Source of the DNA: Candidatus Ruthturnera sp. Tsphm01
GTDB lineage: Bacteria; Pseudomonadota; Gammaproteobacteria; PS1; Pseudothioglobaceae
Length of the DNA stretch: 64,000 nucleotides
Direction: 5' to 3'
NCBI GenBank assembly: GCA_030142985.1
Contig: CP125320.1
Location: 625,639 to 689,638 of the forward strand
Part shown: piece after piece, positions 1 through 64,000 of the stretch
Position numbering within the stretch: the first letter of the stretch is position 1
Layout: each line of letters starts with the position of its first letter
Translations under genes and position numbers: made by a program
The notes under the pieces: generated by a model
Databases searched by the model: none
Seen by the model: the letters and a program-made list of their open reading frames with translations, nothing else
What the model was told of the DNA's origin: nothing

Positions 1-45
1 GTAACATGTTGACGAGACTTGCTTTGCAAGCAAAATCACCATTTC

Positions 46-129
46 TCAATTCTTCCTAACATAATACGAAGCCAGTTCACTTAAATCTCTGTCAAACAAA
101 GCATCTGACATTGTATTAGTATGGCTGAT
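46..129 (-). pseudogene. possible C-terminal relic of a class I cytochrome c
   Basis: A short open stretch on the minus strand reads MSDALFDRDLSELASYYVRKN before a stop, preceded by a few in-frame residues and then a stop. The pattern of a Leu-Ser-Asp-like turn followed by DLAAYYA-like residues is typical of the last helix of small class I cytochromes c, which carry electrons in the periplasm. No haem-binding CXXCH is present, so at most this is a decayed tail. It lies just downstream of ilvA. The match is by eye and could be chance. The remaining bases between positions 1 and 153 hold only a small palindrome near 19-31 and nothing else I recognise. Confidence 0.25.
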
Positions 130-153
130 TTACTCGCTAGTGTTGATGAGTTA

Positions 154-1647
154 TTATAAAAAATATTGGTAAGCTTTATTGTTGGTTTCATTTTGATAGA
201 AATAGCCCAGCTCATCAAATTTTTGCTCAAGTTTAGATGCGTCACTGGCTTGTAAACCAATTAGCACACGACCAAAATCAGCACCATGATTGCGATAGTG
301 GAATAATGTAATATTCCAATGACTACCAATTTTTTTTAGAAAATTAAGTAAAGCACCTGGTCGTTCAGGAAATTCAAAACGATAAATAACTTCATTTTCA
401 CAAATTGCACGACCACCTACCATATAGCGAATATGCGTTTTTGCGATTGAATTGTCACTCATGTCTAGCACATTAAATGATTTTGATAGTTTATCCAGTA
501 AGGCCTTCTTTTCGCTCAGCCCCTCATTCAAAGCCACACCAACAAAAATGCGTGCTTGAGTATCAGACCCAAAACGATAATTAAATTCAGTAATTGTATG
601 GCTATCTAACATTTGACAGAATGTTAGAAAACTTCCTGGTTTTTCATCAATGGTAACAGCAATAATGGCTTCATTATGCCCACCCAAATCAGCACGTTCT
701 GAAATATAACGCAAACGATCAAAATTAACATTCGCACCCGATACAATTGAAACAATATTTTCATTTTTTACATTGTTATTTTTAACATACTTTTTCACTC
801 CTGCAGTTGCCAAAGCACCTGCAGGTTCAGCAATTGAACGCACATCTTCATAAATATCTTTAATGGCAGCGCAAATCTCATCATTACTGACCAAAATTAC
901 CTCATCAACCATCTGCTTGGCAATAGGATAAGTTTGTTCACCAATTTGTTTAACCGCCACGCCATCAGCAAAGCGTCCTACATCTTTTAATACCACGCGC
1001 TTGTTGTTTTTCAATGCTTGGTAAAGTGTGGGTGAGTCTTCTGGTTCAACGCCAATTACTTTAATATTGGGCGCATAATGCTTGATATAAGTTGTCATAC
1101 CAGCAATTAAGCCACCACCGCCAACAGGAATAAAAACCTTATTCATACTTGGTAGTTGCTCTAACAATTCTTTGGCAATAGTTGCCTGCCCTGCCATAAC
1201 TTCAACATCATCAAAGGCGTGAATAAAGACCAAATCTTGGCTTTTTTCTAACTGTTTGGCATATTGGTAAGCATCATCATACACATCGCCATGCAGAACA
1301 ACTTTTGCACCTAATTGTTCAACAGCGTTAATTTTAATCTTAGGTGTTGAGAGTGGCATAACAATAATCGCACTAATGCCTAATTTTTTAGCAGATAGGG
1401 CAACGCCTTGTGCATGATTACCTGCACTTGATGCTACAACACCTTTAGAGGCCTGCTCAGCAGATAAATTTGAAATTTTCTGGTACGCGCCTCGAAGTTT
1501 AAAGGTGTGAATAGCCAGTTTATCTTCTCTTTTAAGATAAACCTTATTACAAATGCGCTTAGATAATTGAGGCGCAAAAGACAATGGTGTAACACTCGCT
1601 ACATCATAAACACGTGTATTATTTACTGAATCAACAATGCGTTGCAT
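154..1647 (-). CDS. ilvA: threonine ammonia-lyase, biosynthetic
   Basis: Cytoplasmic PLP enzyme converting L-threonine to 2-oxobutanoate and ammonia, the first committed step to isoleucine. The PLP lysine lies in TFKLRGAY near residue 50, the SAGNHAQG motif follows, and the phosphate-binding glycine run GGGGLIAG lies near residue 180. Two C-terminal ACT-like regulatory domains are visible (EKPGSFLTF and ERPGALLNF), as in the isoleucine-inhibited biosynthetic form. At about 497 residues it is close to the E. coli enzyme (514). I chose the ATG at 1647 rather than the upstream GTG at 1698, because homology begins at MQRIVDSVNN. This start still overlaps the end of cbbY by 17 bp, which suggests cotranscription. 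ilvD, another enzyme of the same pathway, lies elsewhere in the window. Confidence 0.97.
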   Translation of the reverse strand: MQRIVDSVNNTRVYDVASVTPLSFAPQLSKRICNKVYLKREDKLAIHTFKLRGAYQKISNLSAEQASKGVVASSAGNHAQGVALSAKKLGISAIIVMPLSTPKIKINAVEQLGAKVVLHGDVYDDAYQYAKQLEKSQDLVFIHAFDDVEVMAGQATIAKELLEQLPSMNKVFIPVGGGGLIAGMTTYIKHYAPNIKVIGVEPEDSPTLYQALKNNKRVVLKDVGRFADGVAVKQIGEQTYPIAKQMVDEVILVSNDEICAAIKDIYEDVRSIAEPAGALATAGVKKYVKNNNVKNENIVSIVSGANVNFDRLRYISERADLGGHNEAIIAVTIDEKPGSFLTFCQMLDSHTITEFNYRFGSDTQARIFVGVALNEGLSEKKALLDKLSKSFNVLDMSDNSIAKTHIRYMVGGRAICENEVIYRFEFPERPGALLNFLKKIGSHWNITLFHYRNHGADFGRVLIGLQASDASKLEQKFDELGYFYQNETNNKAYQYFL

Positions 1648-2392
1648 GTAATTCTCGTAAATATGCCATATCAACGCAAGTCGCATTAGTCGCATCACCT
1701 TTGATTAAGTTAAAAGGCTTGTCTTTATCACCCAAATGATCAAGCACTATCAACGCGCCATCAAACTCATGCTTATCTGTATATTCATTAACCGTAATAA
1801 TGGTTTTAAGTCCGGCTTCGGTTGCTGAAATAATGCCATTATGTGAATCTTCAAAGGTTAAGCATTGGGCAGGGTCTAAGTTCATCTGTTTTAATACATA
1901 GGTATAAATATCGCCAGCTGGCTTTAACTTTGGCACAATATTGCCAGCGCCAATTACTTCAAACCAATCTAATGCTTCGGCTCCTAATGTATTTGCAATT
2001 AAGGCATCAACATTAGCAGGGGTTGTTGTTGTGGCAATTGCCAATCTAAGATTGGCTTTTCTTGCTTCGTTGAACAAGCGCTTAACACCTGTTCGCAAAG
2101 GTACCGCACCTTGATTCATTAAACGCACATAAGTTTTAGTTTTTAACTGATGAATAGAGGCAACAAAATCATCCAAATGTTGATGCTTAAACGTTGGGTT
2201 GTATTTTTTTAAATAATATTTAATCCGCAGTTGTCCTCCTGTTACATTGAGTAGTTCGTGATAAATCTTGTTTGACCAATACCAATCTAAACCCAGTTCT
2301 TCAAATGCCAAATTAAAGGCTTTCAAATGCCCATCACGTTCAGTATTTGCCAAAGTTCCGTCAACGTCAAAAATTAATGCTTCTAATGCCAT
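1631..2392 (-). CDS. cbbY: CbbY-like HAD sugar-bisphosphate phosphatase
   Basis: HAD-superfamily subfamily IA hydrolase, 253 residues. The nucleophile and acid aspartates lie in FDVDGTLANTE (about residues 8-18), a helical cap follows, and the fourth motif is FEDSHNGI near residue 180. The CbbY family removes xylulose-1,5-bisphosphate, a misfire product that inhibits RuBisCO. That role suits an autotroph, but RuBisCO genes are not in this window, so the substrate is inferred. Its stop overlaps the start of ilvA. Its 5' end faces dksA across a short divergent region. A generic phosphoglycolate or beta-phosphoglucomutase-like activity is the alternative. Confidence 0.85.
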   Translation of the reverse strand: MALEALIFDVDGTLANTERDGHLKAFNLAFEELGLDWYWSNKIYHELLNVTGGQLRIKYYLKKYNPTFKHQHLDDFVASIHQLKTKTYVRLMNQGAVPLRTGVKRLFNEARKANLRLAIATTTTPANVDALIANTLGAEALDWFEVIGAGNIVPKLKPAGDIYTYVLKQMNLDPAQCLTFEDSHNGIISATEAGLKTIITVNEYTDKHEFDGALIVLDHLGDKDKPFNLIKGDATNATCVDMAYLRELHATHC

Positions 2393-2425
2393 ATAAAATT
2401 TATAATGAAAAATGTAAGAAATAAA

Positions 2426-2454
2426 TTGCTATTTTAAGGCAGTTTAGGTATAAA
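2426..2454 (+). promoter_or_regulatory. predicted sigma70 promoter of dksA
   Basis: TTGCTA (2426-2431) and TATAAA (2449-2454) are separated by exactly 17 bp, with a start expected near 2461, about 20 bases before the dksA ATG. This is a good match to the sigma70 consensus by eye. Confidence 0.6.
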
Positions 2455-2481
2455 CATACTTTTTTAATTAATCTAACTATT

Positions 2482-2892
2482 ATGTCACAACTAAACTACC
2501 AAGAAATTCCTAATTACCAGCCTAAAAAAAATGAAGAATTTATGAATAGTGCTCAACTTGAGCATTTTAAAAATAAATTAAACTCATGGAGAGGGCAATT
2601 AGTCGATGATGCCGAATCAACCATTAATCATATCCAAGAAGATTCAAATCAAGTTGCTGATATTAACGATAGAGCCACCCTTGAAGAAGAGTTTGCTTTA
2701 GAATTAAGAACACGCGACCGTGAAAGAAAACTGATTGGCAAAATTGACAAAACCTTGCACATTATCGAACTAGGCGATTATGGCTTTTGTAAAACCTGTG
2801 GCGCTGAAATTTCCTTAATGCGACTAGAAGCGCGCCCTACTGCTAATGAATGTATTGATTGCAAAACCATTGCAGAGAAAAAAGAAGTTTAA
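2482..2892 (+). CDS. dksA: RNA polymerase-binding transcription factor DksA
   Basis: DksA inserts a coiled coil into the RNA polymerase secondary channel and works with ppGpp to reset transcription of stable RNA and biosynthetic genes. The 136-residue protein has the two coil-tip aspartates in ADINDRATLEEEF (around residues 59-71), the conserved LELRTRDRERKLI helix and a C-terminal four-Cys zinc finger (CKTC and CIDC). Length and domain order match E. coli DksA (151 residues). The gene is monocistronic, divergent from cbbY, and behind a good promoter. Confidence 0.95.
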   Translation: MSQLNYQEIPNYQPKKNEEFMNSAQLEHFKNKLNSWRGQLVDDAESTINHIQEDSNQVADINDRATLEEEFALELRTRDRERKLIGKIDKTLHIIELGDYGFCKTCGAEISLMRLEARPTANECIDCKTIAEKKEV

Positions 2893-2929
2893 AAATATAC
2901 TTCCTGAGCAGAAAATATCTACTCATTAG

Positions 2930-3859
2930 TTAGAAATGCTGATAAGAACAACACTGCTTATCAAAAGACCCAATTTTAGTTAACGCCATAGAATTGTTAA
3001 TAACGCCAATTTGAGTAACTGTAACATTATTTTTATTTTGTAACGCCTTAAGTAAATCCATATTTTTAACTGGTACAGTAAAACACAATTCATAATCATC
3101 GCCACCTGCAAGTATCAGGCACCAATCATTAGTCTTTTTAATATAAACCTTAACCTCATTGCCCAACGGAATATCATTAAGATTGATACTTGCACCTACG
3201 CTAGAGCGAGTCAAAATATGTATTAAATCTTGTTCTAAGCCATCAGAAATGTCAATACAAGCATTGGCAATGCCTGATAGTTTCTGCCCTAAAAATAGTT
3301 GTGGTTTTGGTCGATTAAATTGATTAATAACGTACTCAGAAGGTGTTTTCTTGTCTTGTAATTGTTTCCAGGCGTAAGCCGCATCACCAATCGTATTAGA
3401 CACAAAAATCAAATCCCCCACTTGGGCAGATGAGCGCAATAAGGCTTTGTTTTTTTCAACCACACCAGTAACATTAATGGTAATGCTAAGTGCGCCTTTT
3501 GTGGTGTCGCCGCCAACCAGTACAATGTCAAACTCATCTGCTAAAGATTTAAGCGAGGCAGAAAATTGACTAAGCCATTTTTTGTTAATATCTGGCAATG
3601 TTAACGCAAGTGTGAAATATTTTGCACGTGCGCCCATTGCTGCCAAATCACTTAAATTAACTGCTAGGGATTTATAAGCAATATCACTAGCACTGGTGTT
3701 TATAGGAAAATGTACACCTTCAATCAAAGTATCAACACTTGTTACTAATTGGTAATTAGCATCTATATCAATAATAGCGCAATCATCTCCGATGCCTAAA
3801 TTAACTAAATTTGAACCACTCCAATTAAAATAGGTTTCAATTAAAGCAAACTCGTTCAC
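2930..3859 (-). CDS. thiL: thiamine-monophosphate kinase
   Basis: Phosphorylates thiamine monophosphate to thiamine diphosphate, the last step of cofactor synthesis. The 309-residue PurM-fold protein shows GIGDDCAIID, SVDTLIEGVHF, the VGGDTTKG Mg/ATP-binding loop and CIDISDGLEQDL, all diagnostic for ThiL. It overlaps the preceding membrane-protein gene by one base, so the two are probably cotranscribed. In many gammaproteobacteria thiL follows nusB. Here nusB lies some 58 kb away next to ribH and an IS island, so the usual rib-nusB-thiL cluster is split. Confidence 0.95.
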   Translation of the reverse strand: MNEFALIETYFNWSGSNLVNLGIGDDCAIIDIDANYQLVTSVDTLIEGVHFPINTSASDIAYKSLAVNLSDLAAMGARAKYFTLALTLPDINKKWLSQFSASLKSLADEFDIVLVGGDTTKGALSITINVTGVVEKNKALLRSSAQVGDLIFVSNTIGDAAYAWKQLQDKKTPSEYVINQFNRPKPQLFLGQKLSGIANACIDISDGLEQDLIHILTRSSVGASINLNDIPLGNEVKVYIKKTNDWCLILAGGDDYELCFTVPVKNMDLLKALQNKNNVTVTQIGVINNSMALTKIGSFDKQCCSYQHF

Positions 3860-4368
3860 TAACTTTGTGGGTATTTTTGTGCCAGTTTTTGATCAACCTC
3901 ACCACGACCTGCATTAAACATCGAGCCAGAGCCTAGCACGACAGACACCAAAATACAAAAAAATAATGGCACCACGCCTAACAAACTAAAAATTGAATCA
4001 ATAATTCTTGTGCCATCCATACTTGCAGGCGCATCGTTTGGAATAACCAGCGTTAGCAAAGTGACTAAAAAATAAAAAATATAAGCACCAATAAGTAATT
4101 TATAACGATTAAGTGAAAGCTGCCAGTGTAAATAAACTAGATACGAATCGTTGATTTTGGCTTTTTTAGTCCGAAAATAAGTATAAATGATAATTATAAA
4201 AGAAATTAAAACAGACAAATCAATTGCACTGCTCATGTCAATATTCAGCAATTTAATAGAACCTAAGGTAAGAAATAAATGAACAATAACTGTATTAATA
4301 GTGAATAATTCGTGTGCTACTTTGGCGTCTATACGCTCTTTAACACCAGTATCAATAGTAATAATCAT
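3859..4368 (-). CDS. uncharacterised four-helix membrane protein
   Basis: About 169 residues from the ATG at 4368; a GTG lies two codons upstream. I do not recognise the family. Four hydrophobic segments are visible: TINTVIVHLFLTLGSI (about 25-45), LSVLISFIIIIYTYF (about 52-68), LLIGAYIFYFLVTLLTLVI (about 92-110) and SLLGVVPLFFCILVSVVLG (about 130-150). A basic stretch, TKKAK, follows the second helix. It sits between nfuA and thiL in a long minus-strand operon and overlaps the thiL start by one base, so translational coupling with thiL is likely. A function in thiamine metabolism cannot be claimed from position alone. Confidence 0.7.
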   Translation of the reverse strand: MIITIDTGVKERIDAKVAHELFTINTVIVHLFLTLGSIKLLNIDMSSAIDLSVLISFIIIIYTYFRTKKAKINDSYLVYLHWQLSLNRYKLLIGAYIFYFLVTLLTLVIPNDAPASMDGTRIIDSIFSLLGVVPLFFCILVSVVLGSGSMFNAGRGEVDQKLAQKYPQS

Positions 4369-4415
4369 AATCACTAAGTTTACACCATATTACCCCAAAC
4401 CCAGCAGAGTGTTAC

Positions 4416-4994
4416 TTACATATAAGCGTTGTCAGTATTGGAGTGGTCTGTTATATCACGCACCGATTTAATCTCTGGAAAGCGCGCTTTAAGTTGTGCC
4501 TCAACGCCCTTTTCTAAAGTAGATTGAACTGATGAACATCCCTGACAACCGCCACCAAAATTAAGAATAACATCCATATCCTTAGTAATTTCAACTAGCT
4601 TAACAAAACCACCATGAGAGGCAAGTCCAGGACTAATATCAGCAGCAATAACGTATTTGATTCTTTCTTCAAGAGGTGCATCTTCTTTCGGTTCTTCGCC
4701 TTTAGCATTAGGCGCGGTAATGGTTAATTTCCTGCCAGTGCCAGCATCTTTTAATGCCACTTCTGAGTCTTTCAAATATTCAAAATTTAACTCATCAATA
4801 TAGGCATCAAACCCTTTATATTCAAATTTTTTATATTTTTTACTTAACTCTTTAGGAAAGCAAAAATTAAAAGTAACTGCAGCAGCAGGTGTGCCGGCTT
4901 TTTCAACATCCACCTTTAGGCTAAGGTTTTTTTCATCTTGTTGGGCAAATAAATCAGCCACATAAACTTTTGCTTCATCGGTAATATCAAACAC
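4416..4994 (-). CDS. nfuA: Fe/S biogenesis protein NfuA
   Basis: Scaffold/carrier that receives a [4Fe-4S] cluster and passes it to apo-enzymes. The 192-residue protein has an N-terminal A-type (IscA-like) domain without its three cysteines and a C-terminal Nfu domain. The latter carries the cluster-binding CQGC in NFGGGCQGCSS near residue 155. This two-domain form and length match E. coli NfuA. The start is a GTG at 4994 with AAGGAT upstream. panC begins two bases away, so it belongs to the obgE-to-thiL operon. Several likely clients (ThiC, IlvD) are encoded in this window. Confidence 0.93.
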   Translation of the reverse strand: MFDITDEAKVYVADLFAQQDEKNLSLKVDVEKAGTPAAAVTFNFCFPKELSKKYKKFEYKGFDAYIDELNFEYLKDSEVALKDAGTGRKLTITAPNAKGEEPKEDAPLEERIKYVIAADISPGLASHGGFVKLVEITKDMDVILNFGGGCQGCSSVQSTLEKGVEAQLKARFPEIKSVRDITDHSNTDNAYM

Positions 4995-4996
4995 GG

Positions 4997-5833
4997 TTAT
5001 CCTTTTTTAAAAATTATATTATCAATAAGTCGTACAGAACCCAAAAATACTGCAGATAATATAATAATTTGATGCGTATTATCAGTAATTTGTCTAAGGG
5101 TATTTGCATCTAACACCTCAAGATAGTCCAATTTAAAGTATTGCTTTAAGTCAAACTCTGCCAATTTCTTTAACACATCAATTTTTTTATTTTGTAAAAT
5201 TTCACACTTAATATAATATAATATTTTATATAAATTAGTGGCAATTTTAACCTCATTTTCAGATAAATACTGATTTCGAGTGCTTATTGCCAAGTTGTTT
5301 TTTTCTCTAATGATTTCACCAGATTCTATACATATATTTAGTGATAAATTTTTAACCATTTGTTTAATAACCAATAATTGCTGATAATCTTTTTGACCAA
5401 AAACTGCAACATTAGGGCGTACAATTCCAAACAATATCTCAACAACCTGTGCTACTCCATTAAAAAAATGCGGGCGTGTTTTGCCACATAAAATGCGCCC
5501 AATTTTACCAACATCAATATGTTTGCTTATGCCATTGGGATAAATTTGTTTAACATTTGGAATAAAAACAGCATCAACATTTGACTCTAATACTGCCAAA
5601 TCAACATTAAGTGTACGTGGATAACTGTCTAAATCTTCATTTTTACCAAATTGGGTCGGATTAACAAAAATACTAACAACAACTTTATCAGCCTTTTGTT
5701 TAGCAATCTCAATTAATGACAAATGCCCTTGGTGCAAGCCACCCATCGTAGGCACAAATGCAACGGTTTTTTCTTGTACACGCCAATCGTTAATCAGCTT
5801 GGTTATTTGAGTATTTTGATGACACAACTGCAT
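4997..5833 (-). CDS. panC: pantothenate synthetase
   Basis: Condenses pantoate with beta-alanine using ATP, the last step of vitamin B5 synthesis. At 278 residues it has the expected length. The HxGH nucleotidyl-transferase motif appears in PTMGGLHQGHLSL near residue 30, and the KMSKS-like loop is AISTRNQYL near residue 185. It overlaps panB by one base, so both genes of the pathway are translated as a unit. The panD product that would supply beta-alanine is not in the window. Confidence 0.96.
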   Translation of the reverse strand: MQLCHQNTQITKLINDWRVQEKTVAFVPTMGGLHQGHLSLIEIAKQKADKVVVSIFVNPTQFGKNEDLDSYPRTLNVDLAVLESNVDAVFIPNVKQIYPNGISKHIDVGKIGRILCGKTRPHFFNGVAQVVEILFGIVRPNVAVFGQKDYQQLLVIKQMVKNLSLNICIESGEIIREKNNLAISTRNQYLSENEVKIATNLYKILYYIKCEILQNKKIDVLKKLAEFDLKQYFKLDYLEVLDANTLRQITDNTHQIIILSAVFLGSVRLIDNIIFKKG

Positions 5834-6615
5834 TAATAACTGTGCTGTTCGCTTGGAAAAGACTTGTCTTTTACCGCTTTGATAAAAGCATTAACAGCAG
5901 ACTTTACATTACCATTGTCAGTTAAGAAATTTTTAACAAATTTTGACACATGTCCTGTATGAATACCCAGCATGTCATAGCTTACCAATACCTGTCCATC
6001 GCAATCCACGCCAGCACCAATACCAATAGTAGGAATATTTAAAGAATGTGATACTTGTTTAGCTAACTCAGCAGGAACGCATTCTAATACGATTGCTTTA
6101 ACATCCCAAGATGCCAAAGCTAAAGCATCTTTAATAATTTTATCAGCGCTTTGTTTATCTCTACCTTGTACTTTGTAGCCACCTATTTCTATCACTGATT
6201 GCGGCTGCAAACCCAAGTGCCCACAAACAGGGATGCCATTATTTTGCAAGATTTTAAAAGACGCTTCATGCTCACATCCACCTTCAAATTTTACCATTTG
6301 TGCGCCTGCCATTATTAAGCGCCTGGCATTTGCTAAAGTTTGTTCAGCATTGGTATAACTTTGATAAGGCATGTCTGCAATTCTTAATGCATTTTGCGTA
6401 CCTTTGGCAACTGCTTGCGTATGGTAAACCATATCATCCATACTTACCTTTAATGTATTTTTACCTCCTTGAATAACATTACCAAGCGAATCTCCTACTA
6501 AAATAATATTAATACCGCATGCATCAAAAACTGATGCAAATGAAGCGTCATAAGCAGTTAAGCAAGTAATTTTCTCGCCAAATTGTTTAAAGTTTTTTAG
6601 CGCTTCAATGTTCAT
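5833..6615 (-). CDS. panB: 3-methyl-2-oxobutanoate hydroxymethyltransferase
   Basis: Transfers a hydroxymethyl group from methylene-tetrahydrofolate to 2-oxoisovalerate, giving ketopantoate. The 260-residue TIM-barrel protein shows VGDSLGNVIQG (Mg-binding Asp), HLGLQPQS and GIGAGVDCDGQVLV. It overlaps folK by 4 bp and panC by 1 bp. Placing a folate-dependent enzyme next to folK, a folate-synthesis gene, is metabolically sensible. Its substrate 2-oxoisovalerate comes from the branched-chain pathway that includes ilvD. Confidence 0.96.
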   Translation of the reverse strand: MNIEALKNFKQFGEKITCLTAYDASFASVFDACGINIILVGDSLGNVIQGGKNTLKVSMDDMVYHTQAVAKGTQNALRIADMPYQSYTNAEQTLANARRLIMAGAQMVKFEGGCEHEASFKILQNNGIPVCGHLGLQPQSVIEIGGYKVQGRDKQSADKIIKDALALASWDVKAIVLECVPAELAKQVSHSLNIPTIGIGAGVDCDGQVLVSYDMLGIHTGHVSKFVKNFLTDNGNVKSAVNAFIKAVKDKSFPSEQHSY

Positions 6616-7078
6616 AATTTAACCAATTTAGTAATGTCTAGCTTAGAAATCAAATCTTGAATCGGTCCTAAAACTGGCACTTTCAAATGAGGCTCTAATT
6701 CTACTAATGGCACCAATACAAACACCCTATTCATCATTTGTGGGTGTGGAATAATCAACTGTTTAGAAGCAATCACTTGCACGCCATAAATAATAATATC
6801 CAAGTCAATGGTTCTTGCACCCCATTTTTTCTCGCGCACGCGATGTTGTTTGGTTTCAATATCTTGACAAACATACAGTAATTCTAATGCAGTTAAATGC
6901 GTATCAACCTGACACATGGCATTGATATAATCAGGCTGTTTTGAATCGTCAATCGGCTTGGATTGATACAAACTTGACAAACCCACCACTTTAACATCTT
7001 TAGTAGAATTGAGCGCAATCAGCGCATTTTTAATTTGTTCTCTAGGGTGGTTAAGATTCGACCCTAATCCAATATATG

Positions 7079-7085
<7 letters not shown>
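6612..7085 (-). CDS. folK: HPPK, 6-hydroxymethyl-dihydropterin pyrophosphokinase
   Basis: Transfers pyrophosphate from ATP to 6-hydroxymethyl-7,8-dihydropterin in folate synthesis. The 157-residue protein has the N-terminal [14 protein letters not shown] and the signature [11 protein letters not shown], with the two Mg-binding aspartates near residue 95. The only good start is a TTG at 7085, which overlaps the proB stop by 7 bp. The weak start suggests translation coupled to proB. Length equals the family norm. Confidence 0.93.
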
Positions 7086-8898
<1,813 letters not shown>

Positions 8899-8903
8899 TC
8901 AAA

Positions 8904-10160
8904 ATGAACCGAAGTCTCTACAGCATCATAGGATATCTTTTATTGCCCTTTATGATCTTAAGATTAATGATTAAAGGCATAAAAACACCTAAATTCAGAC
9001 AAAGAATTAACGAGCGACTCGGCTTAATTGTTAAAATCAAAACACCTACTATTTGGGTACATTGTGTTTCTATGGGTGAATTTAAAGCAGCCATTGTTAT
9101 TATCGACCAACTTATTAAACAATATCCTAATCATCAATTATTAATCACCACAACCACGCCCACGGGCTCTAATGCGATAATTAATCATTATCAAAATAAA
9201 GTGCTTCATCTTTATTTTCCTTATGATTTGCCACTAATTGTTAGACGTTATATTAAAAAAATTAACCCAAAAATATGCCTACTACTAGAAACAGAAATTT
9301 GGCCTAATTTAATCCATGAACTCAACAAAAACAACATTCCAATACTACTTATCAATGCCAGATTATCGCAACAATCAAAAGAAAAATATCAAAGATTTAC
9401 ATCCAATTTAATTAAACAAACCTTAAAAAAACTTACTTTAATTGCTGCTCAAAGTCAAAATTCCGCTAATCGTTTTATTGAACTAGGTGCTAAAAATAAT
9501 GATGTAATCATGACTGGTAATATTAAATTTGATCAAAAAACAAAACCCGACATAACAATAAATAATGCATTACAAGCAATAATTGGCAGGCGTAAAACTA
9601 TTATTTTTGCCAGCACTCATGAAAATGAAGAGGCGCAGATTATTAATGAATATTTAAAACATAAGAATACTATTGACGCCTTGCTTGTAATTATTCCAAG
9701 ACATCCAGAGCGTTTCGATGTGGTTTATAAATTAGCTAAAAATTCTAATCTTAATGTTACTCGCCGTTCAAAAAACCAACTCGCTCAAAATGCTCAAATT
9801 CTTTTAGGTGATTCTATGGATGAAATGATGTCTTACTTTGATATTGCTGATATTGTTTTCATGGGGGGTAGTTTAAGCAACACTGGTGGACATAATATGC
9901 TTGAACCTGCTGCCTTTGCCAAGACCATCATATTTGGTCCTAATGTATTTAACTTTACCGAAATATCATCAGACTTATTAAAACAAAATGCTGCCATTCA
10001 AATTCAAAATGTGAGCGCTTTATTTGAAAAAATAATAGTACTATTAAATGATGAAAAACAATGCAAAACATTAGGCAACAACGCCCAGAAATATCTTTAT
10101 AGCAAGCAAGGTGCTGTTAAAAATACGTTACAATTAATTAAGAAATTTCTTACCTTATAA
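8904..10160 (+). CDS. waaA: Kdo transferase (lipid A 3-deoxy-D-manno-octulosonic acid transferase)
   Basis: Inner-membrane glycosyltransferase (GT30) that adds Kdo to lipid IVA during LPS core assembly. The 418-residue protein has an N-terminal membrane anchor (SIIGYLLLPFMILRLMI), the conserved HCVSMGEF segment and the ETEIWPN signature near residue 130. The GGSLSNTGGHNMLEPAA sugar-nucleotide loop lies near residue 315. Its presence and that of lptD show a normal Gram-negative outer membrane. It is divergent from obgE. Confidence 0.95.
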   Translation: MNRSLYSIIGYLLLPFMILRLMIKGIKTPKFRQRINERLGLIVKIKTPTIWVHCVSMGEFKAAIVIIDQLIKQYPNHQLLITTTTPTGSNAIINHYQNKVLHLYFPYDLPLIVRRYIKKINPKICLLLETEIWPNLIHELNKNNIPILLINARLSQQSKEKYQRFTSNLIKQTLKKLTLIAAQSQNSANRFIELGAKNNDVIMTGNIKFDQKTKPDITINNALQAIIGRRKTIIFASTHENEEAQIINEYLKHKNTIDALLVIIPRHPERFDVVYKLAKNSNLNVTRRSKNQLAQNAQILLGDSMDEMMSYFDIADIVFMGGSLSNTGGHNMLEPAAFAKTIIFGPNVFNFTEISSDLLKQNAAIQIQNVSALFEKIIVLLNDEKQCKTLGNNAQKYLYSKQGAVKNTLQLIKKFLTL

Positions 10161-10182
10161 TTTTAAATTTACAATATAAAAA

Positions 10183-10407
10183 ATGAGTTGTTGTGACATT
10201 AATAACGATGAAAAGCAGTTATGCTACTGTTTTAACATCACTGAAAGTGCTTATATAGAAGCTATAAAACAAGGCAAAGAAAATGTCTTAAAAGGGTTTG
10301 TTGTATTTCAAACTAAACACAACTACTGTCATTGCAAAAACCTGAATCCTTCAGGTCAATGCTGTTTGAAAGACTTTAAGATTTTAGACAACAGTCGAAC
10401 AAATTAA
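10183..10407 (+). CDS. small Cys-rich protein, CopZ-N/BFD-like [2Fe-2S] type
   Basis: A 74-residue protein with eight cysteines. After an N-terminal CC come C14-x-C16 (LCYCFNIT), a helix (AYIEAIKQG), then C49-x-C51 and a CC pair in LNPSGQCCL. The CxC followed by CxC and NPSGxCCL resembles the N-terminal (2Fe-2S) domain of bacterial/archaeal CopZ and related BFD-like proteins, which move electrons or deliver copper. The C-terminal metal-binding domain of full CopZ is missing. It follows waaA by 22 bp on the same strand and converges on thiC. The family call is by motif only. Confidence 0.6.
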   Translation: MSCCDINNDEKQLCYCFNITESAYIEAIKQGKENVLKGFVVFQTKHNYCHCKNLNPSGQCCLKDFKILDNSRTN

Positions 10408-10438
10408 GAGGCGTTTTTAAAATTAGATTGACAAAAAT

Positions 10439-13336
<2,898 letters not shown>

Positions 13337-13454
13337 CTTCGTATTTCCCCTTTCCCTTGTGTTAGAATTTGTAAAACTTTCAATCGCATGGTTTTACTAA
13401 ACTCTTGATTTAAATTAGACTATCTATGATTTTAAGTAAGTAAAAAAACGATGC

Positions 13455-15365
13455 TTAAACCCTATTTTCAATCAAATCGTCAACAACTTCAGGCTCCGCC
13501 AGCGTTGAAGTATCGCCTAAATTATCATAATCATTTTGTGCAATTTTTCTTAAAATTCTACGCATAATCTTGCCGCTACGTGTTTTTGGCAAACTCGACG
13601 CAAATTGAATTTTATCCACTGTAGCAATAGGTCCAATTTCATGGCGTACTAACTTAACCAGTTCAGTTTTAAGCTCATCTGTTGGCTCAATGCCACTCAT
13701 AATTGATACATAAGCATAAATACCTTGACCCTTAATATCATGAGGGTAGCCCACCACTGCAGCCTCTGAAACACCATCATGCAAAACCAATGCAGATTCA
13801 ATCTCTGCTGTACCTAGGCGATGTCCAGAAATATTAAGCACATCATCTACGCGCCCAGTAATCCAATAATAACCATCAGCATCACGCTTAACGCCATCGC
13901 CTGAAAAGTACTTACCTGGGAAAGTGGTAAAATAAGCCTCCATGAAACGCTGATGATCGTTATACAAAGTACGCATTTGCCCTGGCCAAGACCTTGCTAA
14001 TACTAAAATACCCTCAGCTTCACCTGTTAATATTTCACCTTTCTCATTCACTACTTGTGGCTCAATACCAAAGAACGGCTTGCTGGCTGACCCTGGCTTA
14101 AGCGCAGTTGCATAAGGCAAGGGCGTAATCATATGACCACCCGTTTCTGTTTGCCACCAAGTATCAACAATAGGACACTTGCCTTTTCCAATAGTGTGAT
14201 AATACCACTCCCATGCCTCAGGATTAATAGGCTCGCCAACTGTGCCCAAAATACGCAAACTTGAACGTGAGGTATTGGTGACATATTCATTGCCAGCACC
14301 CATTAGTGCACGAATTGCCGTAGGTGCAGTGTAAAAACTATTGACTTGATGTTTGTCAATGACCTGCCAAAAACGTGAGGCATTAGGATAAGTTGGAATG
14401 CCTTCAAACATTAACGTGGTTGCGCCATTTGCAAGTGGTCCATAAACAATATAAGAATGCCCTGTTACCCAGCCAATATCTGCTGTACACCAATATACAT
14501 CGCCTTCTTGGCAATCAAAAACATATTGATGCGTCATTGCAGCATAAAGCAAATAACCACCTGAGGTATGTAGCACGCCTTTGGGCTTCCCAGTAGAACC
14601 AGAAGTATAAAGAATAAACAATGGCGTTTCAGCATCAAATGACTCGCACGGACATTCAGCTAAAACATCAGCAATTAAATCATGGTACCAAATATCTCTA
14701 TCGTTCCAATTAACATCACCACCTGTGCGCTTTACCACAATCACTTTATTAACACAGTCGCACTCACTAACTGCCTGGTCAACATTTTCCTTTAGCGCGG
14801 TAGCTTTACCGCCACGCATGCCTTCATCGGCAGTAATAACAATCTTACACTCAGAATCTAAAATTCTATCTTTTAATGCTTCTGGTGAAAAGCCGCCAAA
14901 TACCACAGAGTGAATAGCGCCAATACGAGCACAAGCCAACATGGCATAACTTGCTTGTAAAATCATCGGCATATAAATACAAACTCGATCGCCTTTTTCA
15001 ACCCCTAATGCCTTAAGACCGTTGCTAAGTTTTGCCACTTCGTCATGAAGTTGTTGATAAGTAATATGTTGACTTACTTCGGGGTCGTCACCTTCCCAAA
15101 TAATAGCTGTTTGGTTTGCACGTTTTGGTAAATGTCTATCAATGCAGTTGTAAGCAATATTTAACTCACCACCTTTAAACCATTCAATTTGACCTTTTGT
15201 ATAATCAACATTGGAGACTTGTGTCCAATCCTTGTCCCAATCTAGGAATACTTTGGCTTGTTGCGCCCAGAATGAATCACTATCATCAATTGAATACTGA
15301 TACATTGATTCATAAGTCGCTTCATCACATATGGGTGGCTTACTAGGTTTGATAATTGGATACAT
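13455..15365 (-). CDS. acs: acetyl-CoA synthetase (AMP-forming)
   Basis: Activates acetate to acetyl-CoA through acetyl-AMP. The P-loop-like [11 protein letters not shown] lies near residue 240 and the ADP/AMP-binding WWQTETGG follows. The C-terminal [15 protein letters not shown] contains the catalytic lysine that is acetylated in well-studied homologues. I chose the ATG at 15365 (MYPIIKPSK), giving 636 residues close to the E. coli 652. The longer reading from 15440 adds residues with no homology. It suggests use or salvage of acetate alongside autotrophy. A nuclease relic lies immediately upstream. Confidence 0.96.
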
Positions 15366-15486
15366 GGTGGTTGATTTAAGAAGTAAAAATAAGTTAATCA
15401 TACCTAGAAAACTACTCTCAAGTACGTCATTTTTAGGCAACTAATTCACCCAATTTAATGGTGTCAATGTCATCCATATAAGACAC

Positions 15487-15636
15487 TTAAGCTAAAAACA
15501 ACTCTGCTGTTGAAATGGCATCTTGCATAGTATTATGGGCTTTATAACGAGGTAAATTGTATTGGTTTCTAAGTGTGAATAACCTTAAACTTCTAGCGTT
15601 AATATAAATTTGATTAACAGTAAGTATTTTTAGACA
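15487..15636 (-). pseudogene. C-terminal relic of a DEDDh 3'-5' exonuclease
   Basis: The minus strand encodes, without a start, about 50 residues ending in LPRYKAHNTMQDAISTAELFLA and a stop at 15487. The pattern of basic residues, H, three residues, DA, then TAELFL is the Exo III region of DnaQ/RNase T-like exonucleases, where the conserved His and Asp complete the active site. The N-terminal Exo I and Exo II motifs are missing. The open frame runs into the rpoZ terminator, so only the gene's 3' end survives. Two intact relatives, dnaQ and rnt, are present elsewhere in the window. Confidence 0.55.
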
Positions 15637-15663
15637 AAAAAATGACGCAAGTGCGTCATTTTT
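15636..15663 (-). terminator. rho-independent terminator after rpoZ
   Basis: TGACGC (15643-15648), a 4-base loop and GCGTCA (15653-15658) form a perfect 6 bp stem. In the minus-strand transcript it is followed by seven U residues, 20 bases beyond the rpoZ stop. An A/T flank on the other side makes it weakly bidirectional. Confidence 0.8.
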
Positions 15664-15683
15664 AAGTAATTAAGTATTAGTTA

Positions 15684-16010
15684 CTATTTAATTTTTGCCA
15701 TTTCATCAGTAACTTTATCAACTGTTGTTGGTAATTTACCTTCAATTTCAGACCTCTTTGAACTATCCGCTACTTCTTGCTGCGCTGATAATTGCTCCTC
15801 TATTTCATAAGTTTCACTTAAAATTGAAGCGTCAATAAGACCTGCCTCAATCTCTCTTAATGCCACTACTGTTGGCTTGTCTTTGCCTGCGTCTAATAGC
15901 GATTTATAACCACCAGAACTTAATTGATGCGCGCGCTTTGCTGCGACTAATACCAATTCAAAGCGATTTTCAACATGCTCTAAACATTCTTCAACTGTTA
16001 CTCTTGCCAT
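15684..16010 (-). CDS. rpoZ: RNA polymerase omega subunit
   Basis: Small subunit that promotes assembly of RNA polymerase and forms part of the ppGpp site. The 108-residue protein begins [20 protein letters not shown] and continues AAKRAHQL, then [14 protein letters not shown], the universal omega pattern. The C-terminus extends somewhat beyond the E. coli protein (91 residues). It is divergent from dnaQ and ends at a strong terminator. gmk and spoT, its common neighbours, are absent. Confidence 0.96.
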
Positions 16011-16080
16011 AATATTTAAATATTATACTTGTGATAAAATCAAATAATTTTACACGAAAAATAAGTTTAAGGAATATTTG

Positions 16081-16752
16081 ATGGAAAGACTAATTGTGCT
16101 AGATACTGAGACCACAGGAATTGAACCTTCCGAAGGTCATCGCATCATTGAAATTGGTTGTACAGAAATTGTAGACAGGCAAATCACTGAAAATAATGAA
16201 TATCATGAGTATATACAACCCAGTCGCAATGTTGGCGATTCAGTACGAATTCATGGTATTACTGATAAATTCTTAATAGACAAACCTAAATTTGAAGCCA
16301 TTGTTAAAACGTTTTTAACCTACATCAAAGGAGCAACACTCGTCATTCACAACGCCCCATTTGATCTTGGATTTCTGAACCATGAACTTAAACTTATGGG
16401 CATTGATGAGCGCATTGAGGATAAGTGCAACATTATTGATTCATTAGAACTTTCTAAACAACAACGACCTGGTACGCTGCACAATCTTGATGCCTTGTGC
16501 CGACGATTTGAAATCGACTCAAGCGCAAGAACTGTACATGGTGCACTACTAGATGCGAAAATTCTAGCACAAGTTTATCTGGCAATGACTGGCGGGCAAT
16601 CTACTTTATTTGGTAATGAGCAAACAGCCAATGAGCAAACCAATAATACTAATAATATTGTTCGAGTAGAACGTGCCATTGGAAAAATTAAAGTTGTTTA
16701 TGCAAACGAACAAGAACTGGCAGCACACGCAAGTTACTTTGAAAAAGTTTAA
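16081..16752 (+). CDS. dnaQ: DNA polymerase III epsilon subunit (proofreading exonuclease)
   Basis: 3'-5' exonuclease that edits replication errors as part of the polymerase III core. Exo I is VLDTETTGIEP (about residue 6), Exo II is HNAPFDLGFLN (about 92) and Exo III epsilon is VHGALLDAKILAQVY (about 150). A C-terminal tail ends in a segment that in homologues contacts the alpha subunit. I chose the ATG at 16081, not the TTG one codon upstream. At 223 residues it is slightly shorter than the E. coli protein (243). Confidence 0.96.
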   Translation: MERLIVLDTETTGIEPSEGHRIIEIGCTEIVDRQITENNEYHEYIQPSRNVGDSVRIHGITDKFLIDKPKFEAIVKTFLTYIKGATLVIHNAPFDLGFLNHELKLMGIDERIEDKCNIIDSLELSKQQRPGTLHNLDALCRRFEIDSSARTVHGALLDAKILAQVYLAMTGGQSTLFGNEQTANEQTNNTNNIVRVERAIGKIKVVYANEQELAAHASYFEKV

Positions 16753-16772
16753 TTAAGTTAAGGTAAATACCA

Positions 16773-18239
16773 ATGCAATATCAAGATTTACGTGAGTTTA
16801 TTACTGAATTAGAAAAACAAGGGCAACTCAAACGCATTCGAACGCAGGTTGATGCTTACTTAGAAATTACTGAAATTTGTCGCCGAACGCTAGATAAACA
16901 AGGTCCTGCGCTTTTATTTGAAAATGTTAAAAATTCAAACATACCAGTATTGGCAAATTTATTTGGCACAACAAAGCGTGTTGCCGCAGCTATGGGACAA
17001 AAAGACCTAACCGGGCTTAGAAAGCTAGGGGAACTACTAGCTAAATTGAAACAACCCGAACCCCCGAAAGGGCTTAAAGATGCCATTGAAAAACTACCAA
17101 CACTAAAAAAAGTGCTTAATATGCCCATTAAGTTGGTTAAAAAGGGTCGGTGTCAAGCGGTCGTTATTGAGGAAGATGAAGTTGATTTGTCTAAATTACC
17201 CATTCAAACTTGTTGGCCTAAAGATGCGGCACCACTGCTTACTTGGGGGTTAACCATCACCAAAGGTCCATATAAAAAACGACAAAATTTAGGCATTTAT
17301 CGCCAACAAGTTCTTGGTAAAAATAAACTCATTATGCGTTGGCTGTCACATCGTGGTGGTGCGCTAGATTTTAAAGACTGGCGTGAAAAAAACCCTAACA
17401 AGCCCTTTCCAATTGCTGTGGCACTTGGGGCTGATCCTGCCACAACACTAGCAGCAGTCACCCCTATCCCTGATACATTAAGTGAATACGGCTTTGCTGG
17501 ACTTTTACGAGGTAAAAAAACCAAAGTTTGTACGTGTTTAGGCAACGATTTACAAGTCCCTGAAAATGCTGAAATTATCCTAGAAGGCGTTATCCATCCA
17601 AATGAGATGGCAGATGAAGGTCCTTTTGGCGATCACACTGGCTATTATAATGAAATAGAAAGATTCCCTGTCTTTACAGTACAGAGAATAACCACCAGAA
17701 TTAACCCCATTTATCACTCCACTTATACAGGCAAACCCATTGATGAACCTGCTGTGTTGGGTGTGGCACTAAATGAGGTGTTTGTTCCACTTTTACAACA
17801 GCAGTTTCCAGAAATTATAGACTTTTACTTACCACCTGAAGCTTGCTCATATAGAATGGCAATTGTCAGCATCAAAAAGCAATATCCAGGACATGCTAAA
17901 CGTGTGATGATGGGCGTTTGGTCGTTCTTACGTCAGTTTATGTATACTAAATTTGTGATTGTCGTTGATGATGATATTGATGTTAAAAATTGGAAAGAAG
18001 TAATTTGGGCATTAAGCACACGCGTTGATCCAAGTCGCGACACTATTTTGGTTGATAATACACCCATTGATTATCTTGACTTTGCCTCACCAGTCTCTGG
18101 TCTTGGCTCAAAAATGGGCATTGATGCCACTAATAAACTTGCTGGTGAAACCAATCGAGAATGGGGGGAGTCCATTGAAATGGACAAAAATGTAGTACAA
18201 AAAATTGATGCCATTTGGCGTGAATTAGGGATTGACTAA
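16773..18239 (+). CDS. ubiD: UbiD 4-hydroxy-3-polyprenylbenzoate decarboxylase
   Basis: Prenylated-FMN-dependent decarboxylase of ubiquinone synthesis. The 488-residue protein starts [20 protein letters not shown] and contains [11 protein letters not shown] with the catalytic glutamate (near 285-295). It ends in the conserved [18 protein letters not shown] and [13 protein letters not shown] region. Full length compared with E. coli (497). It follows dnaQ by 20 bp and precedes the tRNA cluster. UbiX, which makes the prenylated cofactor, is not in the window. Confidence 0.96.
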
Positions 18240-18265
18240 ATTGCAAACCATCAGCAATTTAACTA

Positions 18266-18293
18266 TTTACATTTCAATTTAACGAAGTATAAT
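18266..18293 (+). promoter_or_regulatory. predicted sigma70 promoter of the tRNA cluster
   Basis: TTTACA (18266-18271) and a perfect TATAAT (18288-18293) are separated by 16 bp. Transcription would begin just before the first tRNA at 18305. This is one of the strongest promoter matches in the window, as expected for stable RNA. Confidence 0.65.
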
Positions 18294-18304
18294 TATCATT
18301 TTTT

Positions 18305-18381
18305 CGGAGTGTAGCGCAGTTTGGTAGCGTATCTGGTTTGGGACCAGGTGGTCGGGGGTTCAAATCCCTCCACTCCGACCA
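18305..18381 (+). tRNA. tRNA-Pro (TGG)
   Basis: Complete cloverleaf: acceptor CGGAGTG pairs with CACTCCG. The anticodon loop TTTGGGA carries TGG and the T-arm contains GGTTCAAATCC. Encoded CCA occupies 18379-18381. It is the first of three closely spaced tRNAs probably transcribed together. Confidence 0.97.
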
Positions 18382-18433
18382 AAAAAACACCTTGTATTTA
18401 GAGCGCTTTAATAACGACCTTTTTTTGGTATAT

Positions 18434-18510
18434 GCGCCCATAGCTCAGCTGGATAGAGCAACGGCCTTCTAAGCCGTAGGTCACACGTTCGAATCGTGTT
18501 GGGCGTACCA
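18434..18510 (+). tRNA. tRNA-Arg (TCT)
   Basis: Acceptor GCGCCCA pairs with TGGGCGT (one G-U pair at the end). The anticodon stem ACGGC/GCCGT closes the loop CTTCTAA, giving TCT. The T-loop is GTTCGAATC and CCA is encoded at 18508-18510. Confidence 0.97.
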
Positions 18511-18543
18511 CTTCAAGGCAAAAAGCCTGAAGTAATAGCTTAT

Positions 18544-18620
18544 GGCGGGAATAGCTCAGTTGGTAGAGCCCCGGATTGTGATTCCGGTTGTCGCGGGTTC
18601 AAACCCCGTTTCTCGCCCCA
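18544..18620 (+). tRNA. tRNA-His (GTG)
   Basis: The anticodon loop TTGTGAT gives GTG. The extra 5' G (18544) opposite C73 (18617), the identity mark of histidine tRNA, is encoded. CCA is encoded at 18618-18620. It ends the Pro-Arg-His cluster. Confidence 0.97.
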
Positions 18621-18713
18621 TAATAAAGGGATTAATAACTAATCTTAAAAATGCTTTTAGCAAGGGTAAAACAAAAGTAAAACCGTGCTATTAATAACCT
18701 ATCTTTCTTTAAG

Positions 18714-19097
18714 TTAGAGCTTTTCAACCAATTGGCGAACCATGCCAGAGCGTGAAGTGTGCTGATTGCCAGCTAATGCATCCAACTTAGCTAAGATGTT
18801 TGTCGGTATGGTGATGTTTACTCGTTGTAACTTAGTTGAAATTTTATCTGTATCAATTTCAAACCACATCCAAGCACCTAAATAATCAAAATTTGATAAA
18901 TCTTGTGCTTCACTAAGTGTCAGTGGTGTTGGCAGGTTAAAATCCTCACCTTCAAAATGCAACTCAACCGCCTCTTGTACGGCAGTATTTAAATCCTGTT
19001 CATTGTCCACCGCACTAAAACACCCTATAAAATCGGGCAATGCAACGCTGGTTGCATGCGTATCGTTCCCCGCTTCAACATAGCCTAAATATCTCAT
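18714..19097 (-). CDS. hicB: HicB-family antitoxin (orphan)
   Basis: Antitoxin and autorepressor of a HicAB toxin-antitoxin pair. The N-terminal part (YLGYVEAG, then VALPDFIGCFSAVD and DLNTAVQEAVELHFE) is the partial RNase H-like HicB fold. The C-terminus (RVNITIPTNILAKLDALA, SRSGMVRQLVEKL) is a ribbon-helix-helix DNA-binding domain. I chose the ATG at 19097, five bases after GGAGG and overlapping the upstream hicA stop, giving 127 residues. Only a stub of hicA remains, because an IS5-family element sits about 35 bp upstream. The antitoxin therefore has no toxin here and may have lost its promoter. Confidence 0.85.
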   Translation of the reverse strand: MRYLGYVEAGNDTHATSVALPDFIGCFSAVDNEQDLNTAVQEAVELHFEGEDFNLPTPLTLSEAQDLSNFDYLGAWMWFEIDTDKISTKLQRVNITIPTNILAKLDALAGNQHTSRSGMVRQLVEKL

Positions 19098-19133
19098 CAT
19101 TTCCTCCATCTTGCTTGTTTAAAAATACTACCT
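19097..19133 (-). pseudogene. hicA 3' stub cut by an insertion sequence
   Basis: On the minus strand, immediately before hicB, the frame reads GSIFKQARWRK and stops with a TGA that overlaps the hicB ATG. HicA toxins (small double-stranded-RNA-binding-fold mRNA interferases) commonly end in SIFKQAGW-like residues, and hicA normally overlaps hicB in this way. The upstream part is replaced by the terminal repeat of the IS5-family element, and I could not find the missing 5' part beyond it. Fewer than 15 codons remain, so the call rests on position plus the C-terminal pattern. Confidence 0.55.
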
Positions 19134-20400
19134 GAGACCATTGCATAATTCATAATTCCCCATCCTAATTTCAACTTTTACAATTTTTCAAAAATATTTT
19201 CAAAATTTTCCCTATTTTTCTATAAAAACCTAAAAAACATCTTGCTTATCTGAGTTTTCATCGCCACATTTTTCTATTTTTACCCTTTTGCCACTCATTG
19301 GACGCAACAATCCTGTAAGTCTCGCATCTGTTTAAAAATGCTCATTCCAGTTTTAAGGTTGTGACTCATGGCAATTAGTTGCGCTCTGGTTTTGTTTCTT
19401 TCTAGTCCAAGGTATCTTGCCTTGGCTAATCCGTGATGAAGCTTAAGTAGTCCAAAAGTGCGCTCAACAATATAGCGAATGGATGAGCGTTGTTTATTCT
19501 CTTGTTTCTGTTGCTTGGTTAAAGGCTTGTTTCTGTAGGCACGGTGCAATATTTTATTATTTTCTTTGCCTAGTTTTTCATCATTGTTTTTATTGGCATA
19601 AGCGCTATCAGCATAGAATTGTCCACATGTTTTTATTTTACTGTTAGTGCGTTCTACCTCTAATAATTTATCAAACTCTTGTGAGTCGTGTACATTACCT
19701 GGAGTGTAAGTCATTTTCTTAACAAAACCATCTTCATCGGTATTGGCGTGCATCTTAAAACCATAGGTGGTTTTACGTTTGCCATCGGCTGCTATTTTGA
19801 CATTGTATTTTGCCTTTTTGTCTTGAGTGTTGTTGCCATCCTTGCCTTTACGCTTGCGTGATTGTTTGGCTTCTATAACGGTGGCATCAATGATGTTGAT
19901 TGAACCCAAGGAAACAATGATTGAATTTTGTTCAAGATGGGTATTGATTTGCTCTAGTAGAGGCGCTAGTAATTTCTCGGTGCTGAGTAGTTGCCTGAAA
20001 CGCCAAATGCTGGAATGGTCTGGCACATTCTCAGATAGGGATAAATCAATAAAACGTCTGAACATTAAATCTCTGGCAATTTGCTTTTCTAGCGCCTCAT
20101 CACTTAGACCGTACCAAGCTTGAAGGATTAGGATTTTAAACATTATCAGTGGCGGATAACTGGGTGCACCCCTAATAGAAGAATACAAGTTCGAAAGTGT
20201 TTGTTCTATCTCGTTCCAGTTGATGATGTTGTGTACATCATCAAGTTCTGATAGGGATTTGTGATCTACAACAAGAGAATCTGCAAATGAGTTTTGTTGG
20301 GTGTTTTTCCAAGACATTTTTGATATTTTTAAAGTTGTTTTTAGATGGGTGTTATTTTACTAGATTGTTGGGTTTTTAGTTGATTTATGCAAAGGTCTCA
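19133..20400 (-). mobile_element. IS5-family insertion sequence, complete copy
   Basis: The element is bounded by TGAGACCATTGCATAA (from 19133) and its imperfect inverted copy TTATGCAAAGGTCTCA (to 20400), 15 of 16 positions matching. It is about 1.27 kb with one transposase gene. I see no clear target duplication (left flank ACC, right flank ATG), which suggests a deletion beside one end and fits the loss of most of hicA. A second, damaged copy lies at 59.6-62.0 kb and a fragment at 48.9-49.3 kb. Confidence 0.85.
19295..20317 (-). CDS. IS5-family DDE transposase
   Basis: The 340-residue transposase is apparently intact. The N-terminal DUF772-type region (YPPLIMFKILILQAWYGLSD) is followed by the DDE domain: first Asp in IIDATVIEAK (about 147), second Asp in YADSAYANK (about 243) and Glu in RYIVERTFGLLKLHH (about 295). 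It is the only full-length IS5 transposase in the window and could act on the other elements with similar terminal repeats. The damaged copy near 61 kb is nearly identical but lacks 25 residues after SRKRK. Confidence 0.92.
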   Translation of the reverse strand: MSWKNTQQNSFADSLVVDHKSLSELDDVHNIINWNEIEQTLSNLYSSIRGAPSYPPLIMFKILILQAWYGLSDEALEKQIARDLMFRRFIDLSLSENVPDHSSIWRFRQLLSTEKLLAPLLEQINTHLEQNSIIVSLGSINIIDATVIEAKQSRKRKGKDGNNTQDKKAKYNVKIAADGKRKTTYGFKMHANTDEDGFVKKMTYTPGNVHDSQEFDKLLEVERTNSKIKTCGQFYADSAYANKNNDEKLGKENNKILHRAYRNKPLTKQQKQENKQRSSIRYIVERTFGLLKLHHGLAKARYLGLERNKTRAQLIAMSHNLKTGMSIFKQMRDLQDCCVQ

Positions 20401-20584
20401 ATGTATAAGTATTGTGCCTTCCTTCCGCAAAAAAAAGACTTAAATAACCCTTAATTCTTAATAAGACCACTGCATTAACCTAACGCAACTTAGGGAAATA
20501 GAAATAGTACATTTTTCATCCAAAAACAAGAAATGTTTTTTAAGCATTAACCTTTAAAAAAAAGATTACCACATCAGGCTTTAT

Positions 20585-20603
20585 GATTTATGCAAAGATC
20601 TCA
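20585..20603 (+). repeat. solitary IS5-type terminal repeat
   Basis: GATTTATGCAAAGATCTCA repeats the right end of the IS5 copy (to 20400) with one mismatch, about 200 bp farther on. A weaker left-end-like sequence, AAGACCACTGCATTAA, begins near 20463, so a ~140 bp internally deleted element could lie between them. No coding sequence is seen from 20401 to 20700. Confidence 0.5.
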
Positions 20604-20728
20604 CATTATAAATCGGCATTATTTTTGTCAAAAATAATGCTAAATTTTTTTTATTTTTTTTCAATCTAGTAATCCCTTTAGTGGCAATATTCTAAGCATT
20701 TTTACCCATAAATTGAAAAATTTAGTAC

Positions 20729-20757
20729 TTGCAAAAATAATCCAAATACACTATATT
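20729..20757 (+). promoter_or_regulatory. predicted nrd operon promoter
   Basis: TTGCAA (20729-20734) and TATATT (20752-20757) are 17 bp apart. The -10 element lies inside the first NrdR box, which would let the repressor block polymerase directly. An alternative pair, TTGAAA (20713) and AATAAT (20736), also has a 17 bp spacer. Confidence 0.5.
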
Positions 20758-20763
20758 TAGTTG
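20748..20763 (+). promoter_or_regulatory. NrdR box 1
   Basis: ACACTATATTTAGTTG matches the palindromic NrdR operator pattern (ACAC-WATATW-GTGT-like) with a weakened right half. It lies 32 bp, three helical turns, upstream of a better second box, the usual tandem arrangement of NrdR sites before ribonucleotide reductase genes. Confidence 0.7.
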
Positions 20764-20779
20764 TAATTAACTTTTACCA

Positions 20780-20795
20780 ACACTATATGTAGTGT
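20780..20795 (+). promoter_or_regulatory. NrdR box 2
   Basis: ACACTATATGTAGTGT is a near-perfect palindrome and an excellent match to the NrdR box. It sits 20 bp before the nrdA start codon, with the AGGAG ribosome site at 20805-20809 between. NrdR, an ATP/dATP-sensing repressor, is known to use such paired boxes; its gene is not in this window. Confidence 0.8.
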
Positions 20796-20814
20796 TTTTT
20801 TACTAGGAGTGCTA

Positions 20815-23088
20815 ATGAGCCAAGACATTAAAGTCATCAAGCGTAATGGACAACAAGAATCCATTGATATGGAAAAAATTCATCGTGTTATACACTGGGC
20901 TTCACAAGATTTAAAAGGTGTTAGTGTGAGCCAAGTTGAAATTAACGCACAGTTGGCATTTTTTGATGGCATTAAAACGGCAGACATTCATGAAACCATT
21001 ATTAAATCAGCAGCAGATTTAATCTCAGTAGAGGTGCCAGATTATCAATATTTAGCGGCACGTTTGGCTATTTTTCATTTGCGTAAAAAGGCATTTAAAT
21101 CTTTCACCCCGCCTCCACTTTTTGAACATATTAAAAAATTCACAAATTTGGGTATTTATGACAAAGACATTCTTAATAAATACTCAAAAGAAGAAATTGA
21201 AACCTTAGATGCTTATATTGACCATTGGCGTGATATGAAGTTTTCCTATGCTGCAGTTAAGCAATTAGAAGGTAAATATCTAGTCCAAAATCGTGTTACT
21301 GGCGAAATTTACGAATCTCCACAATTTCTTTATGTATTAGTGGGTATGTGTCTATTCCAAGAGTATGAAGCCAGCGTACGTATGGATATTGTGAAGCGCT
21401 TTTATGACGCAGTAAGTTTATTCAAAATCTCTCTTCCTACTCCTATTATGGCAGGTGTTAGAACGCCCACACGCCAGTTTTCATCTTGTGTATTAATTGA
21501 GACGGATGATGACTTAGACTCAATTAGCGCTGCTGCTGGTGCTATTGTAAAGTATGTTTCTCAACGTGCTGGCATTGGTATTAATGCTGGAAAAATTCGC
21601 GCCATTGGCAGTCCTATTCGTGGTGGAGAGGCAACACATACGGGTTGTATCCCTTTTTACAAACACTTTCATACTGCGGTTAAATCTTGCTCCCAAGGTG
21701 GCGTACGTGGTGGTGCAGCTACTTTGTTTTATCCTTTATGGCATCTAGAAGTTGAAAGTTTGTTAGTACTTAAAAACAACACAGGTACCGATGAAAATCG
21801 TATTCGCCATCTTGATTATGGCGTGCAATTTAACGGCCTAATGTATCAGCGCTTTCTAAAAGATGGTGACATTACTTTATTTTCACCACATGATGTGCCT
21901 GATTTATACGATGCTTTTTTTGCCGACCAAGAAGAATTTAAACGCTTGTACGAGCAATGCGAACAAGATAACTCGATTAGAAAACAAACCATTAAGGCTA
22001 GGGAGTTATTTTCTAAGTTTATGCAAGAGCGTGCCAATACAGGTCGTATTTATCTTCAAAATGTTGATCATTGCAATACCCACAGTGCCTTTGATGCCAA
22101 GCAAGCCCCTATCAAACAATCTAATCTTTGCATGGAAATTACTTTGCCAACCAAGCCTTTGTACTCAGTTCAGGACGAGCAAGGTGAAGTGGCGCTTTGT
22201 ACGCTATCAGCAATCAATCTTGGTGCATTAGACTCTTTAGATGAGATGGAAGTACTAACTGATATTATTGTACGCTCATTGGATTGTTTGCTTGATTATC
22301 AAGACTATCCAATTAAAGCAGCCGAACTGGCTAGCAAAAACCGCCGTACACTTGGCATTGGCGTCACTAACCTTGCTTATTATTTGGCCAAAAATGGCGT
22401 GAAATACTCTGATGGGTCAGGCAATCATCTCGTTCATAAAACTTTTGAGGCGTTGCAATATTATTCATTAAAGGCTTCAAATACATTGGCAAAAGAATTA
22501 GGCACTTGTCCATTGTTTTCTCAAACTCAATATTCACAAGGCATTATGCCCATTGATTCTTATAAAAAAGACATTGATGCGTTCTGTGATTGTGAATTAG
22601 AGCTTGATTGGGATACGCTACGCAAAGATATTAAATCAACAGGGCTTAGGAACTCAACTTTAACAGCGCTTATGCCCTGTGAAAGTTCATCACAAATCTC
22701 CAATTCAACCAATGGTATTGAACCGCCTAGAGGGTTTGTCTCTATCAAACAATCTAAAGATGGCATCTTAAAACAAATTGTGCCAGAGTATGAAAGATTA
22801 AAAAATCAATATGAATTGCTTTGGGATATTAAAGATAACAAAGGCTACCTACAACTTTGTGGGATTATGCAAAAATTTGTAGATCAGTCTATTTCTACCA
22901 ATACGCATTATGACCCTTCACAATTTGAAGGCAATAGAGTGCCGATGAAACTGCTTTTAATGGATTTGTTAAAGGTTTATAAATATGGCATTAAAACACT
23001 TTATTATCACACAACTCGTGATGGTGGTGATGATTGGCAAGAAAAAGAAGATGATAATGCATGTGCAGATGGTGTTTGTAAATTATAA
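20815..23088 (+). CDS. nrdA: ribonucleoside-diphosphate reductase, class Ia alpha subunit
   Basis: Large subunit reducing ribonucleoside diphosphates for DNA synthesis. An N-terminal ATP-cone (IKVIKRNGQQESIDMEKIHRVI) gives allosteric dATP control. Active-site residues are visible: the first redox Cys in RQFSSCVLIE, the NLCMEI Cys/Glu pair near residue 437 and the C-terminal CADGVC thiol shuttle. I chose the ATG at 20815, five bases after AGGAG, rather than the GTG at 20809. The 757-residue length matches E. coli NrdA (761). It heads an operon with a HAD gene, nrdB and a ferredoxin. Confidence 0.97.
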   Translation: MSQDIKVIKRNGQQESIDMEKIHRVIHWASQDLKGVSVSQVEINAQLAFFDGIKTADIHETIIKSAADLISVEVPDYQYLAARLAIFHLRKKAFKSFTPPPLFEHIKKFTNLGIYDKDILNKYSKEEIETLDAYIDHWRDMKFSYAAVKQLEGKYLVQNRVTGEIYESPQFLYVLVGMCLFQEYEASVRMDIVKRFYDAVSLFKISLPTPIMAGVRTPTRQFSSCVLIETDDDLDSISAAAGAIVKYVSQRAGIGINAGKIRAIGSPIRGGEATHTGCIPFYKHFHTAVKSCSQGGVRGGAATLFYPLWHLEVESLLVLKNNTGTDENRIRHLDYGVQFNGLMYQRFLKDGDITLFSPHDVPDLYDAFFADQEEFKRLYEQCEQDNSIRKQTIKARELFSKFMQERANTGRIYLQNVDHCNTHSAFDAKQAPIKQSNLCMEITLPTKPLYSVQDEQGEVALCTLSAINLGALDSLDEMEVLTDIIVRSLDCLLDYQDYPIKAAELASKNRRTLGIGVTNLAYYLAKNGVKYSDGSGNHLVHKTFEALQYYSLKASNTLAKELGTCPLFSQTQYSQGIMPIDSYKKDIDAFCDCELELDWDTLRKDIKSTGLRNSTLTALMPCESSSQISNSTNGIEPPRGFVSIKQSKDGILKQIVPEYERLKNQYELLWDIKDNKGYLQLCGIMQKFVDQSISTNTHYDPSQFEGNRVPMKLLLMDLLKVYKYGIKTLYYHTTRDGGDDWQEKEDDNACADGVCKL

Positions 23089-23097
23089 GGAATTGAC

Positions 23098-23958
23098 ATG
23101 TGCAAAAAACTAACTATTGCTATTGCTTATGACTTTGATGGTACGCTTGCCAAGGGCAACATTCAAGAAAACTCTTTTATTCCAGAGTTAGGTATGGATA
23201 AAGAAGAGTTTTGGAAAGAGGTTAAGAGTACAGCAGAAGATAATGAAATGGATGAAATTTTATCTTACATGTTTTTATTGATTAAAAAAGCCAAAGAAAA
23301 AAGCATGAAATGTAAAAGAAAAGATTTTGAAAAACATGGCTGCAGCGTTGAATATTTTAAAGGCGTTGAAGATTATTTTAAAATCATTAACACATACGCA
23401 GGCGATAAAAATATTAAATTAGAACATTACATAATTTCCTCAGGCACTAAAGAGATGATTGAAGGCACCTCTATTGCTATTGCTAAGGAATTTGAATATA
23501 TTTTTGCCTCGTCATTTAAATACGATAAATATGATGTTGTCGAATGGCCTGCATTGGCTATTAATTTCACTACTAAAATTCAATATTTGTTTCGCATCAA
23601 TAAAGGCATTAAAAATGCATGGGATAATACCGATATCAACGAATTCAAAGAATTATCAGAGCACCCTATTCTATTTGAGAATATGGTTTATATAGGCGAT
23701 GGTGCTACAGATATTCCAGCTATGAAAATGCTAAACTATCAAGGCGGCACTTCTATTGGTGTATACCCCCCTAACACCGAAGGCGCAAAAGAAAAAGCAC
23801 AGGAGTTATTAGAAAATGACAGAGCAAATTATATCGCCGAAGCAGATTATTCTGAAAATTCAGGAATAGTTGAAATCATAAAAGGGATTATTGACCAAAT
23901 CTCAACTAAAGCAAAAATTGAAAAATATGCAAAACAGGATAAAAAAAATGCCATATAG
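23098..23958 (+). CDS. HAD-family phosphatase inserted between nrdA and nrdB
   Basis: A 286-residue HAD-superfamily protein. Motif I is [12 protein letters not shown] (about residue 11), motif II is [11 protein letters not shown] (about 114) and motif IV is [12 protein letters not shown] (about 200). The large helical insert between motifs I and II indicates a cap domain. It starts 9 bp after nrdA and overlaps nrdB by 11 bp, so it is translated with the reductase. A role in nucleotide dephosphorylation or repair of side products would fit but is only inferred from context. The substrate is unknown. Confidence 0.85.
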
Positions 23959-25084
23959 TATTTTTAACAAAAAAATTAGTGATACGCTAACTCAACCTAT
24001 GTTTTTTGGCGACAGTGTGAATGTTGCGCGTTTTGATAAGCAAAAATTTGAGATATTTGAAAAACTCACCGAAAAACAACTTTCATTCTTTTGGCGTCCA
24101 GAAGAGATTGACGTTTCCAAAGATAAAATAGATTTTGCTAAATTACTACCTAATGAAAGGCATATTTTTATCTCCAATCTACAATATCAAATTTTGCTAG
24201 ATTCAGTACAAGGACGCGCCCCTAATATTGCTTTCTTGCCGATTGTGTCATTGCCAGAGGTAGAAAATTGGATTGAAACTTGGTCATTTTCTGAAACCAT
24301 TCATTCGCGTTCTTATACGCATATTATTCGCGCTATTATTAATGAGCCAGGTGTGATATTTGACGATATTATGAAAACGGATGAAATTATTCAACGTGCT
24401 GAGAGTGTCTCTAAACACTATGATAAACTTATTAAGCACACTCAAGCATATTTGCTACATGGCGCGGGCAAGCTTAAAATTCAAGAAAAAGAGATATTAA
24501 TTGACTTATACTGTTTGAAAAGACAGCTCTATCTTACGATTATGTCGGTCAATATTCTTGAGGCGGTGCGATTCTACGTTAGTTTTGCTTGTTCATTTGC
24601 ATTTGCTGAACGCAAGGTTATGGAGGGCAATGCTAAGATTATTAAAATGATTGCTCGTGATGAAGCGCTTCATTTAACAGGCACTCAATACATGCTTAAC
24701 TTGATGAGCAGCGGTAAAGACGACCCTGATATGCAAAAGATTGCCAAAGAGTGTGAGAGCGAGGTAATTAGCATGTTCAAAGAAGCTTGTGAGCAAGAAA
24801 AAGAGTGGGCAGAATACTTATTCCAAGATGGTTCCATGATTGGATTAAATGCACAGATTTTAAAACAATATTTAGAATACATCACCAACGTGCGTATGAA
24901 GGCTTTAAACCTAAGCCCTATATTTGATGAATGCACCAACCCACTACCTTGGATTAACCACTGGTTAGATTCTGATAATGTACAAGTTGCACCACAAGAA
25001 ACTGAAATTACCTCTTATTTGGTCAGCGCTATTGATAATACTTTAGATGAGAAAGACTCTGATTTTAATGGCTTTGAATTATAG
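23948..25084 (+). CDS. nrdB: ribonucleoside-diphosphate reductase, class Ia beta subunit
   Basis: Small subunit carrying the diiron centre and tyrosyl radical. Iron ligands and the radical Tyr are seen in [10 protein letters not shown] and in [16 protein letters not shown], where E, H and Y have the spacing of E. coli E115, H118 and Y122. Further ligands lie in [12 protein letters not shown] chose the ATG at 23948 (378 residues; E. coli has 376), where homology begins. It overlaps the HAD gene by 11 bp. It retains the radical Tyr, so it is a standard class Ia enzyme needing oxygen. Confidence 0.97.
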
Positions 25085-25092
25085 CCAGCTAA

Positions 25093-25356
25093 ATGTTTAG
25101 GATAGAGGTTGATGACATTAATGGCAGAACTGAGTCATTATATGTCTATGGAGACCGTTCCATTCTTACCGAACTTGAACAACACAATGTGCTTATTAAT
25201 CACTCTTGTCGTCAAGGACATTGTGGTAGTTGCATATTACAACTCTTATCTGGTGACGTTATTCATCAGGATACTTTAGTACCCTTGTCACAGGGGGAAA
25301 TTTTAGCTTGTAGAGCTATGCCCGTTACGGATATTAAAATCAGCTCAAGAGATTAA
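25093..25356 (+). CDS. yfaE: YfaE-like [2Fe-2S] ferredoxin
   Basis: An 87-residue plant-type ferredoxin with the cluster cysteines in NHSCRQGHCGSCILQL and a fourth in ILACRAMP. In E. coli YfaE maintains and repairs the NrdB diiron-tyrosyl cofactor. The same place directly behind nrdB (9 bp gap) supports that role here. Its 3' end overlaps the end of the convergent mnmH gene by 12 bp. Confidence 0.92.
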   Translation: MFRIEVDDINGRTESLYVYGDRSILTELEQHNVLINHSCRQGHCGSCILQLLSGDVIHQDTLVPLSQGEILACRAMPVTDIKISSRD

Positions 25357-26442
25357 GCGAGTGTTTAAATATTCCAAGACTTCGCTAGCATTACCTTTAA
25401 ATACAATTCTTTTGTGCTTTTTCTTAATTTGGTAGTTATACATTGGATCATAATAATCGATAAGTAAGCTTTTAATAACAGGATAAAAACCATCAAATTG
25501 ACCCTTTGTTTGATACTGACTAAGTGCACTGATAATCATCTTATGCATAATCTTATAACGCTCTAAACCTAGTCTTTTTTGAATTTTGTACAAACTATCC
25601 AGCCAATAATGAGAAAAGTTATCAAAACCATTAAGCGCATCCTGATGCATAAAATCTTGATGCATATTAATCACATAAGCATCCATACTGACAATGATGC
25701 GCTCTTGTGCACTGGCTTTGAGTAAAACCAAATCAGCCTGAGCGGTTTTATCTTTAATGCAAGTTGGTATATGCACTGTACCGACATTTGAGCCTTCATC
25801 TTCAAAAATTAAATGAGTGTAATGTTGTTTTTTAATCAACTCAATCGCCAGCTCATTTTCAAAATTAATTTGGGTTGGTTGGTTTGTTGTAGTACTACCA
25901 AAAGCTGATCCTCGATGATTAGCCAAACTCTCTAAATCAATTTTCGCCTTAATTTTATCTAATAATAGCGTTTTACCACAACCTGTTTGCCCGCCAATAA
26001 CTATGGGCGTTGTTGTATTCATAATACGACTACTTTCATCAATTAAAAATCGACGTAATGCTTTAAAACCTCCTTTAATGCGCGGATATTCAACGCCAGA
26101 AGTCTCAAAAATCCATCTTTGCGTAATTTGTGAGCGCAAACCACCACGAAAACAATAAAGCGCGCCATTCGGGTTGTTTTTAATGAATTCAAGCCATGTT
26201 TTTATTTTGCTGTTTTTAATCTTACCTTGTATTAACTCATTCCCGAGCTTGACAGCCTCTTTTTGGCCTTTATTTTTATAACAAGCGCCTATCAACTTTC
26301 GCTGTTCATTGCTCATCAAAGGCAAGTTGTACGTGTATGGGAATGCGCCTTGTATAAATTCAACCGGCGCGCGCGTATCTATTAACGGCGTGTCATTAAT
26401 AAAAAGTTGGTTAAAGTCTTCTATTTGAGCAAGGCTGCTCAT
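25345..26442 (-). CDS. mnmH: tRNA 2-selenouridine synthase
   Basis: Replaces sulphur by selenium in 5-methylaminomethyl-2-thiouridine at the tRNA wobble position, using selenophosphate. The N-terminal rhodanese domain has its Cys in [13 protein letters not shown] near residue 96. The C-terminal P-loop domain has GGQTGCGKT near residue 150. The 365-residue length equals the family norm. It overlaps selD, which makes its substrate, by 4 bp, a standard pairing. This is also called selU or ybbB. Confidence 0.94.
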
Positions 26443-27494
26443 GTAATTTGAATAATGGGCTGGCTAGGGTCTGATTTGACAATTTCGCCAATTGCTTCCA
26501 GTTTAAGATTAGCACAGCGTATAACTTTGTCAAATTGTGCTTGTGCACTACTAGAAACCATAACCAGTAAGCCGCCACTGGTTTGTGGATCACAAATAAT
26601 TGATTGCATCTCGTCATTCATTTGGCTTAAATGATGCCCATAACTTTCAAAATTACGTTGTGCTCCACCTGGGGAGCAACCCTTAATTAGATAGTTTTTA
26701 ATATTAGGTAAAATGGGCACTTTGCTATAATTAATTTTTGCTGATACATTAGAACCCATACATACTTCAGATAAATGGCCGCCAAAACCAAAACCAGTTA
26801 CATCAGTCATTGCATTTACGCCATCAATTTTTGCAAAATCAATGCCAATTTCATTTAACTGGCACATAATTTTAATTGCTTGTATTTCATCTTCTGGTGT
26901 GATTTTTTTCTGTTTTTGCGCTGTAGTTAAAATACCAACACCCAAAGGCTTGGTTAAATAAATTTTATCACCTATCCTAGCAGTTGAATTTTCTTTTAAA
27001 TGCTTAGTCTTCACTCGTCCTGTTACGCACAAACCAAAAATAGGCTCAGGAGAATCAATACTATGCCCACCTGCTAGAGTCATGCCAGCAGCATGGCATA
27101 CGTTTCTACCACCGTCAATAACTTGTCGTCCTACCTCTACAGGGAGTTTGTCTAGTGGCCAACCAAAGATGGCGATTGCCATAATCGGCGTACCGCCCAT
27201 TGCATAAATATCACTAATAGCATTAGTAGCGGCGATGCGTCCGAAGGTAAAAGCATCATCTACAATTGGCATAAAAAAATCTGTTGTACTAATGATTGCT
27301 TCACCATTGCCAAGATCATACACAGCAGCATCATCGTTTGTATAGTTGCCCACCAAGAGATTGGCATCTTTATACTCGCCAAATGACGACGTTAAAATAG
27401 CCTCTAATATTTTTGGCGAAATTTTACAACCACAACCTTGTCCATGGCTATATTCAGTAAGTTTAATTGTTTGATTGTGTAAGTTCACATCCAA
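26439..27494 (-). CDS. selD: selenide, water dikinase (selenophosphate synthetase)
   Basis: Makes selenophosphate from selenide and ATP. The catalytic segment is [11 protein letters not shown], with Cys rather than selenocysteine at the active position. [11 protein letters not shown] and [11 protein letters not shown] follow. The TTG at 27494 has AAGGG six bases upstream and gives 351 residues; a GTG at 27488 is possible. A repeat element with IS5-type ends lies only 14 bp upstream and may supply or disturb its promoter. No selenocysteine-insertion genes (selA, selB, selC) are in the window. Confidence 0.94.
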
Positions 27495-27507
27495 AACATA
27501 CCCTTAT

Positions 27508-27670
27508 TGAGGTCTTTGTATAAACAGGGATGATTAGAAAAATAACAGATTTTACCAACTTGTAAATTTTCTAATTCCACTCCTAGCAGGGCTAATGGTG
27601 TTTTTAGAAAGTTCCCAAGTTGGTGAAAGATGGTGTTTTGATGATTATTCATATTTATACAAAGGTCTCA
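27508..27670 (+). repeat. 163 bp MITE-like element enclosing a hairpin repeat (copy A)
   Basis: The element is bounded by TGAGGTCTTTGTATAAA and its inverted partner TTTATACAAAGGTCTCA, which match the ends of the IS5 elements here. Inside, from about 27525, is a ~113 bp sequence that folds almost end to end. ACCAACTTG pairs with CAAGTTGGT, TTTTCTAA with TTAGAAAG, and CCT-AGC-AGG forms the tip. The same core occurs near 59.5 kb and, more divergent, near 30.9 kb. No protein is encoded. From 27671 to 27830 I see only AT-rich sequence. Confidence 0.7.
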
Positions 27671-27830
27671 TTAAGTAAAAATTAAGACATAATTCTAGAA
27701 AAATCAATTAAACAATGCCAATATTGGCATAATGTACTTATTCTAACAGAAAAAACTTTATTTTAATTTGAATTATACAGCAACCCTAACACTTATCAAA
27801 TAAGGAATATTAATCCTAAGTAATTAGCAT

Positions 27831-28484
27831 TTAACTAATCAGTTCGTATTCTTTTTCTAATTCTTTATACAATTGTTCTGGTGTTAAATCGGGACGCTCC
27901 TCCATGATACGAAAAGCAATAACATTATCCTCCACTACGCCCCAATTCTTAATATAAGTACCCTTTTTATAGCCATGTTCTTGTCTAAAGGTGTTGAGTT
28001 GGTTTTTAATAAGATAGCGTTTGTAAAGCTCTGGCACATCCATACTCATCGTTGCTAGCGCTTTAAAAAAAAGCCCTGTAATTTCATATAAAGCATTTTG
28101 AGATTTGTCTACATTAGCACCACTTGCTGTAGCCACTAGTTTTTCTAAAATCTCTATCACTAGTTCTGGATTTGCCACTCTTTCTGGTTTTGTATTTTCA
28201 TAATTCTGAGCAAATTGAGTGTCGCCAAAATGAATGGCTTCACTCATAATAAAGTGCCAAATATCCACCAACTCAACTTTGGCATTATCCAAATCATGCG
28301 CCCCCTCAATATCTTTCCAGTGTTTCCAGTTAAACGAGTCAATCGCCTCAGCAGCCTCCATATAAATACAACGTAGCCAAGAAATATAACGCCCATCTTT
28401 GGTTATACCACTACTCCACTCAGGACCATTGGTATTGTCATTTAATTGTTTTTGCAATTCAAACATTTTCTTAATTTGATTCAT
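27831..28484 (-). CDS. dimeric (type 2) dUTP diphosphatase
   Basis: All-alpha NTP pyrophosphatase of the dimeric dUTPase type, which hydrolyses dUTP to dUMP and keeps uracil out of DNA. Metal-binding helices are visible: LRCIYMEAAEAIDSFNWKHW (about 36-55) and AKVELVDIWHFIMS (about 67-80). The 217-residue length fits that family rather than the trimeric Dut. It is an isolated gene on the minus strand, divergent from pxpA. Its presence near nrdAB suits nucleotide-pool upkeep. Confidence 0.85.
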   Translation of the reverse strand: MNQIKKMFELQKQLNDNTNGPEWSSGITKDGRYISWLRCIYMEAAEAIDSFNWKHWKDIEGAHDLDNAKVELVDIWHFIMSEAIHFGDTQFAQNYENTKPERVANPELVIEILEKLVATASGANVDKSQNALYEITGLFFKALATMSMDVPELYKRYLIKNQLNTFRQEHGYKKGTYIKNWGVVEDNVIAFRIMEERPDLTPEQLYKELEKEYELIS

Positions 28485-28526
28485 TAATAAACCCTTATAA
28501 TAATACGAAAAATATCAAGAATTATA

Positions 28527-29225
28527 ATGCAACACCTGACAGGGAAAAGATTAATTAACTGTGATTTAGGCGAGTGTTTAACACCCAATTCCGATGCGCA
28601 TATTATACCGCTCATTGATATGGCAAATATTGCCTGTGGCGGACATGCAGGTGATGATAAAAGCATGGTTCAAACCATTCAACTTGCTGTGCAAAACAAC
28701 GTCATAATTGGCGCACATCCCAGTTATCCTGATAAGGAAAATTTTGGTCGTTTGAGTTATGATTTAAATAAAAATGAACTGTTTGATTTGATATATGGTC
28801 AAGTTCTACACTTTCAAGAATTATGCACTGAGAATGGTGCACAACTCAACTATATCAAACCACATGGCACACTATACCATGATACAACACACAAACAATC
28901 TGTGCTAAATACTATGTGCGCCATTATTAAGGAGATTAATCAGGATTTAAGCCTTGTTATACAAGCAGGTAACGAGGTGCATTTTAAGCATATTGAAACA
29001 AACACAAAAATTCAATTATTACACGAGGTGTTTGCTGATCGTGGTTATCACAACACACATATTATTCCTAGAGGTAAAAAAAGAGCTGTTTTGGATAATG
29101 CACACACTATTATCAGGCAATATCAATATTTTTTAAACAAAAAATCCTTTAAAATAGACACAATTTGTTTTCACAGTGACAATGCAGCTTCCATAGAAGC
29201 TTTGAATATACTGCAAAATGCATAA
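28527..29225 (+). CDS. pxpA: 5-oxoprolinase subunit A (LamB/YcsF family)
   Basis: Subunit of the ATP-dependent PxpABC enzyme that opens 5-oxoproline, a spontaneous damage product of glutamine and glutamyl compounds, to glutamate. The 232-residue protein begins LINCDLGECLTPN, then IANIACGGHAGD, and has YIKPHGTLYHD, all diagnostic. It is somewhat shorter than E. coli PxpA (244). It overlaps pxpB by 8 bp. Confidence 0.94.
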   Translation: MQHLTGKRLINCDLGECLTPNSDAHIIPLIDMANIACGGHAGDDKSMVQTIQLAVQNNVIIGAHPSYPDKENFGRLSYDLNKNELFDLIYGQVLHFQELCTENGAQLNYIKPHGTLYHDTTHKQSVLNTMCAIIKEINQDLSLVIQAGNEVHFKHIETNTKIQLLHEVFADRGYHNTHIIPRGKKRAVLDNAHTIIRQYQYFLNKKSFKIDTICFHSDNAASIEALNILQNA

Positions 29226-29901
29226 AATTGTCCTGGCAGGTGAGCACTCCTTGTTGATTTATTTTAGTAAAAAAATTGACCCTAACTTGCCTAAAAAAAT
29301 TTCAAACTTTGCTGAGCAGTTAATCGCTAAATTTCCTAGCCTTGTCATTGATTTAACCCCTTCCCACACTTCCTTATTAGTCAGTTATAATTTAAATCTA
29401 ACCACGTATCAACAATTTTTAAAGCAAGTAGAGCAATGCCTAAATACCTTTGAATACAAGTCTAATCACGCAGCCTCTATCTTGCTATCCATTCCTGTGT
29501 ATTATGGTTTTGAAACTGGGTTTGATCTTGAAAGGTTGTTGGCTGAAAAGCAACTTGATTTGAATACTTTTATTGACATTCATTCTTCAGTTAAATATTT
29601 AGTTTATGCCATTGGTTTTAGCCCAGTGTTTGCTTTTTTAGGTGAAGTGGATAGTCGCATTCGCGCGCCAAGGTTAGTTACACCAAGAATTAAAATTCCT
29701 GCAGGTAGTATTGGTATTGCGCAGAGTCAAACCGCTATCTACCCCATCGACTCCTCTGGCGGATGGAATATTATTGGTCGTACGCCGATTGATTTATCTT
29801 TAAACAATCCTAGTAATATCGATAAATTTAAAATAGGTGATCTGGTTAAGTTCTACCCAATCAGCAAGAATGAGTATGTTAAGCGCGGTGGTAAGTTATG
29901 A
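29218..29901 (+). CDS. pxpB: 5-oxoprolinase subunit B (KipI family)
   Basis: 227-residue partner of PxpC. The diagnostic C-terminal half reads FSPVFAFLGEVD, then RLVTPRIKIPAGSIGIAQ and SSGGWNIIGRTP. In Bacillus the homologue KipI inhibits a sporulation kinase, but linkage to pxpA and pxpC shows the oxoprolinase role. It overlaps both neighbours (8 and 4 bp). Confidence 0.94.
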   Translation: MHKIVLAGEHSLLIYFSKKIDPNLPKKISNFAEQLIAKFPSLVIDLTPSHTSLLVSYNLNLTTYQQFLKQVEQCLNTFEYKSNHAASILLSIPVYYGFETGFDLERLLAEKQLDLNTFIDIHSSVKYLVYAIGFSPVFAFLGEVDSRIRAPRLVTPRIKIPAGSIGIAQSQTAIYPIDSSGGWNIIGRTPIDLSLNNPSNIDKFKIGDLVKFYPISKNEYVKRGGKL

Positions 29902-30806
29902 GTTTTAAAGTAATCAAATCAGGGTTTTTAGCAACCATACAAGATTATGGTCGTTTTAACCACGCTAAACACGGCATGAGTCGTTGTGGCGTAATGGATG
30001 AACATGCTTACAGTTGGGCAAATTATCTATTAAATAATGTATTTGATGATGCGGTGCTAGAAATTAGCTTTGGCGCAGTTGAACTTGAAGCGCAGCTTGA
30101 TGTGTTAATTGTTGTTACTGGTGCAGATTTAGATTTTAAAATTAACCACAAGCCAGCAACAATGTGGCGCAGTGTACAAGTACATAAAGGCGATACACTT
30201 AGTTGGGCTATCCCGAAGAGCGGCATACGTGCTTATTTAGCCGTTAAAAATGGATTTGATACCAAGACACTGTTTGGCTCAAAATCGGTTAATTTACGTG
30301 AACATATTGGCGCAAAAATAAGCCAAGGTGAACTATTGAATTGTGTTGAATCTTTTGACACAAACGAACGTTTGATGCCTATTCAATACATTCCAAATTA
30401 CAATAAAGACATTACTTTACGCTTATTACCCAGTTATCAATTTAATGAATTTAGTATGAGCCAACGCGATTTATTTTTTAATCAAACTTATCAAATTACC
30501 AATGCCAGCGACAGAACAGGCTGTCGTTTACAAGGCATGCCTATAATATTAAAACACACTAAAATGATTTCTGAAGGTCTGAGTTACGGCAGTGTGGAGA
30601 TTACCACAGATGGGTTGCCAATTATTTTATTAAAAGATGCGCCAACCATTGGTGGCTATCCAAAAATTGGCACTGTATTTTCACTAGACTTAGCCAAACT
30701 TGCACAAAAACAACCCAATACCCAACTTAGATTTGAACTAATCAATATTAATGAAGCGCAAGAAAAAAGAACTGTGTTTAATCAATTCTTTGAGATTTTT
30801 GCATAA
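29898..30806 (+). CDS. pxpC: 5-oxoprolinase subunit C (KipA family)
   Basis: 302-residue biotin-carboxylase-like subunit completing PxpABC. Family features include LATIQDYGRFNHAKHGMSRCG at the N-terminus, SDRTGCRLQG and the C-terminal SYGSVEITTDGLPIILLKDAPT. The start overlaps the pxpB stop by 4 bp. The operon ends before a hairpin repeat (30831-30948) that may work as its 3' end. Confidence 0.94.
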   Translation: MSFKVIKSGFLATIQDYGRFNHAKHGMSRCGVMDEHAYSWANYLLNNVFDDAVLEISFGAVELEAQLDVLIVVTGADLDFKINHKPATMWRSVQVHKGDTLSWAIPKSGIRAYLAVKNGFDTKTLFGSKSVNLREHIGAKISQGELLNCVESFDTNERLMPIQYIPNYNKDITLRLLPSYQFNEFSMSQRDLFFNQTYQITNASDRTGCRLQGMPIILKHTKMISEGLSYGSVEITTDGLPIILLKDAPTIGGYPKIGTVFSLDLAKLAQKQPNTQLRFELININEAQEKRTVFNQFFEIFA

Positions 30807-30830
30807 TTATGAATAGAATGACATATTTTA

Positions 30831-30948
30831 TTAAATTGGGGATTTTTTTAAATCCACTCCTAGCAGGGTTGAAGGTATTCTTTACCCTCCAAAAGGACTG
30901 CTTGGCATCGCTGGAAAAGTTTCCAATTTGATGAAAAATGGTATTTTT
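30831..30948 (+). repeat. hairpin repeat, divergent copy C
   Basis: Between the convergent ends of pxpC and rnt lies a relative of the repeats at 27.5 and 59.5 kb. It shares the exact 16-mer TCCACTCCTAGCAGGG and the tail AAAGTTTCCAA-TTTGATGAAAAATGG. The closing stem has changed on both sides (AAATTGG with CCAATTT) and so stays paired. An extra inner segment is present. It encodes nothing and could serve as a 3'-end structure. Confidence 0.55.
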
Positions 30949-30951
30949 AAC

Positions 30952-31539
30952 TTAGTTTGATTGAGTATTGAAAATCTTACAAAATAACTCAGCTGTTTTT
31001 TGTGTATCGTATAGCGCAGAATGCGCACAAGCATCATCCCACTCAATATCAGCCTTACGCATGGCTTTAGCCAATACAGTCTCCCCATAGTACAAGGCTG
31101 ATAAGCTAACGGTATCTAGGGTCGAGAATTGATGAAATGGACTCTTGAGTTTACACCTGTCAGTTGCAGCATGCAAAAAACCCAAATCAAAAAAAGCATT
31201 ATGTCCTACCAAGATAGCACGAGTACAACTCTCTTGTTTGAGTTCTGCATACACCTTGGTGTAAATTTGCTTAATGGCATTAATCTCCTTAATTGCCATC
31301 CTAAATGGATTATCAACATCAATGCCATTAAATTTTAGTGCACTAGGCTCTAACACGCTACCTTTAAAGGGTTCAATATGAAAATGCTGTGATTCTTTTG
31401 GATGTAAATTACCCGTTTTATCAATGCCAATCACAATAGCGCAAATCTCTAGCATGGCATTAGTTTTCTCATTAAAGCCACCTGTTTCAATGTCAATGAC
31501 CACTGGCAAATAGCCACGAATTCTGTCTTTAATTAACAT
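30952..31539 (-). CDS. rnt: ribonuclease T
   Basis: DEDDh 3'-5' exoribonuclease that trims the 3' ends of tRNA and other stable RNAs. Exo I is VVIDIETGGFN (about 14), Exo II is VGHNAFFDLGFLH (about 113) and Exo III is CAHSALYDTQKTAELF (about 173). The 195-residue length is close to E. coli (215). It overlaps the upstream GNAT gene by 11 bp. Confidence 0.93.
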   Translation of the reverse strand: MLIKDRIRGYLPVVIDIETGGFNEKTNAMLEICAIVIGIDKTGNLHPKESQHFHIEPFKGSVLEPSALKFNGIDVDNPFRMAIKEINAIKQIYTKVYAELKQESCTRAILVGHNAFFDLGFLHAATDRCKLKSPFHQFSTLDTVSLSALYYGETVLAKAMRKADIEWDDACAHSALYDTQKTAELFCKIFNTQSN

Positions 31540-31954
31540 CTTTAAAAAAAATTGATGAGTTGCGATCTTGATTAAATAAAGCTTGGTGTTTTTTAGGTAA
31601 ATCAGTAATTTTCATTTGAGTAAAGCCGTTTTTAATAAACCAGCCTATGCCATGTTTAGTAAGTGCAAAAACCTTTGAAAATTTTTCAACTTTTGCTTTT
31701 TGCATAATCTTGTTAAGTAGTTTTAATGAAAGCCCCATTTTTTGTGATTTTTTAGACACTGCCAATGAATAAATCTCCCCCATGCCGCCCTCTTTACAGT
31801 CTTTAAGACCTGCACAAGCAAGCAATTGATTGTTGTCTGTTAAACAAACAAAATCCCCAAGATTTTTATTGATTTGCGCCTTAGTTCTGGGCAATATTTT
31901 ACCTTCCTCAACAAAAGGCTTGACCATGGTTAAAATTTGTTCGGCTTTAATCAA
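31529..31954 (-). CDS. single-domain N-acetylglutamate-synthase-like GNAT
   Basis: 141-residue GNAT-fold acetyltransferase. The order ILTMVKPFVEEGKILPRTKAQ, GEIYSLAVSKKSQKMGLSLKLL (acetyl-CoA loop) and VFALTKHGIGWFIKNGF matches the acetyltransferase domain of ArgA, without the amino-acid-kinase domain. Such stand-alone proteins can start arginine synthesis in some bacteria, but that role is inferred here. The start is a TTG at 31954; an ATG at 31927 is a shorter option. It is cotranscribed with rnt. Confidence 0.7.
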   Translation of the reverse strand: MIKAEQILTMVKPFVEEGKILPRTKAQINKNLGDFVCLTDNNQLLACAGLKDCKEGGMGEIYSLAVSKKSQKMGLSLKLLNKIMQKAKVEKFSKVFALTKHGIGWFIKNGFTQMKITDLPKKHQALFNQDRNSSIFFKDVN

Positions 31955-32015
31955 GCTGACAACTCAAATGTTTAATGAAACGCCCATTTTAGTCTAAAAT
32001 TTAACCTTTTTTACC

Positions 32016-33695
32016 ATGCAAAGAAAAATTATGCACAACCCAAGAAAATACTCCTCACAAGTTGTTGATGGGTTTGAACGCGCACCAAGTCGCGCCATGC
32101 TTTATCCTGTTGGCTTTAAAAAAGAGGATTTTAACAAGCCTCAAGTTGGCATAGCAAGTACTTGGTCAATGGTAACACCATGTAATATGCACATTAATAA
32201 ATTGGCTGATGAGGCGTCAAAAGGAGTCAATGCTGCAGGTGGCAAAGCCGTTATTTTTAACACCATTACCATTTCAGACGGTATTTCTATGGGCTCTGAA
32301 GGCATGAAGTATTCTTTAGTCTCGCGTGAAGTCATTGCCGATTCAATTGAAACTGTTGTTGGTTGTCAAGGATTTGATGGCGTGGTTGCTATTGGTGGTT
32401 GTGATAAAAATATGCCTGGTTGTATTATCGGCTTGGCACGTCTTAACCGTCCTAGTATTTTTGTTTATGGCGGAACCATTCAACCTGGTAAAAACCATAC
32501 AGATGTGGTGAGTGTTTTTGAAGCAGTTGGCCAATTTGCCAACCATACAATCGATGCAATTGAATTGGAAAATATTGAAAAAACTGCCATCCCTGGTCCA
32601 GGTTCTTGTGGTGGCATGTACACAGCTAACACCATGGCATCAGCAATTGAAGCATTGGGCATGAGTTTGCCAAATTCTAGTGCGCAAGACGCTATTTCAG
32701 ATGACAAAAATAACGACTGCGTTCAAGCTGGACAAGCCGTCCTTAACTTATTAAACAAAGACATTAAACCTCGTGACATTATGACCATGAAAGCATTCGA
32801 GAATGCCATTACCGTGATTATTGCACTGGGTGGATCAACTAATGCTGTCTTGCATTTAATTGCCATGGCAAGTGCTGCTGGGGTTAATCTTAAAATTGAT
32901 GACTTTACCCGTATTGGCAAAAAAATACCTGTTATTGCCGACCTTAAACCATCAGGCAAATACATGATGAGTGAATTGGTTGAAATTGGCGGCACATTGC
33001 CATTAATGAAAATGCTACTTGACGCAGGACTATTACACGGAGACTGCCTAACAGTAACAGGTAAAACTCTAGTTGAGAACTTAGAAAACGTTAAACCATA
33101 TGCCGATTCCCAAGAAATTATTAGAACGTTAGACAATCCAATAAAAAAAGATTCACACCTTAGAATTTTACGTGGCAACCTTGCAACCGATGGTGCTGTA
33201 GCAAAAATCACTGGCAAAGAAGGTTTGAGTTTTAAAGGTAATGCAAAATGTTTTTCTCGCGAAGAAGATGCGCTTGAAGCCATCCTAAATAATCAAATAA
33301 CAGCAGGTGACGTTATCGTCATTCGCTATGAAGGCCCTGTCGGTGGTCCTGGTATGCGCGAAATGCTTGCCCCTACTTCTGCAGTTATGGGCAAAGGCTT
33401 AGGTGGCAAAGTTGCGTTAATTACCGATGGTCGCTTCTCTGGTGGTACACATGGCTTTGTAGTCGGCCACATCACCCCTGAAGCCTTTAAAGGTGGTGTA
33501 TTGGCTGTAGTTGAAGATGGCGATGAAATCTTAATAGATGCAAAAAACAACATTTTAGAATTGTTAGTTGAACAAACTATAATCGATAAACGCTTATCTA
33601 ATTGGACACAGCCTAAGCCAAACTACACCAAAGGTGTATTGGCTAAGTTTGCAAAGTTGGCTAAATCCGCCTCTGAAGGTGCAGTAACTGATTAG
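32016..33695 (+). CDS. ilvD: dihydroxy-acid dehydratase
   Basis: Fe-S enzyme giving 2-oxoisovalerate and 2-oxo-3-methylvalerate in valine/leucine/isoleucine synthesis. Cluster cysteines lie in [10 protein letters not shown] and [14 protein letters not shown], and the C-terminus has [12 protein letters not shown]. At 559 residues it is complete; an ATG five codons downstream is also possible. Its 2-oxoisovalerate product feeds PanB. Its 3' end faces the outer end of the integron cassette array. Confidence 0.97.
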
Positions 33696-33813
33696 TCGTT
33701 TAACTTCAAAATCATACTTAGTCAAGTGCGTCATTGGTATAAATCCCACATTAATCTTTACAAGATTAAAGAGTGGCATCCCCTTTTATTACTCTAAAGA
33801 AAAATAGAATAGC

Positions 33814-33848
33814 ATCTAACGCCTTGCTCAGCGGACAATTTGTTAGGT
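33814..33848 (-). other. attC site of cassette 4 (short)
   Basis: Minus strand: R'' ACCTAAC and R' GTTAGAT both fit the RYYYAAC/GTTRRRY consensus perfectly, with GGC before the R' core. At 35 bp it is shorter than the ~57 bp usual minimum. The arm near R' still reads like the GCTGAGCAAGGC of other sites, but the opposite arm and the central stem are reduced, so an internal deletion is likely. It is the outer end of the array, next to ilvD. Confidence 0.75.
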
Positions 33849-33851
33849 GCT

Positions 33852-34465
33852 TTACACTGGTATCTCTAGTTGTAATAAAAGCCATATAGCAACTATTAAC
33901 AATGACCCAGAAAAAAAATAATTTAGTATTTTATCTATTGTTTTATTATCTGCCCACCTAGAGATATGATTGCCGGCAACAACCCAAATAAAATGAGTCG
34001 ATATATTTAATATTGCCAACATAATAACAAGAGCAGTAATCTGTGCATTATAATTAAAACTACCGTCAAGCAATGTGGAGAACATTAAAAATAACATTGC
34101 CCACCCTTTTGGGTTCAACATTTGCAATATAACCCCTTCTCTAAAGGTAAAGGTCTTTTTTATTAGAATCTATCTCTTTTTTGTCGATTCTTATAAATTT
34201 GTAGGCTAAATAGATAATATACAAAGAGCCAAGCAATTGAAGTATGAAAAATTAAGCTTGGATATAATTGCAATATTTCGCCCAAACCAAAACCTATCAA
34301 CAAGGAGTAAATAATAAAAACCAAATCAACTCCTATTATCAGTGGAATTGACCCTCTAACCCCTTGTTTTATTCCTGACATAGCAAAAACTATATTAGCT
34401 GGTCCAGGGCTAAATACTAAAGGAAACATTAAGCCAAAAAACAAAAGGAAATATTGAATATTCAT
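33852..34465 (-). pseudogene. LysE/RhtB-family amino-acid exporter, frameshifted
   Basis: Two frames together make a LysE-family permease. The N-terminal part (34163-34465) begins MNIQYFLLFFGLMFPLVFSP and has the PGPANIVFAMSGIKQGVRG signature. The C-terminal part (33852-34127 and upstream) has FREGVILQMLNPKGWAM, followed by three hydrophobic segments. The frames can be joined by two one-base shifts at two A6 tracts near 34159 and 34173, giving a continuous QKKEIDSNKKTFTF linker. It is therefore a recent pseudogene, a sequencing error or a slippage-dependent gene. It is the second gene of cassette 4, 37 bp after the carbonic anhydrase. Confidence 0.75.
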
Positions 34466-34502
34466 AAAACACCTTCATTGAAACATTTTTCAATGTTTAA
34501 CC

Positions 34503-35369
34503 CTAATTATCCTTAGAGATAAGGGCAGGATTTAGAACTAGATTTCTTACACCATGAGCATAATATTCATTGAAAACATTGCCTTTGCACCATTTACTAA
34601 CACTTTCTATATTAACTTTAGCCACATTAGGTCTTACACTCCATGTAACTTGAAATGGGGAGCCTTTTTCATTGTATTTAGGCCCTGTAGTTGAACCAGC
34701 ATACTGAACAGGCGCCCCTGTATTGTTTGGGATATTTATTGCTTGATCTAAATTATTCTTTTTTCCATATTTAGTTAAGTTAGCAAAGTCAAGGGCATTT
34801 TTATCATTTACAAGAACATACACTTGTGCTTCTACACGTAATTGGGGATTTTTAATGACGTCACTTAGGCATGAGTATAATGTCGGAGCCAGTTTTGTTT
34901 GGGCAGTTGAGTATACATAATGGACTTCAATAGTATCACCAGAACTTAAACTCCCGTGTTTACTAGGACAAATATCGTATCCTACAGGTTTAAGCTCCGA
35001 AGTGCTTAACTTGCCTGAATATTTATACCCAGTTTGGAATCCATTGCCATTGCCATTGCCTGCATATTTAGTATATTCACCACCTTTATGCTCAGCATTT
35101 TTATGGAAATGAATATCACAAAGATTCATTTGTGTAGATTCTGGTGCAATATTAAATGTCCGAGGATTGTTTCCCACTATTGCGTCAATATCAACAGGGG
35201 ATTGCGGACCAAATCCTTTGCCGTTTATATTCTCCGCAAGGCGAATTCTTTGTTCAGATATAACTTTATCCGAAACAGTTTTATATATATCATGATTACT
35301 TTCTTTTGCATTGGTATATATAGAAAATGACATTACTGTCACTAATGTGATAATTGCTTTTTTAATCAT
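34503..35369 (-). CDS. delta-class carbonic anhydrase-like protein, exported
   Basis: 288 residues. The N-terminus (MIKKAIITLVTVMSFSIYTNA) is a signal peptide, so the protein should be periplasmic. The body matches the delta-class (CA_like) family. CDIHFHKNAEHKGG near residue 83 holds candidate zinc-binding Cys/His residues, and ICPSKHGSLSSGDTIEVHYV and LRVEAQVYVLVND follow. Carbonic anhydrase interconverts CO2 and bicarbonate; in a carbon-fixing cell a periplasmic form could help inorganic carbon supply (inference). It is the first gene of integron cassette 4 and thus potentially acquired. The family call is from recall of motifs, not a search. Confidence 0.75.
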   Translation of the reverse strand: MIKKAIITLVTVMSFSIYTNAKESNHDIYKTVSDKVISEQRIRLAENINGKGFGPQSPVDIDAIVGNNPRTFNIAPESTQMNLCDIHFHKNAEHKGGEYTKYAGNGNGNGFQTGYKYSGKLSTSELKPVGYDICPSKHGSLSSGDTIEVHYVYSTAQTKLAPTLYSCLSDVIKNPQLRVEAQVYVLVNDKNALDFANLTKYGKKNNLDQAINIPNNTGAPVQYAGSTTGPKYNEKGSPFQVTWSVRPNVAKVNIESVSKWCKGNVFNEYYAHGVRNLVLNPALISKDN

Positions 35370-35424
35370 TTGCTTCTCCTAATAATTACCCTTGTTAAAA
35401 AAATATAAAAGTGTGAGGATTTCC

Positions 35425-35485
35425 ACCTAACGCCTCGCATCAGCGGCGCGGCTCTGCCGCGTCCGACTGCATGCGTTTGTTATAA
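35425..35485 (-). other. attC site of cassette 3
   Basis: 61 bp on the minus strand: R'' TTATAAC, R' GTTAGGT (perfect GTTRRRY). The central GC-rich stem GCGGCAGAGCCGC sits between the GCATGCAGTCGG and CCGCTGATGC arms. The R'' core overlaps the stop codon of the ABM gene. The site looks structurally complete. Confidence 0.88.
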
Positions 35486-35782
35486 GGCATTTTCAAATAC
35501 TTTTTCATAGTGTTCTACTGTTGGAAAAGGATCATAAAAATGATGCAACATTGCACGCCATTCCTGGTACTCGTCTGATTCTCGAAACCCCTTTGTATGA
35601 TCCTTTAGAGTTTGCCAATTAACCAATAAAATATATCTGTTGGGATTCTCTATGCATTTTTGTAGTTGATGTGAAATGTATCCATTCATGCTGGAAATTA
35701 TCTTCTGCGCTTTCTCGAACGCAGATTCAAATTCTGCCTCCTGTCCCGATTTAACATCAAGTATTGCTACTTCTAAAATCAA
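35480..35782 (-). CDS. ABM-domain protein (antibiotic biosynthesis monooxygenase-like)
   Basis: 100-residue ferredoxin-like fold protein: MILEVAILDVKSGQEAEFES at the N-terminus, then SMNGYISHQLQKCIENPNRY and WQTLKDHTKGFRESDEYQEW. Small ABM-domain proteins often act as dimeric monooxygenases or haem/quinone-binding proteins; the substrate here is unknown. The start is TTG at 35782 with GGAG six bases upstream. It is the only gene of integron cassette 3, and its stop lies within the attC, a common compact layout. Confidence 0.8.
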   Translation of the reverse strand: MILEVAILDVKSGQEAEFESAFEKAQKIISSMNGYISHQLQKCIENPNRYILLVNWQTLKDHTKGFRESDEYQEWRAMLHHFYDPFPTVEHYEKVFENAL

Positions 35783-35798
35783 TTGATTCTCCTATGCC

Positions 35799-35855
35799 TT
35801 ATAACGCTTGAATTCAGCCGACGCGTTAGCGGTCTGCTGCAATGATTTGTTATGG
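35799..35855 (-). other. attC site of cassette 2
   Basis: 57 bp on the minus strand from R'' CCATAAC to R' GTTATAA. The arms CATTGCAGCAGACCGC and GCGTCGGCTGAATTCAAGC pair imperfectly with a short TAAC tip, the textbook attC shape. R'' overlaps the stop of the YbjQ-like gene. Confidence 0.88.
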
Positions 35856-36152
35856 TTTTTCTTCAATTATCGCTGGTGTGCCAATATAAGTAACATAAAT
35901 AAAAGTTCCATTGTTAAATTGCTGTGATGATGTTGATATTTGAACACCTAAAATTGCATTTGCTTCATTTGGACAATTATTTACAAAAGCATTAATTACC
36001 TTTTGGTATTCATTTTTCTTTCCTTCTATCAACCCTCTAATAAATCCTTTTTTTGAAATTTCAACAATTCCAGTAGTTTGAACCATTCCAAATAGTTCTT
36101 TTACTATAATGTTTTCTGGTAAGTTTTCAGTTGTAAAAATGTATTTTTTCAT
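35850..36152 (-). CDS. YbjQ/UPF0145-like heavy-metal-binding-domain protein
   Basis: 100 residues. The order FGMVQTTGIVEIS, FIRGLIEGKKNEYQKVINAF and ANAILGVQISTSSQ, ending in TFIYVTYIGTPAI, matches the UPF0145 (YbjQ) family. That family forms pentameric rings of unknown function and is labelled heavy-metal-binding from distant similarity. It lacks the usual start motif of YbjQ, so it is a divergent member. It is the single gene of integron cassette 2. Confidence 0.7.
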   Translation of the reverse strand: MKKYIFTTENLPENIIVKELFGMVQTTGIVEISKKGFIRGLIEGKKNEYQKVINAFVNNCPNEANAILGVQISTSSQQFNNGTFIYVTYIGTPAIIEEKP

Positions 36153-36172
36153 TTATATCTCCGTTTTATAAA

Positions 36173-36271
36173 CCATAACGCCTGCTTCAGCGGCTGCCGT
36201 AAGGGGCGCGAATTTTGCAATAGAAAAATTTCGTGACGCTTACGGCAGTCAGCTGGAAGCAATTGTTAGTT
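36173..36271 (-). other. attC site of cassette 1 (long)
   Basis: 99 bp on the minus strand from R'' AACTAAC to R' GTTATGG. CTGCCGTAAGCG pairs with CCCTTACGGCAG around a ~35-base variable terminal structure. The outer arms TTGCTTCCAGC and GCTGAAGCAGGC pair as L''/L'. It has the longest central hairpin of the four sites. Confidence 0.85.
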
Positions 36272-36278
36272 GTAACAA

Positions 36279-36725
36279 TTACTGTACAACCAAGCTATAT
36301 GAAAAATACTCACTACCCTTCACGAAACCAATTTTCTCATAAAGAGCTTGGGCTGAAAAATTGTTTTTGGCTGTAGCCAGATCCACCCGAATTGAACCAG
36401 TACTTTTAGCCAAGCTTACAGAACTGTTAATTAATTTATTGGCTATACCTTGTTTTCGATGAGACTCAATAACAAATAAATCATTCAACACCAATACCTT
36501 TCCAAGAGAGACAGATGAAAATGAATGATAATTTAAAACAAAACCAACAGGTTCATTTGCTAAACTGTAAGCTATAAATACACTTGCATCGTTGTTTGAT
36601 AAACGCTCATGTAAATATTTACGATACTTATCAGGTGCCGATGGTTGTTTATAAAAAACCATATACTGATCAAAAAGTATGACTAAATCCTCTAGTTCTT
36701 CCGTTGAAATATTTTTTATATTCAT
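36279..36725 (-). CDS. GNAT-family N-acetyltransferase
   Basis: 148-residue acetyltransferase with VLVLNDLFVIESHRKQGIAN (acetyl-CoA-binding loop, about 78-98) and NNFSAQALYEKIGFVKG (motif B) near the C-terminus. GNAT proteins are among the most frequent integron cassette passengers, and some modify antibiotics, polyamines or proteins; the substrate is not predictable. It is the single gene of cassette 1, the one nearest the presumed entry end. Confidence 0.85.
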   Translation of the reverse strand: MNIKNISTEELEDLVILFDQYMVFYKQPSAPDKYRKYLHERLSNNDASVFIAYSLANEPVGFVLNYHSFSSVSLGKVLVLNDLFVIESHRKQGIANKLINSSVSLAKSTGSIRVDLATAKNNFSAQALYEKIGFVKGSEYFSYSLVVQ

Positions 36726-36771
36726 ATCTTCTCTTTTAATTTGTTACCAAAACCACGTGAACAACGCTTAC

Positions 36772-36778
36772 AACTAAC
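36772..36778 (-). other. entry-side core site of the cassette array
   Basis: Minus-strand GTTAGTT, continuing TGTAA, marks the first base of cassette 1 and repeats the complement of the R'' region of its attC for 11 bases. The sequence before it (ACTAATA) has no GCC/GGC arm, so this is not an attC. It is either an attI or a secondary insertion site. Between here and the rnr stop at 36922 I find only a palindrome (GTATAAGG with CCTTATAC, 36785-36808) and AT-rich DNA. Confidence 0.65.
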
Positions 36779-36921
36779 TATTAGTATAAGGACGTATTCC
36801 CTTATACACTCTATTAAAAATAAAAATATGTAAAAATAACGACTTTCACCTCTGTTTATAATAAAAAATATTACTACAAAAATTCAGTTCTTAATAGTTT
36901 TACTAGGCAAATTATAGTATC

Positions 36922-39039
36922 CTATTTAGCTGGCACAAATACCATCTGCCTATCGTCAAGATTAACAGAAGCGATTTGAATTTTGATGGTGTCACCTAGT
37001 TGATAAACTTTGCCAGTGCGTTCGCCTTTGAGTTGATGGTGAATGTCATCAAAAATATAATAGTCATCTTTCATGTCACGCATGGCAATCATGCCTTCGA
37101 CAAATACGTCGGTGAGCTCGATAAAGATACCAAAACCAGCAACGCCAGAAATAACACCATTAAAGGTATCGCCTACTTTGTCGCGCATGTATTCGCATTT
37201 TAGCCATTGTTCAACATCGCGTGAGGCATCGTCTGCTCGGCGCTCAGTCATGGATAAATGCGCACCAATTTCAAGCATTTTTTTGCTGGGTTTTCTGCTC
37301 TTTTTGTCTAAAACGCGTTTAATGGCGCGATGTACCAAAAGATCAGGATAGCGCCTGATGGGTGAAGTGAAGTGAGTATAGTCTTCAAATGCCAAGCCAA
37401 AGTGACCCTCGTTGGCAGGGGTGTAAACGGCTTGTTTCATGGTGCGTAAAACAACGGTTTTAATGATGTTTTCATCGTCTCTACCCTTGGCGTTTTCAAG
37501 CACTTTAGCAAAGTCTTTAGAGTCTGGTTGCGCGCCACCTTCAAGCGTTAAGCCAATGGCAGTTAAAAACTGGCGAGTGACTTCTACTTTTTCTGCTGTG
37601 GGTTTGGGATGAATTCGGTATAAAAAATCCTCATTATGATGGTTTAAAAATTTAGCACTTGATTGATTGGCCATTAACATGCATTCTTCAATCAGTTTGT
37701 GGGCATCGTTACGAGAGCGGGCAACAATATTGTTAATTTTGCCGTTATCATTAAATAAAATTTGTGATTCGATGCGATCAAAATCCATAACCCCGCGCTT
37801 AATTCTGGCGTGTTTAAGTGCTTTGTATAAGTCATACAGCGCATTTAAATTATCCATCACTGATGCGTATTGTTGAGTGAGGTCGACATCATGGTATTCT
37901 AAAATTTGGCTCACCTTGGTATAGGTTAATCGTGCGTGTGAGAACATAACAGCAGGATAAAACTTATAATCCAATAAATTTCCATGAGTATCAATATTCA
38001 TCTCACAAGTCATACACAAACGCTCAACATCAGGGTTAATCGAGCACAAACCGTTCGATAAAACCTCAGGCAACATTGGCACAACACGGCGTGGAAAATA
38101 CACCGAATTGCCACGATTTGTGGCGTCTTTGTCTAAGTCTGAGCCTTCTTTTACATAGTGCGATACATCGGCAATAGCAACAACCAATTTCCAGCCTTTA
38201 CTGGTGGCTTGTGCGTAAACAGCATCGTCAAAATCGCGAGAATCTTCACCATCAATCGTGACTAATTTCATTTTAGTGATGTCAATTCTACTTTTTTTAT
38301 CACTATCAATTACTGTGCTTGGTAATTTATCGGTTTGCACGAGTGCTTCGGGTGAAAAATCAACCGGAATGCCATTGCGATAAAGGGCAGAATCTGTTTC
38401 TACGCCTTCATCCATATAACTGCCTAAAATTTGTACAATTTCACCCACCGCTTGGCTTTTTAGGGTTGGGGATTTGGTGATTTTAACAATCACAATTTGC
38501 TCATCAAGATGCTCTTTATTAATCTTTGGAATGCTAATATTATGCTTAATACGCTTGTCGTCAACCACAACATAAGCCCCGTCTTTTTGAAGATGTAGGC
38601 GCCCTACTACAGTTTCAATACTTTTGATAACTTTAATAATTTGTGCATCACCGCGCTGGTTAAGAAGACGCGCTTTAACTCGGTCGCCATGAAAAACCAA
38701 TTGCATTTGCTTTGATGATAGCCTTAAATCTTTACCACCTTCATCCAATGCAATAAAACCAAAGCCTTTTGGATTGGCAATCACTGTGCCAGTCATCACC
38801 CCGCTTTTTGCGCTAAATTTATGATACACACCACGCTGATCACAATTTAGCTGCTGGTCACGAACCATGGCTTTAAGGCGGTGCGTTAAGGGTTTTTTTT
38901 GGTGATGGTCAATTGCCAACAAATCGCATAATTCATGTAATGTGTGTGATTTTTTTCCAAAAAAACTAAGGATATACTCCCTTGAAGAAATTGGGTTGTT
39001 GTATTTTTCTGACTCTCTTTTATGGTGGGGATCTGACAT
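36922..39039 (-). CDS. rnr: ribonuclease R
   Basis: 3'-5' hydrolytic exoribonuclease of the RNB family that degrades structured RNA. N-terminal helix-turn-helix and cold-shock domains precede the RNB domain with DGEDSRDFDDAVY (catalytic aspartates, about 255-267). FTSPIRRYPDLLVHRAIKR follows, then a C-terminal S1 domain (GDTFNGVISGVAGFGIFIEL). At 705 residues it lacks much of the E. coli basic tail (813). It ends the minus-strand hflK-hflC-hisZ-purA-rnr run; the cassette array begins 144 bp beyond its stop. Confidence 0.96.
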   Translation of the reverse strand: MSDPHHKRESEKYNNPISSREYILSFFGKKSHTLHELCDLLAIDHHQKKPLTHRLKAMVRDQQLNCDQRGVYHKFSAKSGVMTGTVIANPKGFGFIALDEGGKDLRLSSKQMQLVFHGDRVKARLLNQRGDAQIIKVIKSIETVVGRLHLQKDGAYVVVDDKRIKHNISIPKINKEHLDEQIVIVKITKSPTLKSQAVGEIVQILGSYMDEGVETDSALYRNGIPVDFSPEALVQTDKLPSTVIDSDKKSRIDITKMKLVTIDGEDSRDFDDAVYAQATSKGWKLVVAIADVSHYVKEGSDLDKDATNRGNSVYFPRRVVPMLPEVLSNGLCSINPDVERLCMTCEMNIDTHGNLLDYKFYPAVMFSHARLTYTKVSQILEYHDVDLTQQYASVMDNLNALYDLYKALKHARIKRGVMDFDRIESQILFNDNGKINNIVARSRNDAHKLIEECMLMANQSSAKFLNHHNEDFLYRIHPKPTAEKVEVTRQFLTAIGLTLEGGAQPDSKDFAKVLENAKGRDDENIIKTVVLRTMKQAVYTPANEGHFGLAFEDYTHFTSPIRRYPDLLVHRAIKRVLDKKSRKPSKKMLEIGAHLSMTERRADDASRDVEQWLKCEYMRDKVGDTFNGVISGVAGFGIFIELTDVFVEGMIAMRDMKDDYYIFDDIHHQLKGERTGKVYQLGDTIKIQIASVNLDDRQMVFVPAK

Positions 39040-39043
39040 TTAA

Positions 39044-40372
<1,329 letters not shown>

Positions 40373-40398
40373 CTATATTAATACTTTTTTAAATAAAT

Positions 40399-41373
40399 TC
40401 ACTCAAAGTTATTTGCTAAAAAATTACTTTGAGATAAAAATTTCAAATCAAATGAAAAACCAGTGGCCGCTCTTGATTTACCAAAAGACTTGCCAATACC
40501 ATTATAACGACCACCTTGTGCCAATGCTTTGGGGTGGTTTTCGTTATAAGCTGAAAACACAATACCGGTGTGATATTCATAAGCTTGCAATTCACTAAGG
40601 TCAAAAATAACTTCAATACCTCTGGTATTAAGTTGTTTGTCAATAGCAATTAAATCCTCAATGGCTGTCTTGGCTTGATCAATATGGTTAAATATTGCCA
40701 ATGCCTCACTTAAAATATCCGAGCCTCCTTCTAGTTTTATCAAACGGGCAAATAAATCAGCATTTTTAAGCGCATTATTGTTTAAAAAAACTACCAAATC
40801 TGGGGTTGAACGACGTGAGAAAATTGCTCGTAATTGTGTAACAGTTTGTATTGAAATATTTTCTTGTGTTATCAGCGCATCAAAAATTGCAACATTGCCT
40901 AAACTAAGCACAACTGGACTAATTGATAATAGTTTTAAACTTTTCAGCATTAACTCAATCACTTCAACATCAGCGCTAATTTGATCTGAGCCATATAACT
41001 CAGCACCTGCTTGAATGGGAGAGCGTGAAGCGTAAAAATCATCCGCCTTGGTTTTTAGAATTGAATTGATATAGCAATATCTTTCAACTGAATCACTGCC
41101 ACGTTTGGCATCAATACGTGCAATTTGTGGAGTAATATCAGCATGCACACCTAACATTTTGCCACTGATTGGGTCTAATAATTTAAAGGTTTTCTCATCA
41201 ATAGCATCACTGGTCAATAGTAGTGAATTCACATGTTCAACCATAGGTGGAATGACCAAACAAAAACCTTTGTCAGCATACAAATCTAGAAGCCGACGGC
41301 GTAGAGACTCAAAAACCAATGCCTGATTATTAGTGAGCTCATCTATACCTTCAGGCAGTTGCCACGCCCCCAT
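40399..41373 (-). CDS. hisZ: ATP phosphoribosyltransferase regulatory subunit
   Basis: HisRS-like protein without tRNA synthetase activity that activates the short-form HisG in histidine synthesis. MGAWQLPEGIDELTNNQA at the N-terminus, ADITPQIARIDAKR (class II motif 2-like) and YYTGIVF-like AYEYHTGIVFSAY are visible. The 324-residue length is normal for HisZ and too short for HisS. Its presence predicts a short HisG elsewhere in the genome. It sits 5 bp after hflC. Confidence 0.93.
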   Translation of the reverse strand: MGAWQLPEGIDELTNNQALVFESLRRRLLDLYADKGFCLVIPPMVEHVNSLLLTSDAIDEKTFKLLDPISGKMLGVHADITPQIARIDAKRGSDSVERYCYINSILKTKADDFYASRSPIQAGAELYGSDQISADVEVIELMLKSLKLLSISPVVLSLGNVAIFDALITQENISIQTVTQLRAIFSRRSTPDLVVFLNNNALKNADLFARLIKLEGGSDILSEALAIFNHIDQAKTAIEDLIAIDKQLNTRGIEVIFDLSELQAYEYHTGIVFSAYNENHPKALAQGGRYNGIGKSFGKSRAATGFSFDLKFLSQSNFLANNFE

Positions 41374-41378
41374 TTTAA

Positions 41379-42236
41379 TTATTTAATTTGCGGATTAAAG
41401 TAACGGAAAAATTCTGTATTTGGATTAAGCACTAAAATATTGCCTTGATTAGAAAATGATTTTTTATACGATTCTAGTGCACGATAAAAAGCATAAAAAT
41501 CTACATTCTTATTATAGGCTTGCGCATAGTTATTTGCACTAACCGCATCACCTTCGCCTCGAATTTTCTCAGAATCTCGATAAGCATTCGCCAAAATAAT
41601 GGTACGCTCTTTGTCAGCCGCTGCTCTGATGATTTCAGCCTCTTCCGCACCTTTGGATCTAAATTCTTTAGCCACTCGTTGGCGCTCTGCTTGCATGCGA
41701 CGATAAACTGAATTAGACACCTCTTGTGATAAATCAATTCGTTTAATACGCACGTCAATAATTTCAATACCAAATTGAGCAATGTCTTTTTTAGCAAGCT
41801 TGACAATATTGGACATAATTTCACTACGTTCGCCAGAAACTACATCAGCAATTGTGCGTTTTGAAAATTCACTCTTAAGACCGGTTTTAATAATCTGTGT
41901 TAAACGATTATTAGTTCTTGCTATATTACCACCGGTTGATTTATAGAACTGTTCAGCGTCAATAATGCGCCATTTAACATAAGAATCAACAATTACATTT
42001 TTCTTCTCACCTGTTAAAAACCTCTCGGCTGGTGCATCTAAAGTTTGAATACGATTGTCAAACTTTACAATGTTATTAACAAACGGCATTTTAAATTTAA
42101 GGCCCGGAAACCTGTCAACAGTTACAATTTCACCTAAACGCAATTTAATTACGGTTTGAGTTTCGTTAACCATATAAAGTGTTGAACTTAATACTAAGAA
42201 CAAAACAGCAATTATTGCTAAACCTGTTTTTTGCAT
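41379..42236 (-). CDS. hflC: HflC, membrane regulator of FtsH
   Basis: SPFH/band-7 protein forming with HflK a periplasm-facing cage around the FtsH protease. One N-terminal membrane helix (GLAIIAVLFLVLSSTLYMV) is followed by the band-7 domain and a coiled-coil rich in Glu/Arg/Ala (RQRVAKEFRSKGAEEAEIIR). 285 residues. Its ATG abuts the hflK stop by one shared base. Confidence 0.95.
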   Translation of the reverse strand: MQKTGLAIIAVLFLVLSSTLYMVNETQTVIKLRLGEIVTVDRFPGLKFKMPFVNNIVKFDNRIQTLDAPAERFLTGEKKNVIVDSYVKWRIIDAEQFYKSTGGNIARTNNRLTQIIKTGLKSEFSKRTIADVVSGERSEIMSNIVKLAKKDIAQFGIEIIDVRIKRIDLSQEVSNSVYRRMQAERQRVAKEFRSKGAEEAEIIRAAADKERTIILANAYRDSEKIRGEGDAVSANNYAQAYNKNVDFYAFYRALESYKKSFSNQGNILVLNPNTEFFRYFNPQIK

Positions 42237-43399
42237 TATCTACCTCCTCTATTGCGGAAAATGTCTCTAACATTACCACCTTGGTTATTTTGTTGTGTTG
42301 ATGATTCTTGAGTAATAACTTGACCATTCGTTTGTCTGGCATTAATCAATTTGTCAATAGGTAAGTACATCATACTGTTGGCCTTAGAATCAACCATCAC
42401 CTTACTGGTAGAGACTAGTACATTTTCCATGGTTTCACGATATAAACGCTCCTTAGTAACTTTAGGTGCTTTTTCATACTCAGCTAAAATTTGTTTAAAG
42501 CGTGATGCTTCACCTTCTGATTTAGAGACCACTTTAGATTTATAAGCTTTCGATTCCTCAAGCACACGTACAGCTTTACCACGCGATTTTGGCAAAATAT
42601 CATTGGCATAAGTTTGCGCTTCGTTAATCAAACGCTGTTTATCCTCGCGTGCCTTAACCGCATCAGAAAAAGCAGATTGCACCTGTTCTGGTGGTTGTGC
42701 ATCTTGCATATTAACCGTTGTTATTAATAAGCCAGTTCTATATTTGTCGAGTAAAGATTGAGATTTTTCTTTGATATTGTCAGCGATACTAACTCGACCA
42801 TCCGTTAAAATGTAATCCATGGTATTTTGACCAACAATTTGTCGAATGGCGCTTTCAGAGACGTGACGAAGTGTTGTGTCTGGATTGACAACATTAAATA
42901 AATAAGCTTGAGCATCATTAATTTTATATTGAACTGCAAACTTAGCTTCAATCATATTTTCATCTTTAGTCAGCATTAAGGATTCGGATGAAACATTGCC
43001 ACTAAAACGCCGATTGCTGTTGACCACATTACGATAACCAATTTCAGCTGTTCTAATTTGTTCAACATTAACCCTGTTTAAAGTTTCAATCGGATAAGGG
43101 ATATGCCAGTGGGGCCCTTGAGAGGTTTCTTCTTGGAATGCACCAAAACGTAACACAATACCTTTTTCAGCTGGATCGATAATATAAATACCTGACAACA
43201 GCCAAACCAATAAAACCAAAATTAATATATATTTAAAACCCCCACTTGAAAGTGTTTCAGATGTGGCAACGCCTGATGATTTTTTACCATTAAAAAAACT
43301 GTCGAATTTATTTTTAAAATTTTTAATTACTTCCTCCAGTTCTGGTGGTGTTTGATTACCATCACTCCAAGGATTTTTATTGTTGTCATTCCGAGTCAT
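42236..43399 (-). CDS. hflK: HflK, membrane regulator of FtsH
   Basis: Partner of HflC. The cytoplasmic N-terminus (NNKNPWSDGNQTPPELEEVI) is characteristic, followed by one membrane helix (YILILVLLVWLLSGIYII, about 55-72), a band-7 domain and a coiled coil. 387 residues. It is the first gene of the minus-strand hflK-hflC-hisZ-purA-rnr operon and divergent from lptD. hfq and hflX, usual upstream members, are absent. Confidence 0.95.
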   Translation of the reverse strand: MTRNDNNKNPWSDGNQTPPELEEVIKNFKNKFDSFFNGKKSSGVATSETLSSGGFKYILILVLLVWLLSGIYIIDPAEKGIVLRFGAFQEETSQGPHWHIPYPIETLNRVNVEQIRTAEIGYRNVVNSNRRFSGNVSSESLMLTKDENMIEAKFAVQYKINDAQAYLFNVVNPDTTLRHVSESAIRQIVGQNTMDYILTDGRVSIADNIKEKSQSLLDKYRTGLLITTVNMQDAQPPEQVQSAFSDAVKAREDKQRLINEAQTYANDILPKSRGKAVRVLEESKAYKSKVVSKSEGEASRFKQILAEYEKAPKVTKERLYRETMENVLVSTSKVMVDSKANSMMYLPIDKLINARQTNGQVITQESSTQQNNQGGNVRDIFRNRGGR

Positions 43400-43526
43400 T
43401 TTGTTTATATGTCCAAATATAGTGAAAATCGAAGTTATTTTACCTAAAATAAAACAGGCTTATGTAATTAATTAGCAATCTAATATAATGTTAAAATAGC
43501 AAAATTTGAGAAAGTACTTGACCAAC

Positions 43527-45734
43527 ATGAGAAAGCAACCAGCTCTTTATGTATTGTTTGCCCTGCTACTATCTAGCACTATTAACGCCGAAACCTTAGT
43601 GCTAAACTGCCAAAACAACGCCTTACTTTTTCCAAAACAAGCCCTTTCAAGCGAAACCGAGGGTCTTGACATTCAAGCAGATTATAGCGAGATTGTCAAA
43701 GGCGGTCATCATCTTTTTAAAGGCAATGTTTCATTAAACTCGGGTGCTTATTTTTTGGGTGCCGATGAAATTAGTGTTAACAAATCTAGTAAAACATCTA
43801 CAGCAACTGGTCATGTTAAATTTCAAGACAACGAACTTATGCTGACTGGTGATAAAGCCGTGGTTAAAAAACAAGGTGAAATAACTCATGCAACACTAAA
43901 TCAGGTTAAATTTCACTATCCTAACTCAAGGATAAATGGTCGCGCACAAGTTGTGACTAATGATGGCACTAAACAAGTATTTAGTTCAGGTAGCTATAGT
44001 TTATGCCCGCTTGGTAATTCTGATTGGCAAATGAAGGCTGACAAAATTACATTAAACTCTTTAACAAACAAGGGCATGGCAGAAGAGGTTACTATTGAGT
44101 TTTTAGGGATGCCTATTTTTTATTCTACCCGCCATGAATGGGTGCTAAAAGGTCGTGGTTCTGGATTTTTGGCGCCAGCATTTGGTAATTATAGTGAATC
44201 AGGTGCTAATAAGGGTAACAACTACCAAGTTAGAATTCCTTATTACTTTAATATCGCTCCTGATCGTGATTTTCTTTTAACGCTTAACCAGTTATCAAGT
44301 CGTGGCAGTGCACTTGAAGGTAAATATCGTCAACTTATTACTAATAACCACTTGAGTGATGGGCGTTTTGAAATTGAAGGACTTTATTTAAATAAAGATA
44401 AAATTACCAATAATAGGCGCTGGTTACTAAACTCAAAATTAGACTTACCGCTTAATGCCAAAACTGATCTAAGTATTGTCACCAATCGAGTATCGGATTC
44501 GGATTACTTTAAAGAAATTACTCGTAATAATACTTCGGATTCAGAATTGCAATCTCATGTTGATTTGTCTTATAAAGATCAGAAGAAAAATTTAACTATG
44601 TCTTTATTTGTTGAGTCAGAGCAACTCATTAATAACGGCAGTGCTTCGTACACGCGCGCACCAGAATTATCTATTAACAAAGGCTATAAAGGCTTAGGTG
44701 GACGTCATGTTAATTTATCACTGGTTAGTACAAAATTTACACACAAAAACTCAAACACCACAACCAATAAAACTGGAATACGCACTTACGCACAAGCAAA
44801 ATTTAGCCGCTCAATAAGAGCCAATAATTACTCACTCACCCCAAGTTTGAATTTATTAACAACCGATTACACGATGAATGATGCCGATAATAAAAAGCGC
44901 AGTATTGTTAGCTTTAACCTTGACTCTAAATTATTTTTAGAAAGGAAAATGGCCTTATTTGGTACAAATTTAACCCAAACTTTAATACCAAGATTGGCTT
45001 ACAATTACACACCTAAAAAAGACCAAAGTGCATTGCCTAATTTTGACTCAGATGATAAAAATGATTCATACGAGGGTCTGTTCTCAGGGCAAAAATTTAC
45101 AGGTATTGATAGAATTGCCAGTGCTAATAACCTTATTTTTGGTCTTGAATCAGATTTTATTGACGAAGAAACAGGCGATACTTATTTAAGTTTAAAAATA
45201 GCCCAAGCATACCGATTTAATGACATAGGCATGAACATTAGTGGCGCCTTAGTTAGCCAAAGAAAATATTCTGATGTTGCTATATCAGCTAATTTAACGA
45301 TGCGTGATTTTGCTTTTAATAATTCACTGCAATACGATCCAGAAACCAATAAAATAAGTAAGCGGGATAGTTCGGTTAGTTATATTTTAAGTCCTAGAAA
45401 ATTTTTAACTTTGGCGAATTATGATGATAGTGGCAAAAAATCAGCTGAATTGTATGGTGCTTACCCGTTAACACAAAAAATACATGTGTTTGCTGGTATT
45501 AACCGATCCATTAGTGATTCAATTACCAATAAAGAAACCACAGGCATTGCTTATGAATCTTGCTGTTGGGCGGTGCGCCTAGCGCACTTTAAAGAGCATC
45601 TTAGTGATGGTGGTTATGACTACATGACTAAAATTGAGCTGGTACTTAAAGGGCTGGCCACCACTTCTTCAAATTTATATAAACGCCTAGAAGAAGATGT
45701 GCCTAATTATTTAGCCAATCTTGATGATTTTTAA
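43527..45734 (+). CDS. lptD: LPS-assembly protein LptD
   Basis: Outer-membrane beta-barrel that places LPS in the outer leaflet. A signal peptide (ALYVLFALLLSSTINA) leads to an OstA-like periplasmic domain and then a long barrel. The four cysteines that form LptD's essential disulphides can be seen: LNCQNN, SLCPLG, and the adjacent pair in ESCCWAVR near the C-terminus. I chose the ATG at 43527, giving 735 residues, over a TTG at 43506. surA follows at once, as in E. coli. Confidence 0.95.
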   Translation: MRKQPALYVLFALLLSSTINAETLVLNCQNNALLFPKQALSSETEGLDIQADYSEIVKGGHHLFKGNVSLNSGAYFLGADEISVNKSSKTSTATGHVKFQDNELMLTGDKAVVKKQGEITHATLNQVKFHYPNSRINGRAQVVTNDGTKQVFSSGSYSLCPLGNSDWQMKADKITLNSLTNKGMAEEVTIEFLGMPIFYSTRHEWVLKGRGSGFLAPAFGNYSESGANKGNNYQVRIPYYFNIAPDRDFLLTLNQLSSRGSALEGKYRQLITNNHLSDGRFEIEGLYLNKDKITNNRRWLLNSKLDLPLNAKTDLSIVTNRVSDSDYFKEITRNNTSDSELQSHVDLSYKDQKKNLTMSLFVESEQLINNGSASYTRAPELSINKGYKGLGGRHVNLSLVSTKFTHKNSNTTTNKTGIRTYAQAKFSRSIRANNYSLTPSLNLLTTDYTMNDADNKKRSIVSFNLDSKLFLERKMALFGTNLTQTLIPRLAYNYTPKKDQSALPNFDSDDKNDSYEGLFSGQKFTGIDRIASANNLIFGLESDFIDEETGDTYLSLKIAQAYRFNDIGMNISGALVSQRKYSDVAISANLTMRDFAFNNSLQYDPETNKISKRDSSVSYILSPRKFLTLANYDDSGKKSAELYGAYPLTQKIHVFAGINRSISDSITNKETTGIAYESCCWAVRLAHFKEHLSDGGYDYMTKIELVLKGLATTSSNLYKRLEEDVPNYLANLDDF

Positions 45735-45735
45735 A

Positions 45736-46632
45736 ATGAAAAAAATATTATTACTAATTTGTGTATTCTCATTTAGTGCATTCGGTGAATTTAATAGTAT
45801 TGTTGCCGTTGTTAATGGTGATTTGGTTACTTTTGATCAAATTAGTGCTAACATTAAATCCAATCACACTAAAACACAAAAACTAGTCTTGGTTAACCAA
45901 CAAGTAGACTTAATTTTACAATTACAAAAAATTAAACAACTGGGTATTGCACCAAAAACAACTACAATTGATAGTATATTAAATAATATTGCATCAAATA
46001 ACAACTTGAGTTCAATACAACTGCAATCTTTACCACAATTTAATGAGATTGTTAGTAATGTCAAACGGCGTTTGTCATTAGAAGGTCTTAGGCAGTTTGT
46101 CATTGAGAAGCTTAATATTAAAATTACTGAGGCTGAAATAACTAAGCAATTATCCAAAACTCCTAACCGTTCAAACAAGCTAGACCCACAAATTAGAATT
46201 GCACAAATTGCTATTAGTTCCATTGATCAGGCAGACTCATTGTTACAATCAAAAGATAATTTGATTAAAAGTTTCTTAATTAATTTAAATAAGAAAATCA
46301 ATATAGGTGGCTCGTTTTCTGCTTTGGCAAAACTCCATTCTCAAGACGCTTCTTATAAAAATGGTGGTAAATCTGAGTGGCTTGAAGTGTCAACATTGCC
46401 AAAAGTGTTTCAGCAAAACATAAAAGACCTTTCAATGAACGAGTTGTCACAGCCATTTAAAATAGAGCAAGTTTGGAGAATTGTCAAAATTATTGATAAG
46501 CGTAGTGTCGATAACTACTTGATTAAACTTAAAGCGAAATTAGTACGTCAAAAAGAAAGTGCCTACTTTAATGACTGGGTAAAAAAATTAAGAAAAGAAG
46601 CTTATATTGAAATTTTTGACAATAAGTTATAG
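45736..46632 (+). CDS. surA: periplasmic chaperone SurA, single parvulin domain
   Basis: Chaperone/prolyl isomerase guiding outer-membrane proteins, including LptD. A signal peptide (MKKILLLICVFSFSAFG) precedes the SurA N-domain (NSIVAVVNGDLVTFDQI) and one parvulin domain (IRIAQIAIS ... HSQDASYKNGGKSEWLE). At 298 residues it is much shorter than E. coli SurA (428) and lacks the second parvulin domain. I chose the ATG at 45736, two bases after the lptD stop region. Operon lptD-surA-rlmB. Confidence 0.92.
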   Translation: MKKILLLICVFSFSAFGEFNSIVAVVNGDLVTFDQISANIKSNHTKTQKLVLVNQQVDLILQLQKIKQLGIAPKTTTIDSILNNIASNNNLSSIQLQSLPQFNEIVSNVKRRLSLEGLRQFVIEKLNIKITEAEITKQLSKTPNRSNKLDPQIRIAQIAISSIDQADSLLQSKDNLIKSFLINLNKKINIGGSFSALAKLHSQDASYKNGGKSEWLEVSTLPKVFQQNIKDLSMNELSQPFKIEQVWRIVKIIDKRSVDNYLIKLKAKLVRQKESAYFNDWVKKLRKEAYIEIFDNKL

Positions 46633-47376
46633 ATGTCAAAATCAATTATTATTGCTGGCTTTCACGCTGTTCAAGCACAGTTAGAATCCAATCCAGAATG
46701 TTTTATTAATGTCTTTACACTAAATAAACGATGTGATAATCGCTTAAACATCCTCACCTCTGAACTAAACAGTCTTGGTATTAGTGTTCAACAGTGCGCT
46801 AAAGTCCAACTAGACAAATTAAGCAATCATCAAACTCATCAAGGTGTTGCAGCTGAAATATTATTACCCGCTCTGCCCAACCAAGGGGAATTAATCTCTT
46901 ATGTGTCTAAATTGAATAATGCTGGTTTAATTTTAATACTTGACTCTATTCAAGACCCTAGAAATTTAGGTGCTTGCTTACGTAGCGCCAATGCAGCTGG
47001 GGTTGATTGTGTGGTCATTAATAAAGATGGTTCGGCACCTATTAACGCACTGGTTCATAAAACTTCTGCAGGCGCGATTAACCAATTAAAAATTTTTCAA
47101 GTAACCAATCTGTCGCGCACCATTAAAGCGCTACAACAAGAAAATATTTGGGTAATCGGTTTAGATGGCTCTGCCAATACCTCCATTTATCAAATAGATT
47201 TAACCACGCCAAATGCTATTATTATGGGCGCTGAAGGTTTTGGCCTTAGAAGACTAACCAAACAATCTTGTGACCAATTGGCTAAAATTCCTATGCAAGG
47301 CAAGGTGGAGAGTTTAAACGTGTCTGTCGCCACAGGGGTAGCACTCTTTGAGGTAAATAGACAGCGTATTCTATAA
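46633..47376 (+). CDS. rlmB: 23S rRNA (guanosine-2'-O-)-methyltransferase RlmB
   Basis: SpoU/TrmH-family methyltransferase acting on G2251 of 23S rRNA in E. coli. An N-terminal RNA-binding part (IIAGFHAVQAQLES, then NHQTHQGVAAEI) precedes the knotted SAM domain. That domain has LDSIQDPRNLGACLRSANAAG, MGAEGFGLRRL and SLNVSVATGVALFE. 247 residues, normal length. It starts directly after the surA stop. Confidence 0.95.
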   Translation: MSKSIIIAGFHAVQAQLESNPECFINVFTLNKRCDNRLNILTSELNSLGISVQQCAKVQLDKLSNHQTHQGVAAEILLPALPNQGELISYVSKLNNAGLILILDSIQDPRNLGACLRSANAAGVDCVVINKDGSAPINALVHKTSAGAINQLKIFQVTNLSRTIKALQQENIWVIGLDGSANTSIYQIDLTTPNAIIMGAEGFGLRRLTKQSCDQLAKIPMQGKVESLNVSVATGVALFEVNRQRIL

Positions 47377-47377
47377 C

Positions 47378-48064
47378 TCAAGGTATGTGAATATGACGTA
47401 CATATTTGGTTAGCAATGATAGCAATTCTTTCTGCCTTGTATCGCTAAAACGACTGATAGGTCCAGACACGGTTAATGCCCCCACAAAATGACCATCATC
47501 AGCAATAACTGGCATTGAAATTGCAAACAAAGAAATGTTATGTTCATTAACTGAAACATAATAACCCTTATCACGAATATTTTTAAAAAAACCGCTAGGG
47601 TCATTTCTACGCTGACCATAAGCTAAAATTATTCGTCCTGAAGCGCCCTGATTAAGTTCTAATCTAGCACCTTGATTAATATTATGACGAATTTTGTCAA
47701 AAGAATGGGCACGATATAGACAAATACGATGATTACATTCTTCAATAAAAAATGAAGCTGTTTCATCGCAAGTATCCCGAATACCATCAACAATAGGTCT
47801 AATTTGGGTCAAATGATTGGTGTTTTTATAAATAGCACTTAGAAATAAGGGTTGCGTGCCAATGCAATAATTTTTGTCTACAGTGCGTACAACGTAGCCA
47901 TAATCAGCCAAAGTTTGCAATATTCGATACGTAGTTGAAAGGTTAAATTCTACTTTGGTGCAAATTTCTTTCAAACTTAACATGGGTTTATCCATAGAGA
48001 AAATAGACAAAATATACAAACTTTTTTCTATTGCGGTCATTTTTTTATTTGTTACTTTTTTCAT
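47378..48064 (-). CDS. IclR-family transcriptional regulator
   Basis: 228 residues from the ATG at 48064. A winged-helix N-terminus (AIEKSLYILSIFSMDKPMLS, then EICTKVEFNLSTTYRILQTL) is followed by an effector-binding IclR domain (GIRDTCDETASFFIEE, then GAASGRIILAY-like GASGRIILAYGQ, and SVNEHNISLFAISMPV). The ligand is unknown. It converges on rlmB with one base between stops. Its 5' side ends at an IS end (48135), so its promoter and any target genes there may have been disturbed. A longer reading frame into the IS is not credible. Confidence 0.9.
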   Translation of the reverse strand: MKKVTNKKMTAIEKSLYILSIFSMDKPMLSLKEICTKVEFNLSTTYRILQTLADYGYVVRTVDKNYCIGTQPLFLSAIYKNTNHLTQIRPIVDGIRDTCDETASFFIEECNHRICLYRAHSFDKIRHNINQGARLELNQGASGRIILAYGQRRNDPSGFFKNIRDKGYYVSVNEHNISLFAISMPVIADDGHFVGALTVSGPISRFSDTRQKELLSLLTKYVRHIHIP

Positions 48065-48205
48065 ATTGTGAAATAATAAACTATACAATGAAAAAAACAA
48101 CCTTAAATTCAAACTACTTGAGACTACATTAACCTGTAATCCTCCCAAAAATTAACACCCAATAAAAGTAGAATTTTCTTATAATCAAAACATAAGGAGA
48201 TTCAA

Positions 48206-48472
48206 ATGAAAACAACACGTAAATCAGATTCACAAATCATGCAAATTCTTAATCAAGCACAAGCAGGTACGCCAGTATCTGAACTATGCAGAGAGCACAG
48301 TATGAGCAGTGCCACTTTTTATAAATGGCGTGCTAAATATGGCGGCATGGATACATCAATGATAACTAGACTTAAAGAACTTGAAGCAGAGAATACAAGG
48401 CTTAAGAAGATGTACGCCGATGAGCGCTTAAAGGCAATGATTGTACAAGAGGCATTAACAAAAAAGTTTTAA
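48206..48472 (+). CDS. IS3-family transposase orfA (copy 1)
   Basis: 88-residue helix-turn-helix protein (SDSQIMQILNQAQAGTPVSE, LCREHSMSSATFYKWRAKYG) with a C-terminal leucine-zipper-like helix. It ends at an A6G tract (48460-48466) that in intact copies permits a -1 frameshift into orfB. It differs by one residue from the copy at 59.9 kb. Its orfB partner is truncated, so it cannot make a working transposase. Confidence 0.85.
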   Translation: MKTTRKSDSQIMQILNQAQAGTPVSELCREHSMSSATFYKWRAKYGGMDTSMITRLKELEAENTRLKKMYADERLKAMIVQEALTKKF

Positions 48473-48492
48473 GACCATCTTTACGTAAGAAG

Positions 48493-48876
48493 ATGGTCAA
48501 GCAGAGTATCAATAAACACAGAGTAACAGCACGATTAGCTTGCCAGGCTTTTAAGATCAGCGAGACATGTTATCGGTACGAGCCAAAGTTATCATCCGAG
48601 AATGAACTAATTGCTGATTGGTTATTGCGATTAACCACAACACACAAGCAATGGGGATTTGGATTGTGCTTTATGTATTTACGTAACATAAAAGGTTTTA
48701 GGTGGAATCACAAGCGTGTGTATCGTATTTACAGGCAACTAGAACTCAATCTTAGGATTAAGCCTAGAAGAAGAATCAAACGCGATAAGCCACAAGCTTT
48801 AAGCGTACCAATGACAATCAATCAAATTTGGTCAATGGATTTTATGTCAGACTCTTTAAATACAATGTCAAAATAG
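48493..48876 (+). pseudogene. truncated IS3-family orfB
   Basis: Identical to the first ~122 residues of the intact orfB at 60.2 kb (helical region, then LTTTHKQWGFGLCFMYLRNI) and reaching the first catalytic Asp (MDFMSDSLNT). The sequence then switches to an IS5 transposase gene in another frame, and the frame ends after MSK. The rest of the rve catalytic core is absent. Confidence 0.85.
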
Positions 48877-49312
48877 CTGCTGATGGCAAACGTAAAAACA
48901 CCTATAGCTTTAAAATGCATGCCAATACTGATGAAGATGGCTTCGTTAAGAAAATGACCTTCACACCGGGCAAAGTACACGACTCACAAGAGTTTGACAA
49001 ATTACCAGATTGTGAGAAAACCAAAGACAAATTGAAAGTTTGTGGGCAAGTTTTACGCTGATAGTGCTTATACCAACAAAAAGAATGATGAAAAGCTGGG
49101 TAAGAAAAATAACAAAGTCTTGCACAGAACATACAGAAATAAGCCTTTAACCAAACAGCAAAAGCAAGATAATAAACAACGCTCATCGATTCGTTATATT
49201 GTTGAGCGCACTTTTGGACTACTTAAGCTTCATCACGGATTAGCCAAGGCAAGATACCTTAGACTAAAACGCAACAAAACTAGTATGAATTATTCAAAGG
49301 TCTTTATAGAAT
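48858..49312 (+). pseudogene. IS5-family transposase fragment, frameshifted
   Basis: Encodes YNVKIAADGKRKNTYSFKMH through GQVLR in one frame. After an extra T near 49053 it continues as FYADSAYTNKKNDEKLG to RNKT in the next frame. It corresponds to about residues 170-320 of the transposase at 19.3-20.3 kb but is clearly diverged (for example LPDCEKTKDKLKV for LLEVERTNSKIKT). It ends in an IS5-type end near 49295-49312. Confidence 0.8.
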
Positions 49313-49362
49313 TTTATACAAAGTCCTCTTTAGAATGATGTAGTTTTTGGGGGTATTACACT

Positions 49363-49540
49363 AGCAATCTCATAAGTATCATGCCAATGGGTAATATCAG
49401 AACCCATTATTGAAGCGCCATGGCGAGCACGACGACCTTCGTGATGCCACAACTTGTTGCTAAACTTAACGGACTTCATTAGCGCAAATAGCCTAATATT
49501 AAATTGTGTCGAGTTTTGTCGTGGGTATAATAGTCTCGTT
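49363..49540 (-). pseudogene. relic resembling the C-terminal region of a multihaem (HAO-like) cytochrome
   Basis: The minus strand, without a proper start, encodes roughly FNIRLFALMKSVKFSNKLWH followed by HEGRRARHGASIMGSDITHW and HDTYEIA, then runs into the IS3-type end. The His-rich RRARHGA and THWHDTYEIA pattern resembles the C-terminal part of octahaem hydroxylamine-oxidoreductase-type cytochromes, where His residues are distal haem ligands. No CXXCH survives. The IS insertion probably removed the adjoining part. The family call is tentative. Confidence 0.35.
49504..49531 (+). promoter_or_regulatory. predicted promoter upstream of pnp
   Basis: TTGTGT (49504-49509) and a perfect TATAAT (49526-49531) with a 16 bp spacer. 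Transcripts would start near 49538 and carry a ~155-base leader before the pnp start. It overlaps the cytochrome-like relic on the other strand. rpsO, which normally precedes pnp, is absent, so pnp needs its own promoter. Confidence 0.5.
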
Positions 49541-49691
49541 TTTATGGTTTAACCCAAGTTTAAGTTTTATCTAAAATGTGTTCACTAAGCAAAGAAAAAT
49601 TTGCTTATTTCAGTACTTAGAATATATTTCAAATAAAACTTATTGGGTTCAAACCATAACTTCTTTTTTTAACTTTTCTTTGGAGGTTTTC

Positions 49692-51785
49692 ATGAACATG
49701 AATATCAAAACAAAAAGCTTTACCATGGGTAAGCACACAATTACATTAGAAACAGGTCGTATTGCTAGACAAGCACATGGTGCAGTACTGGCAAGCATGG
49801 ATGACACACAAGTATTGGTAACTGTTGTTGGCTCTAAAGAAATGCGCCCTGGGCAAGATTTTTTCCCACTATCTGTTGATTATATTGAAAAAACTTACGC
49901 AACTGGCAAAATTCCTGGTGGTTTCCTAAAACGCGAAGCAAGACCTAACGAGAAAGAAACACTAACTTCTAGACTGATTGACCGCCCTATTCGCCCCCTA
50001 TTTCCAAATGGTTTTATGAACGAAGTGCAAGTGCTTATTACCGTTATTTCTGCAAACTCTGAAGTTGATCCAGATATTATTTCAATGTTGGGTGTATCTG
50101 CTGCATTAAGCATTTCAGGTGTGCCATTTAGCGGACCAATTGGTGGTGCTCGTGTTGGTTATTCTAATGGTAAATACATCCTTAATCCAACTTATACTGA
50201 ACTGGCTGATTCAGATTTGGACATGGTGGTTGCAGGCACTGATGAGGCGGTTCTGATGGTTGAATCAGAAGCCAGCGAGCTTTCTGAAGAAGTTATGCTG
50301 GGTGCAGTTATGTATGCACATGAACAATACCAAGTTGCCATTACTAATATTGCTGAGTTCGTTGCACAAGTTGACGTGCAAAAATGGGATTGGGAAGCAC
50401 CTATTACTAACGAAGTCTTATTAAGCTGCATCAAATCAAAATTTGGTGAGCAAATTAACGAAGCTTATCAAATCAAAGAGAAGCTTGACCGTTATGCTAA
50501 AGTTGGTGAAATCAAAGTAGCTGCAATCGAAGCATTGGCAAATGAAGATGAGAATGGAAATTCTATTGAAGAGGTTAGTAAATACTTTAAGAAAATTGAG
50601 AAATCGACCGTACGTGAACGCATCTTAAATAATGACCCACGTATTGATGGTCGTGACAATGAAACTGTTCGCGAGTTAAAAATCGAAATAGGTGTTTTGG
50701 AAAATACGCATGGCTCTGCCTTGTTTACTCGAGGTGAAACGCAAGCCTTAGTAGCAACCACACTAGGTTCTAAGCGCGAGGCTCAATTGATTGAAAAATT
50801 AGAACATTCCGAACGTCAAAACGATTACTTTTTACTGCATTACAACTTCCCACCATACTGTGTGGGTGAAACTGGTCGTGTTGGCATCACCAAACGTCGT
50901 GAAATTGGCCATGGTCGTTTAGCGCGCCGTGGTATTGCCGCTTGCCTGCCCTCAATTGAAGAGTTCCCATACACAGTTCGCGTGGTATCAGAAATTACTG
51001 AATCTAATGGCTCTAGTTCTATGGCCAGTGTTTGTGGTTCGTCATTATCATTAATGGATGCAGGCGTGCCAATCAAGGCGCCAGTTGCTGGTATCGCTAT
51101 GGGTTTGGTTAAAGAAGGTGATAGATTTACCGTATTGACTGACATTTTAGGCGATGAGGATCACTTAGGTGATATGGACTTTAAAGTAGCAGGCACATCA
51201 CGTGGTGTAAATGCATTACAAATGGACATTAAAATCCAAGGCATCACCCAAGAAATTATGGAGATTGCTTTAAAGCAAGCCAAAGAAGCAAGATTAAACA
51301 TTTTAGGGCAAATGAACCAAGTTATTTGCAAGCCTAACACGTCAAGTAAAAATGCACCTAAAACTGCCGTTATTAAAATTCAAACTGATAAGATTCGTGA
51401 TTTAATCGGCAAAGGTGGGGAAACCATTAAAGGCATTATTTCAACTTCTGGCGCTAGTGTTGATGTAGATGACAATGGTAATGTTAATATTTTCGCCAAT
51501 AACCAAAAAGCTTTTGACACGGCCATGCAAATGGTAAAAGATGTAACTGCTACACCTGAGGTAGGCAAAGTTTACACAGGCAAGGTTGTTAAAATTGTTG
51601 AGTTTGGTGCTTTTATTAACATTATGCCTAATCAAGATGGCTTGCTACATATCTCTGAAATTGCCCATGAGCGTGTTGAAAAAGTAGAAAACCACCTTAA
51701 AGAAGGTGATGAAATTGACGTTAAAGTCTTAGGTTTAGACAGAGGTCGCATTAAATTATCTCGTAAAGCGTTATTAGAAAAGTAA
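49692..51785 (+). CDS. pnp: polyribonucleotide nucleotidyltransferase
   Basis: Phosphorolytic 3'-5' exoribonuclease and degradosome component. Two RNase PH domains are separated by an all-alpha linker ([20 protein letters not shown] in the first; [19 protein letters not shown] and [14 protein letters not shown] in the second). A KH domain ([15 protein letters not shown]) and an S1 domain ([15 protein letters not shown]) follow. I chose the ATG at 49692, five bases after GGAGG, giving 697 residues (E. coli has 711). A strong terminator follows. Confidence 0.97.
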
Positions 51786-51809
51786 CTTAAAAAACCAATT
51801 GGTTGCATA

Positions 51810-51835
51810 AAACCACCCATTGGGTGGTTTTTTTA
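51810..51835 (+). terminator. rho-independent terminator after pnp
   Basis: AACCACCC and GGGTGGTT form an 8 bp stem around ATT, followed by a run of T residues, 25 bases after the pnp stop. Confidence 0.85.
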
Positions 51836-51851
51836 TGTTCAACTTATTGTC

Positions 51852-52539
51852 ATGCAAATAATTTTTGTCTTTTTATCATTGGTTATCATTTGGTCGACCA
51901 CACCGCTTACGATTGTTTGGTCAACATCAGGATCAAGCTTTAATTTTGGCGTCGCCTCAAAGAATGCTAATTGGATCACAGGCGTATTTGCATTTTTTTT
52001 ACTAAAAGATAAGTTTTTGAGTGTTGGTAAAATAATTGGCTTGTTTGGACTTGTGTTTATTTTTAGTCATTCATTATTAAACACCTCAAGCCTGCTCATT
52101 TCAGGATTGCTAGCAGTAACTTTAGCCATGGCTTTTCAAGGCATTCATTTCGGTAAAACTTAAACATATCAATGCGCACATATCAGCACTTGAAACAACA
52201 ACTGGCGCACTCATAATAAGCACACCTTTATTCATACTCAGTTGACTCTTAACTGGGGGCGATATCCCAGAAATAACATCCAAAGCTGGCTTTTCTATTA
52301 TTTATTTAGCACTGTTCGGCTCGGTTATCGGTTTTATGTCCTATTATTACCTTATCAGACATGCCAATATTCAAATGGTAGGCATTGTGCCACTTATCAC
52401 ACCTATATTTACATTATCACTTGGCTCAACACTTAATCATGAAACCTTAACTAATATGCAATTAAGCGGTATCATTCTTATATTGACTGGTCTTGGTGTT
52501 TATGAATATAGTGGGAAAATACTGTGGATAAAAAAATAA
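51852..52539 (+). pseudogene. EamA/DMT-family permease, degraded
   Basis: The N-terminal part (MQIIFVFLSLVIIWSTTPLT) and the C-terminal part (SIIYLALFGSVIGFMSYYYL, then VGIVPLITPIFTLSLG) are those of ten-helix drug/metabolite transporters. They are separated by an internal deletion after FNFGV, a frameshift near 52160 (KT-stop, continuing as KLKHINAHISALETTTGAL) and an in-frame TGA near 52244 (a Trp in relatives). No functional protein is expected. The 3' end still overlaps slyX by 16 bp, so slyX was probably once coupled to it. Confidence 0.8.
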
Positions 52540-52730
52540 TAGAATTAGAAGAAAAATTATCCCACTTTGAATATGTTATTGAGGCATTAAACAATGTGGC
52601 ATTTCGTCAAACTCAAAAAATTGATGAATTGGAAGAAATACTTAAACATTTATCCAAGAAAATTAAACAATCAAACGACACCCAAGAGAATCATCATATA
52701 ACAACTGATAGCCAGCCACCGCATTATTAA
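52524..52730 (+). CDS. slyX: SlyX family protein
   Basis: 68-residue coiled-coil protein (IELEEKLSHFEYVIEALNNV, then QTQKIDELEEILKHLSKKI) ending in the family hallmark PPHY. The function of SlyX is unknown. It lies at the end of the dead EamA gene and converges on the TauE/SafE gene, three bases away. Confidence 0.85.
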   Translation: MDKKIIELEEKLSHFEYVIEALNNVAFRQTQKIDELEEILKHLSKKIKQSNDTQENHHITTDSQPPHY

Positions 52731-52733
52731 CAC

Positions 52734-53531
52734 TTACCAAATATATTTAATACCAAGTGAAACAAATAAAATAGCAATTGAGGCTAATATCAATGGTTTA
52801 ATGATTTTATCTCCGCTCTTAAGAGTTATATGGCTACCGATATAGTTACCAATGATGCTTGCCAAAACCATTGGCACGCCGATTAAAAATGCCATTTTTC
52901 CAGCCATAAAAAACACCACAAACGCACCTATATTGGATGCTAAATTAAAAATTTTCGAAGTGGCTGATGATGCTACTAATGGCATGTGAATTAAAAAATG
53001 CAAAGCCAAAATTAGCATACTACCCGTACCTGGGCCAAAAAAACCATCATAAAAACCAACAGCAAAGCAAACTAACGGCAACACTACCATGATGTCTTTT
53101 CTATTAGGTTGATACGTAATATTGTTGTCTTTTTTAGGCATAAAAGAAAAGATTAGCCCAATAGGAATTAAGAAAAAAATGATTTTTCCAACCATAGCCT
53201 CATCAATCGCTAAAATCACTTTACCACCAATATAAGCCCCTAATAAAGCTGTAGGTATGCCATACCCAACTACTTTCCAAACAATTTTAGAATTTTTAAA
53301 ATAATTATAAATAGCCGATAATGTGCCCAATGTAGACACCAATTTTTCTTGCCCTAATGCTAATTGTGGCGGCATTCCTGTAAGAATAAAAGCAGGTACT
53401 AAAATTAACCCTGCCCCGCCAGCAACTGCATCTAAAAAACCTGCAATGAATGAAGCAAACACCAAAACCAACACGCCAATTAATAAATAATCAGCCAATA
53501 ACGAGCCTTCAATAAACATATTTTTCTTCAT
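52734..53531 (-). CDS. TauE/SafE (TSUP) family permease
   Basis: 265-residue inner-membrane protein with about eight hydrophobic segments. It has the two-repeat TSUP layout: FIAGFLDAVAGGAGLILVPA in the first half and VGFYDGFFGPGTGSMLILAL in the second. Members export sulphite, sulphoacetate or other organosulphur anions, or take up sulphur compounds. In a sulphur oxidiser such a role is plausible but unproven. It is divergent from a LysR gene with a palindrome at that gene's start, which suggests regulation. Confidence 0.9.
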   Translation of the reverse strand: MKKNMFIEGSLLADYLLIGVLVLVFASFIAGFLDAVAGGAGLILVPAFILTGMPPQLALGQEKLVSTLGTLSAIYNYFKNSKIVWKVVGYGIPTALLGAYIGGKVILAIDEAMVGKIIFFLIPIGLIFSFMPKKDNNITYQPNRKDIMVVLPLVCFAVGFYDGFFGPGTGSMLILALHFLIHMPLVASSATSKIFNLASNIGAFVVFFMAGKMAFLIGVPMVLASIIGNYIGSHITLKSGDKIIKPLILASIAILFVSLGIKYIW

Positions 53532-53629
53532 TGGTTTTATAGATTTTCATTTCTCATATCGTCAGTTAAAGTGATGAGAATAATTATAAAACTAAAAATT
53601 ATTTTTTACAAACGATAAAAATTTATCTT

Positions 53630-53652
53630 TTGCATAAGATATACTTATGCAA
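53630..53652 (+). promoter_or_regulatory. perfect palindrome, probable LysR operator
   Basis: TTGCATAAG (53630-53638), five bases, then CTTATGCAA (53644-53652) is a perfect 9 bp inverted repeat containing the T-N11-A pattern of LysR boxes. It lies between the divergent TSUP and LysR genes and covers the first ATG of the LysR gene (53647). This hints that translation really begins at 53653 or later and that the site is autoregulatory. Confidence 0.6.
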
Positions 53653-54600
53653 ATGCAATGCAAACCACCGCCACTCAATAATCTTTATACTTTTAATATT
53701 GCTGCTAAATATCTGAGTTTTTCTAAGGCTGCACAGGAGCTTTCGATTACTCAAGCAGCGGTGAGTCAGCAAATTAGACTGTTAGAACAACGCCTTGGGT
53801 TTGATTTATTTATGAGAGTGCATCGAGGGATTCACCTCACATCACAAGGACTGGCTTTGAAAAATCCACTCAATATAGCTTTGGATAAAATCCAAAATAC
53901 GTTAACTGAGTTAAGCCAAAATAATGAAAAAAGCGTCTTAACTATTAGCATATTGCCCTCATTAGCAATCAAATGGCTTATTCCACGTTTAAGTGATTTT
54001 AATCAAAAATACCCTGATATTGATATTCATATTAATGCTCATTTAGGTTTGAGTGATTTTATCCATGATGATTTAAGTGTTCATTACGGGTATCAGCCTA
54101 AAAATAGTTTATTGGCAAAATTATTAATGCATGAGGACATCTTTCCAGTTGTCAGTCCTAAGCTGTTAGGTAGGAAATATGGATTTAATAAAATCAATGA
54201 CCTTAAACATCACACCTTATTGCATGATTCGGTTGATTGTCATTTTGAAGCATATGGCACCTCACTTGAAACACACTGGAAAGATTTTTCCAATCTACTT
54301 AATGTTGACATTAGTAACAACAAATCACTCACTTTTAATCAAGCGCATTTAGTGTTACAAGCGGCAATCATGGGTCAAGGCGTAGCAATTGCTAGAAGTG
54401 TTTTGGTGGCTGATGATTTGGCGTCTGGTCAATTGGTTAGGATTTACCCAGATCATAGCATTCAATCACCAGGCTATCATTTGGTTTATCCCAAAGCACA
54501 CAAAAAACAAAAAAAAATTCAATTGTTTGAACGCTGGTTGTTGTCTATTTGCGACCCAGCGCAAGCAAATCAAGAGTCAATCCGTTCCAACCATAAGTAA
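53647..54600 (+). CDS. LysR-family transcriptional regulator (GcvA-like)
   Basis: 317 residues. The N-terminal winged helix (PLNNLYTFNIAAKYLSFSKA, then AQELSITQAAVSQQIRLLEQ) is of the GcvA/AmpR subgroup; the effector domain follows (LTISILPSLAIKWLIPRL). It is divergent from the TSUP permease, its likely target. Its 3' end overlaps the convergent HopJ-like gene by 56 bp. The ATG at 53653 is an alternative start, because 53647 lies inside a palindrome. Confidence 0.9.
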   Translation: MQMQCKPPPLNNLYTFNIAAKYLSFSKAAQELSITQAAVSQQIRLLEQRLGFDLFMRVHRGIHLTSQGLALKNPLNIALDKIQNTLTELSQNNEKSVLTISILPSLAIKWLIPRLSDFNQKYPDIDIHINAHLGLSDFIHDDLSVHYGYQPKNSLLAKLLMHEDIFPVVSPKLLGRKYGFNKINDLKHHTLLHDSVDCHFEAYGTSLETHWKDFSNLLNVDISNNKSLTFNQAHLVLQAAIMGQGVAIARSVLVADDLASGQLVRIYPDHSIQSPGYHLVYPKAHKKQKKIQLFERWLLSICDPAQANQESIRSNHK

Positions 54601-54838
54601 TAAAATTACGAATATTAGCATGTGAGTTGCCATCTGGGGCATCAAGCACTTCTTGATAATACTGGCCAAAACAATGTAACGTTTCTAGTGGTGTTAGTTG
54701 ATGAATAGTAGCAAAACAGAACAACTTAACACTGTCTTGATTTTCATCTGCTGTATTTTCTAATTCACCATTGGTGAACGCAGTTGATGTGCAATCGTAA
54801 TCATCATTAATTAACGCAATTAAGTTTTCAAACTTCAT
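54545..54838 (-). CDS. HopJ-type III effector-like family protein
   Basis: 97 residues: DDYDCTSTAFTNGELENTAD, KLFCFATIHQLTPLETLHCF and HANIRNFITYGWNGLTLD match the small HopJ family. The family name comes from a Pseudomonas effector, but such proteins are widespread in free-living gammaproteobacteria, so secretion or virulence should not be assumed. It lies 59 bp downstream of aceE on the same strand and its 3' end overlaps the LysR gene. Confidence 0.85.
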   Translation of the reverse strand: MKFENLIALINDDYDCTSTAFTNGELENTADENQDSVKLFCFATIHQLTPLETLHCFGQYYQEVLDAPDGNSHANIRNFITYGWNGLTLDLLALGRK

Positions 54839-54897
54839 GATTTCGCCTGATTTTAATTCTCTTAAATACGCCTCTTTTTTTTGTCCTAATTTAAAGT

Positions 54898-57549
54898 TTA
54901 TACTGTCATTGGATTGGGTCTTCTGGTATTAAGTTTATATTTTTCAATCGCTTTTGTCACAATTGAGATTTCAATTTCACCTTCATCTGCAAGTGCTTTT
55001 AATGCCGCTATCGTTACATATCTAGCATCAACTTCAAAGAACTCTCTAAGTGCGGCTCTTGAATCAGAGCGCCCAAAACCATCTGTACCTAACACTTCAT
55101 ATCGATTAGGCACATATTTACGCACCTGCTCGGCAAAATTGCGCATGTAATCAGTTGCTACAATGACTGGACCTTTGGTATTTTCTAAGCATTTTGTAAT
55201 ATAGGGTACTTGTGCAATGCCAGTTGTATTAAAGCGGTTGACTCTATCAATCGCTTGTGCTTCGCGTGTTAATTCATTAAAACTTGTCACCGACCAAATG
55301 CTGGATTTTACATCCCAATCATCAGCCAACATTTGTGCGGCTTTTTCTACTTCTCTTAAAATAGTTCCAGAGCCCATTAACTGCACTTGTGTCGTACTCT
55401 TACCAATGACACTTAGTTTATACATGCCTTTAATAATACCTTCTTCAGTATTTTTTGGCATTTCTGGGTGGGTGTATAACTCATTCATTGTGGTGATGTA
55501 ATAGAAAATGTTTTCATGTTTTTCATACATTCTACAAAGCCCAGAATGAATAATTACCGTCAATTCGTAACTATAAGTTGGGTCATAAGAAATACAGTTT
55601 GGAATTGTGTTTGCTACTAATTGAGAATCACCATCCTGATGCTGCAGGCCCTCGCCGTTAAGTGTTGTGCGCCCTGCTGTACCGCCGATTAAAAAGCCTT
55701 TAGCTTGCATGTCTCCTGCTGCCCAAGCCAAATCACCCACACGTTGAAAGCCAAATTTTGAGTAATAGATATAAAACGGGATCATGGTGGTGTTGTGCGT
55801 TGCATAAGCCGTGGCAGCTGCAATCCAATCAGAGATTGCACCAGCTTCATTGATACCCTCTTGCAATACTTGACCTTTTTTATCTTCCTTGTACCACATG
55901 ACCTTGTCTGAATCTTCAGGCTGATAAAGCTGTCCAGAGGCAGAATAAATACCCAATTGTCTAAACAAGCCTTCCATGCCAAAAGTACGTGCTTCATCAG
56001 GAATTATGGGTACAATTTTAGGGCCTAATTGCTTATCTCTAACCAGCAACGTCATCATTCGGTTAAGTACCATTGTGGTTGACATTTCACGATCACCACT
56101 GGATTTGAGTAGTGCTTCAAACACACTCAATTCAGGTATTTTTATTTGCTCTAAGTCAAATGCACGTACCGGCAATGAGCCGCCCAATTTTTCACGTCTA
56201 GCACGCATATAAACCATTTCTTTACTATCAGATGCTGGCTTGCAAAAATTTAAGGCTTTAACGTCTTCTTTAGTAACTGGCACATCAAAACGTTTGGCAA
56301 AAATTTCAACTTGCTTAAGGCCTAGTTTTTTCTGAGAGTGTGTAGTATTTTGACCTTCTCCTGCCTCACCCATACCATAACCTTTAACAGTTTTAGCCAA
56401 AATAACTGTTGGCTTATCATGGCATGCTTTGGCTGCATGATAAGCCTGGAATACTTTATAAGGGTCGTGGCCACCACGATTAAGATGATAAATTTCATCA
56501 TCGCTCATGTGCTCAACCATGGCTAATAATTCAGGATACTTGCCAAAAAAATGCTTACGTACGTAAGCGCCATCTTTGGCTTTATAAGCCTGATATTCAC
56601 CATCCACAACTTCTTCCATGCGTTTTTTTAAAAGCCCTTGAGTATCTTTAGCAAATAATGCATCCCACTTACCACCCCAAATAACCTTAATTACATGCCA
56701 ACCTGCACCACGGAACATGCCTTCCAACTCTTGAATGATTTTGCCATTACCGCGCACAGGCCCATCAAGACGCTGAAGATTACAATTAATAACAAAAATA
56801 AGATTGTCTAACTTTTCACGCCCTGCCATTGAAATAGCACCCAATGATTCTGGTTCATCAGTTTCGCCATCGCCTAAATATACCCAAACAGTGCGCTTGT
56901 CAGTTTGTTTAATTTCACGGTGATGAAGATATTTCATAAACCGCGCTTGATAAATTGCCATAATTGGACCCAATCCCATTGACACCGTTGGAAATTGCCA
57001 AAAATCTGGCATTAACCATGGGTGTGGATAAGAAGACAATCCCTCCTTCCCAACTTCTTGACGAAACTTCAACATTTGTGCTTCAGTCAAACGACCTTCT
57101 AAATAAGCACGAGAATAAATACCTGGGGAAATATGCCCTTGGAAAAAAATTAAATCTGCGCCTTGATCAGCATTAGGGCCACGATAAAAATGGTTAAAAC
57201 CAACCTCATACAAAGTCGCACTTGATGCAAATGAGGCGATATGCCCACCTAAATCATATGGCAATTGGTTGGCTTTCACCACCATCACCATTGCATTCCA
57301 ACGAATAATAGCCGAAATTCTTTCCTCAACATCTGCACTAATGTCTGTTGCTACTTCTTTTTTCTTGGCAATACTATTGAGATAGGAGGTATTAATGCCT
57401 GTTGGCAAATCCATACCTTCATGATGTGCCATGTCCATTAGTTGATTTAATAAGAACTTAGAACGGTCATCACCCTCAACACGAGCAACAGACTTAAAAG
57501 CTTCTAACCATTCTTGGGTTTCTAAAGGATCGATGTCTTGGCTTGGCAT
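54898..57549 (-). CDS. aceE: pyruvate dehydrogenase E1 component (homodimeric)
   Basis: Thiamine-diphosphate enzyme decarboxylating pyruvate for acetyl-CoA. 883 residues, AceE type. The ThDP motif is GDGETDEPESLGAI (about 228) and the N-terminus has DPLETQEWLEAFKSVARVEG. aceF and lpd, normally downstream, are absent here; a HopJ-like gene follows instead. With thiC and thiL in the window, its cofactor can be made by the cell. Confidence 0.97.
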   Translation of the reverse strand: MPSQDIDPLETQEWLEAFKSVARVEGDDRSKFLLNQLMDMAHHEGMDLPTGINTSYLNSIAKKKEVATDISADVEERISAIIRWNAMVMVVKANQLPYDLGGHIASFASSATLYEVGFNHFYRGPNADQGADLIFFQGHISPGIYSRAYLEGRLTEAQMLKFRQEVGKEGLSSYPHPWLMPDFWQFPTVSMGLGPIMAIYQARFMKYLHHREIKQTDKRTVWVYLGDGETDEPESLGAISMAGREKLDNLIFVINCNLQRLDGPVRGNGKIIQELEGMFRGAGWHVIKVIWGGKWDALFAKDTQGLLKKRMEEVVDGEYQAYKAKDGAYVRKHFFGKYPELLAMVEHMSDDEIYHLNRGGHDPYKVFQAYHAAKACHDKPTVILAKTVKGYGMGEAGEGQNTTHSQKKLGLKQVEIFAKRFDVPVTKEDVKALNFCKPASDSKEMVYMRARREKLGGSLPVRAFDLEQIKIPELSVFEALLKSSGDREMSTTMVLNRMMTLLVRDKQLGPKIVPIIPDEARTFGMEGLFRQLGIYSASGQLYQPEDSDKVMWYKEDKKGQVLQEGINEAGAISDWIAAATAYATHNTTMIPFYIYYSKFGFQRVGDLAWAAGDMQAKGFLIGGTAGRTTLNGEGLQHQDGDSQLVANTIPNCISYDPTYSYELTVIIHSGLCRMYEKHENIFYYITTMNELYTHPEMPKNTEEGIIKGMYKLSVIGKSTTQVQLMGSGTILREVEKAAQMLADDWDVKSSIWSVTSFNELTREAQAIDRVNRFNTTGIAQVPYITKCLENTKGPVIVATDYMRNFAEQVRKYVPNRYEVLGTDGFGRSDSRAALREFFEVDARYVTIAALKALADEGEIEISIVTKAIEKYKLNTRRPNPMTV

Positions 57550-57664
57550 AATTTAAGAATTTATATTATAAAATAGGTTAATTATCCATAAATTAACAAA
57601 ACATAAGTATTCTTTCTAAAAAGAAAATAACCACCTGAATTATGTAATAATCTTTGTATAACTT

Positions 57665-58042
57665 TTATTTGAAAAACCATCGACAACTAAATAAGACTGC
57701 AATGAAGCCAATACCTGAAAACAAAATATGCCAAAGTTCTTGTTGAGGAAAAAGCGCCATACCAATAGCGCTGCCTAAAAATAAGGCTAATATCGGGGCA
57801 ATATAGAGCATGAATGCACGCAAAAACAATTCACTTGAAGAAATTTCTAATGTCACAAAATCACCCACTGATACACCGCTTTGATATGGCTTGTTAAAAA
57901 TAGAATAATGATTAAAATAATTAGCCAATATACCTGTACCACAACCACCACTAACTTCACAACTATGACAACCGCCTGAATGATTAACTTCAAGTGTCAT
58001 AATCTCATTATCAATTTCAATAACTTTAAACTGTTCTTTCAT
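57665..58042 (-). CDS. rseC: RseC/MucC-family membrane protein
   Basis: 125 residues. An N-terminal cysteine cluster (GGCHSCEVSGGCGTG, about 18-33) is followed by two membrane helices (LRAFMLYIAPILALFLGSAI and LFSGIGFIAVLFSCRWF). Family members modulate sigma-E signalling or help keep SoxR reduced. Here it is detached from rpoE/rseAB, so the partner is unknown. It is divergent from the phosphohexomutase gene. Confidence 0.85.
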   Translation of the reverse strand: MKEQFKVIEIDNEIMTLEVNHSGGCHSCEVSGGCGTGILANYFNHYSIFNKPYQSGVSVGDFVTLEISSSELFLRAFMLYIAPILALFLGSAIGMALFPQQELWHILFSGIGFIAVLFSCRWFFK

Positions 58043-58098
58043 TTAATTAACCTTTGTGTTTAAAATAAACCTTATACTTTACGTTATTTTATCAAATC

Positions 58099-59472
58099 AT
58101 GAGTATTTCTCAATCAATATTTAAAGCTTATGACATTCGTGGCATTGTCAAGCAAGATTTATCCCCTGAAAAAGTCAAACTTATTGGTTTAGCAATTGGT
58201 AGCGAATCCATTACCAAAGGTGAGCGTGGTGTTGTTGTTGGTCGTGATGGCCGTCTAAGTGGCATGGATTTGTTGCAAGCTTTAAAAGCAGGTCTTCAAG
58301 AAAGTGGTTGTCATATTGTGGATATTGGCATGGTGCCAACGCCTTTGGTATATTTTGCAACGCATACTAAAGCCAGCACTTCAGGTGTAATGATTACAGG
58401 CTCGCATAATCCACCAGAATACAATGGTTTTAAAATCATGATTGCAGGCGAGACGCTCTCAGGTGAGCGCATTCAAGCACTTTATCAACGCATTCAGATT
58501 GGTGATTTTTCTTCAGGTCATGGCACTTCAACCAAGGTTGATATTGAACAAGACTACATTGAGCGTATCACCCGTGATGTTAAATTAGACAAGCCACTGA
58601 ATATTGTTGTTGATGCAGGAAATGGTGTTGCAGGCAATATTGCGCCAAAACTATTTGAAAAACTGGGTGCTAAAGTAACAAAATTATTTTGCTTGGTTGA
58701 TGGCAATTTCCCCAACCACCATCCTGATCCTTCTAAACTTCACAACCTTGAAGATATTATCAAAGAAGTTAAAAATACAGGTGCAGACATGGGTTTTGCT
58801 TTTGATGGTGATGGCGACCGACTAGGTTTAATTGACAATAAAGGTAACGTAATTTGGGCTGATAGACAAATGATGCTATATTCAAGAGACATACTCAAAC
58901 GCAATCAAGGCGCTAAAATTGTCTTTGATGTTAAATGTTCATCGCTACTACCTAAAGACATTGTTGAACATGGTGGCGAGTCAATTATGTCACGCACAGG
59001 GCATAGCTTCATTAAAGCCAAATTAAAAGAAACTGGCGCAGCACTTGGTGGCGAGATGAGTGGGCATATTTTTTTTAAAGAGCGTTGGTATGGGTTTGAC
59101 GATGCACTTTATACAGGCGCACGATTACTTGAAATTCTATCAAAAACTGATAAAAATTGTGCCGAAGTATTTGCCGAACTGCCCGATAGAATCAACACGC
59201 CAGAGATTAACATTCACTTTGACGAACAAGGTCAACAATTTGATGCAATGAATAAGTTGGCTAAAGATATTAATTTCCCCAATGCAAAAATCACTACTAT
59301 TGATGGTGTACGTGTGGATTATGACAACGGCTGGGGTTTGGTCCGCCCTTCTAATACCACACCATGCTTGGTATTGCGCTTTGAGGCAAGCGACAAAAAA
59401 ACCCTAAGTGAGATTCAAGAAAAATTTAGAGTTTGGCTAAGTAATAACAATATTCCAACTACAGATTTTTAA
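58099..59472 (+). CDS. phosphomannomutase/phosphoglucomutase
   Basis: 457-residue alpha-D-phosphohexomutase interconverting 1- and 6-phosphates of mannose or glucose for surface polysaccharide and central carbon flow. The phosphoserine loop is MITGSHNPPEYNGFK (about 98-112), the metal loop is FAFDGDGDRLGLID (about 233-246) and the C-terminal sugar loop is GWGLVRPSNTTP. Length matches the AlgC/ManB type. An IS island follows its stop. Confidence 0.94.
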   Translation: MSISQSIFKAYDIRGIVKQDLSPEKVKLIGLAIGSESITKGERGVVVGRDGRLSGMDLLQALKAGLQESGCHIVDIGMVPTPLVYFATHTKASTSGVMITGSHNPPEYNGFKIMIAGETLSGERIQALYQRIQIGDFSSGHGTSTKVDIEQDYIERITRDVKLDKPLNIVVDAGNGVAGNIAPKLFEKLGAKVTKLFCLVDGNFPNHHPDPSKLHNLEDIIKEVKNTGADMGFAFDGDGDRLGLIDNKGNVIWADRQMMLYSRDILKRNQGAKIVFDVKCSSLLPKDIVEHGGESIMSRTGHSFIKAKLKETGAALGGEMSGHIFFKERWYGFDDALYTGARLLEILSKTDKNCAEVFAELPDRINTPEINIHFDEQGQQFDAMNKLAKDINFPNAKITTIDGVRVDYDNGWGLVRPSNTTPCLVLRFEASDKKTLSEIQEKFRVWLSNNNIPTTDF

Positions 59473-59496
59473 TGTAATAATCCAACAAATTTGAAC

Positions 59497-59608
59497 AAGG
59501 GATGATTAGAAAAATAACAGATTTTACCAACTTGTAAAGTTTATAATTCCACTCTTAGTAGGACTAATGGTGTTTTTAGAAAGTTTCCAAGTTGGTGAAA
59601 GGTGGCGT
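59497..59608 (+). repeat. hairpin repeat, copy B
   Basis: About 112 bp closely matching the core of the 27.5 kb element. ACCAACTTG and CAAGTTGGT close the stem, and the tip CTTAGTAGG shows changes relative to copy A that keep pairing. Unlike copy A it has no IS5-type ends of its own. It starts 25 bp after the phosphohexomutase stop and ends at an IS3-type end (TGTAATACCCCC at 59609). Confidence 0.7.
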
Positions 59609-59648
59609 TGTAATACCCCCACTATTCTAAAGAAGAATATTCTATAAG
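59609..59648 (+). repeat. IS3-type end abutting an IS5-type end
   Basis: TGTAATACCCCCA, then ATTCTAAAGAAGA and ATTCTATA, leads straight into the IS5-type end. The same order, with small insertions, occurs in reverse at 49295-49360. This is a remnant of a removed IS3-type element; no coding sequence remains. Confidence 0.55.
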
Positions 59649-59729
59649 ACCTTTGCATAAATCAACCAAAAAAAACCATTCATCTAGTAAAATAACACCC
59701 ACCTAAAAACAACTTTAAAAATATCAAAA

Positions 59730-59846
59730 ATGTCTTGGAAAAACACCCAACAAAACTCATTTGCAGATTCTCTTGTTGTAGATCACAAATCCCTATCAGA
59801 ACTTGATGATGTACACAACATCATCAACTGGAACGAGATAGAACAA
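59730..59846 (+). pseudogene. 5' fragment of the IS5 transposase
   Basis: Encodes the first 39 residues, MSWKNTQQNSFADSLVVD through NWNEIEQ, identical to the copy at 20.3 kb. It is then interrupted by the IS3 left end TGTAATCCTCCC. Confidence 0.9.
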
Positions 59847-59918
59847 ATGTAATCCTCCCAAAAATTAACACCCAATAAAAGTAGAATTTTCTTATAATCA
59901 AAACATAAGGAGATTCAA

Positions 59919-60185
59919 ATGAAAACAACACGTAAATCAGATTCACAAATCATGCAAATTCTTAATCAAGCACAAGCAGGTACGCCAGTATCTGAACTAT
60001 GCAGAGAGCACAGTATGAGCAGTGCCACTTTTTATAAATGGCGTGCTAAATATGGCGGTATGGATACATCAATGATAACTAGACTTAAAGAACTTGAAGC
60101 AGAGAATTCAAGGCTTAAGAAGATGTACGCCGATGAGCGCTTAAAGGCAATGATTGTACAAGAGGCATTAACAAAAAAGTTTTAA
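59919..60185 (+). CDS. IS3-family transposase orfA (copy 2)
   Basis: 88-residue DNA-binding subunit with an HTH_21/HTH_Tnp_1-type helix-turn-helix (PVSELCREHSMSSATFYKWR). It terminates just after the A6G slippery tract at 60173-60179; a -1 shift there joins it to orfB through KKVLRPSLRKK, making the full OrfAB transposase. SD AAGGAG lies before the ATG. Confidence 0.9.
   Translation: MKTTRKSDSQIMQILNQAQAGTPVSELCREHSMSSATFYKWRAKYGGMDTSMITRLKELEAENSRLKKMYADERLKAMIVQEALTKKF
60173..60179 (+). promoter_or_regulatory. programmed -1 frameshift site (A6G)
   Basis: AAAAAAG at the end of orfA is the classic IS3-family slippery heptamer. The -1 frame is open from here into orfB. The same tract is in copy 1 at 48460-48466. 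Confidence 0.75.
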
Positions 60186-60205
60186 GACCATCTTTACGTA
60201 AGAAG

Positions 60206-61003
60206 ATGGTCAAGCAGAGTATTAATAAACACAGAGTAACAGCACGATTAGCTTGCCAGGCTTTTAAGATCAGCGAGACATGTTATCGGTACGAGCCAAA
60301 GTTATCATCCGAGAATGAGCTAATTGCTGATTGGTTATTGCGATTAACCACAACACACAAGCAATGGGGATTTGGATTGTGCTTTATGTATTTACGTAAC
60401 ATAAAAGGTTTTAGGTGGAATCACAAGCGTGTGTATCGTATTTACAGGCAACTAGAACTCAATCTTAGGATTAAGCCTAGAAGAAGAATCAAACGCGATA
60501 AGCCACAAGCTTTAAGCGTACCAATGACAATCAATCAAATTTGGTCAATGGATTTTATGTCAGACTCTTTAAATACAGGTAGAAAAATTAGAACCTTTAA
60601 TGTGATTGATGATTACAACAGAGAGTGTCTAAGCATTGAAATAGACCACTCATTACCAGCACAACGAGTGATTCAATCATTAGAGCAACTTATTCAATGG
60701 CGTAGCAAACCCAAAGCCATCAGATGTGATAATGGTCCAGAATATATATCTCATATACTCAGAGAATGGGCACAAGCAATGGATATTGAGCTTATGTATA
60801 TACAACCAGGCAAACCAACCCAAAATGCCTATATAGAAAGATTTAACAGAACAGCAAGAAACGAATGGTTGAATATGCATATTTTTGATTCGATTGAGCA
60901 CGCTCAATCGTTAGCAACACAATGGATGTGGGTATATAATAACGAACGACCTCATAGTTCGATTGGTGGTATTCCACCAAGAAAGCTACTTGAGGCTATT
61001 TAA
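60206..61003 (+). CDS. IS3-family transposase orfB (copy 2, intact)
   Basis: 265-residue rve-type integrase core. The HTH/helical N-terminus (INKHRVTARLACQAFKISET) is followed by DDE residues in WSMDFMSD, AIRCDNGPEYIS and NAYIERFNRTARNEWL, then PHSSIGGIPPRKLLEAI. Normally made as the OrfAB fusion by frameshifting. It is the only complete IS3 transposase in the window. Confidence 0.92.
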   Translation: MVKQSINKHRVTARLACQAFKISETCYRYEPKLSSENELIADWLLRLTTTHKQWGFGLCFMYLRNIKGFRWNHKRVYRIYRQLELNLRIKPRRRIKRDKPQALSVPMTINQIWSMDFMSDSLNTGRKIRTFNVIDDYNRECLSIEIDHSLPAQRVIQSLEQLIQWRSKPKAIRCDNGPEYISHILREWAQAMDIELMYIQPGKPTQNAYIERFNRTARNEWLNMHIFDSIEHAQSLATQWMWVYNNERPHSSIGGIPPRKLLEAI

Positions 61004-61041
61004 ACAACGGAAATTCTATTTTTAGCAGTGGTAAAAATGGG

Positions 61042-61873
61042 AACACTTTCGAACTTGTATTCTTCTATTAGGGGTGCACCCAGTTATCCGCCACTGATAA
61101 TGTTTAAAATCCTAATCCTTCAAGCTTGGTACGGTCTAAATGATGAGGCGCTAGAAAAGCAAATTGCCAGAGATTTAATGTTCAGACGTTTTATTGATTT
61201 ATCCCTATCTGAGAATGTGCCAGACCATTCCAGCATTTGGCGTTTTAGACAACTACTCAGCACCGAGAAATTACTAGCACCTCTACTAGAGCAAATCAAT
61301 ACCCATCTTGAACAAAACTCAATCATTGTTTCCTTGGGTTCAATCAACATCATTGATGCCACCGTTATAGAAGCCAAACAATCACGCAAGCGTAAAACCA
61401 CCTATGGTTTTAAAATGCACGCCAATACCGATGAAGATGGTTTTGTTAAGAAAATGACTTACACTCCAGGTAATGTACACGACTCACAAGAGTTTGATAA
61501 ATTATTAGAGGTAGAACGCACTAACAGTAAAATAAAAACATGTGGACAAGTCTATGCTGATAGCGCTTATGCCAATAAAAACAATGATGAAAAACTAGGC
61601 AAAGAAAATAATAAAATATTGCACCGTGCCTACAGAAACAAGCCTTTAACCAAGCAACAGAAACAAGAGAATAAACAACGCTCATCCATTCGCTATATTG
61701 TTGAGCGCACTTTTGGACTACTTAAGCTTCATCACGGATTAGCCAAGGCAAGATACCTTGGACTAGAAAGAAACAAAACCAGAGCGCAACTAATTGCCAT
61801 GAGTCACAACCTTAAAACTGGAATGAGCATTTTTAAACAGATGCGAGACTTGCAGGATTGTTGCGTCCAATGA
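61042..61873 (+). pseudogene. 3' part of the IS5 transposase with an internal deletion
   Basis: Continues TLSNLYSSIRGAPSYPPLIM to the normal C-terminus, but 25 residues after SRKRK are missing in frame. The 75 bp loss lies between two CGTAAA repeats of the full copy. The open frame begins at a GTG at 61028 inside the IS3 end. DDE residues are retained, but the split and deletion should abolish activity. Confidence 0.88.
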
Positions 61874-62132
61874 GTGGCAAAAGGGTAAAAATAGAAAAAT
61901 GTGGCGATGAAAACTCAGATAAGCAAGATGTTTTTTAGGTTTTTATAGAAAAATAGGGAAAATTTTGAAAATATTTTTGAAAAATTGTAAAAGTTGAAAT
62001 TAGGATGGGAAATTATGAATTATACAAAGGTCTCTATGGGTATATTTTTCCACGCTCCACTTCAGTAAAAAGGTTGAAATCATATCTTTTTTGGACAAAA
62101 AAACGAGTGTTATGGTGTGAATTCAAGTTTTT

Positions 62133-62558
62133 TTAGTTGGCTAATTCAATTTTTCTAAGCGTTTGTGCTAGTTTGTCTAACGAGGCGTTAATAAGTTTGT
62201 ATGCGCCTTCTGCACCATATAATTTTGCTAATTCAAGTGATTCATTAATCACGACTTTATAAGGCACTTCTGGGCTAAATTTAAGTTCAAAAGCGCCTAG
62301 ATACAAAACAGCATGCTCAACAGAGCCTAGTTGTTCAGTTTTGCGACTAATGGTGGGTTCAATAATCTCATCTAGTAAAGATCTATTTTTAAGGATATTG
62401 ATAAATAAGTTTGAAAAAAAAGCTTTTGAAATTTTGCCTTGTTTTTGGTTTAAAAATTGCTGTTCAATTTGTAGCACTTCGCCACCTGATACTAAATATT
62501 GATATAGCGCTTGTACCACGCGTTCGCGGGAGCGTTGTTTGGGGGTTTTAAAGACCAT
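62133..62558 (-). CDS. nusB: transcription antitermination factor NusB
   Basis: 141-residue all-helical protein that, with NusE (S10), binds boxA in rRNA antitermination. RSRERVVQALYQYLVSG is the N-terminal RNA-binding helix, and KVVINESLELAKLYGAEGAYKL is the conserved C-terminal region. It begins 3 bp after ribH. The IS island lies just beyond its 3' end, and thiL, the usual next gene, is elsewhere. Confidence 0.95.
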   Translation of the reverse strand: MVFKTPKQRSRERVVQALYQYLVSGGEVLQIEQQFLNQKQGKISKAFFSNLFINILKNRSLLDEIIEPTISRKTEQLGSVEHAVLYLGAFELKFSPEVPYKVVINESLELAKLYGAEGAYKLINASLDKLAQTLRKIELAN

Positions 62559-62560
62559 GA

Positions 62561-63064
62561 TTAAAAAACTTGAGCATCTGCTTGTCGCATTAAATAGAGC
62601 ATTTCAATCATTGCCATGGTTGCCTCTTCGCCTTTATTGCCCTTATAGCCACCCGCCCTACCGATGGCTTGCTCCATGTTGTTTATTGTAAGCACACCAA
62701 AGGCGGTGGGGATTTCATACTGATAGGAAACATCTGCCACACCACGAGCGCACTCGTTACAAACAAACTCAAAATGGGGGGTTTCGCCGTTAATCACAGC
62801 ACCTAAAGCCACGATGCCATCATATAGATTTTTGCCACTTAGTTGCTGGCTCGCTAATTTTTTAGCCAATAGTGGGATTTCAAATGCACCAGGAGCATAG
62901 AACACATTGACATTATTAGTATTAATGCCATATTTAGCCAAGGTTTTTTGTGCTGCTGATAATAGCTTGTTGCCAATATCTTGGTAAAAATAACCTACGA
63001 TAATCGCAACTTTTGCCTTTGCAAGGAAATTACTATTACTGTTTTTATCAAATTTAAATTCCAT
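62561..63064 (-). CDS. ribH: 6,7-dimethyl-8-ribityllumazine synthase
   Basis: Penultimate step of riboflavin synthesis, forming a large oligomer. FYAPGAFEIPLLAKKL, ALGAVINGETPHFEFV (active-site His near 90) and GVLTINNMEQAIGRAGG are diagnostic. 167 residues, slightly longer than most. It lies between ribBA and nusB, with 2-bp gaps on both sides. Confidence 0.96.
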   Translation of the reverse strand: MEFKFDKNSNSNFLAKAKVAIIVGYFYQDIGNKLLSAAQKTLAKYGINTNNVNVFYAPGAFEIPLLAKKLASQQLSGKNLYDGIVALGAVINGETPHFEFVCNECARGVADVSYQYEIPTAFGVLTINNMEQAIGRAGGYKGNKGEEATMAMIEMLYLMRQADAQVF

Positions 63065-63066
63065 TA

Positions 63067-64000
63067 TTATTCCTTTGCGTTGGTATCTATATATTCAGTG
63101 ACTTCTAAACCAAAACCTTTTAAGCCATAAAGCCTTCTAGGACTGCCTAAAATTTTCATTCTTTTGACACCAAGGTCGGATAAGATTTGCGCACCAACAC
63201 CATAGGTTTTGATATCATCATGAGTATTGTCATTAACGCTGTTAATATTTTCTAAAATACTTTGACCAGTTTGCATTCTAAGTAGCAGCAAAATGCCACT
63301 ATCTGACTTGATAATGTGTTTTAATGCAGCGTTAACGCTAAAATTGTTTGACTTTTCTCGCAACACATCCTTAAAAGTATCTTCCATGTGTACACGTACA
63401 CACGTGTCAGTATTGCTACTAATTTCACCTTTAACCAAGGCTAGGTGTGTTTCATTGTGAATACTATCAAGAAATGAAATTAATCTAAAAGTGGCAAACT
63501 CGGTTTTAAATTCACGCTCGTTAATGCGCTCGATGGTTTTTTCGTTTTCAACTCGATAAGAGATTAAATCTTCAATCGTGCCTAGTTTGATGTTGTGTTT
63601 TTTGGCAAAGATTTCTAAATCATCACGACGCGCCATTGAGCCATCTTTGTTTAAAATTTCAACAATCACGCTGGCTGGTTCGAGCCCTGCAAGGCGTGCT
63701 AAATCGCATCCTGCTTCTGTATGTCCTGCACGGATTAAAACCCCGCCTGATTGTGCCATGAGTGGGAAAATATGCCCTGGTTGTACAATATCAGCAGGTT
63801 TGGCATTTTTTGCCACTGCATCGAGTATTGTTTTGGCTCTGTCTGCTGCTGAGATGCCTGTGGTTACACCTTCTACTGCCTCAATTGAAATGGTAAAGTT
63901 AGTGCCATTTGCATCGTTATTCTGTGCTACCATGAGTGGCAAATTAAGCTGTTTACAACGCTCTTGTGTTAAAGTTAGGCAAATCAAACCACGTCCATGA
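63067..64000 (-). CDS. ribB: 3,4-dihydroxy-2-butanone-4-phosphate synthase with GCHII-like domain (partial)
   Basis: The gene runs off the window edge: the frame stays open upstream of ICLTLTQERC (residues HGRGL precede it), so the N-terminal ~60 residues with the DDEDREN acidic loop are missing. The synthase domain is otherwise clear (TNFTISIEAVEGVTTGISAA, then PGHIFPL and RAGHTEAGCDLARLAG). The C-terminal ~110 residues resemble GTP cyclohydrolase II (VRVHMEDTFKDVL), but the zinc-binding cysteines and the RSECLTGD-like loop are absent. That half is probably not a cyclohydrolase. It is cotranscribed with ribH and nusB. Confidence 0.9.
   Translation of the reverse strand, partial: HGRGLICLTLTQERCKQLNLPLMVAQNNDANGTNFTISIEAVEGVTTGISAADRAKTILDAVAKNAKPADIVQPGHIFPLMAQSGGVLIRAGHTEAGCDLARLAGLEPASVIVEILNKDGSMARRDDLEIFAKKHNIKLGTIEDLISYRVENEKTIERINEREFKTEFATFRLISFLDSIHNETHLALVKGEISSNTDTCVRVHMEDTFKDVLREKSNNFSVNAALKHIIKSDSGILLLLRMQTGQSILENINSVNDNTHDDIKTYGVGAQILSDLGVKRMKILGSPRRLYGLKGFGLEVTEYIDTNAKE

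Follow-up and report, generated by a model that had tools for sequence, protein, structure and literature searches.

A chromosomal cassette array with its own attI, one of six platforms distant from or linked to a single integrase gene in Candidatus Ruthturnera

Introduction

The window analyzed here, a stretch of 64,000 nucleotides from Candidatus Ruthturnera sp. Tsphm01, contains a cassette array that is best explained as an integron platform: it has its own attI, four cassettes and no intI, its attI is one of six copies on the chromosome, and it was probably loaded, and would still be served, in trans by a distant IntI (probability roughly 0.6). The original prediction described an integrase-less array of the CALIN type. 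The absence of a neighboring integrase was confirmed; extended to the whole genome, the term "integrase-less" is wrong, as an intact intI lies about 484 kb away. The CALIN label holds insofar as there are at least two attC sites and no intI nearby, and is incomplete if taken to mean orphaned attC sites by themselves, since the array is headed by an attI. The array shares with CALINs its attC-delimited cassettes and the lack of an adjoining integrase gene but differs from a pure attC cluster in its attI head, its sister platforms, and the intact intI elsewhere on the chromosome.

Architecture of the array

The array lies between rnr and ilvD (Table 1). Because Rfam, at its gathering threshold, matched nothing in the window but three tRNAs, a covariance model (R1) was trained on 10 attC sites of the same lineage, including those of the window at 35799 and 35425 and excluding the other two. 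R1 recovered all four attC sites of the original prediction on the minus strand, three clearly and one weakly; the weak site, that of cassette 4, is likely truncated. The 8 to 12 bases of exact complementarity claimed between each cassette start and its own R'' were remeasured as 11, 10, 12, and 8 for cassettes 1 to 4. The predicted GNAT, ABM, and small unknown ORFs are likewise present on the minus strand. In the family search, the first piece of the LysE-type gene matched PF01810 (37.7 bits) and the second piece matched no family, while the resemblance of the cassette 2 protein to PF23025 (17.2 bits) falls under the cut-off of 29.1.

Table 1. Features of the array and its flanks, in window coordinates
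Feature	Position	Strand	Evidence or remark
rnr (ribonuclease R), upstream of the platform	36922..39039	-	TIGR02063, 797 bits
attI-like element	36884-36775	-	R2 profile (115 positions), 76.7 bits
Crossover GTT of the attI	36778-36776	-	no intI adjoining
Cassette 1 (ORF and attC)	36179..36777	-	
GNAT acetyltransferase ORF, cassette 1	36279-36725	-	PF00583, 56.4 bits
attC of cassette 1	36173..36271	-	R1, 37.4 bits, E 8.5e-6; outside training set
Cassette 2	35805..36178	-	
100-aa ORF, cassette 2	35850-36152	-	weakly YbjQ-like
attC of cassette 2	35799..35855	-	R1, 78.1 bits; in training set
Cassette 3	35431..35804	-	
ABM-domain ORF, cassette 3	35480-35782	-	PF03992, 57.4 bits
attC of cassette 3	35425..35485	-	R1, 51.3 bits; in training set
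Cassette 4 (carbonic anhydrase ORF, then LysE-type gene)	33820..35430	-	
delta-carbonic anhydrase ORF, cassette 4	34503-35369	-	PF10563, 267.2 bits
LysE-type gene, cassette 4	34163-34465 + 33852-34127	-	in two frames
attC of cassette 4, short	33814..33848	-	R1, 21.7 bits, E 0.069; outside training set
ilvD, far end of the array	32016..33695	+	TIGR00110, 740 bits

The search patterns had to be adapted to these elements. Strict R''/R' pairing within a single attC overlooked most sites, because R' is part of the next cassette, and relaxed patterns were adopted. For attI, a fuzzy pattern was judged too loose and was replaced by an ungapped match count. To our knowledge, standard tools detect attI for few integron classes only; therefore, attI copies at integrase-less arrays may escape notice.

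The integrase and its attI

The 1.52-Mb chromosome, probably that of a symbiont of a deep-sea clam, encodes a full-length integron integrase of 328 aa (TIGR02249, 426 bits; C1:1146391-1147377), 484 kb from the array, with the tyrosine-recombinase residues in place. This intI adjoins an attI, forming a complete integron (C1:1146391-1147528); at the window array, intI and attI are not adjacent. Related integrases, about 80-83% identical, carry the names Candidatus Ruthia and Candidatus Thioglobus, and congeners measure 1.0-1.6 Mb; both are consistent with the reduced, possibly symbiotic lineage originally suggested.

Sequence matching the head of the window array occurs at four other sites in the genome, including one beside intI. 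Its attI is 91% identical over 56-57 nt to both the intI-linked attI and a copy at secG. These last two are identical to each other over 109 nt, which indicates recent spread or homogenization. Conservation among the copies stops at CTAATAGTT, whose GTT is the cassette crossover. In the window's own genome (G000) and in one relative (G011), the element occupies the spacer that separates the first cassette from a divergently oriented intI; in G035, a copy lies beside intI at a contig end. No match to the sigma-70 consensus was found on the cassette strand of the rnr and intI attI copies examined.

Distribution of attI copies

By profile, the chromosome carries six attI copies, and the core at which each of them finishes, CTAATAGTTA or TTAATAGTTA, is intact. 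An attC follows four of them at a distance of no more than 4 kb; the copies at nadE and metH have no attC match within that distance. Across the family, the element was found in 18 of 83 genomes, with at least two copies in 11 and a maximum of eight, and many copies are located 3' of housekeeping genes. Some positions are shared: the rnr and nadE positions recur across two genera (rnr in G000, G006, G011, and G031, with a remnant in G003; nadE in G000, G002, G010, and G031), and the metH position is occupied in G000 and G011. Four copies persist in G031 even though the IntI encoded there is just 48% identical to that of G000, which counts against loading in trans; one of its attI elements (G031:886042) comes directly after an attC. 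An exact attI pattern, run against 84,980 species genomes among which the window's own is possibly absent, matched five stretches in two genomes, that of Candidatus Thiodubiliella endoseptemdiera and a gammaproteobacterial MAG.

The copies are associated with cassettes. Of the 15 attI copies on four complete chromosomes, 10 have an attC on their own strand no more than 4 kb away, whereas 20,000 random placements gave 0.15 on average and never more than 3. When the attC sites used to train the model are left out, 6 of 15 copies remain associated (random mean 0.12, maximum 3).

Several copies also bear the start of intI. In G031 and G035, attI copies are preceded by stumps of the 5' end of the gene, about 39-84 codons long, and intI remnants adjoin copies in G083 and G085. 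As a control for generality, six integron-integrase genomes of other families were searched with a pattern for a second attI type. One was found in G048 and two in G057, and none in the other four; the extra copy in G057 is again preceded by an intI 5' stump, and R1 detected no attC at either G057 site, one of which was covered by a stretch of only 1.6 kb.

Loading in trans or decay in place

The arrangement suggests how the platforms may have arisen. Each would have begun as a copy of an intI-attI unit from which intI was later deleted; the remaining IntI could then recombine cassettes at attI copies elsewhere, and the cassette content of each site would turn over through its action in trans, an activity that we infer from sequence. 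A wider reading, which we put forward tentatively and hold to be somewhat doubtful, is that of a distributed integron: a single integrase would serve scattered attI sites fixed behind housekeeping genes, a small symbiont genome could thereby swap foreign genes at many loci in parallel, and a module of attI and intI stump would spread inside genomes, including those of an unrelated lineage.

The principal alternative, which we consider unlikely, is that the platforms are relics: complete integrons would have been duplicated long ago and lost intI, and their attI copies and cassettes would simply be decaying, with no action in trans. The intI stumps of varied length fit such a history, and so do the two copies in G000 that lack a nearby attC. 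So does the conservation of the attI core, which is independent of a native IntI. Over 31 nt, 340 of 368 positions are conserved in 12 copies from genomes without an intact native IntI and 456 of 508 in 17 unlinked copies from genomes with one, all picked by a profile that itself rewards the core. Decay of attI after loss of IntI is thus not supported, and equal conservation leaves no decay signal linking the copies to a functioning IntI. Against the relic reading stand the six intact cores of G000 and the secG copy, whose identity to the intI-linked attI speaks for recent spread or homogenization.

The rnr site bears on both readings. In G000, G006, and G011, rnr and attI are separated by 38-84 nt, too little for an intI, and over its last 479 bases rnr shows 95% identity between relatives. 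Neither the DNA nor the proteins of the window array match anything behind the rnr-site attI of G006, G011, G003, or G031 (1.5-7 kb compared), and of 58 genomes searched for the delta-carbonic anhydrase family, G000 alone has a member. Both observations weigh against the relic reading. In favor of decay, the GTT core is altered in the rnr copies of G006 and G011, behind which R1 found no convincing attC. The comparison of the rnr-ilvD gap proposed with the original prediction gave a mixed picture among 19 relatives: attI is present in 4, ilvD follows with no attI in view in 10, a different neighbor follows in 4, and 1 gave no result (ilvD recognized by eye). Turnover does not extend to every site, since G002 and G010 have a common gene behind the nadE-site attI.

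The absence of RecA, which would have left IntI as the only agent able to spread copies, was considered separately and rejected: recA was found, and ordinary recombination could therefore also have moved copies or cassettes.

It is very improbable that IntI inserted the cassettes at ordinary chromosomal attG sites, a non-classical integration known elsewhere, with the upstream repeat being incidental. Such sites would account for four of the ten attC matches in G000, which lie away from any attI copy (1289829, 1290533, 511525, and the weak 612424) and could equally be decayed sites; yet the window array starts exactly where a six-copy element homologous to the spacer between intI and the first cassette ends, its insertion point resembles attI, the DNA just upstream copies the intI-linked attI, and attG sites, in the portion of the source available, are said to differ from the classical att type (PMC12901181). 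There is just as little to commend a MITE, terminator, or regulatory palindrome preceding cassettes by chance, as inverted repeats inside the element and its frequent location 3' of genes might suggest, given its place in the canonical spacer of G000 and G011 and beside intI in G035, the end of conservation at the crossover, the attC sites that follow, and the attached intI starts.

Comparison with known systems

The nearest likeness to an attI-headed array without intI alongside a complete integron in one genome is the Shewanella prophage M16-3, in which, according to the sections available, a complete integron and a CALIN start with the same attI (PMC9892861). That case comprises one pair in one prophage, whereas up to eight chromosomal copies occur here, some at positions common to genera. 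In Xanthomonas, intI adjoins ilvD and CALINs at conserved chromosomal positions are said to be mobilizable in trans; the available parts of that report describe no attI at these CALINs, whereas attI copies mark the common positions here (PMC12444791). The Bathymodiolus septemdierum endosymbiont, of a related mussel-symbiont group, has four CALINs and one In0 (Table 1 in PMC10295459) and, as here, combines one integrase with several integrase-less arrays; the excerpted source gives IntegronFinder classes only and mentions no attI at the CALINs. Delta-attI-type cassettes, as far as the available text describes them, also have attI away from intI; there it takes the place of a cassette attC, whereas here it precedes chromosomal arrays (PMC12901181). 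Among the matches listed from the open-licence PMC literature, no title or abstract concerned scattered attI copies or integrons in vesicomyid symbionts.

Implications

Cassette arrays that lack an integrase are common, and how they arise is often a matter of guesswork. Here, the attI copies indicate that copying carried a single integron platform to many sites on the chromosome and that the docking sites outlasted the adjoining integrase genes, so that loading in trans can be tested directly. If this reading is correct, it would provide a gene-capture route for symbionts with reduced genomes, and a delta-class carbonic anhydrase would be one of its passengers here.

The window array and its cassettes

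The minus strand carries an attC-like site at each of the four palindromes originally read as a cassette array, and all four match a covariance model built from 10 attCs of the same lineage. The exact complementarity between the first bases of each cassette and its own R'' was likewise recovered, at 11, 10, 12 and 8 bases for cassettes 1-4. Among 58 genomes searched, the delta-carbonic anhydrase family of cassette 4 is present in the source genome (G000) only; the family is not rare in databases, with at least 7861 matching among 7999 scored candidates. The closest database relative among the matches listed is 75% identical, and some of those matches, in Cycloclasticus, in Colwellia and in a Bathymodiolus symbiont, bear the name delta-class carbonic anhydrase.

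Features of the window array and of attI, attC and integrase loci elsewhere (cassette scores are those of the attC covariance model; G, genomes; L, stretches cut from them)
Feature	Coordinates	Strand	Score	Remarks
Cassette 1		minus	37.4 bits	attC outside training set; GNAT
Cassette 2		minus	78.1 bits	attC inside training set; 100-aa protein, weakly YbjQ-like
Cassette 3		minus	51.3 bits	attC inside training set; ABM protein
Cassette 4		minus	21.7 bits, weak (E 0.069)	attC outside training set; carbonic anhydrase, then LysE-type gene
Delta-class carbonic anhydrase ORF	window 34503-35369		PF10563, 267 bits	N-terminus looks signal-like by eye
LysE-type transporter gene	window 33852-34465			Split over two frames; same cassette as carbonic anhydrase, no attC match between the two
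G000 intI	C1:1146391-1147377		TIGR02249, 426 bits (cut-off 265)	328 aa
Near G000 intI	L006:13286-14748			Phage-type integrase gene (PF00589, PF22022), tRNA-Thr, transposase pieces; possibly an island
Two attC sites	G000:C1:1289829-1290589 (L144:5830-6590)			No attI copy found nearby; possibly attG-type or a decayed array
G031 attI copy	L128:3995-4111			Directly after an attC, as if attI held a cassette position
G031 integron integrase	L047:8595-9545			Only one above cut-off; 48% identical to that of G000
Extra G057 attI	G057:C60:65814 (L166 around 1501)			Unrelated genome; away from intact intI

Integrase and attI copies in the source genome

The window occupies C1:625639-689638 of a complete chromosome of 1,523,273 bp, on which one of five PF00589 matches is an integron integrase. 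Its gene lies beside an attI-like sequence and a single cassette with an attC. "Integrase-less" holds for the array itself, where there is no intI, but not for the chromosome, which encodes the enzyme ~484 kb away. From genome sizes and integrase names such as Candidatus Ruthia, we infer that the source organism is a clam symbiont.

Judged by sequence, the window array carries its own attI. Four further chromosomal places match the 62-nt array head: one adjoining intI and one other, both over 56-57 nt at 91% identity, and two shorter ones (32 nt, 91-94% identity). With a profile of 115 positions made from 11 copies, six are detected in G000: one at intI, one each behind secG, rnr (the window array), metH and nadE, and one beside a transposase gene. 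Across copies, conservation stops at the crossover GTT and the sequence beyond differs. The secG copy is identical to the intI-linked copy over 109 nt, and to its left lies a 22-nt string seen elsewhere in G000 beside transposase pieces.

Distribution in the family and link to attC

At E 0.001 or better, the profile detects the element in 18 of 83 family genomes and 3 of 11 genera. Eleven of the 83 carry at least two copies, counted under strict filters that may give underestimates: eight in G083, seven in G085, six in G000 and G035, five in G007 and G088, four in G011 and G031, and two in G006, G009 and G010. The 1.0-Mb congeners G001, G004, G005 and G008 gave zero attI with the profile and zero attC with the attC model, the sole trace being a 19-nt BLAST match in G008.

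Of the 15 attI copies on four complete chromosomes, 10 are accompanied within 4 kb by an attC on the same strand; 20,000 random placements gave a mean of 0.15 and a maximum of 3. Several attCs behind this count had trained the model; without training attCs, 6 of 15 copies retain one (random mean 0.12, maximum 3). The attI core is as conserved in genomes that lack an intact native IntI as in those that have one. The attI-like sequence beside the G031 integrase differs by eye, yet this genome has four G000-type copies.

The rnr-ilvD gap in relatives

The original prediction had also pointed to the rnr-ilvD gap. Compared in 19 relatives (ilvD identified by eye, 650 bases viewed), it holds the attI element in four (G003, G006, G011, G031). 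In G001, G004, G005, G008, G009, G010, G012, G024, G030 and G035, ilvD comes next with no element within 650 bases; four others (G007, G014, G016, G021) have a different neighbour behind rnr, and G002 was left without assignment.

Over its final 479 bases, rnr is 95% identical in G000, G006 and G011, and in these genomes attI follows 38-84 nt after the gene, a spacing that leaves no room for intI between them. Neither DNA nor proteins of the window array matched the 1.5-7 kb compared behind attI in G006, G011, G003 and G031. The simplest reading would be that cassettes at the rnr site changed after intI had gone from there. Alternatively, different cassettes may have been lost from a longer ancestral array, or the difference may reflect decay in G011 and G006, whose attI cores at this site are damaged.

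Related systems and a second attI type

The CALIN concept is established, as is the idea that such arrays can be mobilised in trans (PMC12444791, PMC9668308). A Shewanella prophage is reported to have a complete integron and a CALIN that begin with the same attI (PMC9892861), the Bathymodiolus septemdierum endosymbiont has four CALINs and one In0 (PMC10295459), and in Xanthomonas CALINs occupy conserved loci and intI adjoins ilvD (PMC12444791). The window array shares that ilvD neighbour, which may be coincidence. A scattered attI set is not described among the literature matches listed.

A second attI-type pattern, in other families, occurs once in G048 and twice in G057, and was found in none of four other genomes. 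In G057, the extra copy is preceded by 342 bp that share 73% identity with the intI-linked region and include an intI 5' stump; the attC model found no attC at either G057 site.

Older platforms and recent spread

Several copies retain traces of intI. About 39-84 codons of its 5' start stand at the G031 copy at 440 kb and at the C56, leuS and C41 copies of G035, remnants occur at copies in G083 and G085, and in a mussel-symbiont record (L121) a near-complete intI frame is broken by a shift. The C56 and leuS copies have a common left junction outside intI, which indicates that recopying started from a copy whose intI was already incomplete. The gene recA is present, and ordinary recombination may have moved copies.

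Many attI copies lie directly 3' of a gene; at a few, the upstream gene is oriented oppositely. Some positions recur: rnr (G000, G006, G011, G031; remnant in G003) and nadE (G000, G002, G010, G031), each in two genera, metH (G000, G011) and a DNA-repair gene, TIGR03623 (G006, G010, G011). Others belong to single genomes (secG in G000; htpG and leuS in G035). At nadE, the downstream gene is common to G002 and G010.

A tree of 26 of the 32 copies, those spanning most columns, leaves the rnr-site copies without resolved placement. The nadE-site copies of one genus cluster, and so do those that G006 and G011 carry at TIGR03623. By contrast, four copies of G035 cluster with others of their own genus and not by site. 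The G000 secG copy joins the intI-linked copy, and in G031 the nadE copy pairs with the one at 440 kb; the nadE position that G031 shares may reflect an independent insertion or conversion of a copy. On these sequence groupings, the attI set reads as older fixed platforms plus recent spread within genomes.
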